Source: Candidatus Gullanella endobia
GTDB taxonomy: Bacteria > Pseudomonadota > Gammaproteobacteria > Enterobacterales > Enterobacteriaceae
Assembly (NCBI RefSeq): GCF_900048035.1
Contig: NZ_LN999832.1
Coordinates: 558,001-622,000 of the forward strand
Length of the DNA stretch: 64,000 nt
Reading direction: 5' to 3'
Of the stretch, positions 1 to 64,000 are shown piece by piece. Each line of letters opens with the position of its first letter. Position 1 is the first letter of the stretch. A program made the translations under genes and the position numbers. The notes below the pieces were generated by a model that saw nothing but the letters and a program-made list of their open reading frames with translations, was not told the origin of the DNA and made no database searches.

Positions 1-285
1 GATAAACTCCGTCTTTTTGTTGATGATATTAATGCTATTGGTCAAAGCCTTGATAAAGCAAAAGAGAATTATCGGCTAGCAAAAAATAAATTATCTGACG
101 GGCGTGGTAATATTATTAGACAAGCTGAAGGATTCCGTTCTCTTGGTGTAGAAATTAAGCGACCTATTACTTCTACACCTAACATTAGTGCTCCATTTTC
201 TGATTTTTCCAGTAATGCGACGGATTCGATGACTAATCTACCAATAGTTAGTACACTACAAAAAAATATTAGAGATGAGACATAA
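1..285 (+). CDS. rmuC: RmuC, DNA recombination protein (3' end only)
   Basis: This open frame runs in from the left edge and stops at TAA 283-285, giving 94 residues. The segment reading KLRLFVDDINAIGQSLDKA and then GRGNIIRQAEGFRSLGVEIK matches the C-terminal part of enterobacterial RmuC closely. RmuC is a coiled-coil protein with a nuclease-like domain, thought to limit recombination at inverted repeats. The last ~35 residues are Ser/Thr/Asn-rich and poorly conserved, as is usual for the RmuC tail. The start lies outside the window, so completeness cannot be judged. In E. coli rmuC is followed by ubiE; here it is followed by dead DNA and a ygfZ pseudogene, so a rearrangement or deletion junction lies just downstream. 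Confidence 0.9.
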   Translation, partial: DKLRLFVDDINAIGQSLDKAKENYRLAKNKLSDGRGNIIRQAEGFRSLGVEIKRPITSTPNISAPFSDFSSNATDSMTNLPIVSTLQKNIRDET

Positions 286-747
286 AACTTTGAAACTATA
301 GCTATATCTATTTTTAGCTCGACTAGACATAAAACTACCAGCGATTTTGCCGTCTACTTTGTATATATTAAACAATATATCATCTCCTAAAGCGCCTTAA
401 CTTTTAAACAAAAAGTGCTCGTTGATACACTATAAATAGTATTTTTAATCAAAAATTAATTACTGTAATAGTATATTATATTACAGTAATTTAAGATTCA
501 GTTAAACGGTAACAAAAGCACTAATCCTATTAATATAATTAGAATTAAGTAAAAGTACTAATAAGTAAGGTTGAATACATTAGGAAAAATTAGTGTAGAT
601 ATTATATATAGTTTATATCCTGTTTTATTAACAGATTATGAGATAAAGACGATATATTTTATTAATTATAAACTTTTATAGATAAAATCTATAGAAAGTA
701 TACTTGCAATCCCTATTATTAATACATATTAACAATAGAGATTTCTT
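286..747. other. AT-rich spacer without genes
   Basis: No plausible gene is visible between rmuC and the ygfZ pseudogene. The only structure seen is the inverted repeat at 458-491. Confidence 0.7.
458..491. terminator. Hairpin downstream of rmuC
   Basis: A perfect 13-bp inverted repeat (AATTACTGTAATA / TATTACAGTAATT) with an 8-nt loop lies about 170 bp after the rmuC stop. It may terminate rmuC transcription, but it has no clear T-tract. Confidence 0.4.
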
Positions 748-1697
748 ATGTCGTCTCAAAATCCTTTTCCTCAACGTTTACCATTATCTTCTACTAATTT
801 ACCATTAACGTTTTTCTCTAGGAGATTGGTATTGATCGTAATTAATGGCAAAAATGCCGTAAAATATCTACATGGACAGTTAACCTGTGATGTTGATTCA
901 TTAAATATTGATCGCTTTAGTTTTTGCTTATTGTAATGGTAAAGGTAAAATGCTTAGTTATCTAAGCCTTTTTATCATAGAAAGGAAATGATATTTATTG
1001 AACGACGTAGTGTATGTGATAGCCAGTTCGCTGAAATGAAAAATATTCTGTTTTTTCAAAAACGATTGTCACTGCTAACGACGAAGTTTTTTTGCTAGGT
1101 TTATCTGATTTTTAAGTACAGGAAGCTTTGAGCAATTTTTTACTAAAATTCCTAATTCAACTTACCCAGTAGTACACCATCAGGATACTATGTTGTTATA
1201 TTTTACTTTGCCAGCACCGCGATTTTTATTAATAAAAACAGTAGCTGTGAGTAACATATTGCAGTATATTTTAAAAAATTAGGCTCAGTTTTAAAACAGT
1301 CAGCAATGGTTAGTGTTGGATATTGAAGCAGGCTATCTAGTTATTGATAACGTTAACAGCATTAAATTTCTTCTGCAAGAAGCTAATATAAAAGCGTTAG
1401 ACGGCATTAACCTTAATAAAGGTTTGTTACATAGGTCAAGAAATAATAGCTCGTACAAAGTATCACGGCTTTAATAAACGTATTATGTACTAGTTGACGA
1501 AGGAAAGCTAGTTATATCCTATAGCTGGTAATGATTTAGAATTTAAGATGAGTAATAATTGGCAAAGAACTAGTACAGTTCTTGCAGCCTGCCAATTAAA
1601 AAATAATAGCGTCTGGGTACAGGCAATACTGAATAATAACTTAACGCGTAATGATATACTGCATGTTCGATACGATAGCACTATATACTATCTGTAA
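748..1697 (+). pseudogene. ygfZ: ygfZ pseudogene (folate-dependent Fe-S cluster protein), multiply frameshifted
   Basis: The first 62 codons (748-936) read like the N-terminus of YgfZ: FPQRLPLSSTNLPLTF, then KYLHGQLTCDV. After that, homology jumps between frames. NGKGKML appears near 936-950, IERRSV near 990-1010, and [15 protein letters not shown] near 1310-1350. [15 protein letters not shown], the family signature KGCYxGQE, lies near 1425-1475. SNNWQRTSTVLAACQL lies near 1552-1600, and a C-terminal segment ends at TAA 1695-1697. The pieces are in order and total close to the normal length of about 326 codons, so decay is by small indels rather than large deletion. YgfZ supports repair and assembly of some Fe-S enzymes using tetrahydrofolate. 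No intact copy lies in the window, although other Fe-S proteins (HemW, MutY) are encoded here. Confidence 0.88.
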
Positions 1698-4471
1698 AAC
1701 CATTACAGTAGTTTAGTAGCAAGTAAACATTGTTTAAAAACTGTTAATTTTTCTTAAGTTATTGATTAAAAATTACGATATTAAACTATTAATAGCACTT
1801 GACTAACTTTTCAGTCTATAAATATGGAGGAAAGCTATCATGATTTAAACAATAAATAAATTACTTTATAAAAAGTAATCGATAGAAATTAAATTGTATC
1901 GCTAATGATTCAGGCATAATATCACTAACAGATAAATCTTATAAAAGCTAACAAATATTAGAAATAATTGTTTTATAATTAGATAGGTGATAATGGATAT
2001 AGTGAAATAGACGTATGAATTTTAGTTTAAATATACAGCTTACTATTAAAAACTAGCTGATTGCTATTAGCTAGTTTTTAATAGTAATTAATACTAGATC
2101 AAAGTATAATCACACTACTACCATTATTATTTTAATAAAAATAAGCAATATGAAAGATTAAAGAATACCTTTATGATAAACTAATAACAATTTTTAAGAT
2201 ATATTAAAACTTAATAATTTTTCTTATATAAGAATAGTAACTTAAAATATTAATGAAATAATAATATTTTGCTATCTATTTATATAGATCATAATGTATA
2301 ATACATTAATCTGAGTAACTAGATAATAAATTTAATATAAAAATCAATATTTAATTCATCTTTTTCTTAAAATTATAGATTTTATAAGTATATTACAAAT
2401 ATAATAAAATAATTTTATATTATTAAAATAATTCAATAAAATATTTTTAGTTAAATTAATAAAATTATAAAAGTCTATAACTTATCTAATGAGAATATAA
2501 TTCTACTTACAATAACAGATAGCTAGTATAGATAGGATTTCTATCCGAGTCAAACGCATAGAAATAAAACTATGCGCATAGTATCTTATCAGTAATAAGC
2601 TTTACTACTTCATTGTAAATTATATAATTTTTATATTTTATTTATCTCCGGTAATAATGATTAGATAATAAAGATCAAATTAAAGACCTATTAGGAATGA
2701 AATACTAGAATTTCCCATTATTATAAAACATTTAATAAGTAATATTACAATTTAATTTAACTGTGCTAACAGCGATAACTAGTTCATGCTACTGATAGTT
2801 ATAAAGATAAAGAAAGTAATATTGACATGGATCTTCAACTAGGAATAAATATAATTCGTTTATATAACTATATTAGCATTCAGCATACAACAGTATCCAA
2901 TTATAATAGAAGGTGATAAATATTTCTTTTATTCACAGATAAATTGATATATAGGGACTAATATTATTAATATCATCTATGATAATTTCTTCGTATATCA
3001 ATAAAGTAACTATTAATTTATCATATTTTAGATAATGTATCTCAGTTATTAATATTTGATCTTAATAGTATCGAAAATGATATATCTAAAACTATTCTAT
3101 TCTTAATACTTGAATAAAGTAATAAAGATTGGCTAATTTATCGATGATGATCTCTCAGATTTATATTTATAATTAATTACATAAAATTGTATCGAGCGTA
3201 TTTTAGAAAAAGGATTGTTTACAACATTTAATACTCGATAACTTTTATACACAAGCGTACTCTGATAAAACTATAAATAAATGCTAGATAGACCATTCCA
3301 TTTCTGATAAATAATAATAATCATTATTATTAGCTCGCCATCACTATACAGTTTTTACTCGTATTAACTTACTTAATCACTAGAACTTTGCTATTTCTAA
3401 TATTTAAAATCTTATTGTTCTTAATTTGAATTATAGTGTTATAACACTAGATCAATATGTTAATATTATTAGAAATATAGATGTATCAATTAGATATTTA
3501 ATTTTGTATTAAACTTCACTATATTAATTATATTAAATAGTCTATGACTACTCACATCTTAATTATTTAGATCTAGTTAATATCTTAGGTTGTAAATAAA
3601 GATATTAATGAACTTAAAAAATTTTCTTTTCATCACATCAAGATTTAATAGATACAAATCATGATGTTTACTGTTTATTTTCTTATCTTTTAAATACTAT
3701 AAAGTAGATTATATAGCTTAAATAATTAACTAAATATTTATAAAATAATACTATAAATAGAACATTACCTATATAAGAAATAAGCTGTAACTGAAAAGGA
3801 AGAAGAGAATAATATCATCGGTATAGCTATAGTATTTATCAATAACACTAATTAATAGTAGTTTATTGCTTTTTATACTAGAAACATTTTCTATGTCATG
3901 TGTAATATGAGCCTTTTACCTAAACTAATAATAGTTATTTAAAACAGAAAAACGCACTTTTATAACGGTTGAATTTATGCTATATTTTTTTCTAAATTCG
4001 AGTATACACTACAACGATAATTTTAAAAATTCGACATATCATTAATATTTTTCAGATTTGATACACTATATTTTTTGTTACTCTAAATATTTATTTAGAA
4101 TCAATATAGAAAAACTAAAATTCGAGATACTTTTATTTTATGATAAGTATATTCATTATTATAATGAACAATTAGAAAAGCGCTAGTAAGATAAATATAA
4201 TAAAAATATCTTAACAAAAAATTATTTACCAATTGATTTCTTACTGAAGTTAATATTGCATTCTATTAAGATAGAAATATACTTTTATTAAAGTTTTTCA
4301 TATGTTTTCCTATCCAAAAAATTAAAGAGATCGTTGTTATATTTAAGTTATTGCTTTAGTAGTAAATGATTTTGACTTAGCATATTATTTACAACGTAAA
4401 ATATAAAATAACTTATAGATTAATTATCTTATTAAGTGTAGTTAATTGTATACTCATAGTTTATAATTGGT
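1698..4471. other. 2.8-kb gene desert
   Basis: No credible gene or RNA was found. In E. coli this interval (ygfZ to rpiA) holds gcvPHT, ubiI, ubiH, pepP, ygfB, zapA, ssrS (6S RNA), fau and serA. I could not recognise any of these, including 6S RNA. The DNA is strongly AT-rich with dense stops in all frames. The one strong structure is the 19-bp inverted repeat at 2040-2087. Confidence 0.65.
2040..2087. repeat. Perfect 19-bp inverted repeat in desert
   Basis: The left arm is TTACTATTAAAAACTAGCT (2040-2058) and its exact complement is at 2069-2087, with a 10-nt loop. It resembles a bidirectional terminator hairpin but no recognisable gene borders it. Confidence 0.8.
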
Positions 4472-5128
4472 CTAATCAATAATTTTTATGCCTTGTTCAT
4501 TACTAATTAATACTACATCAGCGACGCGACGTGCGAATAGACCAACAGTAACAACGCCTGGAATATTGTTAATTGTTTCTTCAAGTGCTACTGCATCTAT
4601 AATAGCCAAATTGTGGACATCTAGGATGATATTGCTGTTATCAGTTACTACTCCCTGGCGATAGACCGGCGAACCACCTAATCGAACTAATTCACGAGAT
4701 ACCCAAGCACGTGCCATAGGAATTACTTCCACTGGAAGAGGAAATGCGCCGAGTACTTTTACTAGTTTACTAGAATCGATAATACAGATAAACTTACGCG
4801 CTACGGCTGCAATAACTTTTTCTCGAGTTAGTGCAGCTCCCCCACCTTTGATCATCTGCATTTTACTATTAATTTCATCAGCACTATCGATGTAAACATC
4901 AAGAGATTCCATTTCATTTAGATCGAATAATGGTATACCTAAACTTTGAAATTTTTTAGATGATGCTTCAGAGCTAGATATAACTCCTTCGATTTTATGT
5001 TTTAGTGAAGCTAGTATATTAATAAAATGCGCTGTGGTAGAACCGGTTCCAACGCCAACAATTGTACCAGGTCGAATATATTTTAATGCGGCCCACCCAA
5101 CTGCTTTTTTTAGCTCATCCAGAGTCAT
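4472..5128 (-). CDS. rpiA: Ribose-5-phosphate isomerase A
   Basis: RpiA interconverts ribose-5-phosphate and ribulose-5-phosphate in the cytoplasmic pentose phosphate pathway, supplying ribose for nucleotides. The protein has 218 residues; the E. coli enzyme has 219. Visible motifs are the phosphate-binding [11 protein letters not shown] near residues 25-35, YIDSADEI with the two active-site Asp near 80-87, and [11 protein letters not shown] with the catalytic Lys and Glu just after. The frame is open further upstream, but I chose the ATG at 5128 because [15 protein letters not shown] aligns with the family N-terminus and is preceded by an AGGTGA-like ribosome-binding site. The gene stands alone between deserts; in E. 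coli serA and argP flank it. Confidence 0.97.
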
Positions 5129-6080
5129 AATATATTCACCTATATTAATATATATGAATACTAGCATAAATTAATCTTCAGTTTATTATATAAAGATGAT
5201 TATCTTAGCTGAGATTCTATATGCTTGATTCTGTAATATATGATTTAGATTTTTAATATGTTGTTTAGACATTACGTATTATCTAATTGTTTTAACATAT
5301 TATAAATAAATAAAAAATCTTTTTTAATTAGATGATTTTAATACGTATTAATCTTTATTCTTAAAATAAGAAGGAGCAGAAATTACTAATCTTACAAATT
5401 AGATAGAATTATTATAAAAAATAGTTGAGCTCAGTTATTAGTATTAATGGTCTTTCAACCTAGATATTACTAATATTTAAATCAGTATTAAATGATTAGC
5501 TAATTCGATTAAACCTAAAAGGAAAAGATAAAATTTGCACTTAGATATTTTTGCTATGATTAAGCAATTTAGTATCGTTAACATTAAACTTGATTTGCTA
5601 TTAAGTGATTTTTTATATTAAAATATTTCTAATAAGGTTTAGTTATAATTTTCTTTCAATAGAAATTTTCTCGTGAAAACATCTTATGCTGTATCTTAAT
5701 TTCTAAAAAAAATTTATAGTAATTAAAATACTATAAGCTATAGCTTGGCGGTATAGAAATTATAAATTAATTACGAATTAAAATAATATAAACTTATTAA
5801 TTTGATACTAGAGTTGCATACAATATTATATATTTTATTAGTATTATTTTCATCAAATAATAAAAAGTTTAGAATAATTTGATATTAATGTAATAACAAA
5901 TGAAAAACTCGCCTTAGGTTATAGCAATTTATTGATAAGCATAATTTTATATTAAACTAATAAAAGACCAGTAATACCATTGATAGTTTTATTAAACTAC
6001 TTAATATATATAGATATTAATTATATTAAGATTACATCTTCTAGTTCTCTACTTCAGTAAAAGAGATATCTGACAAGGTT
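5129..6080. other. Gene-less spacer (argP/argO position in E. coli)
   Basis: No gene can be read here. In E. coli argP and argO lie between rpiA and mscS. I see no recognisable trace of either. Confidence 0.6.
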
Positions 6081-6142
6081 TCAGCCGTGGTAACGTCTTG
6101 TTTTTTTAGTCTGCGTTTTTGATATTCGATCTAGATGCAGAT
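6081..6142 (-). pseudogene. Out-of-frame mscS C-terminal tail
   Basis: These bases, with a short overlap into the end of mscS, encode the ancestral MscS tail in a shifted frame ending at TGA 6081-6083. See the mscS entry. Confidence 0.55.
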
Positions 6143-6964
6143 TTATTTTCGAATAGGGAACCCATTAATCTGATATTTATCTAACGCAACCTTAGCTTTT
6201 TCAAGTAGGTCGAAAGTTGCATTTTGCTGATCATTACGCGGAACCCACGCCCGTATTATAAAATCCATAGAGGATGAATGCAGCGCATTTAACCGCACAG
6301 TTAAGCCCATATCTTTAATTACACGCCTATCGGAAACTAAAATATCAGTAATCAATTTTTTCACAATATCGATATTTGCATCATAATTAACACTAATGAT
6401 TGTATCAATTAATCGGTGTGGCCCTTTAGAGAAGTTTGTAATATTACCGGAAAGGATTTTGCTATTAGGAACTACTACAATCTTACCATCATAGGTTTTT
6501 AGTCTAGTACAGAAGATCTGTACTACCAATACTGTACCTGAAGTACCAGAAAAATCTACATAATCGCCAGCATGAAAATGACGGAAAGTTACAAGTAATA
6601 CTCCTGCTGCAAAGTTTGAAAGGGAACCTTGAAGAGCGAGACCAATAGCCAAACCAGCTGCACCGATAACAGCGATGAGAGAAGCAGTCTGTACACCTAT
6701 TCGGTTTAGAGCAGCGATAAGAGTAAATATCATAATACCATAACGTAAAATTGCTGAAACGAAATCAGCTACCGTAGCATCGATATGAGTCGCTTTCATC
6801 ATCCGGCTTAATGTACGAGAAACAATCCGTGAAGTTAACAAACCGATAAAGAGAATAATAACAGCAGCAACGATATTGACCGCGTAATGGATTAGCAATT
6901 CTTGATTATTAATCAACCAATTCCCTGCATGATTGATTTGATTAACAACATCTATATCTTCCAT
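6143..6964 (-). CDS. mscS: Small-conductance mechanosensitive channel MscS, C-terminus frameshifted
   Basis: This is the heptameric inner-membrane channel that releases solutes on hypo-osmotic shock. The 273 residues (E. coli 286) show three N-terminal membrane segments at about 25-50, 62-85 and 90-125. The pore helix has the Gly/Ala-rich pattern IGAAGLAIGLALQGSLSNFAAGVL, followed by the cytoplasmic beta domain (DYVDFSGTSGTV) and the lower alpha/beta domain. The protein ends at NGFPIRK. Immediately downstream, in another frame (6152 down to TGA at 6081), 23 codons read SKINLHLDRISKTQTKK and on, which resembles the normal tail that forms the C-terminal beta-barrel. Restoring one base near 6153-6157 would rejoin them (FPY-S-KINLHLDRI). 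The gene therefore appears to have a single-base frameshift or a sequencing error. Confidence 0.92.
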   Translation of the reverse strand: MEDIDVVNQINHAGNWLINNQELLIHYAVNIVAAVIILFIGLLTSRIVSRTLSRMMKATHIDATVADFVSAILRYGIMIFTLIAALNRIGVQTASLIAVIGAAGLAIGLALQGSLSNFAAGVLLVTFRHFHAGDYVDFSGTSGTVLVVQIFCTRLKTYDGKIVVVPNSKILSGNITNFSKGPHRLIDTIISVNYDANIDIVKKLITDILVSDRRVIKDMGLTVRLNALHSSSMDFIIRAWVPRNDQQNATFDLLEKAKVALDKYQINGFPIRK

Positions 6965-7267
6965 TTAGGTCTCCTATTCTTCTGTATTTCAAAGAAAACT
7001 TAGCTTAAAGCTAATAATAATATAATAATAAAATTATATTGATAATATATAAATACCACTATTTCTATAGTGTTAGTTATTAATATTTCTCATTATTTTA
7101 ATTTTTGTTAAAAACTTATGGATTTGTTTTGACTAAGAAAACAAATACGCTATCCAGAAGAAAAGAGTTTTTTCGATGGATATCGTAACAACTACTTGCA
7201 GTTTACATCAAGATGAGAAAACACATAGATCCATATCTATACTATACATGATTTTAACAATACTTAG
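6965..7267. other. Spacer between fbaA and mscS
   Basis: This is a 303-bp AT-rich spacer lying upstream of mscS and downstream of fbaA. The RNA-like strand next to mscS carries AGGAGACC just before its ATG, which is a good ribosome-binding site. No gene was seen. Confidence 0.6.
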
Positions 7268-8344
7268 CTATAGTACGTTGATAGAGTTTAGTTCTTTGAA
7301 GGCTTTTTCTAGGCGAGCCTTCATAGAAATTTGACCAGCGCGAATCCATGCACGCGGATCATAGAATTTCTTGTTTGGTTTATCAATACCTTTCGAATTA
7401 CCCAATTGAGCTTGCAGATAATCTTTGTTCTTTTGATAATACTTTAGAATTCCTTCCCAAGTGGCCCACTGAGTATCAGTATCGATATTCATTTTTACCA
7501 CACCGTAGCTAATAGCTTCCTTAATTTCTTCTGGTGTAGAGCCTGATCCGCCATGGAAGACCAAATTTAAAGGTTTTGCCGGTAAACCAAACTTTTCAGA
7601 TACATATTTCTGTGAACTCTCCAAAATTTTTGGCATCAGCCGTACGTTACCTGGTCTATATACACCATGAACGTTACCAAACGCAGCTGCAATAGTAAAA
7701 CATGAGCTGATTTCATGTAGTTTTTGATAGGCATAAGCAAGATCTTCTGGTTTAGTATACAATGCAGAGTTATCTATATGGCTATTATCTACACCATCTT
7801 CTTCGCCCCCAGTACAAGCTAGTTCGATTTCCAACGTCATATTAAGCTTTGCCATACGTGTTAGATAGTTCGCGCTAATTTTTATATTTTCTTCAAGTGA
7901 CTCTTCGGAGAGATCAAGCATATGGGATGAAAATAATGGTTTACCAGTAGTTTCATAGTATTTCTCGCCAATATCCAGTAACCCGTCAAGCCAAGGTAGC
8001 AGCTTTTTAGTACAATGATCAGTATGTAGAATGACAGGAACACCATAATATTCAGCTATATGATGTACATGTAGTGCACCAGATACTGCCCCTAAGACAG
8101 CTGAAGTTTGTCCTTTATCTTTTAAGCCTTCTCCTGCAATAAAGGCAGAACCACCGTTTGAAAACTGCACGATAATCGGTGCACGTACTTTAGCTGCTGT
8201 TTCTAATGCGGCATTAATAGAATCAGTACCTACACAATTAATAGCTGGCAAAGCAAAACTGTTTTCTTTCGCAACAGCGAACACTTTTTGAATATCATCA
8301 CCAGTAATGACGCCTGGTTTAATAAAATCTAAAAAATTAGACAT
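7268..8344 (-). CDS. fbaA: Class II fructose-bisphosphate aldolase
   Basis: The enzyme cleaves fructose-1,6-bisphosphate to DHAP and glyceraldehyde-3-phosphate in glycolysis, using zinc. It has 358 residues; E. coli FbaA has 359. The motif HTDHC near 108-112 carries the catalytic Asp and a zinc His. TGGEEDGVDNSH near 178-190, the second and third zinc His regions (FGNVHGVY, FHGGSGS) and the substrate site VVKMNIDTDTQWATW are all intact. It lies 92 bp downstream of pgk on the same strand, the conserved enterobacterial pgk-fbaA pair (epd, the usual first gene, is gone). Nothing suggests loss of function. Confidence 0.98.
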   Translation of the reverse strand: MSNFLDFIKPGVITGDDIQKVFAVAKENSFALPAINCVGTDSINAALETAAKVRAPIIVQFSNGGSAFIAGEGLKDKGQTSAVLGAVSGALHVHHIAEYYGVPVILHTDHCTKKLLPWLDGLLDIGEKYYETTGKPLFSSHMLDLSEESLEENIKISANYLTRMAKLNMTLEIELACTGGEEDGVDNSHIDNSALYTKPEDLAYAYQKLHEISSCFTIAAAFGNVHGVYRPGNVRLMPKILESSQKYVSEKFGLPAKPLNLVFHGGSGSTPEEIKEAISYGVVKMNIDTDTQWATWEGILKYYQKNKDYLQAQLGNSKGIDKPNKKFYDPRAWIRAGQISMKARLEKAFKELNSINVL

Positions 8345-8436
8345 ATTACTTTATCCTGTTTTATGGGCTATTAAAAAGCTATAATTTCTTGCTGTATCTA
8401 TAGCCTGTATATCAGTTGTAGTAACAGAAAATACTG

Positions 8437-9624
8437 TCAACATCCTGTATGTTTAATACTTAAGTGTTTTGCTCGTTTTTCAAGCATGAGTACTACTGGA
8501 AGTTTTTTGCCTTCGACAAATTTTAGAAAAGCGCCGCCGCCAGTAGAAATATAAGAGATTTTATCAGCAATACCAAACATATCAATGGCTGCTAGGGTAT
8601 CTCCACCACCGGCAATAGAGAATGCCTCGCTATTTGCAATAGCATAGGCTATTGCTTTAGTTCCTTTACAGAAATTGACAAATTCGAAAACACCGATCGG
8701 GCCGTTCCACAAAATAGTTTTAGCATTTTTCAGAACATCTACTAAACTAGCAACAGAAACATCACCTAAATCTAGAATCTGTTCATTATCTTGAATTGAA
8801 CTAATAGATTTCACGATTGCAGTCGCAGTTTCAGAGAATTCTGTAGCGACTCTTACATCGGTTGGTAGATAAATATTTCTGTTTTCTAATAGGTGTTTTG
8901 CTTCTGGAATCAGATTAGCTTCATAAATCGATTTGCCGATATTATACCCCATTGCTGCAAAAAATGTGTTGGCGATACCACCACCAACAATAAGTTGATC
9001 GGCAATTTTTGATACCGTATCTAACACTGTCAACTTAGTAGAGACTTTTGAACCACCAACGATAGCTACCATCGGCCTGGCTGGATTATCAAGAGCTTTG
9101 CTTAGTATTTCTAGTTCATTAAATAACAATGGACCAGCACAAGCAACTTCTGCAAATTTAGCTATACCATGAGTAGAAGCATGGGCTCGGTGGGCAGTGC
9201 CAAAGGCATCCATGACAAATATATCGCACAATGCAGCATATTTTTTCGATAGAGCTTCGTCATTTTTCTTTTCGCCCTTATTGAAGCGTACGTTTTCTAG
9301 CATTACCAGTTCGCCTTCAGCAATCTTGATACCATTTAAGTAATCTTTAGAAAGACGCACTGGTAAAGAAAGTTTATCTTTAATATAATCCAGAATAGGT
9401 TGTAATGAAAATTCTGAATTATATTCACCTTCTATTGGCCGGCCAAGATGTGAAGTTACCATAACGCGTGCACCTTGTTTTAACGCGGCTTCGATAGTAG
9501 GTAGAGAGGCGCGAATACGCGCATCAGATATCACTTTTCTGTTTTTAACCTGAACATTTAGATCAGAACGGATAAATATGCGTTTACCAGTTAAATCTAA
9601 GTCGGTCATCTTAATTACAGTCAC
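8437..9624 (-). CDS. pgk: Phosphoglycerate kinase
   Basis: Pgk makes ATP by transferring the phosphate of 1,3-bisphosphoglycerate to ADP. The motifs [11 protein letters not shown] (substrate-binding), [27 protein letters not shown] and the nucleotide-binding [10 protein letters not shown] are all intact. The frame is open to 9672, but I place the start at the GTG 9624. This gives [11 protein letters not shown], matching the E. coli N-terminus residue for residue in layout, with GAGGA about 8 nt upstream. The next in-frame ATG (MTDLDL) is an alternative. The C-terminus runs about 8 residues past the usual end ([11 protein letters not shown]). The gene is probably cotranscribed with fbaA. Confidence 0.96.
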
Positions 9625-11375
9625 GGTGCGAATCCTCTTTAATACGGAGGCAACTATAGCTGATACGATCACTAAGTTGCTAAATCAGCCTTTTTCAATT
9701 AGCATAACTAAATCTGCTTTTGATAGGAATAAATTTTCTGATTTTGTGATATAAATCTTATTAGCAATCTAAATTTATTATATTAGATAGATTATGGATT
9801 ATAGCAATTCTATCTAGTGGCTTACAACCTATTATCTAAATAGATATATTACTTCTCATAAACTAAAAGGAGAACGATTCATAGGATAATAGCTACACAT
9901 AGGCATTTTAAATTTTTGTAAAATTTTAAAAAAAAAGATATCTTTATCAACTGACTATTGTAATTTATTTGCATAAATTATCTAGCAAGCTTAAATAATA
10001 AATATACTCTAGATTTTCTTTAAATAATAAACAATATTAAATTTGATTTATAAAAATTTTTAATATCAAAGTAAGCAGTGTTTATCTTAATATTGCTATG
10101 CTAATTAGCTATTGATATAAAATAACAAAATCTACAAAGTCATTTTTTAAAAAGTTTAATTTGTATTGAGCTAAATCTATTAGATTTATCTTCGAATTAA
10201 GCCATCTAACTAGTGATTTAAAAATAAGATGCTTTACCTCATCTATTAATGATGATTATAAGAAATTGAATTAATAAAAAATTCATTACTATGTTAATTA
10301 TTAATTAATGTTAATTAATATTATCTTTTTGATAATTTTGAGTTTTTTATAATTATAAATAATTAAAAATATTTATTTATCTCTAATCAGAGATAATAGA
10401 GTGTTTTATCTGAATGATAATTGCTTAGTTAATCTAAATGTTATTCAGAACTATTTCTTATATCAACTCTTTCATACGATATAAAGAAGCTTGCTTAAAT
10501 ATCACAAATTTTATATTGCTATTTTGCATCTGTTCTTTATTTTAATATAATTACTATTAGTAAATTTTATTTATAGTCAAACTTTATTGAAATAAGCGAT
10601 TTAGTGAATTTAAAATCATTACATCACTGTAATAATTTTCTTTGCTTATCTTTAACCTTAGTGTTTATAAACAAACAGTACTATCGTTATAGATATAGGT
10701 AAAATAATTTTTTAAGATCTACTAAATGTATTTAATTTAATTGAAAAAAGTCTATTTTTAGATTTTTTTAGATGTTAGAAAGACCATCATACAGATTATA
10801 TATTAGCTCTACGTTTAAACTTGCTTAGAGAACAAAGAACTCAATAAATTAACAAAAAACTAGATAAAATAGCGATGCTATCTGACTTTGATTAACTAAT
10901 ATCAAAAGTAATACTGTAGTGACAAAAGAAATCTAATTCGCTACTGAAAAACAGAAATAATTTTGCATTGTGTATTATAAATCATATCTACTGTAGAAAC
11001 ATATCTATCAACTAAGATAAAAATTAAGTGTAGCATATCCAATTTATTTATTTATTTTTAGTCAAAATTTAAAATTTAAACTTAATATATATTAATTTTA
11101 AATTTAAAAAAGAAAAAATAAAATTTGACTATATCAATTTATTTCTGTTTTTATATAAGTCAGAATTATTTTTTAGATAAAAAATCACTAACGTTTGGCT
11201 AAAATACTACTATGAAATATATATTTATAAATTAATCCATCTAAATATACACTAACTAACTGTTTTAGTGTTAAAATCTAATTTCCTAGAGGGTAGAATA
11301 AAATATGTTTTAATTCTATTCCTCCCAGCGCTACGTGGTTGCTTCCAACACGTATTCAAAGGTAAAAAGATCAAA
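9625..11375. other. 1.75-kb gene desert (epd to speA interval in E. coli)
   Basis: No gene is visible. In E. coli epd lies directly upstream of pgk, and tktA, loiP, speB and speA lie before metK. None is recognisable here. A small hairpin (TTATCTCT / AGAGATAA, 4-nt loop) sits near 10377-10396. Confidence 0.65.
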
Positions 11376-12530
11376 ATGGCTAGACACTTATTTACATCTG
11401 AATCTGTTTCAGAAGGACATTCTGATAAAATTGCGGATCAAATTTCCGATACCGTGCTAGATGCTATTCTAGCGCAAGATCCAAAAGCGCGTGTCGCTTG
11501 TGAAACCTATGTTAAAACTGGCATGGTTTTAGTCGGCGGCGAGATCACCACTAGTGCGTGGATAGATATTGAAGAATTAACACGTAACACTATTCGTGAG
11601 ATCGGTTATACACATTCAGATATGGGCTTTGATGCTAACTCTTGTGCTATCTTAAGTGCTTTTGGTAAACAGTCTCCAGATATTAACCAGGGCGTAGATC
11701 GAACCGATCCACTGGAACAGGGTGCAGGTGACCAGGGGTTGATGTTCGGTTATGCCACTAATGAAACAGATGTGCTAATGCCAGCACCAATTACCTATGC
11801 ACACCGTCTTGTAGAACGTCAATCACAAGTACGAAAAAATGGTATTCTTCCCTGGCTACGTCCAGACGCTAAAAGCCAAATTACCTTCGTCTATGAAAAT
11901 GGTAAAGTGATAGGTATCGACACCGTCGTATTATCGACTCAACATGCTGAAGATATTGCTCTACCACAATTAAAAAAAGCTGTAATGGAAGAGATTATTA
12001 AACCAGTTCTACCTTCAGAATGGCTCTTCGCTCAGACGAAATATTTTATTAATCCGACCGGTCAATTTATCATTGGTGGTCCTATGGGTGATTGTGGTCT
12101 TACCGGTCGAAAGATTATTGTTGATACATATGGTGGCATAGCTCACCATGGAGGTGGTGCTTTCTCCGGAAAAGATCCCTCAAAGGTAGATAGATCAGCT
12201 GCCTATGCTGCACGCTATGTAGCAAAAAATATTGTTGCAGCTGGTCTGGCTGAACGCTGTGAGATCCAGATTTCTTATGCCATCGGTGTTGCAGAACCAA
12301 TTTCAATTACCATTGAAACCTTTGGTACTGAAAAGATTTCGGTAGATAATTTATCAAATTTAGTACGCAGGTTTTTTGATCTGCGTCCTTATGGATTGAT
12401 TAGTATGCTAAATCTATTGCAACCAATTTACCGTAAAACTGCTACCTATGGTCATTTCGGTCGCGAAGACTTTCCATGGGAGAAAACTGATAAAGCCGAA
12501 TTATTGCGTGATGCTGCTGGATTGAAATAA
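11376..12530 (+). CDS. metK: S-adenosylmethionine synthetase
   Basis: MetK condenses methionine with ATP to give SAM, the methyl donor for rRNA, tRNA and protein methylation. The protein has 384 residues, as in E. coli. I chose ATG 11376 ([15 protein letters not shown]) although the frame is open from 11268; the upstream 36 codons do not match the family. Conserved blocks include [30 protein letters not shown] and the P-loop GGGAFSGKD. Two positions differ from what I know of the family. The near-universal GHPDK of the ATP site reads GHSDK (residues 14-18), and NPTGR reads NPTGQ. Both substitutions look like drift in a reduced genome. The gene is isolated between deserts. Confidence 0.97.
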
Positions 12531-14530
12531 TTTGTATTGTTACTATTATAATGAATATAATAACCACTATACTTTATAATAACAATTTTCAAGAGTATTT
12601 TACTAGAAAATAAATGATATTATACTACAAATAAGATGTAATTACATACAATAAAACGTTATAAACTCTGTTATATATAAATCTGATAGATTCCATGTTT
12701 CGTTTTATTTTATATTTTTTATATTTAGAAGGATTAGCTACTCTAAGCCCTATTTTTAAAGTCATGATCAGTACATTAGTAATCCTAATATATATTAATT
12801 AAATTAAAATAAAAATTTACTTTTTTTGATAAGCTATTTTCATTATAAATTTTCTCCAGTTTTGACTATCACTTAGTTTTTAATTGTTTCCTGTATTTTG
12901 TAAGTTACAAATTACTTAAAAAATTGCATTTATTTATAGAAAATCGCATCAGAAAAAAGATTTAAGTTTAATGATTTTTGTTTATTATTAGCTAAATTTT
13001 ACTAATCCATATAGTATTTCTTTCTCTATATAAGTTTTCCCTATACCTAATTATATTAGAAATGTTTTTAAGATCCATGTTTTATAAGCATATGCATAAT
13101 TAGTGTTTTATTTATTATATTAAATATTGTATTAAATATTCTTATAATTCTCTAATGCGAGAGGCAATAAATATTTTGTTTGAGTGTATCGAGAGAAGTC
13201 TACTTTGCAATATTAGAATTTGTGAACTAATCATTTAAATTTGTCGTTAAAACCGCTTTAATGGACTAAATGATTTCATTTGTTACCTTACAACCTGATT
13301 ATATTGTTACTCTATAATATTTTAGTGTTATAATTTTTCAAATTGCGTAACTAATTGCGTAACTAAAAGTATCGTTAATTATTTTTTGTAGTCAGGAATT
13401 AGTTACTTAATATCAATCTCAGTAGTTATCAGTATGATTAATAAGTCATCTAATGAGATCAAAAGCTGATGAAAAATAAAAACTGATCTTTTTAAAAAAA
13501 GATAGAATCTATAGATTAATTTGTATAGCTTACAATCTATCTTATATATAATTATTTCTAATTTATTCTCATCGAAAAAACTATAATTCGTATACTAAAT
13601 TGGTTTTACGGTCTTTTAAAAAAAGACAGTTCTATACTAAATCAGCCTACTGACCGTGATAAAATCAGTAAGATATATTATAATTTATAATAATATACGG
13701 ACTAAAACTACGCATTATATTAATATTTAAATATGTTCCCAGGTATTTTTTGCATTTAGACTAAGAAACTTTACGCTCTTATATAAGTCGAATAATTCAT
13801 ATTATCATCGACGTGTTGTTAATTCTATTTAACGGTAAAATTATGTTTTGAATATATTTAACAAAAGATAAAAAAGACATTAACAATGCTACCGTTTTAT
13901 TTGTATAGATAGAAGATTGAAATCTTTTTATTTATATCTTAGATATAAGGTCTCACGCGGTGAAAAAATAAGTATTATATTTAAAAATCTGTTTAATTCT
14001 AAAGTAAATACAATCAACGAATTGTATTTGTAAAGGCTATCACTATAAACATAGAGTTATATTGCATACAAAAATATACAGGAGTATAAAACTATCATCA
14101 ATATCTGTAAGTAGTATATCCATGATTGCCTAGTAAAACTACTATACTATGCAATTTTAATTTAATTTCGGCTTTTCGATGTTAATAAATTAGGTTAATC
14201 TATTAATAATAGATTTATTGATTTCCTTTTAGGACTCATAGAATTACACATAATATTATGGCTGTTAATTGTGATTAACTAATCCGATTAGTTAATCTAG
14301 TATTAACCGTTATCTTTAACGAATAAACTTAATTTTATTATATAATAGACATGTTCGAAATACTCAGGGCTATTAATAAAAATAGTAATTCTCTAGTAAT
14401 TCTAAGTGATTTATCCTAAAGGATTTGATGGCTAAATTATAAAGTGTTAAAAATTATAAGTTGAATATTAATTTTTTCATAATATTGCTAACTAAGAGGA
14501 CAATTTCTTATAGCCGTCTACAACAGCGTT
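12531..14530. other. 2.0-kb gene desert (endA/rsmE/gshB/yqgE interval)
   Basis: No gene is visible between metK and ruvX. In E. coli galP, endA, rsmE, gshB and yqgE lie here. An imperfect inverted repeat shortly after metK (about 12535-12590) may act as its terminator. The rest is AT-rich DNA with stops in all frames. Confidence 0.65.
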
Positions 14531-14935
14531 ATGTCGTTCGATTTTGGTATATGTAACATCGGTGTAGCTATTGGTCAGCGTATAACCTGTACCGCCCAAC
14601 CATTAACAGCATTAAAAGCTCATGCTGGTGTACCTCAATGGCAACAGATCGATAAATTACTGAAAGAATGGCAACCGGAAACGGTGGTAGTAGGTTTACC
14701 GTTGAATATGGATGGTAGTGAACAGCCGATAACTATCCATACACGCAGATTTTCAAAATATCTGAAAATTCATTTCGGTGTTCAAATAGTATTACACGAT
14801 GAACGACTTAGCACTGTCGAAGCAACTGCTCGACTGTTTGAATATGGTGGTTATCGTGCACTTATTAAAAATAAAATCGACTCGGAGTCAGCAGTAGTTA
14901 TATTAGAAAGCTGGCTTGAACAGTTTTCCGATTAA
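14531..14935 (+). CDS. ruvX: RuvX/YqgF, Holliday-junction resolvase-like nuclease for 16S rRNA maturation
   Basis: YqgF has an RNase H-like fold and processes the 5' end of 16S rRNA. Conserved blocks are [15 protein letters not shown] at the N-terminus with the catalytic Asp, the segment [31 protein letters not shown] and the C-terminal acidic site [13 protein letters not shown]. The length of 134 from the first ATG compares with 138 in E. coli, and the catalytic Asp is then only residue 4. The only good ribosome-binding site (AAGAGGA, 14494-14500) lies 31 nt before this ATG but about 10 nt before an in-frame ATA at 14510. The real start may therefore be that non-standard codon. In E. coli yqgE precedes yqgF directly; here it is missing. 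Confidence 0.93.
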
Positions 14936-14962
14936 TTTTATACCATAGTAGTTTTATGATTA

Positions 14963-15014
14963 TGTCTATTTTGCTATAGCTAATTTATAATATGTGCATA
15001 TAGCAAAATAGACA
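14963..15014 (+). terminator. 16-bp hairpin just after ruvX
   Basis: The arms TGTCTATTTTGCTATA and TATAGCAAAATAGACA are perfect complements with a 20-nt loop, beginning 27 bp after the ruvX stop. A role as terminator or 3'-end stabiliser is inferred from position; there is no T-tract. Confidence 0.5.
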
Positions 15015-15169
15015 CTATTACAGCCTATAGAAAAATATTTTTATCTGTAGTAATAACAAACATTATTACTAGCGAAAATAATAAGTCTCTTTATATAGAA
15101 AGAAATTTATCCTAAAAAAATATATTTGTAATGTCGTTTTAGTATGATTATTATTGGTTTTGTAACCAT

Positions 15170-15206
15170 AACATAATATATAGCTTTGCTATATATTATG
15201 TTTTAT
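15170..15206 (+). terminator. 15-bp hairpin with 3-nt loop and T-rich tail
   Basis: AACATAATATATAGC, loop TTT, then the exact complement, followed by TTTT. This is a good intrinsic-terminator shape about 235 bp after ruvX, with no gene between. Confidence 0.5.
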
Positions 15207-16449
15207 TGTTATTTCTAATGCTTTTAGAAATTATTTGAAGATAAAAATAACAGAATATTTCCTAATAAAAAATATTTTTAAGTTCATATAGGATAATATA
15301 AATACTATTCTTATTTAAAATCGATGATATTCTCATCCTGATTTTAATATTACTAAAATAGACAAAACAAAAATAATATTAATAATTACTTAATATCATC
15401 ACTAATGTTAATTAATACTATGCAGTTAATTTCTATTATTTTTTAATAGAAATATTTTGTTATACTTTTCTATTACATATAACAAAATGTTTTAAATCGC
15501 TATAGTGATGAAAAAATCAAGAAAAAGATTATTAATAATAATACAATATTATAATGAATTCCTTATGCCTTTGAAATAAAATTAATAAAATATTCATTAC
15601 AAGGTAAAAATGATATTTTTAAAACAGCGCTTTTAGATCGAATATCGATAATATCTTACATAACAAAATTAAAAAATTAAAAATCTGTGAAAATATTTAT
15701 TTCAGCTTCTATTAAAAATAAGCTATTATAGCTTTTTATACATATAAGTAACTAGATAGTCGAATTAAAATGGATATAATTTTATCTTAATAGCGATTTT
15801 AGATCTACAATACTAATTGTATTTAATTATAACAGTAATAATTAACACTTACTTTTTTAAAAAATTAATTCTAATAACTGATAATATTACCCAATTTTAT
15901 TAAATTATAAATAACCTTATGAAAACTTCAGATATAATAAAAATGTAATAATAATCTAGTTAGTTTGAAATAGAAAATCATGAAATAAAAGATCATGCTC
16001 TCTAAATATAAGAGGTTGCTAAAATAAACCTACTGTGAGTATAATATTTTTATGTTATAAGTAACCTTATACTACTATCATAGTATAACTAGCTTAACAC
16101 TGGGTATATACCAAAAATAACATTATAATAAATTTATAAGTAAAGTAACTAATTAAAATAATTATAACTAGTACGAAAAATAAAAAAACTAAGTTCTTTA
16201 AATACGAGTTAAATAACACATAATAATTGTTATTAAGTACACCTCTTCAATTATCGATAAAAAAATTCAACCTTTCTAAACAAACAGGGCTATAAACAAT
16301 AACTTTCTTTTATTTTTTTAAAAATGTCTTATTTTGAAGAATGTAAATCAATGTAAATTATAAATATGATGTTTAATATAGCATACGACATTATTATTAT
16401 ACTCAACATTACCTATTAAAACCATAAATATAATTAAAAATAAAATTAT

Positions 16450-16471
16450 TTCATCGGAAAATCCGAATGAA
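16450..16471. repeat. Short hairpin in desert
   Basis: TTTCATCGGA pairs with TCCGAATGAA around an AAA loop, with one bulged base. It is one of few GC-containing stems in this stretch. Its role is unknown. Confidence 0.35.
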
Positions 16472-17649
16472 TTTATAGGATGTTAATTGTCATATTCTTA
16501 ATACATTATTTTCTATTACTTAAACTTAACTATAAGTAATAAAAATCTAGTGATCTGATTTTTCAGAATAAGTTTTTAATATTAAAAAAGAGAAAATAAG
16601 AAATTAATTTGCTCTGTAATTACTTAGAAGATAATAATTTTGTTTAAAATTTTATCAATTTGTTATACTTTGAAAAATATTTAATCGTAGAAATTTTGAC
16701 CAGTATCATTTTTGCTTAGATCGATTTAAGTTATTTCAGTGATTGAATAATTAATAGTTAGTAGAATAAATACTACTAAACATACTAATTTAAACTGATA
16801 TTAAAAATAAAATCACCAAAATCAATATACCGAAGATATAAAATTGATATTGGTAATAATAACTAATTAAAGACACTAACATTTTATACAAGTGTAATAT
16901 CAATACTTCTTATAAAGAAGAATTTCTAGTAATACTTGGTAGTTTTCAAGTATATTTAATTATAGCTTGCAGAAATTCCTATCATATACTTACGTCTACT
17001 AACTTAGATAGGTTATTATTTAGTATAATAGACGATACATATCATTTGCTGTCATTACCTACAGTAGACTAAGGTATATTAACCTTCGATCTTTAATTAC
17101 TAAAGAGCACATTGATATTGTCTTTTTAAAATCTTAAATAAGAATAGCATCTAAAAAGATAATATTATTTTCTCCACTATTTACTATATGTATAGAAAAT
17201 ATATAAAATATAGTAACATTAGCGCTGGAAGCAGAGTTTATTATTCAAGTTTTTGAAACTTTGTAAGAATAAATATTTTATAATAAATTAGTGCTTTCCA
17301 TTGCGATGGATATTACCGTAAATTGATTTTATATATATTACATATTACAGAACAAAAGACATTTGAAATAGACATAAATATTTGGCTTTAATCAGGGAAT
17401 TATTATAATCTTTTAGAAATTAGGATCTCTTCCTTTTCTACACTGCAGTGAAATATTTTTTTTAAAAGAACAGGAATATTATAACATTTCTTTATTGAAG
17501 GTAAGTTTAAAAAAATAGAAATAGCTGCACTTTATACTGTTGGTATCGCTACGTAAGTAGTAGTTCTATTTAATAAAATGGAAGAATTATTTTTAGTATT
17601 ATTACTGAAGAAGTGCTAGTTAACCTAATTAAAAGGATATTACCTTATT

Positions 17650-18204
17650 ATGCTAACTCTGATTTTTTTAGTTAAAAGAATTATTAACATTTATATTATG
17701 GCGTTTTTGTTACGCGGCTGGATGCAATGGATGCATTGTGATTTTTATAATCCTTTTTCACAATTTATTGTTAAAATTACTCAGCCGATGATTAATTTAA
17801 CACGCCGAGTGATTTTTATTCTGATACCATTGAGAGTAATTTCATTGTTGTTGGCATTTATTTTAGCAGTAATTAAATTACCACTACTAATGCTAATTGA
17901 AATGCATACTTTTATCCTAGATCCAATTTACGTGCTAATCGGACTACTAGCACTCTTAAAATCAGCTGGTGAACTGGTGTTTTTGGTAGTTATTATCCGC
18001 TCATTACTGAATTGGGTTAGCCAAAAAAATACTCCGATTGATGTAATAATTTATCAACTAAGCGAACCGATAATATACTCTGTTAGCCGTATTTTTCCAG
18101 TAAAATATGGTATCGATTTTTCAGCAATAGTTATAATCTTTATTTTATATACTCTTAATTATTTGTTCATGGATTTATTTTCGGAAATTTGGTATCGATT
18201 GTAA
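17650..18204 (+). CDS. yggT: YggT family integral membrane protein
   Basis: The 184 residues (E. coli 188) form two tandem YggT repeats, each with a pair of hydrophobic helices (about 1-25 and 65-85, then 95-120 and 155-175). The conserved motif RGWMQWMHCDFYNPFSQF follows the first helix, and the degenerate second copy reads RSLLNWVSQKNTPIDVI. The family is linked to osmotic or envelope functions and cell division in some bacteria, but no biochemical activity is firmly established. In E. coli it sits between yggS and yggU. Both neighbours are lost here, yet the frame is intact, which argues for selection on this protein alone. Confidence 0.93.
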   Translation: MLTLIFLVKRIINIYIMAFLLRGWMQWMHCDFYNPFSQFIVKITQPMINLTRRVIFILIPLRVISLLLAFILAVIKLPLLMLIEMHTFILDPIYVLIGLLALLKSAGELVFLVVIIRSLLNWVSQKNTPIDVIIYQLSEPIIYSVSRIFPVKYGIDFSAIVIIFILYTLNYLFMDLFSEIWYRL

Positions 18205-18741
18205 CCAGTGTTTAATACAAAGTCAAAATATTAATACTGAGGTTATATGTTCATTTCGGAACTAACTATGACCATATCACTAGCATCATAATAATAGAAT
18301 CAAAATCGATATTAAAATACCTTTCTAATAGTTATTAGAAAGGTTTTTATTCATTTTTATCGAAAAATATAGTATAGCAAAAACTGTTTAATTTTTGAAA
18401 ATAAAAAGAAAATGCTATAGATGATTGATATTCGATAAGTTATAACGATTACTTTCCAAGGTTATTTCATAGTGTTCTAGCTATTTTGAATAAAATCTGA
18501 AATAATAGACTATAATTCAGGATTATAGTATTTTTATATAAAAATAGTTTTGACTACTATAAAAGGTTAATAAAGAAATTCAAACTAGCTAATATCTATT
18601 AATTGATATATTAATTTCGATTTCGAATTAATTCTTTTTTAAAGAATACTAATATCTACTGTCTTGTGTATCGTAAAAACAAAGTAAATAATCTTATATT
18701 CTTCTTTAAGAACTAACTGACTTACTGGATACGCATACTCT
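18205..18741. other. Spacer (yggU/rdgB interval)
   Basis: No gene was seen. In E. coli yggU and rdgB lie between yggT and hemW. The spacer holds the terminator at 18319-18349. Confidence 0.65.
18319..18349 (+). terminator. Intrinsic terminator of yggT
   Basis: ACCTTTCTAAT, loop AGTT, ATTAGAAAGGT, then TTTT, about 115 bp after the yggT stop. This is a classic stem with a T-run. Confidence 0.75.
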
Positions 18742-19872
18742 ATGCTTAATTTACCACCACTCAGTCTTTATTTGCATATCCCTTGGTGTGTGAAAAAATG
18801 TTATTACTGTGATTTTAATTCACATGTACAAAAAAATGAAGTGCCATATCAAGAATATATTAATCATCTATTAATGGATTTAAATCATGATATATCACTA
18901 ATATCGGATCGCACTATCAACACTCTGTTTATTGGCGGCGGCACTCCAAGTCTATTTTCGGCTAATTTAATAAAGTTACTACTTGACGGTATCCGACAGC
19001 GTGTACCTTTAGCACCAGACGCTGAAATTACCATAGAAGCTAACCCTAGTACAATTGATGTAGATCATTTTGCAGGTTATAAATTAGCTGGAATTAATCG
19101 TATTTCTATTGGTATACAAAGTTTCTCAGCAGAGAAACTTGTTCACCTTGGTCGAATCCATAGTGCAAAAGAAGCTCGACGAGCAGTGCAATTAACAGCA
19201 TCACTTGGTTTATGTAGTTTTAATATTGATTTAATGCAAGGTCTTCCGGATCAGTCAATTACAGATTCTCTTAGTGATTTAAGTGAAGCAATTGCTTTAT
19301 CACCACCGCACCTGTCTTGGTATCAATTAACTATCGAGAAAAATACATTATTCGAATCGAGGCCGCCTGTACTGCCGGATGATGATATACTTTGGGAAAT
19401 CTACCAACATGGCGATATACTTTTGAAAGCGTCGGGTTACCACCAGTATGAAATTTCATCCTATTCTCGTATTGGATTCGAGTGCCGCCATAATCTAAAT
19501 TATTGGCGTTTTGGTGATTATCTTGGCATCGGCTGCGGCGCTCACGGAAAGTTAACTCAACCAAACGGAATAATATTACGCACGATAAAAGCTCACCATC
19601 CGCGTAATTATATGCAGAGCAATTATTTAATTAAAAGTTATCCTGTAGTACCTGCTGAATTACCATTTGAATATTTTATGAACCGTTTTAGATTACTGGA
19701 AGCTGTGCCGCGTGCTGAATTTAGCGCTTTTACCGGATTGAAAGAAAATACAGTACGTCTTGCACTAGATCACGCATTAGCTAGTAATTATATTACTGAG
19801 AGTATTAACCATTGGCAAGTAACACAAAAAGGGAAACTATTTTTAAATACACTACTGGAACTATTTGTGTAA
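18742..19872 (+). CDS. hemW: HemW, heme chaperone (radical-SAM family)
   Basis: The protein has 376 residues; E. coli HemW has 378. The start MLNLPPLSLYLHIPW matches the family. The radical-SAM cluster motif CVKKCYYC (residues about 16-23) and the SAM-binding GGGTPS (about 67-72) are intact, as are IGIQSF and DLMQGLPDQS. HemW was long annotated as an oxygen-independent coproporphyrinogen oxidase. Proteins of this subgroup bind heme and hand it to target proteins such as respiratory cytochromes. No other heme gene lies in the window. In E. coli it follows rdgB, which is missing here. Confidence 0.96.
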   Translation: MLNLPPLSLYLHIPWCVKKCYYCDFNSHVQKNEVPYQEYINHLLMDLNHDISLISDRTINTLFIGGGTPSLFSANLIKLLLDGIRQRVPLAPDAEITIEANPSTIDVDHFAGYKLAGINRISIGIQSFSAEKLVHLGRIHSAKEARRAVQLTASLGLCSFNIDLMQGLPDQSITDSLSDLSEAIALSPPHLSWYQLTIEKNTLFESRPPVLPDDDILWEIYQHGDILLKASGYHQYEISSYSRIGFECRHNLNYWRFGDYLGIGCGAHGKLTQPNGIILRTIKAHHPRNYMQSNYLIKSYPVVPAELPFEYFMNRFRLLEAVPRAEFSAFTGLKENTVRLALDHALASNYITESINHWQVTQKGKLFLNTLLELFV

Positions 19873-21237
19873 AATTCAGCGCAGATACCATATGATTATA
19901 GAACATGGTGAACTATTTAAGAATTATAGTAGTCTTTGTTACTGTTAGAATATACAAGAATTCGTAGTCTGTTCTTTTTATCCGTTAAATATTAAGATTC
20001 TCTATCATTACTTAATAAAGGTTAACTGTACTGTGACAATATTTCATTTATCAGTTTTATAAAGGTTAATTAATATAATAATTTGAATAGATTTTAGTAT
20101 TAGTACTAAAGTGTGCTTAGTCGCTGACATATAATTTCTAGAAATATTGGAAATACTGTTTTGATTATTATGTTAGGTTTTAACATCTAATATAACTAGT
20201 TTTTCCTTTATGTAAAAAATACAAGTACAGCTACTGCTGTAATATTAAATCAATAAAATTAATTTTCTTCTTAAACTAATAATTAAAAACAATTATATAA
20301 TTCTGTTTATTATTATAGATGATTAGTTTATTATCTTTATTATCTTCGGAGAGATAATGATATTATTATAAGCTTAAAAATAATACTCTTCTTATACTTG
20401 ATATACAGTTTTAATAAATAAATTATCTCGTAAAGAGTATTTTAATAAAAATATGCATAAAAAAAGAAAATTTTATCTGTTGTTCAAGTTATTTTAGAAA
20501 ACATTAGATTTCAAATACTATGACCTAATAATTGACTAAACTATTTAAATTTGTTTAATAAGCACGTTACTAAATATGGTATGCAGTTGTTTGCAGAGGA
20601 ATAAGCAAAGAACAGATTGTACAAAAACACGATATTAGACATTATGCTAGTAACATATATTTAGTATAAGATTTCTAATCAATCGATACATTAGAATACT
20701 ATTGTCGATAAATTCTCGTCTGATTATCTCTATAAATAATGCTTATGTAATAGGATATTTATTGTCTTGCACTTTCTGCTATGCTAAGAAAATATACTAA
20801 AATTTTGTTTTTAATGTACTATTTCTATAGTAAATAGTACATTAAAAACAAAATTAATTTCTAATATTACCAATTCTATATGGAAGAATAGTAAATTAAG
20901 GTTTAGTAATGTGCTTGATAATCTACTTTTATTATTAGCAAAAATCTATTTAATATATGATACTTCTTTTGGTTGATTAAGTTTTTTGCTGAAAAACTAC
21001 GAATTTGCCGTAATAAATATTTCTTCTCATTTTAAGTCTTAAAAATAAATAAAACCTTTATTCATGAAATTATAAAATTAAAATATGTTGTAAATAAATA
21101 TGAAAGTAGTTCTGTTTAATAATCGCGCAACAGAACAAAGTTCCTATTTACAAGTTGTTCATACTGTAATAAAATCTCAAATTAATTTAATATAAATTAT
21201 CACCTAAAATTACTAATTTTATAGTAATGATTGTAAA
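19873..21237. other. 1.4-kb gene desert (ansB/yggL/trmB interval)
   Basis: No gene was seen between hemW and mutY. E. coli has yggM, ansB, yggN, yggL and trmB here. It contains the longest perfect inverted repeat I found (20801-20855). Confidence 0.65.
20801..20855. repeat. Perfect 24-bp inverted repeat, 7-nt loop
   Basis: The left arm 20801-20824 (beginning AATTTTGTTTTTAATG) and right arm 20832-20855 are exact reverse complements, and the loop is CTATAGT. T- and A-rich arm ends would let it terminate transcription in both directions. No gene borders it closely; mutY starts 380 bp later. Confidence 0.85.
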
Positions 21238-22278
21238 ATGACACAAAAACCACTGTTCACACAACTCCTGTTAGAATGGTATCAACAGTTCGGACGAAAA
21301 AATCTACCATGGCAGCTAGAAAAAACACCATATAAAATTTGGTTATCAGAGCTTATGTTGCAACAAACACAGGTAATAACCGTCATTCCTTATTTTCAGC
21401 GTTTTATAGCTAAATTTCCTACTATTAGCGAACTCGCTGCAGCTCCGCTAGATGAAGTCTTACATTTATGGAGCGGTTTAGGATATTATGCTCGCGCACA
21501 TAATTTATATAAAGCAGCAAAAATTATTATCGAGCAGCATGATGGTAAATTTCCAGAAAACTTTGATTCTGTCTATGCCCTACCAGGTATTGGGCGTTCC
21601 ACTGCAGGTGCTATATTATCACTAGCATTGGGAAAACAGTATCCTATTCTAGACGGTAATGTCAAACGGGTTCTCGCTCGATATTACGCTATTTCTGGTT
21701 GGCCCGGAAAAAAAGAAGTAGAACAGATCTTGTGGCAGTATAGTGAAAAAGTTACGCCGGTTCAGGACGTAGAAAAATTTAATCAGGCCATAATGGATCT
21801 TGGTGCAATGGTGTGCATACGCTCTCGACCGAAATGTAATCTATGTCCACTTCAACAAAATTGTAAAGCATATGCAAGTCATAACTGGATTAGTTATCCT
21901 GGTAAAAAACCTAAACAGATTCTACCAGAAAAAACTGTTTGGTTTCTGCTGGTTCAAGATGGAAATCACTTATGGCTTGAGAAACGTCCAGTAGTTGGTT
22001 TGTGGAGTGGATTATTTTGTTTTCCACAGTTTAAAAATCTGAAAGCACTGTCGTTTTGGTTAATTCAGCACGGTTTTTCGGATGATTTATGTGAGCAAAT
22101 GAAGATATTTCGACATACATTTAGTCATTTCCGTATAAATATTATACCAATATTAAAAAAAGTTAGTAGAATAAAATCGTGTATGAATGAAGATAGAGGA
22201 CTTTGGTATGACCTAGAAAAACCACCGGAAGTTGGATTATCGACACCGGTTAAACATTTACTCAAAAAAATACGTTAG
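21238..22278 (+). CDS. mutY: Adenine DNA glycosylase MutY
   Basis: MutY removes adenine mispaired with 8-oxoguanine. The 346 residues (E. coli 350) show the catalytic Glu in [12 protein letters not shown] (about 32-43) and the helix-hairpin-helix [12 protein letters not shown]. The catalytic Asp is in [12 protein letters not shown], and the [4Fe-4S] ligands are in [17 protein letters not shown] (C-x6-C-x2-C-x5-C). The C-terminal Nudix-like 8-oxoG recognition domain carries FRHTFSHF. yggX follows after 53 bp and mltC after a further 95 bp, the E. coli order mutY-yggX-mltC. Keeping mutY is notable in a very AT-rich genome, since this enzyme counters G:C to T:A change. Confidence 0.97.
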
Positions 22279-22331
22279 TTTAAAACCGTTTTATTTCCGA
22301 TGGATACTGATACTGATAAGTAGAAGATATA

Positions 22332-22559
22332 ATGAAAAGAAATATTTTTTGTACCTTTTTAAAATGTGAAGCTGAAGGTCAAGATTTTCAATTTTATCCA
22401 GGAGAATTAGGTAAACATATTTATGAGAATATTTCTAAAGAAGCTTGGTCGAAATGGCAAGCTAAGCAAACAATAATTATAAATGAAAAAAAACTAAGCA
22501 TGATGAATGCTACCGATTGTAAATTACTAGAAAAAGAGATGATTAATTTCTTTTTTTAA
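22332..22559 (+). CDS. yggX: YggX, probable Fe(2+)-trafficking protein, C-terminally shortened
   Basis: YggX is a small protein linked to iron handling and protection of Fe-S clusters from oxidation. The N-terminal part matches closely: NIFCTFLK with the conserved Cys7, [24 protein letters not shown] and [11 protein letters not shown]. The protein ends at MINFFF with 75 residues, whereas E. coli YggX has 91. The stop follows a run of seven T, a likely slippage site. No clear match to the missing tail (EGKEVHIEGYTPEDKK in E. coli) is found in the other frames, so the tail looks lost rather than merely frameshifted. Function may survive, because the conserved fold is mostly N-terminal. Confidence 0.9.
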
Positions 22560-22600
22560 TATCAGGATATATATAGATGTACTTTTCTGAGTAAATAATG

Positions 22601-22629
22601 CTTTTCTGAAGTATTTTCACTTCGGAAAG
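22601..22629 (+). promoter_or_regulatory. Hairpin between yggX and mltC
   Basis: CTTTTCTGAAGT pairs with ACTTCGGAAAG (one G-T pair, one bulge) around a 6-nt loop, ending 25 nt before the mltC start. It could be a leaky terminator or an mRNA processing/stability element. Confidence 0.4.
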
Positions 22630-22654
22630 TTACATTCCTGATACGACCTGTAAT

Positions 22655-23728
22655 ATGAAGAAAATATTATCTTTGATAATAATTGCTCCATTATTAATAT
22701 CCTGCTCTAGCAATAGAAATAATATCGAAAATGAAGCGTATATAAAAGATACTAGCAGTTTAGATATTTTAATGAAGCAGTTCGCTAATAACATTGAAAA
22801 TCTTTGGGGATTAAATGAAGTTTTGATTGCCAAAACGAAAGATTATATAAAATATACAGATCAATATAAAACTCGTAGCCATATCAATTTTGATACCGGT
22901 GTGATTACTATAGAAACTATCTCTGATGATAATCCTAGATCTCATTTAAAAAAAGCGATTATTAATACGTTATTAGTTAGTAATAATCCTAATATAATCG
23001 ATTCATACTCGAATTCAGATAATACTCATATCAGTACAAAACCTCTCCTTTATAATCAAATTCTAGATAATAATGGCAAACCAATTTGTTGGAATTGGCA
23101 AGCTACCCGTTTTGCTAATTATTTGCTTAAAACCTGTTTAAAAATTCGTACTACAAACCTATGTAGAATTTGGTCTATTAATATTCAACTCGTACCAAAT
23201 CATGTAGATAAACGCGCCTATAAATATTTAGATATGGTACGTAAAGCCTCACAGTACTATGGCATTGACCAATCACTTATTCTTTCAATTATGCAAATAG
23301 AATCAAGCTTTAATCCTTATGCAGTAAGTCACGCTGATGCATTGGGTCTCATGCAAATTGTGCAACACAGCGCGGGACGTGATGTATTTAAAATGAAAGG
23401 TAAATGGGGTCAACCAAGCCGCAGCTATCTTTTTGATCCGGAAAATAATATCGATATCGGTACAGCCTATCTGGCGATATTACAAAATAGCTACCTAGGT
23501 GGTATTATTAATCCAACATCGCGGCGTTATGCAATGATCATTGCCTACAACAGTGGTGCTGGTAGTGTATTACGAATTTTTTCGCACGATCAAAATCGAG
23601 CTTTTAAGATTATTAATAGTATGTCACCGAATCAAGTTTATAAAACACTATCTACAAAGCATCCATCAGCGGAATCACGACGCTATCTGTATAAAGTAAA
23701 TAACCTTCAAAATAATTATCAACATTGA
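22655..23728 (+). CDS. mltC: Membrane-bound lytic murein transglycosylase C
   Basis: MltC is an outer-membrane lipoprotein that cleaves peptidoglycan with 1,6-anhydro ring formation. The signal peptide is [14 protein letters not shown], with lipobox LISC and Cys at residue 16-17. The catalytic domain shows [14 protein letters not shown] with the catalytic Glu, [39 protein letters not shown] and [13 protein letters not shown]. The length of 357 compares with 359 in E. coli. Together with murB it indicates that this organism still builds and remodels a peptidoglycan wall. It is the last gene of the mutY-yggX-mltC cluster. Confidence 0.96.
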
Positions 23729-24320
23729 CAGTAAATACACCTGGAGATAAATACTAACTAAAATATAAATAGTACTTAAGCGGAAGATTGCCAGATATGT
23801 ACTACTTTTGACTTAGATGAGCAGTTTATCGATAGATAGAGGTAAAATTTCTCTTTAAATATCAGAAAAATATTATAAATCTGATATAAACGTCATGTAA
23901 TTCCTGTATGTAGAAGTATTTATTTCAAATGTTAATACTAATTACTATTAGTAGCGTATTTTTTCTTATTTTAATTTAATCTTCAGTGAAAGACAAATAG
24001 AAAAAATAAAATTAAGATCTAACTTCTGTGTCAGAATTACCCTAAAATAGGATAGAATAACAATTAAAATAAAATATCATACTACTAGTAGTATAGATGC
24101 CTAAATAAAAAATCAAAGAAGCATTTTCATATGTAAAGTTTGTAAAACTATTATGACTATTTATGAATTAACTGAGTGAAAAATTTTCAGATTATTTTTA
24201 TTAAAACATAGCAGAGTGAATATCGATCTGTTATAGAAATAAATTATTTATGCTTAGTTCCATGTAAATTTGAAAAAATTTAATTTATAAAAGATTTGTT
24301 TTATAAATATCTATTTAATA

Positions 24321-24355
24321 TTATAATAGATATTATTGGATAATATCTATTATAA
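24321..24355. repeat. Perfect 15-bp inverted repeat
   Basis: TTATAATAGATATTA and its exact complement are separated by TTGGA. No T-tract follows and no adjacent gene explains it. Confidence 0.6.
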
Positions 24356-24676
24356 GTATCTATCTAAGATTAATATAGGATTTCTGAAAAATAAATTGGC
24401 TTTTCATCATCAATCTTTCAAAAAGATTTCTGATTAATTGCTGATATAAACACATTAAAAAATTGGTATTGATTTTACTAATTAGATAAAATAGGTATAG
24501 TCCCGTTTTTCAATAACAAAACATAGTTAATAGACATATAATTATTAAAGTTAAGCAGTAAAAATCACCGTAGATTAGCAATAACTTGGTAAAAATATCA
24601 TATTTTATCTAAAATTTAGAATAAGATAGAAAAGAGCAGTTTTTAAAAATTAAAATTTAATATTAATAATTGAGTG

Positions 24677-24717
24677 TTTTTATTTAATTAAAAGCTTAGA
24701 TAGGCTTTTAAATAAAA
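24677..24717. repeat. Imperfect A/T-rich hairpin
   Basis: TTTTATTTAATTAAAAGC pairs with GCTTTTAAATAAAA with a 4-nt bulge. A terminator-like role is possible. Confidence 0.3.
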
Positions 24718-24906
24718 TCAATTTAAGTTATTAATTTATATATTATTATAAGAATCTATCATTCTAATAAATATTATTAAAAATAAAAATACTAATAAGG
24801 TAATAATAATAGAAAATAGCTTAGAAAAATATATTATTTATTTTAAAATTTTCCAAAATTCAATTAAAAACTATTATATAAATAATATTATAAGAATATT
24901 TATTTT

Positions 24907-24942
24907 TTAATAATCTTTTTTATAATTTAAAAAGATTATTAA
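24907..24942. repeat. Perfect 14-bp inverted repeat upstream of murB
   Basis: TTAATAATCTTTTT and AAAAAGATTATTAA with an 8-nt loop, 110 bp before murB. Read on the minus strand it ends in a T-run. Confidence 0.5.
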
Positions 24943-25051
24943 TATTCGAAAATATATTCGAGATATCCGAATTATAAAACATCACTTATTTCTTTATTTT
25001 TGAATTAAATAGAGTGAGGATAAAAAAAATAAAGATAGGTTATATAAAATA

Positions 25052-26077
25052 ATGAAAAATAGTGTTACGTTAAAACCTTTAAACAGTTTTTCTATTGATG
25101 TACGAGCACGGCGTGTGATCACAGTTCATACAGAAGCTGAACTGTTTTTATTATGGCAGAAGGCTATGAACGACGATATGCCGGTTCTTGTATTAGGTGG
25201 GGGTAATAATGTATTATTTATGGAAAACTATGCTGGTACTGTATTACTTAACCGTATTACTGGCGTAAAAATCGAAGAATACCTTGATGTTTGGCATTTG
25301 CATGTTGGTGCTGGAGAAGTTTGGCATCACTTAGTACGCACCTGTCTTGAAAAAAATATACCAGGTCTAGAAAATCTAGCATTGATACCTGGTTATGTTG
25401 GTTCTGCTCCAATCCAGAATATTGGCGCTTATGGTGTTGAATTGAAACAGTTTTGTGATTATGTTGATGTATTACACTTAGAAAGTGGTACCTTACATCG
25501 CTTAAGTGCAACGTCTGAATGTCAATTTGGTTATCGTGACAGTATCTTTAAGCATGCACTACGCGAACATTACATTATTGTTGCAGTTGGACTTAGACTC
25601 CCTAAAGTCTGGCAACCAGTATTAACTTATTGTGGTTTAGCTCATCTAGATCCACAAAAAGTTGCTCCAGGACTAATTTATAATACAGTTTGTACAATGC
25701 GTCAAGCGAAATTACCAAATCCTATGTTACAAGGTAATGCTGGTAGTTTTTTTAAAAATCCAATTATTGATGCCTCGAAAGCGAAACGATTTCTAAGTCG
25801 TTATCCTAATGCCCATTATTACCCTCAACCGAAAGGTGTAATGAGATTAGCAGCAGGTTGGCTTATAGATCATTGCGGACTTAAAGGTTATCGTTTAGGC
25901 AGAGCAGCAGTACATGATAAACAAGCACTAGTTTTGATTAATGCTGATAATGCAACCGGTGAGGATATTGTTGCGTTAGCTCGTTATGTACGTCAACAGG
26001 TTTTAGAGCGTTTTTCTGTCTGGCTTGAACCTGAAGTACAATTTATTGGCGCCTTTGGCGAAATAGATGTATTATGA
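25052..26077 (+). CDS. murB: UDP-N-acetylenolpyruvoylglucosamine reductase MurB
   Basis: MurB reduces UDP-GlcNAc-enolpyruvate to UDP-MurNAc with NADPH and FAD, the second committed step of peptidoglycan synthesis. The 341 residues (E. coli 342) show the FAD-binding block [10 protein letters not shown], where E. coli has LGEGSNVLF. The diphosphate loop [24 protein letters not shown] with the active-site Tyr and Arg, [10 protein letters not shown] with the catalytic Ser, and LEPEV with the catalytic Glu are also seen. This is a type I MurB. It overlaps birA by 4 nt (ATGA), as in E. coli where murB-birA are coupled. Confidence 0.97.
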
Positions 26078-27045
26078 ATAATAATATACTACATACAACT
26101 ATCCCACTTAAACTGATTAATTTATTAGCCGATGGAAAATTCCACTCTATCGAACAATTTAATATGTTGTTAGGCGTAAATAATGCTTGTATTAAGAAAT
26201 ACATTAAAATAGTACGTAACTGGGGTGTAGATATCTTTACGATGCCAGGAAAAGGATATCGTTTATATGCTCCATTACAACTACTTGATGAAAATATAAT
26301 CCGAAAGCTCTTACCAGAGGGTCGGTTAACCGTATTGCCGGTTATTGATTCTACAAATCAATATTTAATCGAACATATTGGTAGTATTCAGACAGGAGAT
26401 GCTTGTGTAGCAGAATATCAAGCACAAGGTCGCGGTCGACGCGGCCGGCAATGGATATCGCCGTTTGGCAATAATTTATATCTATCATTATATTGGCGTT
26501 TTGAGAAAGGTCTCGAATCATCAGGTGGAATTAGTCTGATGGTCGGTATTGTTATGGCGGAAGTATTAAAACGATTTGGTGCGGAAAAAGTTCAAGTGAA
26601 ATGGCCAAATGATCTTTATCTAAATAATCGTAAATTAGCTGGAATTTTAGTAGAAATTTTTGGTAAAGTTGATAATACAACTCATATTGTGATAGGCGCT
26701 GGAATTAATTTAGCAATGCGTGAAAGCACGGTAGGCAAGATCGATCAAGAGTGGATAAACTTAAAGGAATCAGGCGTTACCATCGATCGTAATGTACTAG
26801 CTGCAGAATTAACTAGCACATTACGACAAGCATTTTTACAATTTGAACGTAATGGGTTTTCACCATTTTTTTCTCGTTGGCAAGCATTAGATAACTTTTT
26901 AAATCGACCAGTTAAATTACTTGTTGCTGAACAGGAAATTAAGGGTATTGCACGTGGCATTGACGCACAGGGAGCTCTTATATTAGAGCAGGAAGGGAAA
27001 CTACATGCCTATTTTGACGGAAATATATCGCTGCGTAATCAATAG
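26074..27045 (+). CDS. birA: Bifunctional biotin-protein ligase / biotin operon repressor BirA
   Basis: BirA activates biotin to biotinyl-AMP and attaches it to the carboxyl carrier protein of acetyl-CoA carboxylase. In E. coli it also represses bioBFCDA. The 323 residues (E. coli 321) keep an N-terminal winged-helix region (about 10-65: [22 protein letters not shown]). The ligase core shows DSTNQYL, the biotinyl-AMP loop [27 protein letters not shown] and VIGAGINLA. The DNA-binding domain is complete in length, although no biotin operator is visible in this window. The start overlaps the murB stop (translational coupling). Confidence 0.97.
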
Positions 27046-28979
27046 ATGTAATATTCTTCTTCTAATAACTGTGGGAAGATTATTAATAGCTTAAAATTAC
27101 TAATTAAGATAAACATTGATATCTAATCCAAGAGGTTTATGCTTCCATAAACAAAAGGCTAAACTAAGAAAAATTAACATAATCAAATTCTAATCGAAGG
27201 GACTAGAAAATGTTTCTATACTTCTCTGATTACTATTCGATTAATCACTATCTAGTGAATCTAACTATTATCATTTCTAGAAAAATTTGTACCTATTTAC
27301 TAATTGGTATATATTTAATCTGGTATCAAAAATAACTATCTAATCAATACAATAATAACAATTATATTATGTTATGTTATATTATTCATTAATTTTATAT
27401 ATATAGAACAGAAGACCAACAACTAACATTAGCGCTTTAGGAAATTTAAGCAAAGCTTTTTAAAAACTAGCGATAAATTATGTGTATCAAATTATGATCC
27501 TAATAGTAGTTAACTGAATACAGTTACTAATATTATTATAATAATAACTGTTATTTAATCGTATTAAATATTATTTATATGTATAGAGTTAATGAATAAT
27601 AACTTCATTTTTTATAAAAAATTATCAATTGAGAACAGAGAAAATATAGGTTTCTTTATATTATCTTATTTTATCTATTTAATCAATTAACTTACAATAC
27701 AATAAGTATTCATCTCTTTTTTTTTGGAAAAAAAATAACCAGACTCTTTTAAGTATACTATAAACTAATACTAATAATAAAAAACATTATAATACCTAAG
27801 AGATAATTAATATGAATAAATAAGAGGATAACTAAAATATATTTAGTATGACTGTTTAGTATTATACAGATTTATATAAAAAAATTTGACGTTGCTTCTA
27901 ATATTGATAGAAGAGTAAGTTAGATTTGTTTACTGTAATAAAATAACCTTATTTGCTTAATTTAAGATTTTTCTCTCTATTTGCTATATGATTATTGTTT
28001 TTACCAAACTGTTATGTTTACAACGCGATCTAATGTTAGATAATTTAGATGATAAATGATTTTTTATTTTTGTTAATAATAAGATCGAAAATTAACCAAA
28101 TAGAGTAGTTGCTATAACTGCTGCAGCTGATTTTTTATTTTTAAGAAAAAAGATCATATTATATATGTTATACTTTATAACATCTTTTTTTTCTTAACAA
28201 AGAATCTTGTTTTTGAATCTGTTATTGAGGTATAATAACTCATCAGTTATTATTAACTCTATTGTATAATATTCTAACCATTGCCTTGATAATATATATA
28301 ACACATATGTTATATGTATTCTTTCATAATTACTACATACTTATAATATAGATAATATTTTAATTATTAGTTTCAAAAATCTTCTAATAAAGAGATTCAA
28401 TCGCATTGATTTATGCTAATACAAAAGTCTAGTATATATGATAGCTATAAATTGATCTTTACCAATTTTTAAGAGAAATCTTTATTTATCTTATTAAAGA
28501 TAAATGATTTCTATTTTTATAAGTATCTACGTAATAAAATCATATAACGTGAATTATTTTTACTAAATTAAAGAGTTATAAATGTATAGAGAAGAAAATT
28601 AAATAGTTTTTGTTCAATATTAGTTGGCTTATTACAAAATTTGTTTATAATGAAAAATTCTCACACAAAAAGATATACACATATGGTATTTAATAGTATA
28701 TAATAATTAGTCTTAGTGAAAAATTCTATTTTCTATTACGAGTAAGAAATTTGAGTTTAACATGTGGTATTTAATATCTGTTAGCTCTACTATTATCTGT
28801 ATTATTATCATTAGATAAGCAAACAGAGCTATGCTATAATTTATACTTATTATGCTAATTAACCTTTTATATCAATCAAGGTGTGGTTTTATGTTGCTTT
28901 AAGCATAAATAATAATTAATTTGTCAGTATCATTGTGAAATAGATAATTTTGACTAAAAGTACGGATTATATATTTTTG
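27046..28979. other. 1.9-kb gene desert (coaA position in E. coli)
   Basis: E. coli has coaA between birA and thrU. No trace of it is recognisable. A long imperfect hairpin lies at 28141-28197 and a 9-bp stem (ATAATAACT, loop CATC) at 28232-28253. Confidence 0.65.
28141..28197. repeat. Nested hairpin in birA-thrU spacer
   Basis: TTAAGAAAAAAGAT pairs with the A/T complement at 28182-28197 (two extra T), enclosing an inner GTTAT/ATAAC stem. It resembles a terminator with a long T-tract arm and may be what is left of the coaA 3' end. Confidence 0.4.
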
Positions 28980-29008
28980 TTGCATAGATTATTCACTTTA
29001 CCTACAAT
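28980..29008 (+). promoter_or_regulatory. Promoter of the thrU-tyrU-glyT-thrT-tuf operon
   Basis: A -35 box TTGCAT (28980-28985), a 17-bp spacer and a -10 box TACAAT (29003-29008) end 14 bp before the first tRNA. A second TTGACT lies at 28950 but has no well-spaced -10. Confidence 0.6.
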
Positions 29009-29022
29009 ACATAGTATTTGAT

Positions 29023-29095
29023 GCCGGCATAGCTCAGTTGGTAGAGCAATTGATTTGTAATCAGTAGGTCGAGGGTTCAATTCCTTCTGTCGGCA
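29023..29095 (+). tRNA. thrU: tRNA-Thr (anticodon TGT)
   Basis: The acceptor stem GCCGGCA / TGTCGGC closes with one G-T pair. The D arm AGCTCAGTTGGTAGAGC, an anticodon stem-loop around TTGTAA and the T arm GAGGGTTCAATTCCTTC follow. The discriminator is A at 29095. No CCA is encoded: the next bases are AAAAT, so CCA must be added by CCA-adding enzyme. Three downstream tRNAs do encode CCA. It is the first gene of the tRNA-tufB operon, in the same order as E. coli. Confidence 0.97.
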
Positions 29096-29102
29096 AAAAT
29101 CT

Positions 29103-29187
29103 GGTGGGGTTCCCGAGCGGTCAAAGGGAGCAGACTGTAAATCTGCCGTCACAGACTTCGAAGGTTCGAATCCTTCCCCCACCACCA
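29103..29187 (+). tRNA. tyrU: tRNA-Tyr (anticodon GTA)
   Basis: An 85-nt class II tRNA with acceptor stem GGTGGGG / CCCCACC, anticodon loop CTGTAAA, a long variable arm (CCGTCACAGACTTCG) and GGTTCGAATCC in the T arm. CCA is encoded at 29185-29187. It starts 7 nt after thrU. Confidence 0.98.
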
Positions 29188-29407
29188 AATATATATTAAA
29201 TATGATATATATTTAATAATAGAACGTCATTATACATTAATAATGTAATAATTAATAATATAATAGAAGAAAAATAAGAGCCTTTTAAAAAGATTAAAAC
29301 AAACAAAAAATGTTTATGATACAATTATAGCATTAATTATTCTGAAATATACTTATAGTCTTAGTATCAATTTATAACTTAAAGAGCTATTAGATAAGTC
29401 CCGAGAC

Positions 29408-29482
29408 GCGGGTATTGTATAATGGTTATTACATTAGCCTTCCAAGCTGATGATGTGGGTTCGATTCCCACTACCCGCTCCA
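29408..29482 (+). tRNA. glyT: tRNA-Gly (anticodon TCC)
   Basis: The acceptor stem GCGGGTA / TACCCGC is perfect. The anticodon loop reads CTTCCAA, the T arm contains GGTTCGATTCC, the discriminator is T and CCA is encoded. It lies 220 nt after tyrU, a wider gap than in E. coli. Confidence 0.98.
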
Positions 29483-29486
29483 ATGC

Positions 29487-29562
29487 GCTGATATAGCTCA
29501 GTTGGTAGAGCACACCCTTGGTAAGGGTGAGGTCGGCAGTTCAATTCTGCCTATCAGCACCA
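29487..29562 (+). tRNA. thrT: tRNA-Thr (anticodon GGT)
   Basis: The acceptor stem GCTGATA / TATCAGC, anticodon stem CCCTT-GGT-AAGGG, T arm with GTTCAATTC and encoded CCA are all complete. It starts 4 nt after glyT and lies 120 nt before tuf, as in the E. coli tufB operon. Confidence 0.98.
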
Positions 29563-29682
29563 CTTCTATTTCCCTTCCAAATTTCTAAAAAATAGATTTA
29601 AAATGCTTGCTGAAAGCAAGACTTATTTTTTATTTAATAAGATGATAATCTCGATGTGTTCGTTTTTTATAGGAAAATAACG

Positions 29683-30867
29683 ATGTCTAAAGAAAAGTTT
29701 CAACGCACTAAGTTACATATTAATGTTGGTACTATCGGTCACGTTGATCATGGCAAAACAACTCTGACCGCCGCTATTACCACTGTTCTAGCCAAAATTT
29801 ATGGTGGTAATGCACGTGCATTCGATCAGATCGACAACGCTCCAGAGGAAAAGGCCCGTGGTATCACCATTAATACGTCACACGTTGAATACGATACTTC
29901 AAAACGACATTATGCGCATGTAGATTGTCCAGGACACGCTGATTATGTGAAAAATATGATCACCGGTGCAGCACAGATGGATGGTGCTATTCTCGTTGTA
30001 GCCGCTACCGACGGTCCTATGCCACAAACTCGTGAGCATATTCTATTAGGTCGTCAGGTTGGCGTACCATACATTATTGTTTTCATGAACAAATGTGATA
30101 TGGTTGATGATGAGGAGCTACTAGAATTGGTTGAAATAGAAGTACGCGAACTACTATCGCAATATGATTTCCCTGGCGATGATACACCTATTATACGTGG
30201 TTCAGCGCTAAAAGCACTAGAAGGCGATGAAGTTTGGACTAATAAAATCATCGAACTAGCAGAGGCTCTAGATAGTTACATCCCAGAACCGAAACGTGCT
30301 ATTGACAAACCATTTCTATTGCCGATCGAAGATGTGTTTTCTATCTCTGGCCGAGGTACCGTAGTCACCGGTCGTGTAGAACGTGGTGTTATTAAAGTGG
30401 GTGAGGAAGTAGAAATTATCGGCATTAAAGATACTGTTAAGACTATCTGTACCGGTGTTGAAATGTTTCGTAAACTGTTAGACGAAGGTCGTGCTGGCGA
30501 AAACGTAGGCATTCTGTTACGCGGCATTAAGCGTGACGATGTTGAGCGTGGTCAGGTTCTGGCTAAGCCTGGCTCGATCAAGCCGCATACCCAGTTTGAA
30601 TCAGAAGTTTATATTCTAACCAAAGAAGAAGGTGGTCGTCACACACCCTTTTTTAAGGGTTACCGTCCACAATTCTATTTCCGTACAACTGATGTAACTG
30701 GTACTATCGAATTACCAAAAGATATTGAAATGGTTATGCCTGGTGACAATATAAAAATGGTTATTAACTTAATTTCCCCGATCGCTATGGACGATGGCCT
30801 CCGTTTCGCTATTCGAGAAGGTGGTCGCACTATTGGCGCTGGAGTTGTTACTAAAGTTATCGCTTAA
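29683..30867 (+). CDS. tuf: Elongation factor Tu
   Basis: EF-Tu carries aminoacyl-tRNA to the ribosome as a GTP complex. The 394 residues match the enterobacterial length. GTPase motifs are G1 GHVDHGKT (about 19-26), G2 [10 protein letters not shown]3 DCPGHADY, G4 NKCD and G5 GSALKAL. Domains 2 and 3 follow without interruption. I chose ATG 29683 ([10 protein letters not shown]); the frame is open 9 codons further upstream. Its 5' side is the tRNA cluster of E. coli tufB, but its 3' side is rpsJ, the E. coli tufA-side neighbour. The gene thus looks like a tufB/tufA recombinant. It is visibly richer in G+C than the genes around it, as expected for a very highly expressed gene. Confidence 0.98.
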
Positions 30868-31886
30868 GTTCTACTTATAATAGAAAGTAGCGTCCTTAAG
30901 GCAATAAAAAATAAATAAAGAAGAGTCATTCTTTTATATTTTTATTTAAACGACTAATAAAAAATGCAATTTTGTCAAAATATACTTGAATTATACATCA
31001 TAAACTCTAAAAACGATTATTTTTTAGGTATTCTTTAACTTGTAATCATAATCTCGAGTTAAATAGTTAATTCTGTAATTAGTTTTTAATGAATACATTA
31101 CAAGATCAATGGAGAAAAAATTCTGTTACTTCCTGTGATACTGTTATCTATCTTTTATATCAAAATTTATAACAGAATAAAATTATAACTTTTACTTTTT
31201 TTACTGTTAATACTTTAGCTATTCTATAGCTTATGATCTATTGATAGAAATGATAGAAAAATATTTTCTCATAGGAATAAAATTATATATTTTAAAATAT
31301 TACTAACAATCATTAAGATATTTTCTTAAAAAAAAGAAATTAAATTAACCTCAACAATCTTAAGTATTACGAATTTTTTAGTAAATTTATCATAAAGATG
31401 AATCAAGATATAAAAATACTGTATACTAATTTCTATATAGCAATTTCAGTATATAAATAATTAATAATTTTAATAAAGGCGTCTTATATAGGTATCTTTT
31501 ACATAGGCATCTTATATATCAATTTAATGTAAAATTATAGATTATAAAATCTGATAAAATCTAATTCTGACAATAAAATATTGTTTAGATTTTTTTAAAT
31601 TACGTTAGTATCTACATTGTCTGCTTATCAGCTATTTAGAACTATCTCTAAATTAAATTTTTTATAATGGTTGATTAAATAATACGATTTATACGAAGTA
31701 TAATAGGTAGTACAATTAAGTGGAAATATTTGGCTAGGATATGATTTTTTCTTTTATTGTATTTTTATCTTGTCTGTATTATTTCAAATAAAAATCAATT
31801 TGTATAATATACTACTATATTGTAGTATACATAAGAATAACATATTTTCTATCTCCTTGTTGGCTTACTGTTTTTGCCATCATCTC

Positions 31887-31914
31887 TTGCTTCTTTTATA
31901 AATTTACGTATAAT
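31887..31914 (+). promoter_or_regulatory. S10 operon promoter
   Basis: A -35 box TTGCTT (31887-31892), a 16-bp spacer and a perfect -10 box TATAAT (31909-31914). It predicts a leader of about 185 nt before rpsJ, close to the 172-nt S10 leader of E. coli. Confidence 0.65.
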
Positions 31915-31920
31915 ATGAAA

Positions 31921-32417
<497 letters not shown>

Positions 32418-32446
32418 TCAGATCATATAACGGTTAAGAGATTGAA

Positions 32447-33079
32447 ATGATGAAAGGTTTAATTGGACGTAAAATTGGCATGACTTGTATCTTTAGCAAA
32501 GATGGTATTTCTATACCTGTCACTGTTATCAAAATTGAAGAAAACCGAGTAACACAAATTAAAAATCTAAAAAATGATGGATATTATGCCATTCAAGTTA
32601 CTGTTGGTACTAAAAAAGCCAACTGTGTAACTAAATCTGAAGCTGGTCATTTTGCGAAGGCAGGAGTTGAAGCTGGACGTGGTCTGTGGGAATTTCGCAT
32701 CGAAAATAGCGAAGAAATTACTGTTGGTAAAAGTATTACAGTAGAACTCTTTGCTAATGTAAAAAAAGTCGATGTTACTGGTACTTCCAAAGGTAAAGGT
32801 TTTTCCGGCACTGTAAAGCGCTGGAATTTTCGCACTCAGGATACTACTCATGGCAATTCCTTATCCCACCGTGTTCCAGGTTCTATTGGTCAGAACCAAA
32901 CACCAGGAAAGGTGTTTAAAGGTAAGAAAATGGCAGGTCAACTAGGTAATGAGCGTGTAACTATTCAAAATTTGAACATAGTAAATATTGATGTAGAACG
33001 TAACTTGCTTTTAGTTAAAGGCGCTGTCCCAGGATCAATCGGTAGTGACCTGATTATTAAACCTGCTATCAAGGCGTAA
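32447..33079 (+). CDS. rplC: 50S ribosomal protein L3
   Basis: The 210 residues (E. coli 209) carry the central extension that reaches the peptidyl-transferase centre. This includes [17 protein letters not shown] with the Gln that PrmB methylates in E. coli. Two ATG codons are adjacent (32447 and 32450); the second matches the E. coli length better, and either could be used. L3 is an early assembly protein. Second gene of the S10 operon, 29 bp after rpsJ. Confidence 0.97.
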
Positions 33080-33095
33080 TATTTAGGAGATAGAT

Positions 33096-33701
33096 ATGGA
33101 GTTAGTATTAAAAGACGTGAAAAGCGCGCTGACTGTTTCCGACACTATCTTCGGTTGTGATTTTAACGAAGCTCTCGTGCACCAAATTATTATAGCTTAT
33201 TCGGCAGGTAAGCGTCAAGGAACTCGTGCTCAGAAAAGTCGTTCTGAAATCACTGCTTCTGGTAAAAAACCCTGGCGTCAGAAGGGTACGGGTCGTGCAC
33301 GTTCCGGTAGCGTAAAGAGTCCGATCTGGCGTTCTGGTGGTGTTACATTTGCTGCTAAACCACAGGATTACAGTCAAAAAGTAAATAAAAAAATGTATCG
33401 TGGAGCACTGAAGAGTATCCTATCTGAATTACTACGTCAAAATCGTTTGTTTGTTGTTGAACAGTTTTCTATTAAAGCACCAAAAACGAAGCTGCTATTA
33501 GAAAAACTGAAAAATATGGCATTAAAAAATGTACTGATTATTACTAGCAAACTAGATAAAAAATTATTTTTAGCTGCACGTAATCTCTATAAAGTAGAGG
33601 TGCGAAATTCTAATCATATCGATCCAATTAGTCTAATTTCCTTTGAGAAAGTTATTATGACAATTGATGCTATAAAGCAAATTGAGGAGATGCTAATATG
33701 A
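33096..33701 (+). CDS. rplD: 50S ribosomal protein L4
   Basis: The 201 residues match E. coli in length. The extended loop [19 protein letters not shown] and [18 protein letters not shown] that lines the exit tunnel is intact. In E. coli L4 also represses its own operon by binding the S10 leader and can inhibit RNase E. The stop overlaps the rplW start (ATGA), indicating coupled translation. Confidence 0.97.
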
Positions 33702-34000
33702 TTCGTGAAGAACGTCTCCTGAAAATACTACACAAGTCACATACTTCTGAAAAAGCATCTACTGCAATAGAAAAATATAATACCATCGTATTAAAAGTTA
33801 CTAAAAATGCAACTAAATCAGAGATTAAAACTGCTGTTTATAAACTATTTGAAGTTGAAGTTAATAACATATGTACCTTGATTGTAAAAGGGAAAACTAA
33901 ATGCCATAGACAACATATTGGTCGTCGTAGCGATTGGAAAAAAGCTTATATCACTTTAAAAGAAGGGCAGAATCTGGATTTTATGAGAGGCACAGAATAG
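33698..34000 (+). CDS. rplW: 50S ribosomal protein L23
   Basis: This 100-residue protein lies beside the exit tunnel, where trigger factor and SRP dock. Family features are the N-terminal [14 protein letters not shown] and the central [18 protein letters not shown]. It overlaps rplD by 4 nt and precedes rplB by 18 bp. Confidence 0.97.
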
Positions 34001-34018
34001 GCCGGAGGAATAATAACA

Positions 34019-34840
34019 ATGGCAATTGTTAAATGCAAACCGACGTCTCCGGGTCGTCGCCACGTTGTTAAAGTAATCAATCCTGAGCTACACAAGGGTA
34101 AGCCTTATGCTCCATTATTGGAAACTTATAAGAAATCTAGTGGTCATAATAACAATGGCCGCATCACTACACGCCATATCGGTGGTGGTCACAAGCGACG
34201 GTATCGTCTAATTGATTTCAAACGCAATAAAGATAACGTTCCAGCAATGGTAGAACGTTTAGAATATGATCCTAATCGTTCTTCTAATATCGCGCTAGTA
34301 TTATATAAAGATGGTGAACGACGTTATATTTTAGCACCAAAAGGACTGAAGATTGGTGATCAGATCCAATCTGGTATTAACTCAGAAATTAGAATCGGTA
34401 ACGCATTACCAATGCGTAATATTCCAGTTGGTTCTACTGTACATAATGTGGAAATAAGACCAGGTAAAGGGGGACAGCTAGCACGTTCAGCAGGTGCTTA
34501 TATTCAAATTGTAGCTCGTGATAGTTCTTATATCACATTGCGTTTGCGTTCAGGTGAAATACGCAAAGTTCAGTCTGAATGCCGCGCGACTCTTGGCGAA
34601 GTAGGCAATGCTGAACATATGTTGCGTATATTAGGTAAAGCCGGTGCTAGCCGCTGGCGTGGTATTCGTCCAACTGTTCGTGGTTCAGCAATGAATCCAG
34701 TAGACCACCCACACGGTGGTGGTGAAGGTCGTAACTTTGGTAAACATCCAGTAACTCCTTGGGGAGTTCAGACTAAAGGTAAAAAGACCCGAAAAAATAA
34801 ACGCACTGATAAGTTTATTTTACATCACCGTAGAAAATAA
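34019..34840 (+). CDS. rplB: 50S ribosomal protein L2
   Basis: The 273 residues equal E. coli. The RNA-binding core and the C-terminal [14 protein letters not shown], with the His important for peptidyl-transferase activity, are present. L2 is needed for subunit association. A strong GGAGGA ribosome-binding site lies about 8 nt before ATG 34019. Confidence 0.98.
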
Positions 34841-34856
34841 TACTAGAGGATAAACC

Positions 34857-35135
34857 ATGCCACGTTCTCTCAAGAAAGGTCCATTTATTGACTTACACTT
34901 ACTAAAAAAAGTAGAGAAAGCAATAAAAAATGCTGATAAGAAACCTATTCGTACTTGGTCTCGTCGTTCAACAATCTTTCCAACTATGATCGGTTTAACC
35001 ATCGGTGTCCATAATGGACATCAGCACGTACCCGTTTTTATTTCTGATGAAATGGTTGGTCATAAACTTGGTGAATTTGTACCAACACGTACTTATCGCG
35101 GTCATGTAGGCGATAAAAAAACTAAAAAACGTTAA
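34857..35135 (+). CDS. rpsS: 30S ribosomal protein S19
   Basis: The 92 residues begin [16 protein letters not shown] and include HNGHQHVPV and [14 protein letters not shown], all diagnostic. S19 forms the 30S head with S13 and contacts the A-site tRNA region. Sixth gene-position of the S10 operon, 16 bp after rplB. Confidence 0.98.
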
Positions 35136-35150
35136 TAAGGATAAGAAGAG

Positions 35151-35483
35151 ATGGAAATTATTGCTCAACATCGCTACGCTTCTTCTTCTGCTCAAAAAAT
35201 TCGTCTAGTGGCTAACTTAATTCGCGGTAAGAAAGTACCGAAAGCTTTGGAAGAGCTAACCTATACTAACAAAAAAGCTTCTTCTTTAGTAAAGAAAGTA
35301 TTAGAGTCTGCCATTGCTAATGCTGAACATAACAATGGTGCAGACATCGATGATCTGAAAGTCGTAAAAATTTTCATCGATGTTGGCCCAAGCATGAAAC
35401 GCATTGTGCCACGTGCTAAAGGTCGTGCAAATCGTATTCTAAAACGCACTAGCCATATTACTGTGGTTGTATCTGATCTCTGA
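35151..35483 (+). CDS. rplV: 50S ribosomal protein L22
   Basis: The 110 residues match E. coli. The beta-hairpin that reaches into the exit tunnel ([20 protein letters not shown]) is intact; changes here cause macrolide resistance in other bacteria. It is 15 bp after rpsS and 19 bp before rpsC. Confidence 0.98.
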
Positions 35484-35502
35484 AACTTTGTGGAGGCTAG
35501 TA

Positions 35503-36201
35503 ATGGGTCAAAAAGTACATCCTAATGGTATTCGTTTAAGTATTGTTAAACCTTGGAATTCTACTTGGTATGCAAATAAAAAAGAATTTGCCAACAATTT
35601 AGATGGTGACTTTAAAGTTCGTCAGTTCCTAACAAAAGAATTATCTAAAGCTTTAGTTTCTTATATAGAGATTGAACGTCCAGCCAAAAGTATTCGTGTA
35701 ACTATTCACGCTGCTCGTCCAGGTATTGTAATTGGAAAAAAGGGTGAAGATGTAGAAAGATTACGAAAAATTGTAGCAAATATAGCTGGCGTACCGGCAC
35801 AAATTAATATCACTGAAGTTCGTAAACCAGAAGTGGATGCTAAACTTGTTGCTGATAGTATTTCTTCTCAATTAGAACGTCGAATTATGTTTCGTCGTGT
35901 AATGAAACGTGCTGTACAAAACGCTATGCGTCTTGGTTCTAAAGGAATTAAAATCGAAGTGAGCGGTCGTTTAGGTGGAGCTGAAATCGCACGTACTGAA
36001 TGGTATAGAGAAGGTCGTGTTCCATTACATACCTTACGTGCAGATATTGATTATAATACTTCAAAAGCACACACTACTTATGGTGTCATCGGTGTAAAAG
36101 TATGGATATTTAAGGGTGAGATCTTAGGTAGTATGAATGCTGTTAAACAATTAGAACAGATTGCTCAACCTAACAAACAGCATCGTAAAGGCCGCAAGTA
36201 A
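35503..36201 (+). CDS. rpsC: 30S ribosomal protein S3
   Basis: The 232 residues (E. coli 233) contain the KH-type domain with [13 protein letters not shown] and the C-terminal domain that forms the mRNA entry site and helicase with S4 and S5. The frame is open from 35467, but ATG 35503 ([12 protein letters not shown]) is chosen because it matches the family and follows TGGAGG. Confidence 0.98.
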
Positions 36202-36214
36202 AGGAGAGTCGCTG

Positions 36215-36625
36215 ATGTTACAACCAAAGCGTACAAAATTCCGTAAGATGCATAAAGGTCGAAATCGTGGTATAGTAACAGATATGGATGTAAGTTTCGG
36301 CATTTTTGGCATAAAAGCTGTTAGTCGTGGTCGTTTAACTGCTCGTCAAATTGAAGCAGCACGTCGTGCAATGACACGTGCAGTTAAGCGTCAAGGTAAA
36401 ATTTGGATTCGTATTTTTCCAGATAAACCAATCACTGAAAAGCCGCTTGAAGTACGTATGGGAAAAGGTAAAGGTAATGTAGAATATTGGGTTGCCTTAA
36501 TTCAACCAGGAAAAATTCTATATGAAATAGATGGCGTTACGGAAGAGCTTGCACGTGAAGCTTTTAAATTGGCAACAGCAAAACTGCCAATTAAAACTAC
36601 CTTTGTAACTAAAATGGTAATATAA
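36215..36625 (+). CDS. rplP: 50S ribosomal protein L16
   Basis: The 136 residues equal E. coli. The start [17 protein letters not shown] is chosen (the frame is open 18 codons upstream) and is preceded by AAGGAGAG. The segment [18 protein letters not shown] includes the region that contacts the A-site tRNA. The stop TAATG overlaps the rpmC start by one base. Confidence 0.98.
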
Positions 36626-36828
36626 TGAAAACAAATGAGTTACGAAAAAAAAGCGTTAAAGAGCTAAATACCGAATTGCTAAACTTGTTACGCGAACAAT
36701 TTAATTTACGCATGCAATCTACTGGTGCTAAAATTCAGAAAACTCACTTATTAAAGCAGGTACGTTGTAATATTGCACGTGTTAAGACATTATTGACTGA
36801 AAAAATGAGTAATAAAAGAGATGAGTAA
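36625..36828 (+). CDS. rpmC: 50S ribosomal protein L29
   Basis: A small helical protein of 67 residues (E. coli 63) with [20 protein letters not shown] and the C-terminal [12 protein letters not shown]. It sits by the tunnel exit next to L23. It overlaps rplP by 1 nt and rpsQ by 8 nt. The C-terminus is 4 residues longer than usual, and that extension forms the overlap with rpsQ. Confidence 0.96.
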
Positions 36829-37075
36829 AAAAATCCGTACTCTTCAGGGTCGAGTAGTTAGCGATAAAATGGAAAAATCCATTGTTGTAGCTATCGAACG
36901 TTTCATGAAACATCCAATCTACGGCAAGTTTATTAAGCGTACAACTAAGCTCCATGTACATGATGAAAATAATAATAGCAACATAGGCGACATTGTTGAA
37001 ATCAGCGAATGTCGTCCAATTTCAAAGACAAAGTCGTGGACTCTAGTTCGAATTATAGAGAAAACGATCCTGTAA
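36821..37075 (+). CDS. rpsQ: 30S ribosomal protein S17
   Basis: The 84 residues equal E. coli. [21 protein letters not shown] and the OB-fold core ([17 protein letters not shown]) are diagnostic. It is the last gene of the S10 operon, and a 177-bp spacer with the spc promoter follows. The start lies inside the end of rpmC. Confidence 0.97.
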
Positions 37076-37143
37076 AATAATAAATATGCTTTAAGTACGC
37101 TTTTAAATAGATAAAAGGTTTGTTTTTTAACACATTGACTTTT

Positions 37144-37173
37144 TGTTCTTATATCAGAAGGATATGTTATAAT
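37144..37173 (+). promoter_or_regulatory. spc operon promoter
   Basis: An extended -10 (TGTTATAAT, with TATAAT at 37168-37173) and a weak -35 TTGTTC (37144-37149) are 18 bp apart. A better -35 match, TTGACT at 37135, is too far away. The site lies where Pspc is in E. coli, about 80 bp before rplN. Confidence 0.6.
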
Positions 37174-37252
37174 ACTACTTTTATTTATAATTTTTTATTA
37201 TATACTTGATTGATTAAGTATAAATACTAACCGGTATTATCGGAGCATTAAT

Positions 37253-37624
37253 ATGATCCAAGAACAGACTATGTTGACCGTGGCCGACAATTCAGGTGCA
37301 CGTCGCGTAATGTGTATCAAGGTTCTAGGTGGTTCGCGCCGTCGTTACGCAGGCATCAGTAACATTATTAAAATTACTATAAAGGAAGCAATTCCTCGTG
37401 GTAAAGTAAAAAAAGGTGATGTTTTGAAGGCAGTAATAGTACGTACAAAGAAGGGAATCCGTCGTTCTGATGGTTCTATCGTTCGCTTTGATGATAATGC
37501 TTGTGTTTTATTGAACGAAAATAATGAACAACCTATCGGTACACGTATTTTCGGACCAGTAACTCGTGAACTTCGTACTGAAAAGTTTATGAAGATTATT
37601 TCTCTAGCACCTGAAGTACTCTAA
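37253..37624 (+). CDS. rplN: 50S ribosomal protein L14
   Basis: The 123 residues equal E. coli. [28 protein letters not shown] is the standard N-terminus. L14 forms an intersubunit bridge and is the docking site of the silencing factor RsfS. First gene of the spc operon, after a GGAGCATT leader. Confidence 0.98.
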
Positions 37625-37634
37625 GGAACGAATT

Positions 37635-37946
37635 ATGGCAGCAAAAATCCATCGTAATGACGAAGTGATTGTAATAACTGGAAAGGATAAAGGTAGGCGT
37701 GGTAAAGTAAAAGATGTTCTTTCTACCGGTAAAGCTATTGTTGAAGGTATTAATCTAGTTAGAAAACATAAAAAACCAGCAGCAATAAATCAGCCAGGAG
37801 GTATCCTTGAAAAGGAAATGGCGATTAATATTTCTAATCTTGCAATTTTCAATACTGTGACTAGTAAAGCAGACCGGGTAGGTTTTAAAATTAAAGATGG
37901 TAAAAAAATACGCATCTTTAAATCTAATTGTGAAATTATTAAGTAA
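37635..37946 (+). CDS. rplX: 50S ribosomal protein L24
   Basis: The 103 residues (E. coli 104) contain the KOW motif in [18 protein letters not shown]24 initiates 50S assembly at the 5' end of 23S rRNA. It is 10 bp after rplN and 14 bp before rplE. Confidence 0.98.
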
Positions 37947-37960
37947 TTCGGAGTAATGTA

Positions 37961-38500
37961 ATGGCGAAACTGCATTCTTATTATCAAGACAATGTAGTTT
38001 ATCAATTAATGAAACAATTGGGTTATTATTCTATCATGCAAGTTCCTCGAATTGAGAAGATCACTCTAAATATGGGTGTTGGTGGAGCAGCTTCTAATAA
38101 AAAGTTACTAGATAACGCTGTAGCTGATTTAACTGTAATTTCAGGCCAAAAGCCGCTTATTACTAAAGCACGTAAATCTGTTGCTAGTTTCAAAATTCGT
38201 CAGGGATATCCGATCGGTTGTAAAGTAACTTTGCGTGGTAAATATATGTGGGAATTCCTTGAGCGATTAATTTTCATTGCTGTACCGCGTATTCGTGATT
38301 TCCGTGGTTTGTCTGCTAAATCATTTGATGGTTATGGTAACTATAGTATGGGTGTGCATGAACAAATTATCTTTCCGGAAATTGATTATGATAAAGTTGA
38401 TCATATTCGTGGTATGGATATTACTATTACTACTACCGCAAAATCAGATAATGAAGGTCGTGCACTTTTGGCTGCTTTTAATTTTCCGTTTCGTAAGTAA
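37961..38500 (+). CDS. rplE: 50S ribosomal protein L5
   Basis: The 179 residues equal E. coli. [35 protein letters not shown] and [13 protein letters not shown] are diagnostic. L5 binds 5S rRNA in the central protuberance and contacts P-site tRNA. Confidence 0.98.
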
Positions 38501-38516
38501 AAAGGTAGAATTACTA

Positions 38517-38822
38517 ATGGCTAAACAATCTATGAAAGAACGCGAAATAAAACGTGTGAAATTAGCTAATAAATTCTTTGTTAAACGCATTAAGCTTAAA
38601 ACCATCATTTCTAATTGGAATGCTTCCGATGAAGATCGTTGGAATGCAATTCTTAAACTGCAAACTCTACCACGTGATTCTAGCCCATCTCGTCAGAGAA
38701 ATCGTTGTCGTCAAACAGGACGACCACATGCTTTCCTACGAAAATTCGGGTTGAGCCGTATTAAAGTTCGTGAAACTGCTATGCGTGGTGAAATTCCAGG
38801 CTTAAGAAAAGCTAGCTGGTAA
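38517..38822 (+). CDS. rpsN: 30S ribosomal protein S14
   Basis: The 101 residues equal E. coli and start [19 protein letters not shown]. This is the long, zinc-free form of S14. [19 protein letters not shown] and [13 protein letters not shown] form the conserved C-terminal part. The frame is open far upstream inside rplE, but the family start is ATG 38517. Confidence 0.98.
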
Positions 38823-38844
38823 AACCAGCATAGGATTAAAAAAA

Positions 38845-39237
38845 ATGAACATGCAAGATCCAATTTCAGATATGCTAACACGTATCCGTAACGGTCAGGC
38901 CGCGAATAAAACCACGGTTTCTATGTTTTCTTCTAAACTTAAAGTAGCAATTGCTTCTTTATTAAAAGAAGAAGGTTTTATTAAAGATTACAAAATTATA
39001 GGTAACACTAAGCCGATGTTAGAATTGGTGCTAAAGTATTTTCAAGGTAAACAAGTAGCAGAAAGTATTCAGCGCGTTAGTCGACCTGGTTTACGTATCT
39101 ATAAGAAAAAAGATGCTTTGCCGAAAGTTATGGCGGGTATGGGTATCGCAGTTATTTCTACTTCTAAAGGTATTATGACTGATCGTGCAGCTCGCCAAGC
39201 CGGTCTTGGTGGTGAAATTATTTGCTATATAGCTTAA
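38845..39237 (+). CDS. rpsH: 30S ribosomal protein S8
   Basis: The 130 residues equal E. coli ([18 protein letters not shown]). In E. coli S8 binds the central domain of 16S rRNA and represses the spc operon by binding the rplE mRNA start region. Conserved C-terminal [20 protein letters not shown] is intact. Confidence 0.98.
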
Positions 39238-39250
39238 TTGTGAGGAAAAA

Positions 39251-39784
39251 ATGTCTCGTGTTGCTAAAGCACACGTCTTAATTCCTGCCGGCGTAGATGT
39301 AAAACTTAACGGCCAGGTTATTTCGATTAAGAGCAAAAACGGCGAGTTGACTCGTATTATTCATAAAATTGTTGATATTCAATATATTAATAATCAACTA
39401 ATTTTTTCTCCTCGAGAGGATTATTCTGATAGTTGGGCGATTACAGGTACTACGCGTGCTATATTGAATAGTATGGTTGTTGGTGTAACTAAAGGTTTTA
39501 TTAAAAAATTAAAATTAATAGGCGTAGGTTACCGTGCTACAGTAAAAGATAATGTAATCAATTTATCCCTCGGTTTTTCTCATTCAATCGACTATCAACT
39601 ACCTGTAGGTGTTATTGCAGAATGCTTAAATCAAACTGAAATTATATTGAAAGGCGCTGATAAACAGATTATTGGTCAAGTTGCAGCAAACATACGCGCC
39701 TATCGTCGTCCTGAGCCTTATCAAGGAAAAGGTATCCATTATTCCGATGAAATTATTCGTACTAAAGAACCTAAGAAAAAATAA
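39251..39784 (+). CDS. rplF: 50S ribosomal protein L6
   Basis: The 177 residues equal E. coli. It has two repeated RNA-binding domains, with [13 protein letters not shown] and the C-terminal [17 protein letters not shown]6 lies near the sarcin-ricin loop and the factor-binding site. 13 bp after rpsH. Confidence 0.98.
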
Positions 39785-39792
39785 GGAATCTT

Positions 39793-40146
39793 ATGAATAA
39801 GAAAGTAGCTCGCATCTCTCGAGCAACTCGCTTACGTTGTAAGCTCCGGGAATTAAGAGCTACCCGACTTGTAGTACATCGTACTCCACGTCATATTTAT
39901 GCACAAGTTATTGCATTAAGTAGTTCTAAAACTCTGGTAGCCGCTTCTACAGTAGAAAAGATCATCGCAGAGAAATTGAAAAGTACTGGTAATAAAGATG
40001 CGGCCGCAATAGTAGGCAAAATTATCGCCGAGCGAGCACTGGAAAAAGGTATTAAAGATGTATCTTTTGATCGTTCTGGCTTTCAATATCATGGTCGAGT
40101 CCAAGCACTGGCAGATGCTGCCCGTAAAGCTGGACTTCAGTTTTAA
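39793..40146 (+). CDS. rplR: 50S ribosomal protein L18
   Basis: The 117 residues equal E. coli. A basic N-terminus ([19 protein letters not shown]) binds 5S rRNA. The conserved [15 protein letters not shown] and [24 protein letters not shown] close the fold. 8 bp after rplF. Confidence 0.98.
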
Positions 40147-40160
40147 TATAGAGTTGTAAG

Positions 40161-40661
40161 ATGGCACACATCGAAAAACAAACTAGCGAATTACATGAAA
40201 AGTTGATTACGGTAAATCGTGTATCTAAAACTGTAAAAGGTGGCCGTATTTTTAGCTTTACTGCATTAACTGTTATTGGTAACGGTAATGGTCGTGTTGG
40301 TTTTGGTTACGGTAAAGCACGCGAAGTCCCAACAGCAATTCAGAAAGCGATGGAAAAAGCTCGTCGTAATATGATTAATATTGCGCTGAATCGCAGTACT
40401 TTGCAACACCAAATTAAAGGTGAACATACCGGTTCCTATGTATTTATGAAACCAGCTTCCGAAGGTACCGGAATTATTGCTGGTGGTGCAATGCGCGCTG
40501 TCCTAGAAGTCGCAGGGATACATAATGTACTAGCAAAAGTCTATGGTTCTACTAATCCGATTAATGTAGTTCGTGCAACTATTGTTGCTCTTAGCAATAT
40601 GAAATCTCCTGAAATGATCGCTGCAAAGCGCAGCAAATCTATCAAAGATATTCTGGGATAA
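40161..40661 (+). CDS. rpsE: 30S ribosomal protein S5
   Basis: The 166 residues (E. coli 167) show the S5 motif [19 protein letters not shown] and then [19 protein letters not shown]5 takes part in decoding accuracy and mRNA entry. The C-terminus [14 protein letters not shown] is normal. Confidence 0.98.
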
Positions 40662-40671
40662 TTAAGTTATA

Positions 40672-40848
40672 ATGCAAACTATTAAAATCACTCAGACTCG
40701 TAGCTCTATAGGTCGTCTACCGAAACATAAAGCGACCTTAATTGGTTTAGGTTTACGTCGAATAGGTCATACTGTAGAGCGTACAGATACACCTGCTATA
40801 CGCGGTATGGTTAATTTGGTGTTTTATATGGTTAAAATTAAGGAGTAA
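40672..40848 (+). CDS. rpmD: 50S ribosomal protein L30
   Basis: The 58 codons from ATG 40672 to TAA 40848 read [16 protein letters not shown] and then [20 protein letters not shown], a full-length L30 (E. coli 59). It sits 10 bp after rpsE and 3 bp before rplO, where L30 is expected. The C-terminal [13 protein letters not shown] matches the usual VNxVxYMVKV ending. Confidence 0.97.
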
Positions 40849-40851
40849 GAG

Positions 40852-41289
40852 ATGCGTTTAAATACTTTATCTCCGGCTAAGGGTTCTAAACACATCTCTA
40901 AACGTCTAGGTAGAGGTATTGGTTCTGGCTTAGGTAAAACTAGCGGTCGTGGTCATAAAGGTCAGAACTCTCGTTCTGGTTGTGGTATGTATCGTGGGTT
41001 TGAAGGTGGTCAGATGCCTTTATACCGACGTTTGCCGAAATTTGGTTTTAAATCACGTAAATCCATGATTACTAAGGAAATTCGCTTATCTCATTTAGAA
41101 CATATAGAAGGAAACATAGTGAATCTAAATACATTAAAAGCTGCTAGTATTATTAATGTTCAGACTAAGTTTGCTAAAATTATATTATCTGGTGAAGTTA
41201 AACGTCCATTAATCATATGTGGTTTATATTTTAGCAAAAACGTACGTGTTGCGATCGAAGCTGCTGGCGGTAAAATTGAGGAAAAGTAG
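40852..41289 (+). CDS. rplO: 50S ribosomal protein L15
   Basis: The 145 residues (E. coli 144) start [22 protein letters not shown]. The long basic, Gly-rich N-terminal arm ([20 protein letters not shown]) threads into 23S rRNA. The C-terminal globular part is more diverged. 3 bp before secY. Confidence 0.98.
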
Positions 41290-41292
41290 TAG

Positions 41293-42618
41293 ATGCCTAA
41301 ACAACCAAAATATAATTTTCAGAATACTAAAGGCGGATTGAATGAACTAAAACGTAGAATTTTTTTTGTTATCGAAGCGCTTATTATCTTTCGTATCGCT
41401 TCCTTTATCCCAATTCCTGGTATTGATACAATCATACTTGCGAAATTATTTGAACAACAACGGGGTACTATCATTGAAATGTTTAACATGTTCTCTGGTG
41501 GTGCACTTAGTCGCGCTTCTATTTTTGCATTAGGGATTATGCCGTATATTTCAGCATCAATTATCATTCAGTTGCTAACGATAGTTCAATCAACGCTAGC
41601 AGAGATAAAAAAAGAAGGCGAATTTGGCAGGCGTAAAATTAAACAGTATACTTGTTATGGTACTCTGATATTAGCAATAATTCAATCAATTGGTATTGCT
41701 ATTGGTTTACCGAATATGCCTGGAATGCAGAGTCTTGTAATCAATCCAAATTTTGCATTTTACTTTACTGCAGTAGTGAGCCTAGTTTGTGGTACGATGT
41801 TTCTGATGTGGCTTGGTGAACAAATTACTGAAAAAGGTATTGGTAACGGTATTTCTATTATTATATTTGCTGGCATTGTAGCGGGTTTACCATCTGCTAT
41901 TACTCACACTATTAATCAGGTTCGGCAAGGCAATATACATTTTCTCATATTATTATTAATTATAGTGTTAGTATTTTCAGTAACGTTTTTTGTGGTGTTT
42001 ATTGAACGTGGTCAACGACGTATTGTTGTTAATTATGCTAAACGTCAGCAAGGAGGTCGTATTTATTCAGCTCAAAGTACACATTTACCAATAAAAGTAA
42101 ACATGGGTGGAGTTATCCCTGCAATTTTTGCCTCTAGTATTGTTCTGTTTCCAGCTACAATTGCATCCTGGTTCAGGAATAGCACATATTGTAGCTGGAT
42201 AGCTAAAATTTCATTCTATTTGCAACCTGGTCAATTGTTTTATGTGTTACTATATTCAATTGCAATAATATTCTTTTGTTTCTTTTATACAGCGTTAGTA
42301 TTCAATCCACGTGAGACAGCAGATAACTTAAAGAAGTCCGGTGCATTTATAGCAGGTATTCGTCCAGGAGAGCAAACAGCAAAATATATTGATAAAATAG
42401 TGACTCGATTGACGTTATTCGGCTCTATTTACATTACCTTTATTTGTTTAATTCCAGAATTTATGCGTAATGCAATGAAAATTCCCTTCTATTTTGGGGG
42501 TACTTCTTTATTAATTGTTGTTGTAGTTATCATGGATTTTATAGCTCAAGTTCAGGCCTTATTAATGTCAAATCAATACGAATCTATATTAAAAAAAGCA
42601 AATTTAAAAGGACCATAA
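41293..42618 (+). CDS. secY: SecY, preprotein translocase channel subunit
   Basis: SecY forms the protein-conducting pore of the inner membrane with SecE and SecG. The 441 residues (E. coli 443) show ten hydrophobic segments. The first is near 20-40 and is followed by the plug region ([28 protein letters not shown]). Cytoplasmic loop 5 ([16 protein letters not shown]) and the C-terminal [12 protein letters not shown] are present. Keeping SecY together with the lipoprotein MltC and MscS implies that an inner membrane export route is still in use. The C-terminal tail is slightly shorter than in E. coli. 3 bp after rplO. Confidence 0.98.
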
Positions 42619-42659
42619 TTGCTTATTCAAGAATTTTTAATAAATTACGGAGAGTAAAA

Positions 42660-42776
42660 ATGAAAGTTCGTGCTTCCGTTAAAAGATTATGTCGTAGTTG
42701 TAGAATCGTTAAATGCAAAGGTATTATTCGTGTAATGTGCAGTGCTGAACCTAAACATAAACAACGACAAGGATGA
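42660..42776 (+). CDS. rpmJ: 50S ribosomal protein L36
   Basis: The 38 codons from ATG 42660 to TGA 42776 encode [14 protein letters not shown] and end [11 protein letters not shown]. The zinc ligands Cys11, Cys14, Cys27 and His33 of the C+ form are all present. It lies 41 bp after secY with AGAGTAA upstream, the normal end of the spc operon. Confidence 0.98.
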
Positions 42777-42922
42777 TATTTTTAGTATTTTATTGTAAAG
42801 TAGAGGTTATAAACTGACTACATTAGTTAAATAATTTTTCTATGTTTTTGCAATACTGTTGAAATCTTCTTAAAAATAAGATATTTAGAATAGCATTATT
42901 ATTAAAAAATTAGGAGTGCATA

Positions 42923-43279
42923 TTGGCCCGTATAGCAGGCATTAATATCCCTGATCACAAACATACCCTTATTGCTTTAAGGTCGATTTATGGTATTGGC
43001 AAAACACGCTCGAACCACATTTGCGATGTTACAGGTATTGCTAAACATATTCAGATCAGTAAACTCTCAGAACAACAGATTGAAAAACTGCGTGAAGCAG
43101 TTTCAAAATTTGTTATAGAAGGTGATCTCCGTCGTGAAGTTACTCTAAACATAAAACGTCTAATAGACCTTAATACCTATCGTGGTTTATGTCATCGTCG
43201 CGGTCTTCCAGTTCGCGGTCAACGAACTAAGACAAATGCCCGTACCCGTAAGGGTCCAAGAAAACCAATTAAGAAATAA
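42923..43279 (+). CDS. rpsM: 30S ribosomal protein S13
   Basis: The 118 residues equal E. coli. The start is TTG at 42923 ([14 protein letters not shown]), preceded by TAGGAGTG; no ATG fits. [25 protein letters not shown] is the C-terminal tail that contacts P-site tRNA. First gene of the alpha operon. The 146-bp spacer after rpmJ is where the S4-binding leader pseudoknot lies in E. coli; I could not confirm that fold or a promoter by eye. Confidence 0.97.
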
Positions 43280-43297
43280 TCAGGGGGTAAATAAATA

Positions 43298-43687
43298 ATG
43301 ACTAAAACACTTATTCGTGCACATAAGCGTATTAAAAAACAAGTTTTAGATGGTATAGCGCATATCAATGCATCTTTTAATAATACTATTGTAACTATTA
43401 CTGATCGTCAGGGCAATACTTTATGTTGGGCAACTTCTGGTGGTTCTGGTTTCCGTGGTTCTCGCAAGTCTACTCCTTTTGCTGCACAGGTTGCAGCAGA
43501 ACATTGCGCTAAAACTGTGAAAGAGTATGGCATCAAAAATTTGGAAGTTATGGTAAAAGGACCAGGTCCTGGTCGCGAATCTAGCGTCCGAGCATTAAAT
43601 GCAGCTGGCTTCCGCATAACAAACATTACTGATGTAACTCCGATTCCGCATAATGGTTGTCGCCCGCCTAAAAAGCGTCGTGTATAA
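43298..43687 (+). CDS. rpsK: 30S ribosomal protein S11
   Basis: The 129 residues equal E. coli. [19 protein letters not shown] and [19 protein letters not shown] are diagnostic. S11 forms the platform near the mRNA exit. A GGGGG-containing ribosome-binding site precedes ATG 43298. Confidence 0.98.
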
Positions 43688-43720
43688 CAATACTATTTTA
43701 AGATTAGTTGGAGAAAGAAA

Positions 43721-44341
43721 ATGGCAAAATATTTGAGCCCTAAGCTCAAGCTGAGCCGTCGTGAAGGCACAGATCTTTTTCTAAAATCTGGTTTGCGTGT
43801 AATCAGTTCTAAATGCAAAATTGAACAACCGCCTGGTCAACATGGGTTGCGTAAACCGCGTTTATCTGATTATGGTATTCAATTGCGTGAAAAGCAAAAA
43901 GTTCGTCGTATTTATGGCGTATTAGAGCGTCAATTCTGCAATTATTATAAAGAAGCAGCACGTTTAAAAGGTAATACTGGTGAAAACTTATTACAGTTGT
44001 TAGAAAGACGTCTTGATAATGTTGTCTATCGTATGGGTTTTGGTGCTACTCGTGCTGAATCACGTCAATTAGTTAGTCACAAAGCGATTATAGTAAATAA
44101 TCGTATTGTTAATATCGCTTCTTATCAAGTTTGTCTAAATGATATTATCAGTGTCCGTGAAAAAGCAAAAAAACAATCTCGTATTCGTGGTTCGTTAGAA
44201 CTAGCTGAACAACGCGAAAAGCCGACTTGGCTTGAAATTAATACTACTAAGATGGAAGGGGTATTTAAACGTATCCCAGGACGTACCGATCTATCTTCAG
44301 AAATTAATGAACATCTGATTGTCGAACTTTACTCCAAGTAA
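43721..44341 (+). CDS. rpsD: 30S ribosomal protein S4
   Basis: The 206 residues equal E. coli. S4 starts 30S assembly and in E. coli represses the alpha operon. The zinc-free N-terminal domain ([21 protein letters not shown]) and the S4 RNA-binding domain ([20 protein letters not shown]) are present. Good ribosome-binding site TTGGAGAAAG. Confidence 0.98.
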
Positions 44342-44367
44342 TATTTAACTCTAATAGAGAGGACATA

Positions 44368-45357
44368 ATGCAGGGTTCTGTAATAGAGTTTTTAAAACCA
44401 AAAATAGTAGATATCAAACAAATCAGTGCAACATACGCAAAAATAACTCTTGAACCTTTAGAACGTGGTTTTGGTCATACATTAGGTAATGCACTTCGGC
44501 GCATTCTGCTTTCATCAATGCCAGGATTTGCAGTAACTGAAGTTGAGATTGATGGTGTATTACACGAGTATAGTACAAAAGAAGGGGTAAAAGAAGATAT
44601 TCTGGAAATTCTTATTAATCTAAAAGAACTTTCAGTAAGAGTACAAGGTAAAGATGAAGTTATTTTGACCTTGAATAAATCTGGAGTTGGCCCTGTGACC
44701 GCAGCTGATATCAGTTATAATGGAAATGTTGAAATTATTAAACCACAGCATGTCTTATGCCACTTAACTGATAAAAATGCTACTATTAATATGCGTATTA
44801 AAATTCAGCGTGGACGTGGTTATATTCCGGCTTCTGCCAGAATACACTCAGAAACAGATGAGCGACCAATCGGTCGTTTACTCTTGGATGCATGCTATAG
44901 CCCTATAGAACGTATTGCCTACAATGTAGAAGCAGCGCGCGTTGAGCAACGTACTGATCTAGATAAACTTATTATTGAAATGGAAACTAATGGCACAATC
45001 GATCCTGAAGAGGCAATTCGACGTGCAGCAACTATTTTAGCAGAACAATTAGAAACTTTTGTTGATCTACGTGATGTACATCATCCACAGGCAAAAGAAA
45101 AAAAACCAGAATTCGATCCAATTTTAATACGCCCAGTTGACGATCTGGAATTAACTGTTCGCTCTGCTAATTGCCTTAAGGCAGAAGCTATCCACTATAT
45201 TGGTGATCTTGTACAACGAACTGAGGTTGAGTTGCTGAAAACACCAAATCTTGGAAAAAAATCTCTTACTGAGATTAAAGATATCTTAGCTTCTCGTGGA
45301 TTATCTTTAGGTATGCGTCTTGAAGACTGGCCTCCAGATAATATCACTGATGAATAA
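44368..45357 (+). CDS. rpoA: RNA polymerase alpha subunit
   Basis: The 329 residues equal E. coli. The N-terminal dimerisation domain has [21 protein letters not shown]. The linker carries [16 protein letters not shown]. The C-terminal domain has [12 protein letters not shown], with the Arg that binds UP-element DNA, and [18 protein letters not shown]. Both halves are complete, so activator and UP-element contacts should still be possible even in this reduced genome. Confidence 0.98.
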
Positions 45358-45406
45358 GATGAATAATACGATTATAAGTTAAAGTTTTAATGAAAAGGAT
45401 ATAATC

Positions 45407-45802
45407 ATGCGACATCGTAAGAACGGTCGTCAATTGAATCGTAAAAGTAGCCATCGTCAAGCTATGTTCCGTAATATGGTTAGCTCTTTAGTTCGTTATG
45501 AACTCATCAAGACAACTTTACCAAAAGCGAAAGAGCTTCGCTGCATTGTTGAATCATTGATTACACTTGCTAAGACTAACAGCATAGCAAGTCGTCGTTT
45601 GGTATTTTCTCGCATTCGAGATAATAAAATTGTAGCAAAATTATTTAATAAACTAGGTCCACGTTTCGAAAATCGCGCTGGTGGTTACACTCGTATTTTA
45701 AAATGTGGTTTTCGTTTAGGTGATAATACACCAATGGCATATATAGAACTTACTGATCGCACTGTAGCAAAAGCTACAGAAGCAGGTAAAAATGCAGAGT
45801 AG
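45407..45802 (+). CDS. rplQ: 50S ribosomal protein L17
   Basis: The 131 residues (E. coli 127) start [24 protein letters not shown], which is diagnostic. [19 protein letters not shown] and AYIEL follow. It is the last gene of the alpha operon, 49 bp after rpoA, and the last gene before a desert. Confidence 0.98.
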
Positions 45803-46885
45803 TAAGCAAATTATTTACTACTAATAAATAGCATAGTTCTTTTATGTAGAGAATTTATAAAAACAATAGATATAAGTATTTAAATGATTGAGTTAGCCAA
45901 ATATAGTAAAAAATAGATTATGATGTAATAATTAATTTCTCTAATAGTATTTAAGATGATATTTCTTATCGGTTAATATAGAGCTTATAAATATATCGTC
46001 TTATCTATGAGATATTTCTTCGTTATGTCATATAACTCTAATAAATAAAGAGATATATGACATAACATACCAATGTGATTTTAAATTAAAAAATCTAGAT
46101 AATTTCTATTATGAAGACTCCTTAATAAAATTAATTTAAGTTTTTCTTAATTTTAAATAGCATTATCTTACTCGTTTTATAAAAAATAAATTTTAAAAAA
46201 AGTAATATTATATATAAAAATATTATATATAAAGAAATATAATAATAAGAAAAATAATTAATTTCTAATAAGATTATATTAACTAATGAAATTTAAAAAT
46301 TAAATCTGAATTAAAATATTTTCATTAATTAAAACATATTCACTAATATTCATGATTTTTAACATAAAAATAACGATTATTAACAATAAAATAATCAATA
46401 GCATATAATTATTTATAATTTATTCATAGTAGTGAAATATATAGAGAACATTAAAAATGTTAGTATATACCAACTAATAATCTATATGCTCTACTTGTAT
46501 ATTCCCATTTATCATCAATTAGTTTATAGTGAAGTCACTAATAAATATTTTAAATAAATATTTTAATATTAGTTTATTTTAAACTTTATGTATTAATAAT
46601 TTTTATTTTTAGTACTTGTATGTTAATCAAAAAAAAAGGAAAACTAAAATTAACAGTAGAAATAATCTAACATATTTATAATTTAATATATAAAGTATTT
46701 TCATTAAGAAAATTTTTAAATATGTAGGGTAGATTTTAAGATTATTTTTTGTCTCGAAAGAGCTAACGTTTTTATGTTACTCATCTAGATATAGTATACT
46801 GAGATCAGTTTTGTAACAAAACTTTTAGCATTGACTAATACTTATGCAATATATTATATTAATATATGATATTATTGAAAATATA
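45803..46885. other. 1.1-kb spacer after the alpha operon
   Basis: No gene was seen. E. coli has zntR, arfA, mscL, trkA and rsmB beyond rplQ; none is recognisable. A strong hairpin lies at 46022-46066. Confidence 0.65.
46022..46066. repeat. Long hairpin 220 bp after rplQ
   Basis: A 13-bp perfect stem (GTTATGTCATATA / TATATGACATAAC) continues inward with CTCT/AGAG after one mismatch. It may end alpha-operon transcripts, although it lacks a T-tract. Confidence 0.5.
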
Positions 46886-47689
46886 TTACCATTTATCATA
46901 GAAATGGTGAACCGGTCCAATACCTTTCCCTATATTTAGATCATCAGCATGTAATAGCGCCTGCTGTAACCAAGCTTTAGCTGCTTGTAACGTTTGTTGC
47001 CAGTTATTATATCGTGGACGAAGCGCGGCTAAAGCAGCAGATAGCGTACAACCTGTACCGTGGGTATGTTGAGTTGAAATTCTCATACTTTCTAGTCGTA
47101 ACTCATAATCGGAACTTATCAACCAATCCGGGCTTGAATTACTAGCTAAATGACCACCTTTCATAATTACTACTTGACAGCCTAATTTTAGTAGAGAGCG
47201 ACCTTGCTGACGCATCTGGTTCTCATTAATTGCTGGTGTACAACCAAGTAAAATAGCAGCTTCTGGCAGGTTTGGCGTAATAACTGATGCTAGTGGCAAG
47301 AGGAGATTTCGTAAACTACTCACTGCGTTCTTATCCAGTAGCAAATCGCCGCTCTTAGAAACCATGACAGTATCTAGTATCAACCAAGGTACAGTATATT
47401 TTTTAAGTTTTTCTGCTATTACATGGATAATAGAAGCCTGGCCGACCATACCAATTTTAGCACTATCAATACGAACATCGCTAAATACTGATTCCATTTG
47501 CATAGCGACAAAATCAGCACTGATAGGATAAACTAATTGAACTCCACGAGTGTTCTGTGCTACTAACGAAGTCACTATTGTAATACCATAAGCGCCGAGT
47601 GCTGAAAAAGTTTTTAAATCTGACTGAATACCTGCACCGCCGACTGGATCAGTTCCAGCAATAGATAGTATATGATATATTTTTTTCAT
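46886..47689 (-). CDS. thiD: Hydroxymethylpyrimidine/phosphomethylpyrimidine kinase ThiD
   Basis: ThiD phosphorylates HMP and HMP-P to HMP-PP for thiamine diphosphate synthesis. The 267 residues (E. coli 266) show the substrate-binding start SIAGTDPVGGAGIQSDLKTF, IGMVG, VLDTVMVSKSGD (here ILDTVMVSKSGD), TPNLPEAAILLG, VVIMKGGHL and the anion-hole HGTGCTLSAALAAL. The protein looks fully functional. In E. coli it pairs with thiM; no other thiamine gene is in this window, so the source of HMP (own synthesis elsewhere, host or co-symbiont) is open. It is isolated between two deserts. Confidence 0.96.
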   Translation of the reverse strand: MKKIYHILSIAGTDPVGGAGIQSDLKTFSALGAYGITIVTSLVAQNTRGVQLVYPISADFVAMQMESVFSDVRIDSAKIGMVGQASIIHVIAEKLKKYTVPWLILDTVMVSKSGDLLLDKNAVSSLRNLLLPLASVITPNLPEAAILLGCTPAINENQMRQQGRSLLKLGCQVVIMKGGHLASNSSPDWLISSDYELRLESMRISTQHTHGTGCTLSAALAALRPRYNNWQQTLQAAKAWLQQALLHADDLNIGKGIGPVHHFYDKW

Positions 47690-48537
47690 TATATATTCTT
47701 CATGTATGTATAAATATAATCATTCCATTGGAAAAATCATCTGTTCCATAATTAATAACTGTAAAAAATAAGATGTAATTAGTATTAGTCATATATATTA
47801 TTAACGAATAACTATTATAAAACTAAGAAGTGAATATTGCTTTTTTATAATTACTATTATTAGTATAATTACTATAGAACTATAGAGTTTCAATTTGTTT
47901 CTGTGTATTTAAGGATAAGCAAATATCAGATAAAGTTAATTAAAATAAATATTAATATAATATTAAATTACTTATTAAAATATTAAACAATATGTTATTT
48001 CTGATAATAATGCATTATAAATGCTTCCCCCCTATACGATAATTGTAAGGAGGAACTAACGTCTTTTTTAATATTGTATTAAAGTTGTAATTTTTATTAT
48101 ATCATTGATAATAAAACTATTTTTTAGTTTCTATCGAAATAGTGCTGATCTATTTAAAAGTAATAATGATGTTAGTGTTAATGACTGCATTACTACTTTG
48201 TATTATTATATAATTATTAGAGTGATACTTACTTAATACTTGACTAATCTATAATATTTAGAACAACAAAAACGTCTATTTATTATATACATACAGATAA
48301 AGTTGCTATCTATTTTATAGATAATATCATATTATTTAATATTAGTAATATGCTTAGTATTATGATTATAATTATTTTTTCTATCTTACCTACAGTGTAA
48401 TATTAACCATTATCAAAAATCTGCTAGATAATAACAGATCTAGTAAATCTAATCAAAAATTTCCTAATCATTTAACATTAATCTAAACCAGATTTTCTCT
48501 TAGAGCAAAGTTACTATTGATCTTGATAATAATCATA

Positions 48538-48582
48538 AACTACTATCGACAGTTCTAATTTTTAGAGCTATCGATAGTAGTT
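48538..48582. repeat. Long hairpin, about 20 pairs
   Basis: AACTACTATCGA pairs exactly with TCGATAGTAGTT. Inside, AGTTCTAA pairs with TTAGAGCT (one G-T pair). T-rich sequence follows on the plus strand. No gene is adjacent. Confidence 0.55.
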
Positions 48583-48828
48583 ATTTTGTAATTTTGATCA
48601 ATAATCAAGTAAGATTAGATATGTTATATAGATAATACTCAAATATGCTTGATTACTATCAATAGTTTTTGTTTTGTGATTTTAGATATTATCGTTAACT
48701 ATTTAATATAATTTTTATTTTTTGATAACTAAAATAAAGTAAATAATATATTATTTAAGCGGTCTATTAGCTTTTATAACTGATTATATTTTTTATAAAA
48801 ATATTATTACTAGCGATCACTAAATTAT

Positions 48829-48870
48829 TCAATTACTTTGATTTATAATATCAAAGTAATTGATTTTTTT
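48829..48870 (+). terminator. Orphan intrinsic terminator
   Basis: A perfect 14-bp stem (TCAATTACTTTGAT / ATCAAAGTAATTGA), a 7-nt loop and a TTTTTTT tail. It is the best terminator shape in the window, yet the nearest upstream plus-strand gene (rplQ) is 3 kb away. Confidence 0.7.
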
Positions 48871-51024
48871 GAAAATTTTACTAATTTAAAAACTAAATTA
48901 ATTTATCTATCGTTAGAAATCAGTATTTAAGATGTTCAGTTTACGAATTAAATATTATTATAATTAGTAAATTGTTTTATATTCTGATATCATTAATCAT
49001 TTATAATGATGACGTCATTTATCTAGTAATAGATTGAAAAATGAATATAAATATATAATAAATACTAATAGTTCTGTTAATAAATTTCTAGATTAGAGAA
49101 TCTAAGTTATAAAAATAGGATCGTTTTATCGATAAAAATGCGAAATATAAATAATAGACTAATACATAAAAACTATTTAATATATAGTCGTATAATTTAT
49201 GATAAAAATATATATATCTTTTAATAACTCTGAAAAGTTAATATAGATATTTATCAGTATCAATCAAATAATGATACTAATTATATTAATAATAATAAAA
49301 AGATAAAAAATAAATATTTTTATTATTAACTGACATTAATATTTTTTTAATTTTAAAAAAATAAATTAAAATATTTATATATTATTTTAGCTTAAATTCA
49401 GTTTTAGATTTTATTATTGAAATTATTATTAATATTACTATTGTTATTAGTTATAATACTAGTTTCATAACTATTGAATTCCATTTACAAGACTATTGCT
49501 ATCTTTTAATAGGTGTTATGAAATTAATTATGTTATAATAACTTATTTTAGATATATTATACTTAATCTTTTATTTTTCAGTAATAAATTAAAAATATAA
49601 TTTTAATAATACTAATTTCGTCTGAAACCGATATAATTTTCACTTCCTTGGTATCGTATTTACTTATCATGTTATTTGATATTAGAATGATCTTTTAGTA
49701 AAAAGACATTTTAGTATTATTTTAATTTCTTAAACTAAAAGATTTCAACAAATATAACAGAAAATATCATTATTATGAATAGTTTACTATTCAGAATTTT
49801 TTCTGATTTAAAACTTACTGACAGATATTAAAGGTTAATAATATACATATTTTATAGTTAGCATATTAATAATTTTAATAAAAGTTCCACACTTAATTTA
49901 GCTGCACTATAAATAGTATTTATAACTTAACTATAACTACTTTCTCTATAGAAATATTACTTTAATTAATTTTTATAAATTTAACATAACTAATTAAATC
50001 GTTTTTTCTATGATTATAAATGTTATTTTTAACCTATTTCACATAAAATTATTTGATATATTTTATGTTTTATAGCTAAAATTAGTAATTTTTAATAAAA
50101 TTATAACTTGAATAGAATTATAATAATTAAAATATAGATCTATTATATCTATCTAATTCGTTACTGTATTTGTTAAATTTTTGATAAAAATAGCAGTTTA
50201 TCTACATGGATTCATATAATGAATATATCTCATAAAATCATAAACAAATTTATGTTAATAATTTATTAGGATAGATCATAATTAGACTTAATATATAAAA
50301 CAATTTTTTGTTAAATGAAGATAAATAATAATAACATATTAAACTAAGCAAGATAATATTTTGCTATAAAAAATATTTTTAGAGTTTTATAGTGATCATT
50401 TTAATTGAAATAGTAAAAATAAATATTTATTTTCAACTCTAATTAATATTACTATTTCTAATTTAATTATATAAATACGTAATATATATTTTATATAATA
50501 TTTCTACCTTCTGCAAGCTGAAACATTTATTAAATATTTAATAAAATTATTGCTATTAATAAATACATAGAACGATAATTAGATAAAAATAAAATATTTT
50601 TCCTATTATTTTCTTATAAAATAAATTACTTAAACTCTATAATAATTTTATTAATATCAACTTTAATAAAACTTGATTTTATAAACTATTCTGATAATCG
50701 AATCTATAACAATATCGTTTTTTAATCATATTTTAGATTTAAATAATAATTATATATATAAATTACTAATTGACAGATTAGTAATTTCTTACTAGCATAA
50801 TTTTAATAGTTAACAACGCTACAGCTATTAGTTGGATGGTATTTAAATGCTGCATATCGTAGTAATTACAGCATATACTATTGTATATTTACAATATCTC
50901 TTCTGCTACTAAACTCACTAATAAGGTAAAGTTTATCTTTTTTATAAATTATCTTAAAATAGAGATTCTTTAACGTTTTATTTATTTTAATTTAATATTC
51001 TGAGATGTATATTTAATGTTATAT

Positions 51025-51588
51025 TTAGCATTTATGTTCAATATTTTCGATACGAGTATTTTGATACTCATGCTGAAAAAGGCACATACGCAACGTATTT
51101 CGATATTTTCCATTAATAAAAAACTCTTGAAGTAAAACTCCTTCCTGCTTGAAGCCCATTTTAGTATAAATATGAATAGCTTTCTTATTTTCTTCATCAA
51201 CGATTAAATACAATTTATGTAGATTAAGCACCATAAAACCGAAATTCATTGCCAAATGAGTTGCTATGCTGGCATAACCTTTACCCTGATGCTCAGGAGC
51301 TACTAAAATAGAAAACTCAGCTCGTCGATGAATATGATCGATATCTACTAACTCAACTAATCCAATGCTTACACCAAGTTTATCAATAATAAATCGACGT
51401 TCACTTATATTATGAATGTTCTTTTGATAAAGATCTTTCAACTCTAAATAAGCTTCATGTGGTTCTTCAAACCAATATCGCATCATTATCTCATTATTAT
51501 TAAGTTGATGAATAAAATGTAAATCTTCACGTTCCAAAGGACGAAGTTTGATATGATCATCCTCTGAATATTGTCTATATGATTCCAT
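51025..51588 (-). CDS. speG: Spermidine N1-acetyltransferase SpeG
   Basis: SpeG (GNAT family) acetylates spermidine and spermine to relieve polyamine excess. The 187 residues (E. coli 186) align throughout: [51 protein letters not shown], the acetyl-CoA loop [10 protein letters not shown] and [21 protein letters not shown]. The catalytic Tyr region (IYTKMGF) is present. No polyamine synthesis gene lies here, and speA and speB are missing from their E. coli position next to metK. An intact polyamine-detoxifying enzyme in a genome this reduced suggests the host cell supplies, or overloads it with, polyamines. Confidence 0.95.
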
Positions 51589-54164
51589 TATTGTATTCTC
51601 AAAATACTTAAGTTAAAATATAATAAAATTTATTAAAATCAGCTATTTATAAAAAATAATGATAAAAATCTGAAATAATTATACAAATATTTAACACTAC
51701 TATAGTGTACATCATTATTATCAAAGATATAGACATAATAATAAAAATAATACATAATATAAATTAACTTACATAAGAAATATCTATAAGCATAGATTTG
51801 ATTATAGACTATAATAGAATGAGTAAAAATAACATTTCTTATTATAACTGAATAAGAATGTATTAGTTTTTATAAAAATTAGAAGATTCCTTAATTAGAA
51901 AGATACAAATAATTAGTACAATAACATAAATCAATAAATAGAGATAAGTTATAAATAATTCTAAAAATATCATTACATTATAAAATATAAAATTTTTGCC
52001 AATGAAAATAGTGTGATAAAACATATATTTTATATATAGAGATCTACATGAAAAGTTCATATACTAGTATACTTAAATTTTTAAAAATATAGTATTCACT
52101 ATATAATTATATGACGAATAAAGTTATTATTCGAGCAGAATGCTATAGAAAAATTATTAGCGGTAGTATTCTAAAATTAATATTAATCAATAATAATAAC
52201 TAGAGATTATTAAAACTACTGAGTAGATTATCATTGTTCTTGTTATTTTAAATAATATTAAAAATTAAAAACTAATATCATTAAATATTAATTTAATTCG
52301 ATAAAAAGTTATTATTATAAATATTTTCATCTAATTAGGTATAAAAAACTATAATAAATATCATAATTGCTATAATATAACTCTTAATTAAGATAATTTA
52401 ATACAAAATAAACAAATCTTTACGTATACTAAAAATATATTAACTAGATTTATATTAACTTTTCTATAGAAAAGTATATTAATTTATTTTTAGAAAATTG
52501 AGTAAGATAGTGATTATTAGTTAATTATGATATAATTAATTTTTATTTTATTTATTAGTTATAGATAACACTGAGAAAATAAACTTCTCAATAAATAGAT
52601 AATAATTTTATATTTCTTTCATGTTTTATTTTTTAAAAAACTAAAATTAAATTACTTAATTACTTCTCTATTTTATCTATTTATAAGTTCATCATTGATA
52701 TCATCATATTCAATTTATATATAGCAGTAAATAAACTAATTTATGTTTCTATAGTATTTACTAATGTCAATATTTTATGAAATACTGGTATTAACTTATT
52801 CTATTTGTATAAATAGCTATTGTTTAATTTTTTAATATTACTATTTATAGTAATTAATATTTTTATATGAAAGTATTTTTATTTTTATAAAATTACATTT
52901 TTATTTTTAATTTTATAAACTTTCTATTAAAATTTATAAAAATTTTGACATTATAAATTTAATATTGAATTACGATGTATTTATTTTTTTGATCTATTTT
53001 TATCGACTATAAACAATTCTGTTTTTTGTTAGAATTTATTGGATTATATAATATCTTAAAATATATTTCATCATACTATTCTATGTTAATATTCGATATT
53101 GTTTCTATTTTATTTACAACTACTTAATGACTCTTTTATTAACCAATAAAAATATATTATAAATATTTACCTTACTAATTAAAATAATATAGATTTTTAT
53201 TTTTATAAATTTTAATGGCTGCCTGTATTATCATTAGTTGATTGATTTCATTAAAAAAAGATATTATTCTCGCCGATCTTTTGTTAAAAAAATCAAATCG
53301 TATACTAATACGATTTAGATAATTAATTAGAAAATCTGTTCTTTGTATAAATTAACTTATTGGAATATGTTATATCAACTTGATATTTATAATAACAAAA
53401 GGAGATATTTATTATAAATATTTAGTAAAATCTACTCTAGATGAAAATATTTTAAAAGTACAAACTAAAATATTTATTGAAATTAAAAAATAAATGTTCT
53501 TGATAAATAACTTATAAAAGCTTATAGATATTTTATATTTTCTAAAAAATATTATAGTGCAATAGTAAATGTGAGGGGGATTTAGGAAATGCTATGCTAG
53601 CTAGATAATTTTGTCATTTATTATTTTTATCTCTAACTTTATTAATTATATATATTGATAAAGTATATCAATATAACTTGAATGTTATTAAACAAAATTA
53701 ATTTTTGGATTAATTGCGCTATTCTTCTTTATTTAACGTTAATTTCTATTTGTATAGAATACGATAATCTATTTTTTCTTCTATTATAGAAGAACTATAA
53801 TCTATTAACTATTATTAAAAAAAACATAAATTCATTATCCACATAAGTAACAAAATCAACTAAAGAGTTAGCATAATAGTCTTTATTACGAATATATACA
53901 ACGCTAAATCTAGCGTTTGTTTAATAACAAGTTAATTATATAATATACCAATTATTTTAACATGGGTTTAGCTATTTGACAGTATAGATTGTTAGAAAAT
54001 ATAAGGCATTAAATTAAGAATCATTATCTTTCTATAATAGAATATTATTTTTATAACTGTTTCACTAATCTAATTAGAAAAATACCTTATTTCACCATTT
54101 AACTTTTTTATTATAAATATAAGTATAATATTAAAAATTAATCTATTCTAGTGAGAATATCAAG
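51589..54164. other. 2.6-kb gene desert
   Basis: No gene or readable remnant was found. The DNA is almost entirely A/T, apart from a short G-run at 53573-53579 (GAGGGGG). Confidence 0.7.
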
Positions 54165-55172
54165 ATGCTGATTCCAAAACCCTATTTGCTTTTTCTTGGC
54201 GATATTACAGACCCCTTAGCAGAGAAAACTGCGCGTGGTATCCAGGTTTGGCGTCCAGATTATTGTCTTGGTCAATTGCGGTTACCAGGTTGTACGGTTT
54301 CCCTTGGTCTAGATGATTTCTCTGTTGAAGCAGCCTGGGCAGCTGGCGCTAAAACATTGGTTCTTGGCGTAGCAAATGCTGGTGGTTTTTTACCTCAACA
54401 TTGGATTGATACAATACGTTCTGCCATTTGTACTGGTATGAATGTTGTTAGCGGTCTACATGAAAAATTATCTTCAATGCCTGAATTAGCAAAATTGGCG
54501 AAACAACGGGGTGTTACGTTATTTGATATTCGCCATATACGGCCAAATTTAAGAGTTGGAAATGGGAAACAGCGTAGCGGTAAGCGCATTTTAACAGTAG
54601 GGACTGATTGTTCAGTAGGAAAGATGTATGCTTCATTAGCATTAGAAGAAGATATGCGGAAACGCGGTATGGATGTTAATTTTCGTGCTACTGGCCAAAC
54701 CGGTATCTTGATAGCCGGGGAAGGAATTGCTATAGACGCCATAGTAGCTGATTTTATCTCTGGTGCTGTGGAAGCATTATCCCCGGCTAATAATATTAAT
54801 CATTGGGATATTATCGAAGGACAAGGATCTTTGTTTCATCCTTCTTATGCTGGAGTTAGTATGGGTCTACTTCATGGAGCTCAGCCACAATGGTTAGTAA
54901 TGTGTCATGAGATGAATCGTCTACACATGCGTCATCTTCCACATCAACCGATGGTAAAATTAGATGTATGCGTAGATGCTAATTTGCGTGCAGCAGCAGT
55001 CACATGTCGTAACGTTAAATTAGCAGGGTTCGCTATTAACACCTCCAACGTTAGTAATTCAAAAGCTCGTAACTATTGTCATCTTTTAAGAAAAAGATTC
55101 GGTGTACCAGCAACTGATCCATTACGATTTGGTATTGGTGAAATTACTACTCTACTCCAAAAGCAAACGTAA
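54165..55172 (+). CDS. DUF1611 family protein (DgcN-like, possible D-glutamate N-acetyltransferase)
   Basis: The 335 residues form the two-part DUF1611 architecture. The N-terminal domain (about 1-135) has KPYLLFLGDITDPLAEKTARG and LVLGVANAGGFLP. The C-terminal P-loop-like domain (about 140-335) has VGTDCSVGKMYASLAL at 145-160, TGQTGILIAGEGIAID, and EGQGSLFHPSYAG near 218-230. Members of the family characterised as DgcN are reported to N-acetylate D-glutamate, and these genes often neighbour a dipeptide epimerase gene (dgcA/ycjG type). No such partner is seen here. The frame is intact and its coding sequence is visibly richer in G+C than the DNA around it. It has no E. coli positional counterpart. 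Substrate assignment is tentative. Confidence 0.8.
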   Translation: MLIPKPYLLFLGDITDPLAEKTARGIQVWRPDYCLGQLRLPGCTVSLGLDDFSVEAAWAAGAKTLVLGVANAGGFLPQHWIDTIRSAICTGMNVVSGLHEKLSSMPELAKLAKQRGVTLFDIRHIRPNLRVGNGKQRSGKRILTVGTDCSVGKMYASLALEEDMRKRGMDVNFRATGQTGILIAGEGIAIDAIVADFISGAVEALSPANNINHWDIIEGQGSLFHPSYAGVSMGLLHGAQPQWLVMCHEMNRLHMRHLPHQPMVKLDVCVDANLRAAAVTCRNVKLAGFAINTSNVSNSKARNYCHLLRKRFGVPATDPLRFGIGEITTLLQKQT

Positions 55173-56072
55173 ATACTACATTTTAATGATTAAAATGATA
55201 AATCTGAAATTAATTCAACTGAAAAATTTATTATACAGATATAAATAACAAATAGCATATAGATATTTAGTAATGAAATAATTATTTATTATTTTTACAA
55301 CATTAATAATATAACATCAATTATGTTTTAACTAATGTTTATTAATTACAGTAGCACTGTAATGTTAAAGTATATCTATTTATCTAATAAAACCAAAGAT
55401 TACTGAATAGGTTAAGATTCATTTATTAATATGATAGCAATATATTATTATATAAGCTAAATATAGATCATTAACAAACTAGTATTATTCACGCTATATG
55501 ACTGACTAACTATATTTTTCACAGATTTTATTTTAATGTTAATAGTATTTGGAACGTAATTATACTATTAAAATTATAGTAAATATAAATATATCTTCAA
55601 GATAATAAATAATAATCAATAATCTGCTATTAGTCTAACATAATAAGAAAATTGAACTTTATTATAAAAAATAAGATTTAATTATTAATAAAGCTTATTT
55701 GTAAAATAATTTAAAGGTTTATTAGAATGATAATATAAAAATTAAGAAAGATTTGCTAAAAATATAAACACTGCTATTTGCTTATAGCAAATTAATTATT
55801 CATAATATATTAAAATATCATATAGCACATTTAGCATTTTAATATTAGCGTAGGTAATGTTCGAAGGAAAATTTTTTAAATAGTTTTAAACATAAATCTA
55901 TTACTTTTTGTCGAATAAAAGTAATTGAATTATGAATAATAAAAATATTTGAATAAAGGCATATTAAGCTTAATAGATAACAAAAATTTCTCTTTTATAT
56001 TATTGAAAATAAAATTATATTATCTTTTCTACAAAGAATTTTCTATTGTAATAATAAATCATTTTTAATATA
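55173..56072. other. 0.9-kb gene-less spacer
   Basis: No gene was seen. A small stem (ATTTGCT, loop TAT, AGCAAAT) occurs near 55777-55793. Confidence 0.6.
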
Positions 56073-56546
56073 TCAATGTATATGTAGTTTATTTTTTTCA
56101 AAAACTAAATTTTCCATTTTCTGATAGGAATTTTCATATCCAGGAATACTGAATAGTATTATCAGAATAATCCACTTGAGATCATCAAGATTAAATTCTG
56201 TTATGTCTAGTGCCATTACACGATCAATAACCATCTCACGTGTTTCAAAATTTAATACTTGAATTTGTTCAAGAAATAACAAAAAACCGCGACAATCAGT
56301 ATCTAGAAAGTGACTTTCTTCATCAGTATAAATACGCATAGTAAGTGAATCAGAATGTAGTATAAAAGTTCTATCTATCCCATCCTGTAAATCTATGAGT
56401 TTTTCTAGCCAGTTTAATGCATTAAAAATATCATCTTGATGAAAACCAGCTTGAGTAAGGTCATCAGTTAGTTTATCCTGATCTATACACACTTCTAGTT
56501 CATTATATATATATGTTTCAAATAAATATATTAATACGTCGAACAT
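56073..56546 (-). CDS. smg: Smg protein (DUF494 family)
   Basis: The 157 residues equal E. coli Smg. [13 protein letters not shown], the segment [22 protein letters not shown] and [30 protein letters not shown] are diagnostic. The biochemical role of Smg is not established; it is predicted to be cytoplasmic and helical. It is divergent from def, the E. coli arrangement except that dprA, normally between them, is gone. TAGGG precedes the start. Its survival next to def-fmt in a genome that discarded so much suggests an important role. Confidence 0.94.
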
Positions 56547-57097
56547 GGCTTGCCCTACTTAATCTTATATAGCTGCCAGGTACAACTGCGATCTATTCTT
56601 ATTAAATTAAATTTGAATAGTTTTACTGCAATTTTTAGTATAGATTAGTTAGAATATTTAAAAAAGATATAAAAGATGCAATCTATAAATCATAGGTTAT
56701 CTAACATATCGAAAAATAGCAATTTAACTTTGCATTCTATTACAGAAATAATTTTAATTTTATTAAATATAAATTATTTTATATCACTATAAAATTTTTT
56801 AAATATCTTTTATGACGAATAATAAATTCAGATAGAACAAGATAAAAATTCTTCTAATCTTATTTAAAAATACAATACGCCTAGCCTGTGTAGATAATGT
56901 AAAATAGTAAGTGTATACTAACTTAGTTTATACAGATAGAAACGTATGGTCTCCAGTTTATTAAAAATAGTATTTTAATTACTAGCTTTATTTTAGATGA
57001 TAGATATCTATATCGTCTAATACTATCAATCCTCATTAAAAATATTTAAAATAAAATTAAACATAGATTGTATACTGAGATAAAGATTTAGATTATT
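56547..57097. other. Divergent spacer smg-def (dprA lost)
   Basis: In E. coli dprA lies here. No trace of it is readable. Promoters for both divergent genes are expected, but none is convincing by eye in this AT-rich DNA. Confidence 0.55.
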
Positions 57098-57592
57098 ATG
57101 ACATTATTACAATTGTTATATTATCCAGATAAACGATTACGCAAAATCGCCAAACCTGTTGTTAACGTTAACGATACTATCCAAAATATTATTAGTGATA
57201 TGTTTGATACTATGTACGCTAAAGATGGCATCGGTTTGGCTGCTACTCAAGTCGATATTCACCAGCAAATTATTGTAATCGATATCTCTGAAGATCATAA
57301 TCAGCGCCTAGTATTAATCAATCCAAAATTATTGGAGAAAAGCGGAAAAACTGCCATTGATGAAGGATGTTTGTCAGTTCCTAATCAACGTCATTTCATT
57401 TCTCGCGCTAAAAAAATAAAGATAAGGTCGCTGGATAGCGCTGGTAATATTTTCGAGTTTAAAGCAGATGATCTATTAGCAATATGCATCCAACATGAGA
57501 TGGATCATTTAGTCGGTAAGCTATTTATCGATTACTTGTCGCCTATAAAACGTCAACGTATTCATCAAAAAATAAAAAATTGGCACGTGTAA
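57098..57592 (+). CDS. def: Peptide deformylase
   Basis: Def removes the formyl group from nascent proteins. The three family motifs are intact: GIGLAATQV (about 44-52), EGCLSVP with the metal-binding Cys (about 89-95) and QHEMDHL with two metal-binding His and the catalytic Glu (about 132-138). The 164 residues are 5 fewer than E. coli, and the C-terminal tail after HQKIKNWHV is shortened. It forms an operon with fmt 39 bp downstream, as in most bacteria. Confidence 0.97.
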
Positions 57593-57631
57593 CTATATGG
57601 GTTTAAATAGCCTGAGATTATAGGAAATATT

Positions 57632-58582
57632 TTGTCTAGTTCTTTACGAATTATCTTTGCTGGTACGCCGGATTTTTCTGCACATCATCTAAATGCTTTG
57701 ATTAATGCCAAACAGAATATCGTGGGAGTTTTCACCAAACCGGATCGTCCTGCAGGTCGCGGTAATCTCTTAACTTCTAGTGCAGTGAAAAAACTAGCTA
57801 AACGATATAATTTACCTGTGTTTCAACCAACTTCATTACATAAACCTGAATGGCAACAGAAGATAGCAGAATTAAATGCGAATATTATGGTAGTTGTAGC
57901 TTATGGTTTAATTATTCCACAAAGCATATTAGTTCTACCAAGATTCGGCTGTATTAATGTACATGGATCGTTATTGCCTCGATGGCGTGGAGCAGCACCT
58001 ATTCAAAGAGCATTATGGGCTGGTGATAATTATACAGGCGTAACGATTATACAAATGGATGCTTGTATCGATACTGGGGCCGTATTAAATAAGGTCACAT
58101 GTAAAATCCAACCTAATGATACTAGTGTTTCTCTCTACAATAAACTGGCAAAAATTGGGCCAGATGCTCTTTTATTAACGTTAACGCAGATAGCTATAGG
58201 ACACGCCGTTGCAGAACCACAAAATAATACAGTTGCTACTTATGCAGAAAAACTCAGCAAGGAAGAAGCCAGACTTGATTGGCGTATGCCTGCGACGCAG
58301 ATTGATCGTTGCATTCGTGCTTTTAATCCATGGCCTATTAGCTATTTTTTAACTCAAAAACAAACGATAAAAGTTTGGGCTGCTAGCGTTGATGATAAGC
58401 TAGTATCTTTACATATGCCTGGAACGATATTAGCTGCAGATAAGACTGGCATTCGAATCACTACTGGTAGTGGTATATTAACATTAACACACTTACAGCC
58501 AGCGGGCAAAAAAATAATGTCAGTACAAGAGTTACTCAATTCACGTCGTGAATGGTTTGTTCCTGGAACTATTTTGGATTAG
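57632..58582 (+). CDS. fmt: Methionyl-tRNA formyltransferase
   Basis: Fmt formylates initiator Met-tRNA using 10-formyl-tetrahydrofolate. The 316 residues (E. coli 315) start with TTG at 57632 ([15 protein letters not shown]), matching the family N-terminus. PDRPAGRG, the catalytic block [18 protein letters not shown] (Asn and His) and the active-site Asp in CIDTGAV are present. The C-terminal domain has SKEEARLDW and [10 protein letters not shown]. Def and Fmt are both kept, so formylated initiation still operates. In E. coli rsmB and trkA follow; both are lost here. Confidence 0.97.
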
Positions 58583-60146
58583 TTTTTATTTTAAGTAAGT
58601 GAATTTGATTTTCTGTATTACTTTAAAAAACGACTCATAGTCTAGTTAGCTATAAAATACTATGATCTTCTATTATCAAGTTTAAACGAGCAGAAAAGTA
58701 TTGAATTAGAGTTATCCTTTGATTATTATCAACGATATAAACTTATATTTTGACCTTAAGTTTGCTAACTAAAAATAATGCTTTATTACATTATTTACAT
58801 AGTAAATTTTTATTTATAAAATATTAACATAAAAAATTAATAGTCATAAATATATTTGCATATTAATTAGATGAATAACATCTATAATATATGTCTAGTA
58901 CTACTGATTAACGAAAAAATTTTAGATCTCGTTTATGAACAAAATATTGAATAGTGTAAAATTATTTATTTAATCTTAATCATTATAGCTGGTATAAGTG
59001 TATATAATATTTTCAAAATAGAATATTTTCATTATTTTCTATTATGCAAAATGCAAGTGTTCTCATTTTTGCATCGTCTAGAGAATTTTAATCCTTTCTG
59101 CATATTGTTATATGCTATTTTTATAATAGCACTATATGCTATAATAGAAATACTGTTTTTATTACTAATTGCTTATTTCCTATTATAGGAAATAAGCAAT
59201 TAGATTATATGTAATTTAATTTTTTTCTTATACTAATTTTAAGAGATTATTCATCTTATATTAAGATATTAAAATAAATTAAGAAAAATTATGATATTAA
59301 AATATATCTACTAATTATCCAAGAAAACAATAAAAAATTTATTAGTAATATAAATAACAATAATCGCTATCTGATATTATAAATAATAATACGCATATCT
59401 ATTAAAATTATAAATTATCATATAGTTCATTTAGTACTATTAATTTTTTAAATAGAAATTTTTATCTATGAAAAACGAACATAATAAACCTATATTTATT
59501 TTTCTTAATTGTAAAAATATGATGTTTATAACACGAGCATATTATGCTATATATAAACTTTGATAATTATCAATAAGATAAAAGAAATATTTATGTATTA
59601 CCTTATGGTAGTATGTACTATAAATTAATAAAGTATAATTATAAATATAATGAGAATTTTTAAAGAAAAATATGCAATATTATTGTTAATTTGACATTTA
59701 TTAATGTAATTTTATTAATTAAATCTATTAAAATTTTATATTAAAAATAGATTTCAAAAATTAAGTTTAGAAGAGATATTGCTTGCAGGGATCTATATAA
59801 TAAAATAAGCAAATTATACGAAAAGAAAATGCAAGTAAAACAATATTAACATCGTAATAAACGATTTTTTACTATTAATATCACCATCATTTTATTTTTT
59901 AAGCAAAATAATTTAATAAGACAGTAATCATTAGCTAAGTAATATTAATATTAGCTGTCTAGTATTAATTTTTTGATACCTAAGATATAGTTATTTAGTT
60001 AAAAAATTACTAAAAAATAGATATTATTCTTAATAATGCTAATAATAGTGAATATTCAATATTATTATAAAGTTAATGCTTGAAAATTAATAACACTAGC
60101 ATAATCATTATAAAAATATTATCAAAATGAATCGTAGAGATTTTTA
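58583..60146. other. 1.6-kb gene desert with an 18-bp hairpin
   Basis: No gene was seen between fmt and recG (convergent genes). It contains the perfect inverted repeat at 59165-59203 and, just before it, a smaller stem GCTATT/AATAGC near 59113-59130. Confidence 0.65.
59165..59203. repeat. Perfect 18-bp hairpin with 3-nt loop
   Basis: The left arm CTAATTGCTTATTTCCTA and its exact complement are separated by TTA. It lies between convergent fmt and recG, but 580 bp from one and 940 bp from the other. Confidence 0.75.
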
Positions 60147-62231
60147 TTAGGTAAGAGTATAGTGTATATGTTTTGGTATCCAACGTTTAATTAGAGCGCT
60201 GGCTAAATCAGGATAATTTTGATGAATATATCTAGCTAGATTCTGCACTTCTGGAATCATATCCTGATCACGAAGCAGATCAACTACTCGAAATTCAGAA
60301 TTTCCAGTTTGACGAGTTCCAAGTAGTTCACCAGGACCACGAATTTCTAAATCTCGCTGAGCAATAGCAAAACCGTCGTTGCTGTTACGCAATACCTGCA
60401 AACGTAACTGTGCAGTTTTTTTTAAGGGTAATTTGTATAACAGTATGCAATATGAAACTACTACTCCACGACCAATCCTTCCGCGTAACTGATGTAGTTG
60501 CGCCAGTCCTAATCGTTCAGGATTTTCGATAATCATCAAGCTAGCATTAGGTATATCGACACCAACTTCGATAACTGTAGTTGCTACTAGTAACTGCACA
60601 TTATTTATGTTAAATTCATTCATAAGTTTATGTTTTTCAACTGTTTTCATTCGACCATGCAAAAGTCCAATACGTAATTCGGGTAAAGCAATTTTCAGTT
60701 CTTGAAAAGTAGCTTCTGCTGCCTGAGCTTCTAATAGATCTGACTCCTCTATTAGAGTGCAAACCCAATAAGCTTGGCGTTTCTCTTGAAGACAAGCTTG
60801 GCGAACACGTTGGATAATTTCGGATCGTCGGGTTTCCGGTATGGCGACTGTAGTTACAGGTATACGTCCAGACGGTAATGCATCAATAACTGAGATATCT
60901 AGATCCGCATAGGATATCATAGCTAGAGTTCGTGGAATAGGTGTAGCAGTCATAATTAATTGATGTGGGTGAAAACCCTGCGAAACTCCTTTTTTCCATA
61001 ACGCTAGTCGTTGGTGGACTCCGAAACGATGCTGTTCATCAATAATCATTAATGCTAGTCTAGAAAAGTGAACTTGTTTTTGAAACATAGCATGAGTACC
61101 CACTATCATTGATACCCGACCATCACTAATAGCTTCCTCTTGCGCTTGACGTGCTTTACCTTTTTGTTTGCCAGCCAACCAACCTACTTTAATACCTAGC
61201 GGTGAAAACCAGTCTCGGAAGTTACGAGTATGCTGTTCAACTAATAGCTCAGTAGGTGCCATCAGCGCTACCTGCCAACCATCGCAGATGGCATTTAATG
61301 CTACTAGTGCTGCTACTAGAGTCTTTCCAGAACCAACATCTCCTTGTATCAACCGCATCATTGGAACGTTACGTGATAAATCTTGATTTATTTCAGCTAC
61401 TACACGCTTTTGAGCGTCAGTCGGAGAAAATGGTAAAGTAGCAAGAAAACGCTGTAAAAAAAAACTATTGTTTCGTAATGGTAGTGCGCGCTCTTTTTGT
61501 ATCCTAGCTCTAATTGAGAGCATATTGAGAGTATGTGCTAATAGTTCTTCTAAAATTAGTCGGCGCTGTGCTGGATGATAGCCTGATACTATTTCATCTA
61601 AAGAGATTTCTGGTGGTGGGCGGTGAAGTATCCGTAATGCATCAGGCAGGCTTATTAATTCTTTTCTAAATTTTGGCGGTAGTAATTCATTAACTGGGGT
61701 AATATCTAGTAATTTTAAGGCTTGATCAACTGCATTGCGCAATGTTGATTGACGAATACCCTCATTACTTGGATATATTGGTGTTAATGCAGAAGCAAGC
61801 GTTATTTTTTTTTTCTCATTAATAATATGATATTTTGGATGGATTATCTCACTGCCATGCTGGCCACATCTAATTTTGCCATAAGCAGTGATCCATTTTC
61901 CGATAGAAAGATTATTTTTCATTGTTTTATTAAAATGGAAAAAACGCAATGTCATAATACCACTATCATCACATAAATAACATGTAAATATACTTTTTCG
62001 ACCAAAATTAATATTGCTATTTATAACTTTTCCTTGTACAGTTACAATCATACCAGGTAATGCATCACCGATAGGGCACAATTTAGTGTGATCTTCATAG
62101 CGAATCGGAAGATGTAATAGCAGATCTAATAAGTTTTTTATCCCGAGTCGATTAAGTTTACTGACAAAACTCTGGCTAATTCCTGGTAGGGTATTAAGCG
62201 AAATAGCATTCAAAAGACAATCTTTGGTCAT
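60147..62231 (-). CDS. recG: ATP-dependent DNA helicase RecG
   Basis: RecG rewinds and reverses stalled replication forks and processes Holliday and R-loop structures. The 694 residues (E. coli 693) begin with the wedge/OB domain (about 1-160). SF2 helicase motifs follow: Walker A GDVGSGKT (about 295-302), TELLVEQH, DEQHRFG (motif II), MTATPIPRTLAM (motif III), and the C-terminal TTVIEVGVDIPNAS and QLRGRIGRG (V-VI). Then come the TRG and locking-helix regions. All motifs are intact. In E. coli it ends the spoT-trmH-recG operon; upstream DNA here is empty, so it stands alone. Confidence 0.97.
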   Translation of the reverse strand: MTKDCLLNAISLNTLPGISQSFVSKLNRLGIKNLLDLLLHLPIRYEDHTKLCPIGDALPGMIVTVQGKVINSNINFGRKSIFTCYLCDDSGIMTLRFFHFNKTMKNNLSIGKWITAYGKIRCGQHGSEIIHPKYHIINEKKKITLASALTPIYPSNEGIRQSTLRNAVDQALKLLDITPVNELLPPKFRKELISLPDALRILHRPPPEISLDEIVSGYHPAQRRLILEELLAHTLNMLSIRARIQKERALPLRNNSFFLQRFLATLPFSPTDAQKRVVAEINQDLSRNVPMMRLIQGDVGSGKTLVAALVALNAICDGWQVALMAPTELLVEQHTRNFRDWFSPLGIKVGWLAGKQKGKARQAQEEAISDGRVSMIVGTHAMFQKQVHFSRLALMIIDEQHRFGVHQRLALWKKGVSQGFHPHQLIMTATPIPRTLAMISYADLDISVIDALPSGRIPVTTVAIPETRRSEIIQRVRQACLQEKRQAYWVCTLIEESDLLEAQAAEATFQELKIALPELRIGLLHGRMKTVEKHKLMNEFNINNVQLLVATTVIEVGVDIPNASLMIIENPERLGLAQLHQLRGRIGRGVVVSYCILLYKLPLKKTAQLRLQVLRNSNDGFAIAQRDLEIRGPGELLGTRQTGNSEFRVVDLLRDQDMIPEVQNLARYIHQNYPDLASALIKRWIPKHIHYTLT

Positions 62232-64000
62232 ATTAGCACTCCGTATCGTGTAAAAGACCTCTGTTCTATAGAATAGATAGGTTTAGACCAATAACTTACC
62301 TATAGCGTATTTTATTTTTTAAAAATATAGGTCGATTAGCTAGAATTTAAAAAGTAAAAAAGATATTGCTATATGCAATTTTCAGTTGATTTTGTTCATT
62401 TTCTATGCTTTAATTATTTGCTAAATATAAAAGAGAAATATTTAATATCTATTTAGATTTATTTGCATAATATCTATTATAATATAGATTTTCGAATAAT
62501 ATTTACTAGATTAATATAATTAAAAATTTTTAAATAAAAATTTTATATGTTCTTTTTTTCTTTATTTTTAATATTCAGGCCTTAGATATTATAATTGGTA
62601 ATTTTTCAGCAAAATTAGATTAATTAATAAAATCAAATTAAATACATTCAGTTTAACTTGAGCGATAAAAGTTATTATTAATTTATGTCTCTATATTTAT
62701 AGACATAAATTTGATCAGATTTTTTGACAGTCTAGAATACTAGAATAGTATTCATGGTAAGTAATTAGATACTCATTTTAGCTGGAACGGGTAATAGTCA
62801 GATCAATTACTAGAGGTAATTATTATTTTTAATAGAAAATTGTTTATGATACTATCATTAGCTTTAATTAGTAATATGTGTAGGTTAGTTTGTGAATTTG
62901 TATTAATTATTTTGATAAAATAGAATAAATTATTAGGTTTTGCTAACTTTGTTCTATTTAGATTTTTTGAAAAAAAACTTTACCGATAACTGTATTAGTT
63001 TTAACTAATATTTAGTGGATTTTAAATAAAATGGTAAAAATAAGATAGTAAAATTATTATGTTTGATATTCTTTAATATCTTTTCGATATATTTCTATTA
63101 TTAATTAGACTGAAAAGCAAGTGGAATTATCCGTATAGATAAAATTCAATATAGGTATAACTAATACCCTTTTATGCACAGTTAGTGCTTAACATTAAGT
63201 GTAGACTTTCATTCTCATATTAGTTCTACTATTCTATTATAGAACTAATATACCAATTCAATTTCTACTATTTTATCTATATTATTTGTTCGGATTTATG
63301 TTTTCATCAGTATACTATGTGGATTTAATATTGAGATATTTAAAGATTAGTAGTCGTTATCTTTAAAGATAATAATATAGTTCTTCACACATCTTAGGTT
63401 CTATCTATACAGAATATATGTTTATCCTATTATCTATAATAAAATAAAACATTATTTTTTTGAAATAAATTTAGCAATAGATAGATGTATAAATAATTTT
63501 TGCATTTGTTAACGTGATAGGAAATACCTGCTTTAATTAAATAGTTTTCTATCCCTAAGGTTATAAGGAAATTATTAAATGCTTTTTCAGTTACTGTTTC
63601 TTATAATTTAGTATCGATTAGGATACAGATTTTCAAAACTAAGCTTTTCCAATTCATTCTTTAAACAAAGAACTTAAAGTCGGTGGGTTAATAAGTCATA
63701 GATTTCCAATATTAATTACACAATGCTGTAGTATTTTATATCTACAGAATATTTATAGTACGAATATACATATGATTACGACAAATGGATATATTCAATA
63801 TAATATGAATATCCCATGCTATTACACAATATTTTTTAAAGAGATTCGCTTAAGTTTTTGCTGTAAAAATTTAAGTTTATCGAACCGAGATATATTCTTT
63901 ACTACTTCAGCTTAGAATACCTTCGATAATATTATACAATAAAGCAAATATTACTGTCTTATAATCGATTAATTTCTCATCTAGAAGTTAATCGATTAAC
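62232..64000. other. 1.8-kb gene desert to the right edge
   Basis: No gene is visible; trmH and spoT, upstream of recG in E. coli, cannot be recognised. Inverted repeats occur at 62680-62711 (11 bp, AATTTATGTCT) and 63217-63251 (12 bp, ATATTAGTTCTA). A pair of TAATCGATTA palindromes occurs at 63962 and 63989. Confidence 0.65.

Follow-up and report, generated by a model that had tools for sequence, protein, structure and literature searches.

A lone dgcN gene kept under purifying selection in the reduced genome of Candidatus Gullanella endobia

Candidatus Gullanella endobia, which we take to be the symbiont of the mealybug Ferrisia virgata, carries in the window analysed here (the whole stretch of 64,000 nucleotides) an intact gene of the D-glutamate N-acetyltransferase (DgcN) family that stands between two stretches of dead DNA (Table 1). 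The locus raises the question of whether this gene has been kept by selection or is merely slow to decay and, if it has been kept, what an enzyme acting on D-glutamate (D-Glu) could do there. The original prediction had proposed a full-length DUF1611/DgcN-like protein, retained in an extremely reduced genome that still makes peptidoglycan. Its identification of the protein and its preference for retention over delayed decay are borne out below, whereas the statement on peptidoglycan needs care. The genome is a single contig of 938,041 bp, for which "reduced" is apt and "extremely" a little strong.

Table 1. Positions of dgcN, its flanks and related genes (window coordinates unless another contig or the genome, G000, is named)
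Feature	Position	Strand	Basis or remark
dgcN, D-glutamate N-acetyltransferase family protein, 335 aa, intact	54165..55172	+	ORF, Pfam, NCBIfam, predicted fold
Upstream dead DNA, G+C 0.167, 2,576 bp	51589..54164		place of LysR-like, EamA-like and TetR genes in G004
Downstream dead DNA, G+C 0.168, 900 bp	55173..56072		place of dgcA, peptidase S58 and peptidase M55 genes in G004
speG, spermidine N1-acetyltransferase; synteny anchor with G004	51025..51588	-	NF011709, 285.3 bits, cut-off 218; 88% identity to the G004 gene
murB, remaining peptidoglycan pathway (context)	25052..26077	+	NF000755, 466.2 bits, cut-off 277
mpl, murein tripeptide ligase, intact	L119:1003-2373; G000 about 461.2-462.6 kb	-	NCBIfam match

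The gene, present as a single copy in the genome, is a reading frame of 335 codons without a stop. Its product matches both DUF1611 domains of Pfam (the N- and the C-domain) and passes the NCBIfam DgcN equivalog NF041892 with 504.8 bits against a cut-off of 480, over model positions 1-323 of 326. The predicted motifs VGTDCSVGK (residues 145-153) and EGQGS (residues 218-222) are in place, and neither varies among 38 aligned sequences. By sequence, the closest solved chain is the N-acetyltransferase DgcN-25328 (PDB 7xrj; 2e-103, aligned residues 3-330). An AlphaFold2 model made with 38 sequences (mean pLDDT 92.5, pTM 0.88) also finds 7xrj as its best PDB fold match (rank 1, TM 0.91/0.92); the weaker fold matches are nucleotide-binding proteins, and Pfam describes the C-terminal domain of DUF1611 as a P-loop domain. 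The DUF1611 proteins 2obn and 2g0t have the same two-domain fold as the model, but share only 27-31% identity with the window protein, and their entry titles name no function. With the equivalog cut-off passed, all but one of the family-invariant residues kept and the fold of a solved DgcN matched by the predicted model, assignment to the DgcN family is secure at the level of sequence and modelled structure. Around the gene, promoter-like matches are about as frequent as expected by chance (54 found, against a mean of 49.5).

The nearest DgcN to the window protein, at 76% identity, is encoded on the 4,709,528-bp chromosome of a relative (G004) that we take to be Sodalis praecaptivus. The gene order there is speG (minus strand), a LysR-like gene, an EamA-like gene, a TetR gene, dgcN (plus strand), dgcA, and genes for peptidases S58 and M55; the LysR-like and EamA-like names were assigned by reading of the sequence, and the gene after dgcN is identified as dgcA by NF042940 (402.6 bits, cut-off 400). 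In the window, speG is followed 2.6 kb on by dgcN in the same order and orientation, and these two genes are all that is retained of the stretch. The original prediction gave dgcN no positional counterpart in E. coli; in G004 it does have one, next to speG. The other six neighbours were not found in the flanks by tblastn (best E 5.7), nor in a wider stretch, where the best match (E 0.23) lies inside speG. The 2.6 kb and 0.9 kb of dead DNA that had been described on either side of dgcN are thus real, and the six genes are unrecognisable there. In a quick tree of DgcN proteins, the window and G004 sequences are paired (SH-aLRT 97); the window end branch measures 0.46 and that of G004 0.13, and the comparison genes described below are lengthened too. 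Horizontal gain of dgcN is rejected because of the synteny with G004 and this tree. Gene order and phylogeny show the gene to be vertically inherited; it descends from a Sodalis-like dgcN-dgcA-peptidase operon that has lost its remaining genes.

Some observations concern the surroundings of the gene. The neighbouring speG is likewise isolated by dead DNA, which makes it a second lone N-acetyltransferase gene beside dgcN. A 7-pair palindrome at 53900-53917, in the upstream dead DNA, is terminator-like on both strands (2 sites versus a mean of 0.7 in shuffled sequences). In Acerihabitans arboris (L011:6001-8938), the gene directly after dgcN encodes a peptide-type ABC transporter ATPase, and no dgcA intervenes; a free-living relative, too, can thus have dgcN with no dgcA next to it.

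Several lines of evidence bear on whether dgcN is maintained or only slow to decay. Its G+C content is 0.415 (GC1 0.552, GC2 0.439, GC3 0.254), compared with about 0.17 in the flanks. The 32 other window genes listed have GC3 values of 0.172-0.330, so that dgcN lies within their range, while the same gene in G004 has a GC3 of 0.72. With GC3 at the symbiont level and GC1 and GC2 kept, the silent sites have evidently drifted to the symbiont's own bias and the coding positions have stayed. Alignment of 106 DgcN proteins gives 51 columns that are invariant among the 105 relatives, and the window protein differs at one of them. It also differs at one of the 83 columns that are at least 95% conserved, the change being the same V-to-I replacement in both cases. 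When each of the other 105 proteins is left out in turn, 12 depart at least as often at invariant columns and 44 at the ≥95% columns. Between the window gene and its G004 counterpart, 74% of 4-fold degenerate sites differ (n=139) and only 11% of second codon positions; the 4-fold divergence is saturated. The protein identity of 76% is near that of other kept genes (fmt 73%, hemW 74%, mutY 72%, smg 76%, def 72%).

The relative rate gives the same picture. The length of the window branch of dgcN divided by the free-living distance is 0.96, and 3 of the 21 comparison genes have lower ratios (range 0.74-10.69). The comparison was drawn from 33 window genes: murB, birA, thiD and recG were not entered, tuf has no G004 sequence, and speG, yggT, hemW and mutY have no outgroup sequence and hence no branch ratio. 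The low ratios of mltC and mscS (0.04 and 0.25) were set aside, as the outgroup identities of 0.28 and 0.56-0.62 indicate probable paralogues. Unconstrained drift was simulated from the present dgcN with an equilibrium G+C of 0.17 and three transition biases, and a gene was counted as surviving if its frame stayed free of stops and no more than one of the 51 invariant columns had newly changed; the simulation contains no indels and is therefore lenient. At 0.02 substitutions per site the probability that such a gene is left is 0.09-0.10; it falls to 0.022-0.025 when drift reaches 0.03 substitutions per site, and to 0.0005-0.0015 at 0.05. Together with the saturated 4-fold sites, the simulation implies that constraint held over nearly the whole dgcN branch. 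Hence dgcN has been under purifying selection over nearly all of this branch, in a comparison with other genera rather than close strains. Neither base composition nor the invariant columns, the relative rate or the simulation supports delayed decay, and the agreement of the four bears out the retention originally proposed.

The distribution of dgcN among relatives is patchy. In a set of 99 relatives, none of which is marked as being of the same genus, 18 genomes have a DgcN match and 13 pass the cut-off, the window genome included. None of the 22 other genomes of the same family below 1.5 Mb (rounded sizes) in this set has a match. In a sample of 392 genomes of the family, in which most unmatched genomes are unlisted, 58 match and 52 pass, again with the window genome included; after the window genome, the smallest one to pass the cut-off measures 3.5 Mb. 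In a relative with a 4,513,140-bp genome (G026), presumably Sodalis pierantonius, dgcN is broken: the matches carry one TAA and one TGA, and the open frame is 227 aa. A further broken copy, in G028, was not counted as evidence of loss, since metK and fmt are broken there too. Loss in sister lineages had been named as an observation that would point to a gene not yet decayed, and it is seen in part, in the small genomes and in G026. These losses indicate that retention of dgcN is particular to the window lineage.

To ask what the retained protein could do, the whole genome was searched for Pfam families of D-Glu and peptidoglycan enzymes; dgcA or ycjG, murI, mpl and amidase genes had all been singled out beforehand as informative. 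The genome has no MR_MLE_C protein, and therefore no enzyme of the dgcA or ycjG type. This search would see a dgcA, because the DgcA of G004 matches MR_MLE_C at 93.6 bits; controls match in 14 of 14 genomes, 13 of them over the cut-off. No dgcA remnant lies beside dgcN either, so that the DgcN-DgcA catabolic pathway lacks its second enzyme. No glutamate racemase (murI) was found, as nothing in the genome passes the cut-off of Asp_Glu_race; a match at G000:852414 is partial, lies inside panB and was discarded. DAP_epimerase (DapF), MFS_1 transporters and Amidase_2 amidases likewise have no match in the genome. All five of these families match E. coli among the controls. The intact mpl scores 776 bits (cut-off 388.7). 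Murein recycling by Mpl with AmpG and AmpD is thus incomplete: Mpl is present, but MFS_1 and Amidase_2, the families to which we assign AmpG and AmpD, are unmatched.

The peptidoglycan pathway itself is partial. Within the mra cluster, ftsI, murE, murF, mraY, ftsW, murG, ftsQ, ftsA, ftsZ and lpxC are open and each passes its model. The cluster also has gaps of 1.0 kb (L123:11815-12821, G+C 0.22) and 1.5 kb (L123:8064-9556, G+C 0.21), which we take, from the E. coli order, to be the places of murD and of murC-ddlB, respectively. The four Mur_ligase_M proteins of the genome are murE, murF, mpl and folC only, which means that murC and murD are missing. With these two genes and a D-Glu racemase absent from the search results, de novo precursor synthesis is incomplete. 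The view that the symbiont still makes peptidoglycan accordingly holds for the kept genes (murB, murE, murF, mraY, murG and mpl) and fails for murC and murD; precursor synthesis would need enzymes or precursors supplied by a partner, and Mpl could feed preformed L-Ala-D-Glu-mDAP into it. Judged by its gene content, the symbiont has a partial peptidoglycan pathway with Mpl, one enzyme of a family known to act on free D-Glu, and no D-Glu-making enzyme among those searched for. Absence of MurI is not unusual by itself, as the Chlamydiales are described in a review (PMC7154730) as keeping the lipid II pathway except MurI.

DgcN reportedly makes N-acetyl-D-Glu, and DgcA is said to racemise this product. 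The NCBIfam names of the two models agree with such a route, and according to PMC10845958, a paper on Shewanella, DgcN-DgcA leads from D-Glu to L-Glu. The window protein shares full-length homology, fold and all but one of the invariant residues with the DgcN of that pathway, but it is found without DgcA in a 0.94-Mb symbiont-type genome, the bearer of which is not a free-living user of D-Glu. The protein would still use acetyl-CoA to acetylate D-Glu, or an acidic D-amino acid related to it, and, DgcA being absent, N-acetyl-D-Glu would be the end product in the symbiont cell. Retention of dgcN as a stand-alone capping or clearing step on such a substrate is the reading that we favour, with a probability of roughly one half. 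Such a step would keep free D-Glu low, where D-Glu would reach the symbiont only from partners or from wall turnover, and it might also, as originally suggested, limit the release of D-amino acids to the host. No further use for N-acetyl-D-Glu was found in the genome and no source of free D-Glu among the enzyme families searched, and together these results put the substrate of DgcN itself in doubt. Within the collection of papers searched, a whole-word search, which misses plurals, found none joining DgcN with peptidoglycan and symbiont.

Stand-alone capping is placed, at about even odds, ahead of three other explanations. The protein could be what the symbiont contributes to a D-Glu route spread over several partners, the racemase and deacylase steps being carried out in the insect or a co-resident bacterium. 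The combination of unmatched dgcA, murI, dapF, murC and murD with open murB, murE, murF, mraY, murG and mpl is the pattern of a shared pathway, but all of this is drawn from the symbiont genome, and we know of no partner-encoded DgcA. Partner-supplied precursor enzymes have been described for the mealybug symbiont Moranella in two reviews (PMC12176269 and PMC7154730); even so, we regard this explanation as rather unlikely. Slightly less probable still is a changed function, in which dgcN is retained because its product binds nucleotides or acts on something other than D-Glu, for example L-Glu or a different amine. The ancestral context has gone with DgcA and the D-Glu sources that were looked for, and the P-loop description and the weaker fold matches fit nucleotide binding; on the other hand, the window protein has kept 50 of the 51 residues that are invariant in the family. 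Arginine precursor synthesis was rejected as a role here, since the sole AA_kinase protein of the genome is pyrH (TIGR02075), so that neither argA nor argB is present.

We give a similarly low probability to a gene that was constrained until very lately and is now being lost. The operon partners of dgcN are gone, the gene is broken in the 4.5-Mb relative, and all 22 other small genomes of the family are without a match, as would be expected of such a relic. The simulation, however, limits any neutral time to about 0.03 substitutions per site, whereas 4-fold divergence is saturated. The flanks are erased as well, and the two observations together indicate that the operon partners went long before any release of dgcN.

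The DgcN family is already known, and what is unusual is that a member stands alone in this genome, retained without its usual partners. The mosaic peptidoglycan synthesis of mealybug symbionts, as outlined for Moranella in sections of PMC12176269 and PMC7154730, likewise has early precursor enzymes missing and late ones kept; the symbiont studied here differs in that it encodes murE and murF, keeps mpl and adds dgcN. According to the same sources, precursor enzymes encoded by a mealybug host probably work inside a comparable symbiont, which makes a supply of D-Glu by a partner plausible. As a speculative extension that we consider improbable in its full form, the solitary DgcN might be part of a D-Glu economy split among insect and bacterial partners, in which D-Glu or precursors that contain it would be received, tripeptide would re-enter via Mpl, surplus D-Glu would be capped, and a partner may racemise or dispose of the product. 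An enzyme expected to act on D-Glu that selection has preserved in a genome lacking the D-Glu-making enzymes searched for makes the origin and fate of D-Glu in the shared peptidoglycan of nested insect symbioses a testable matter.
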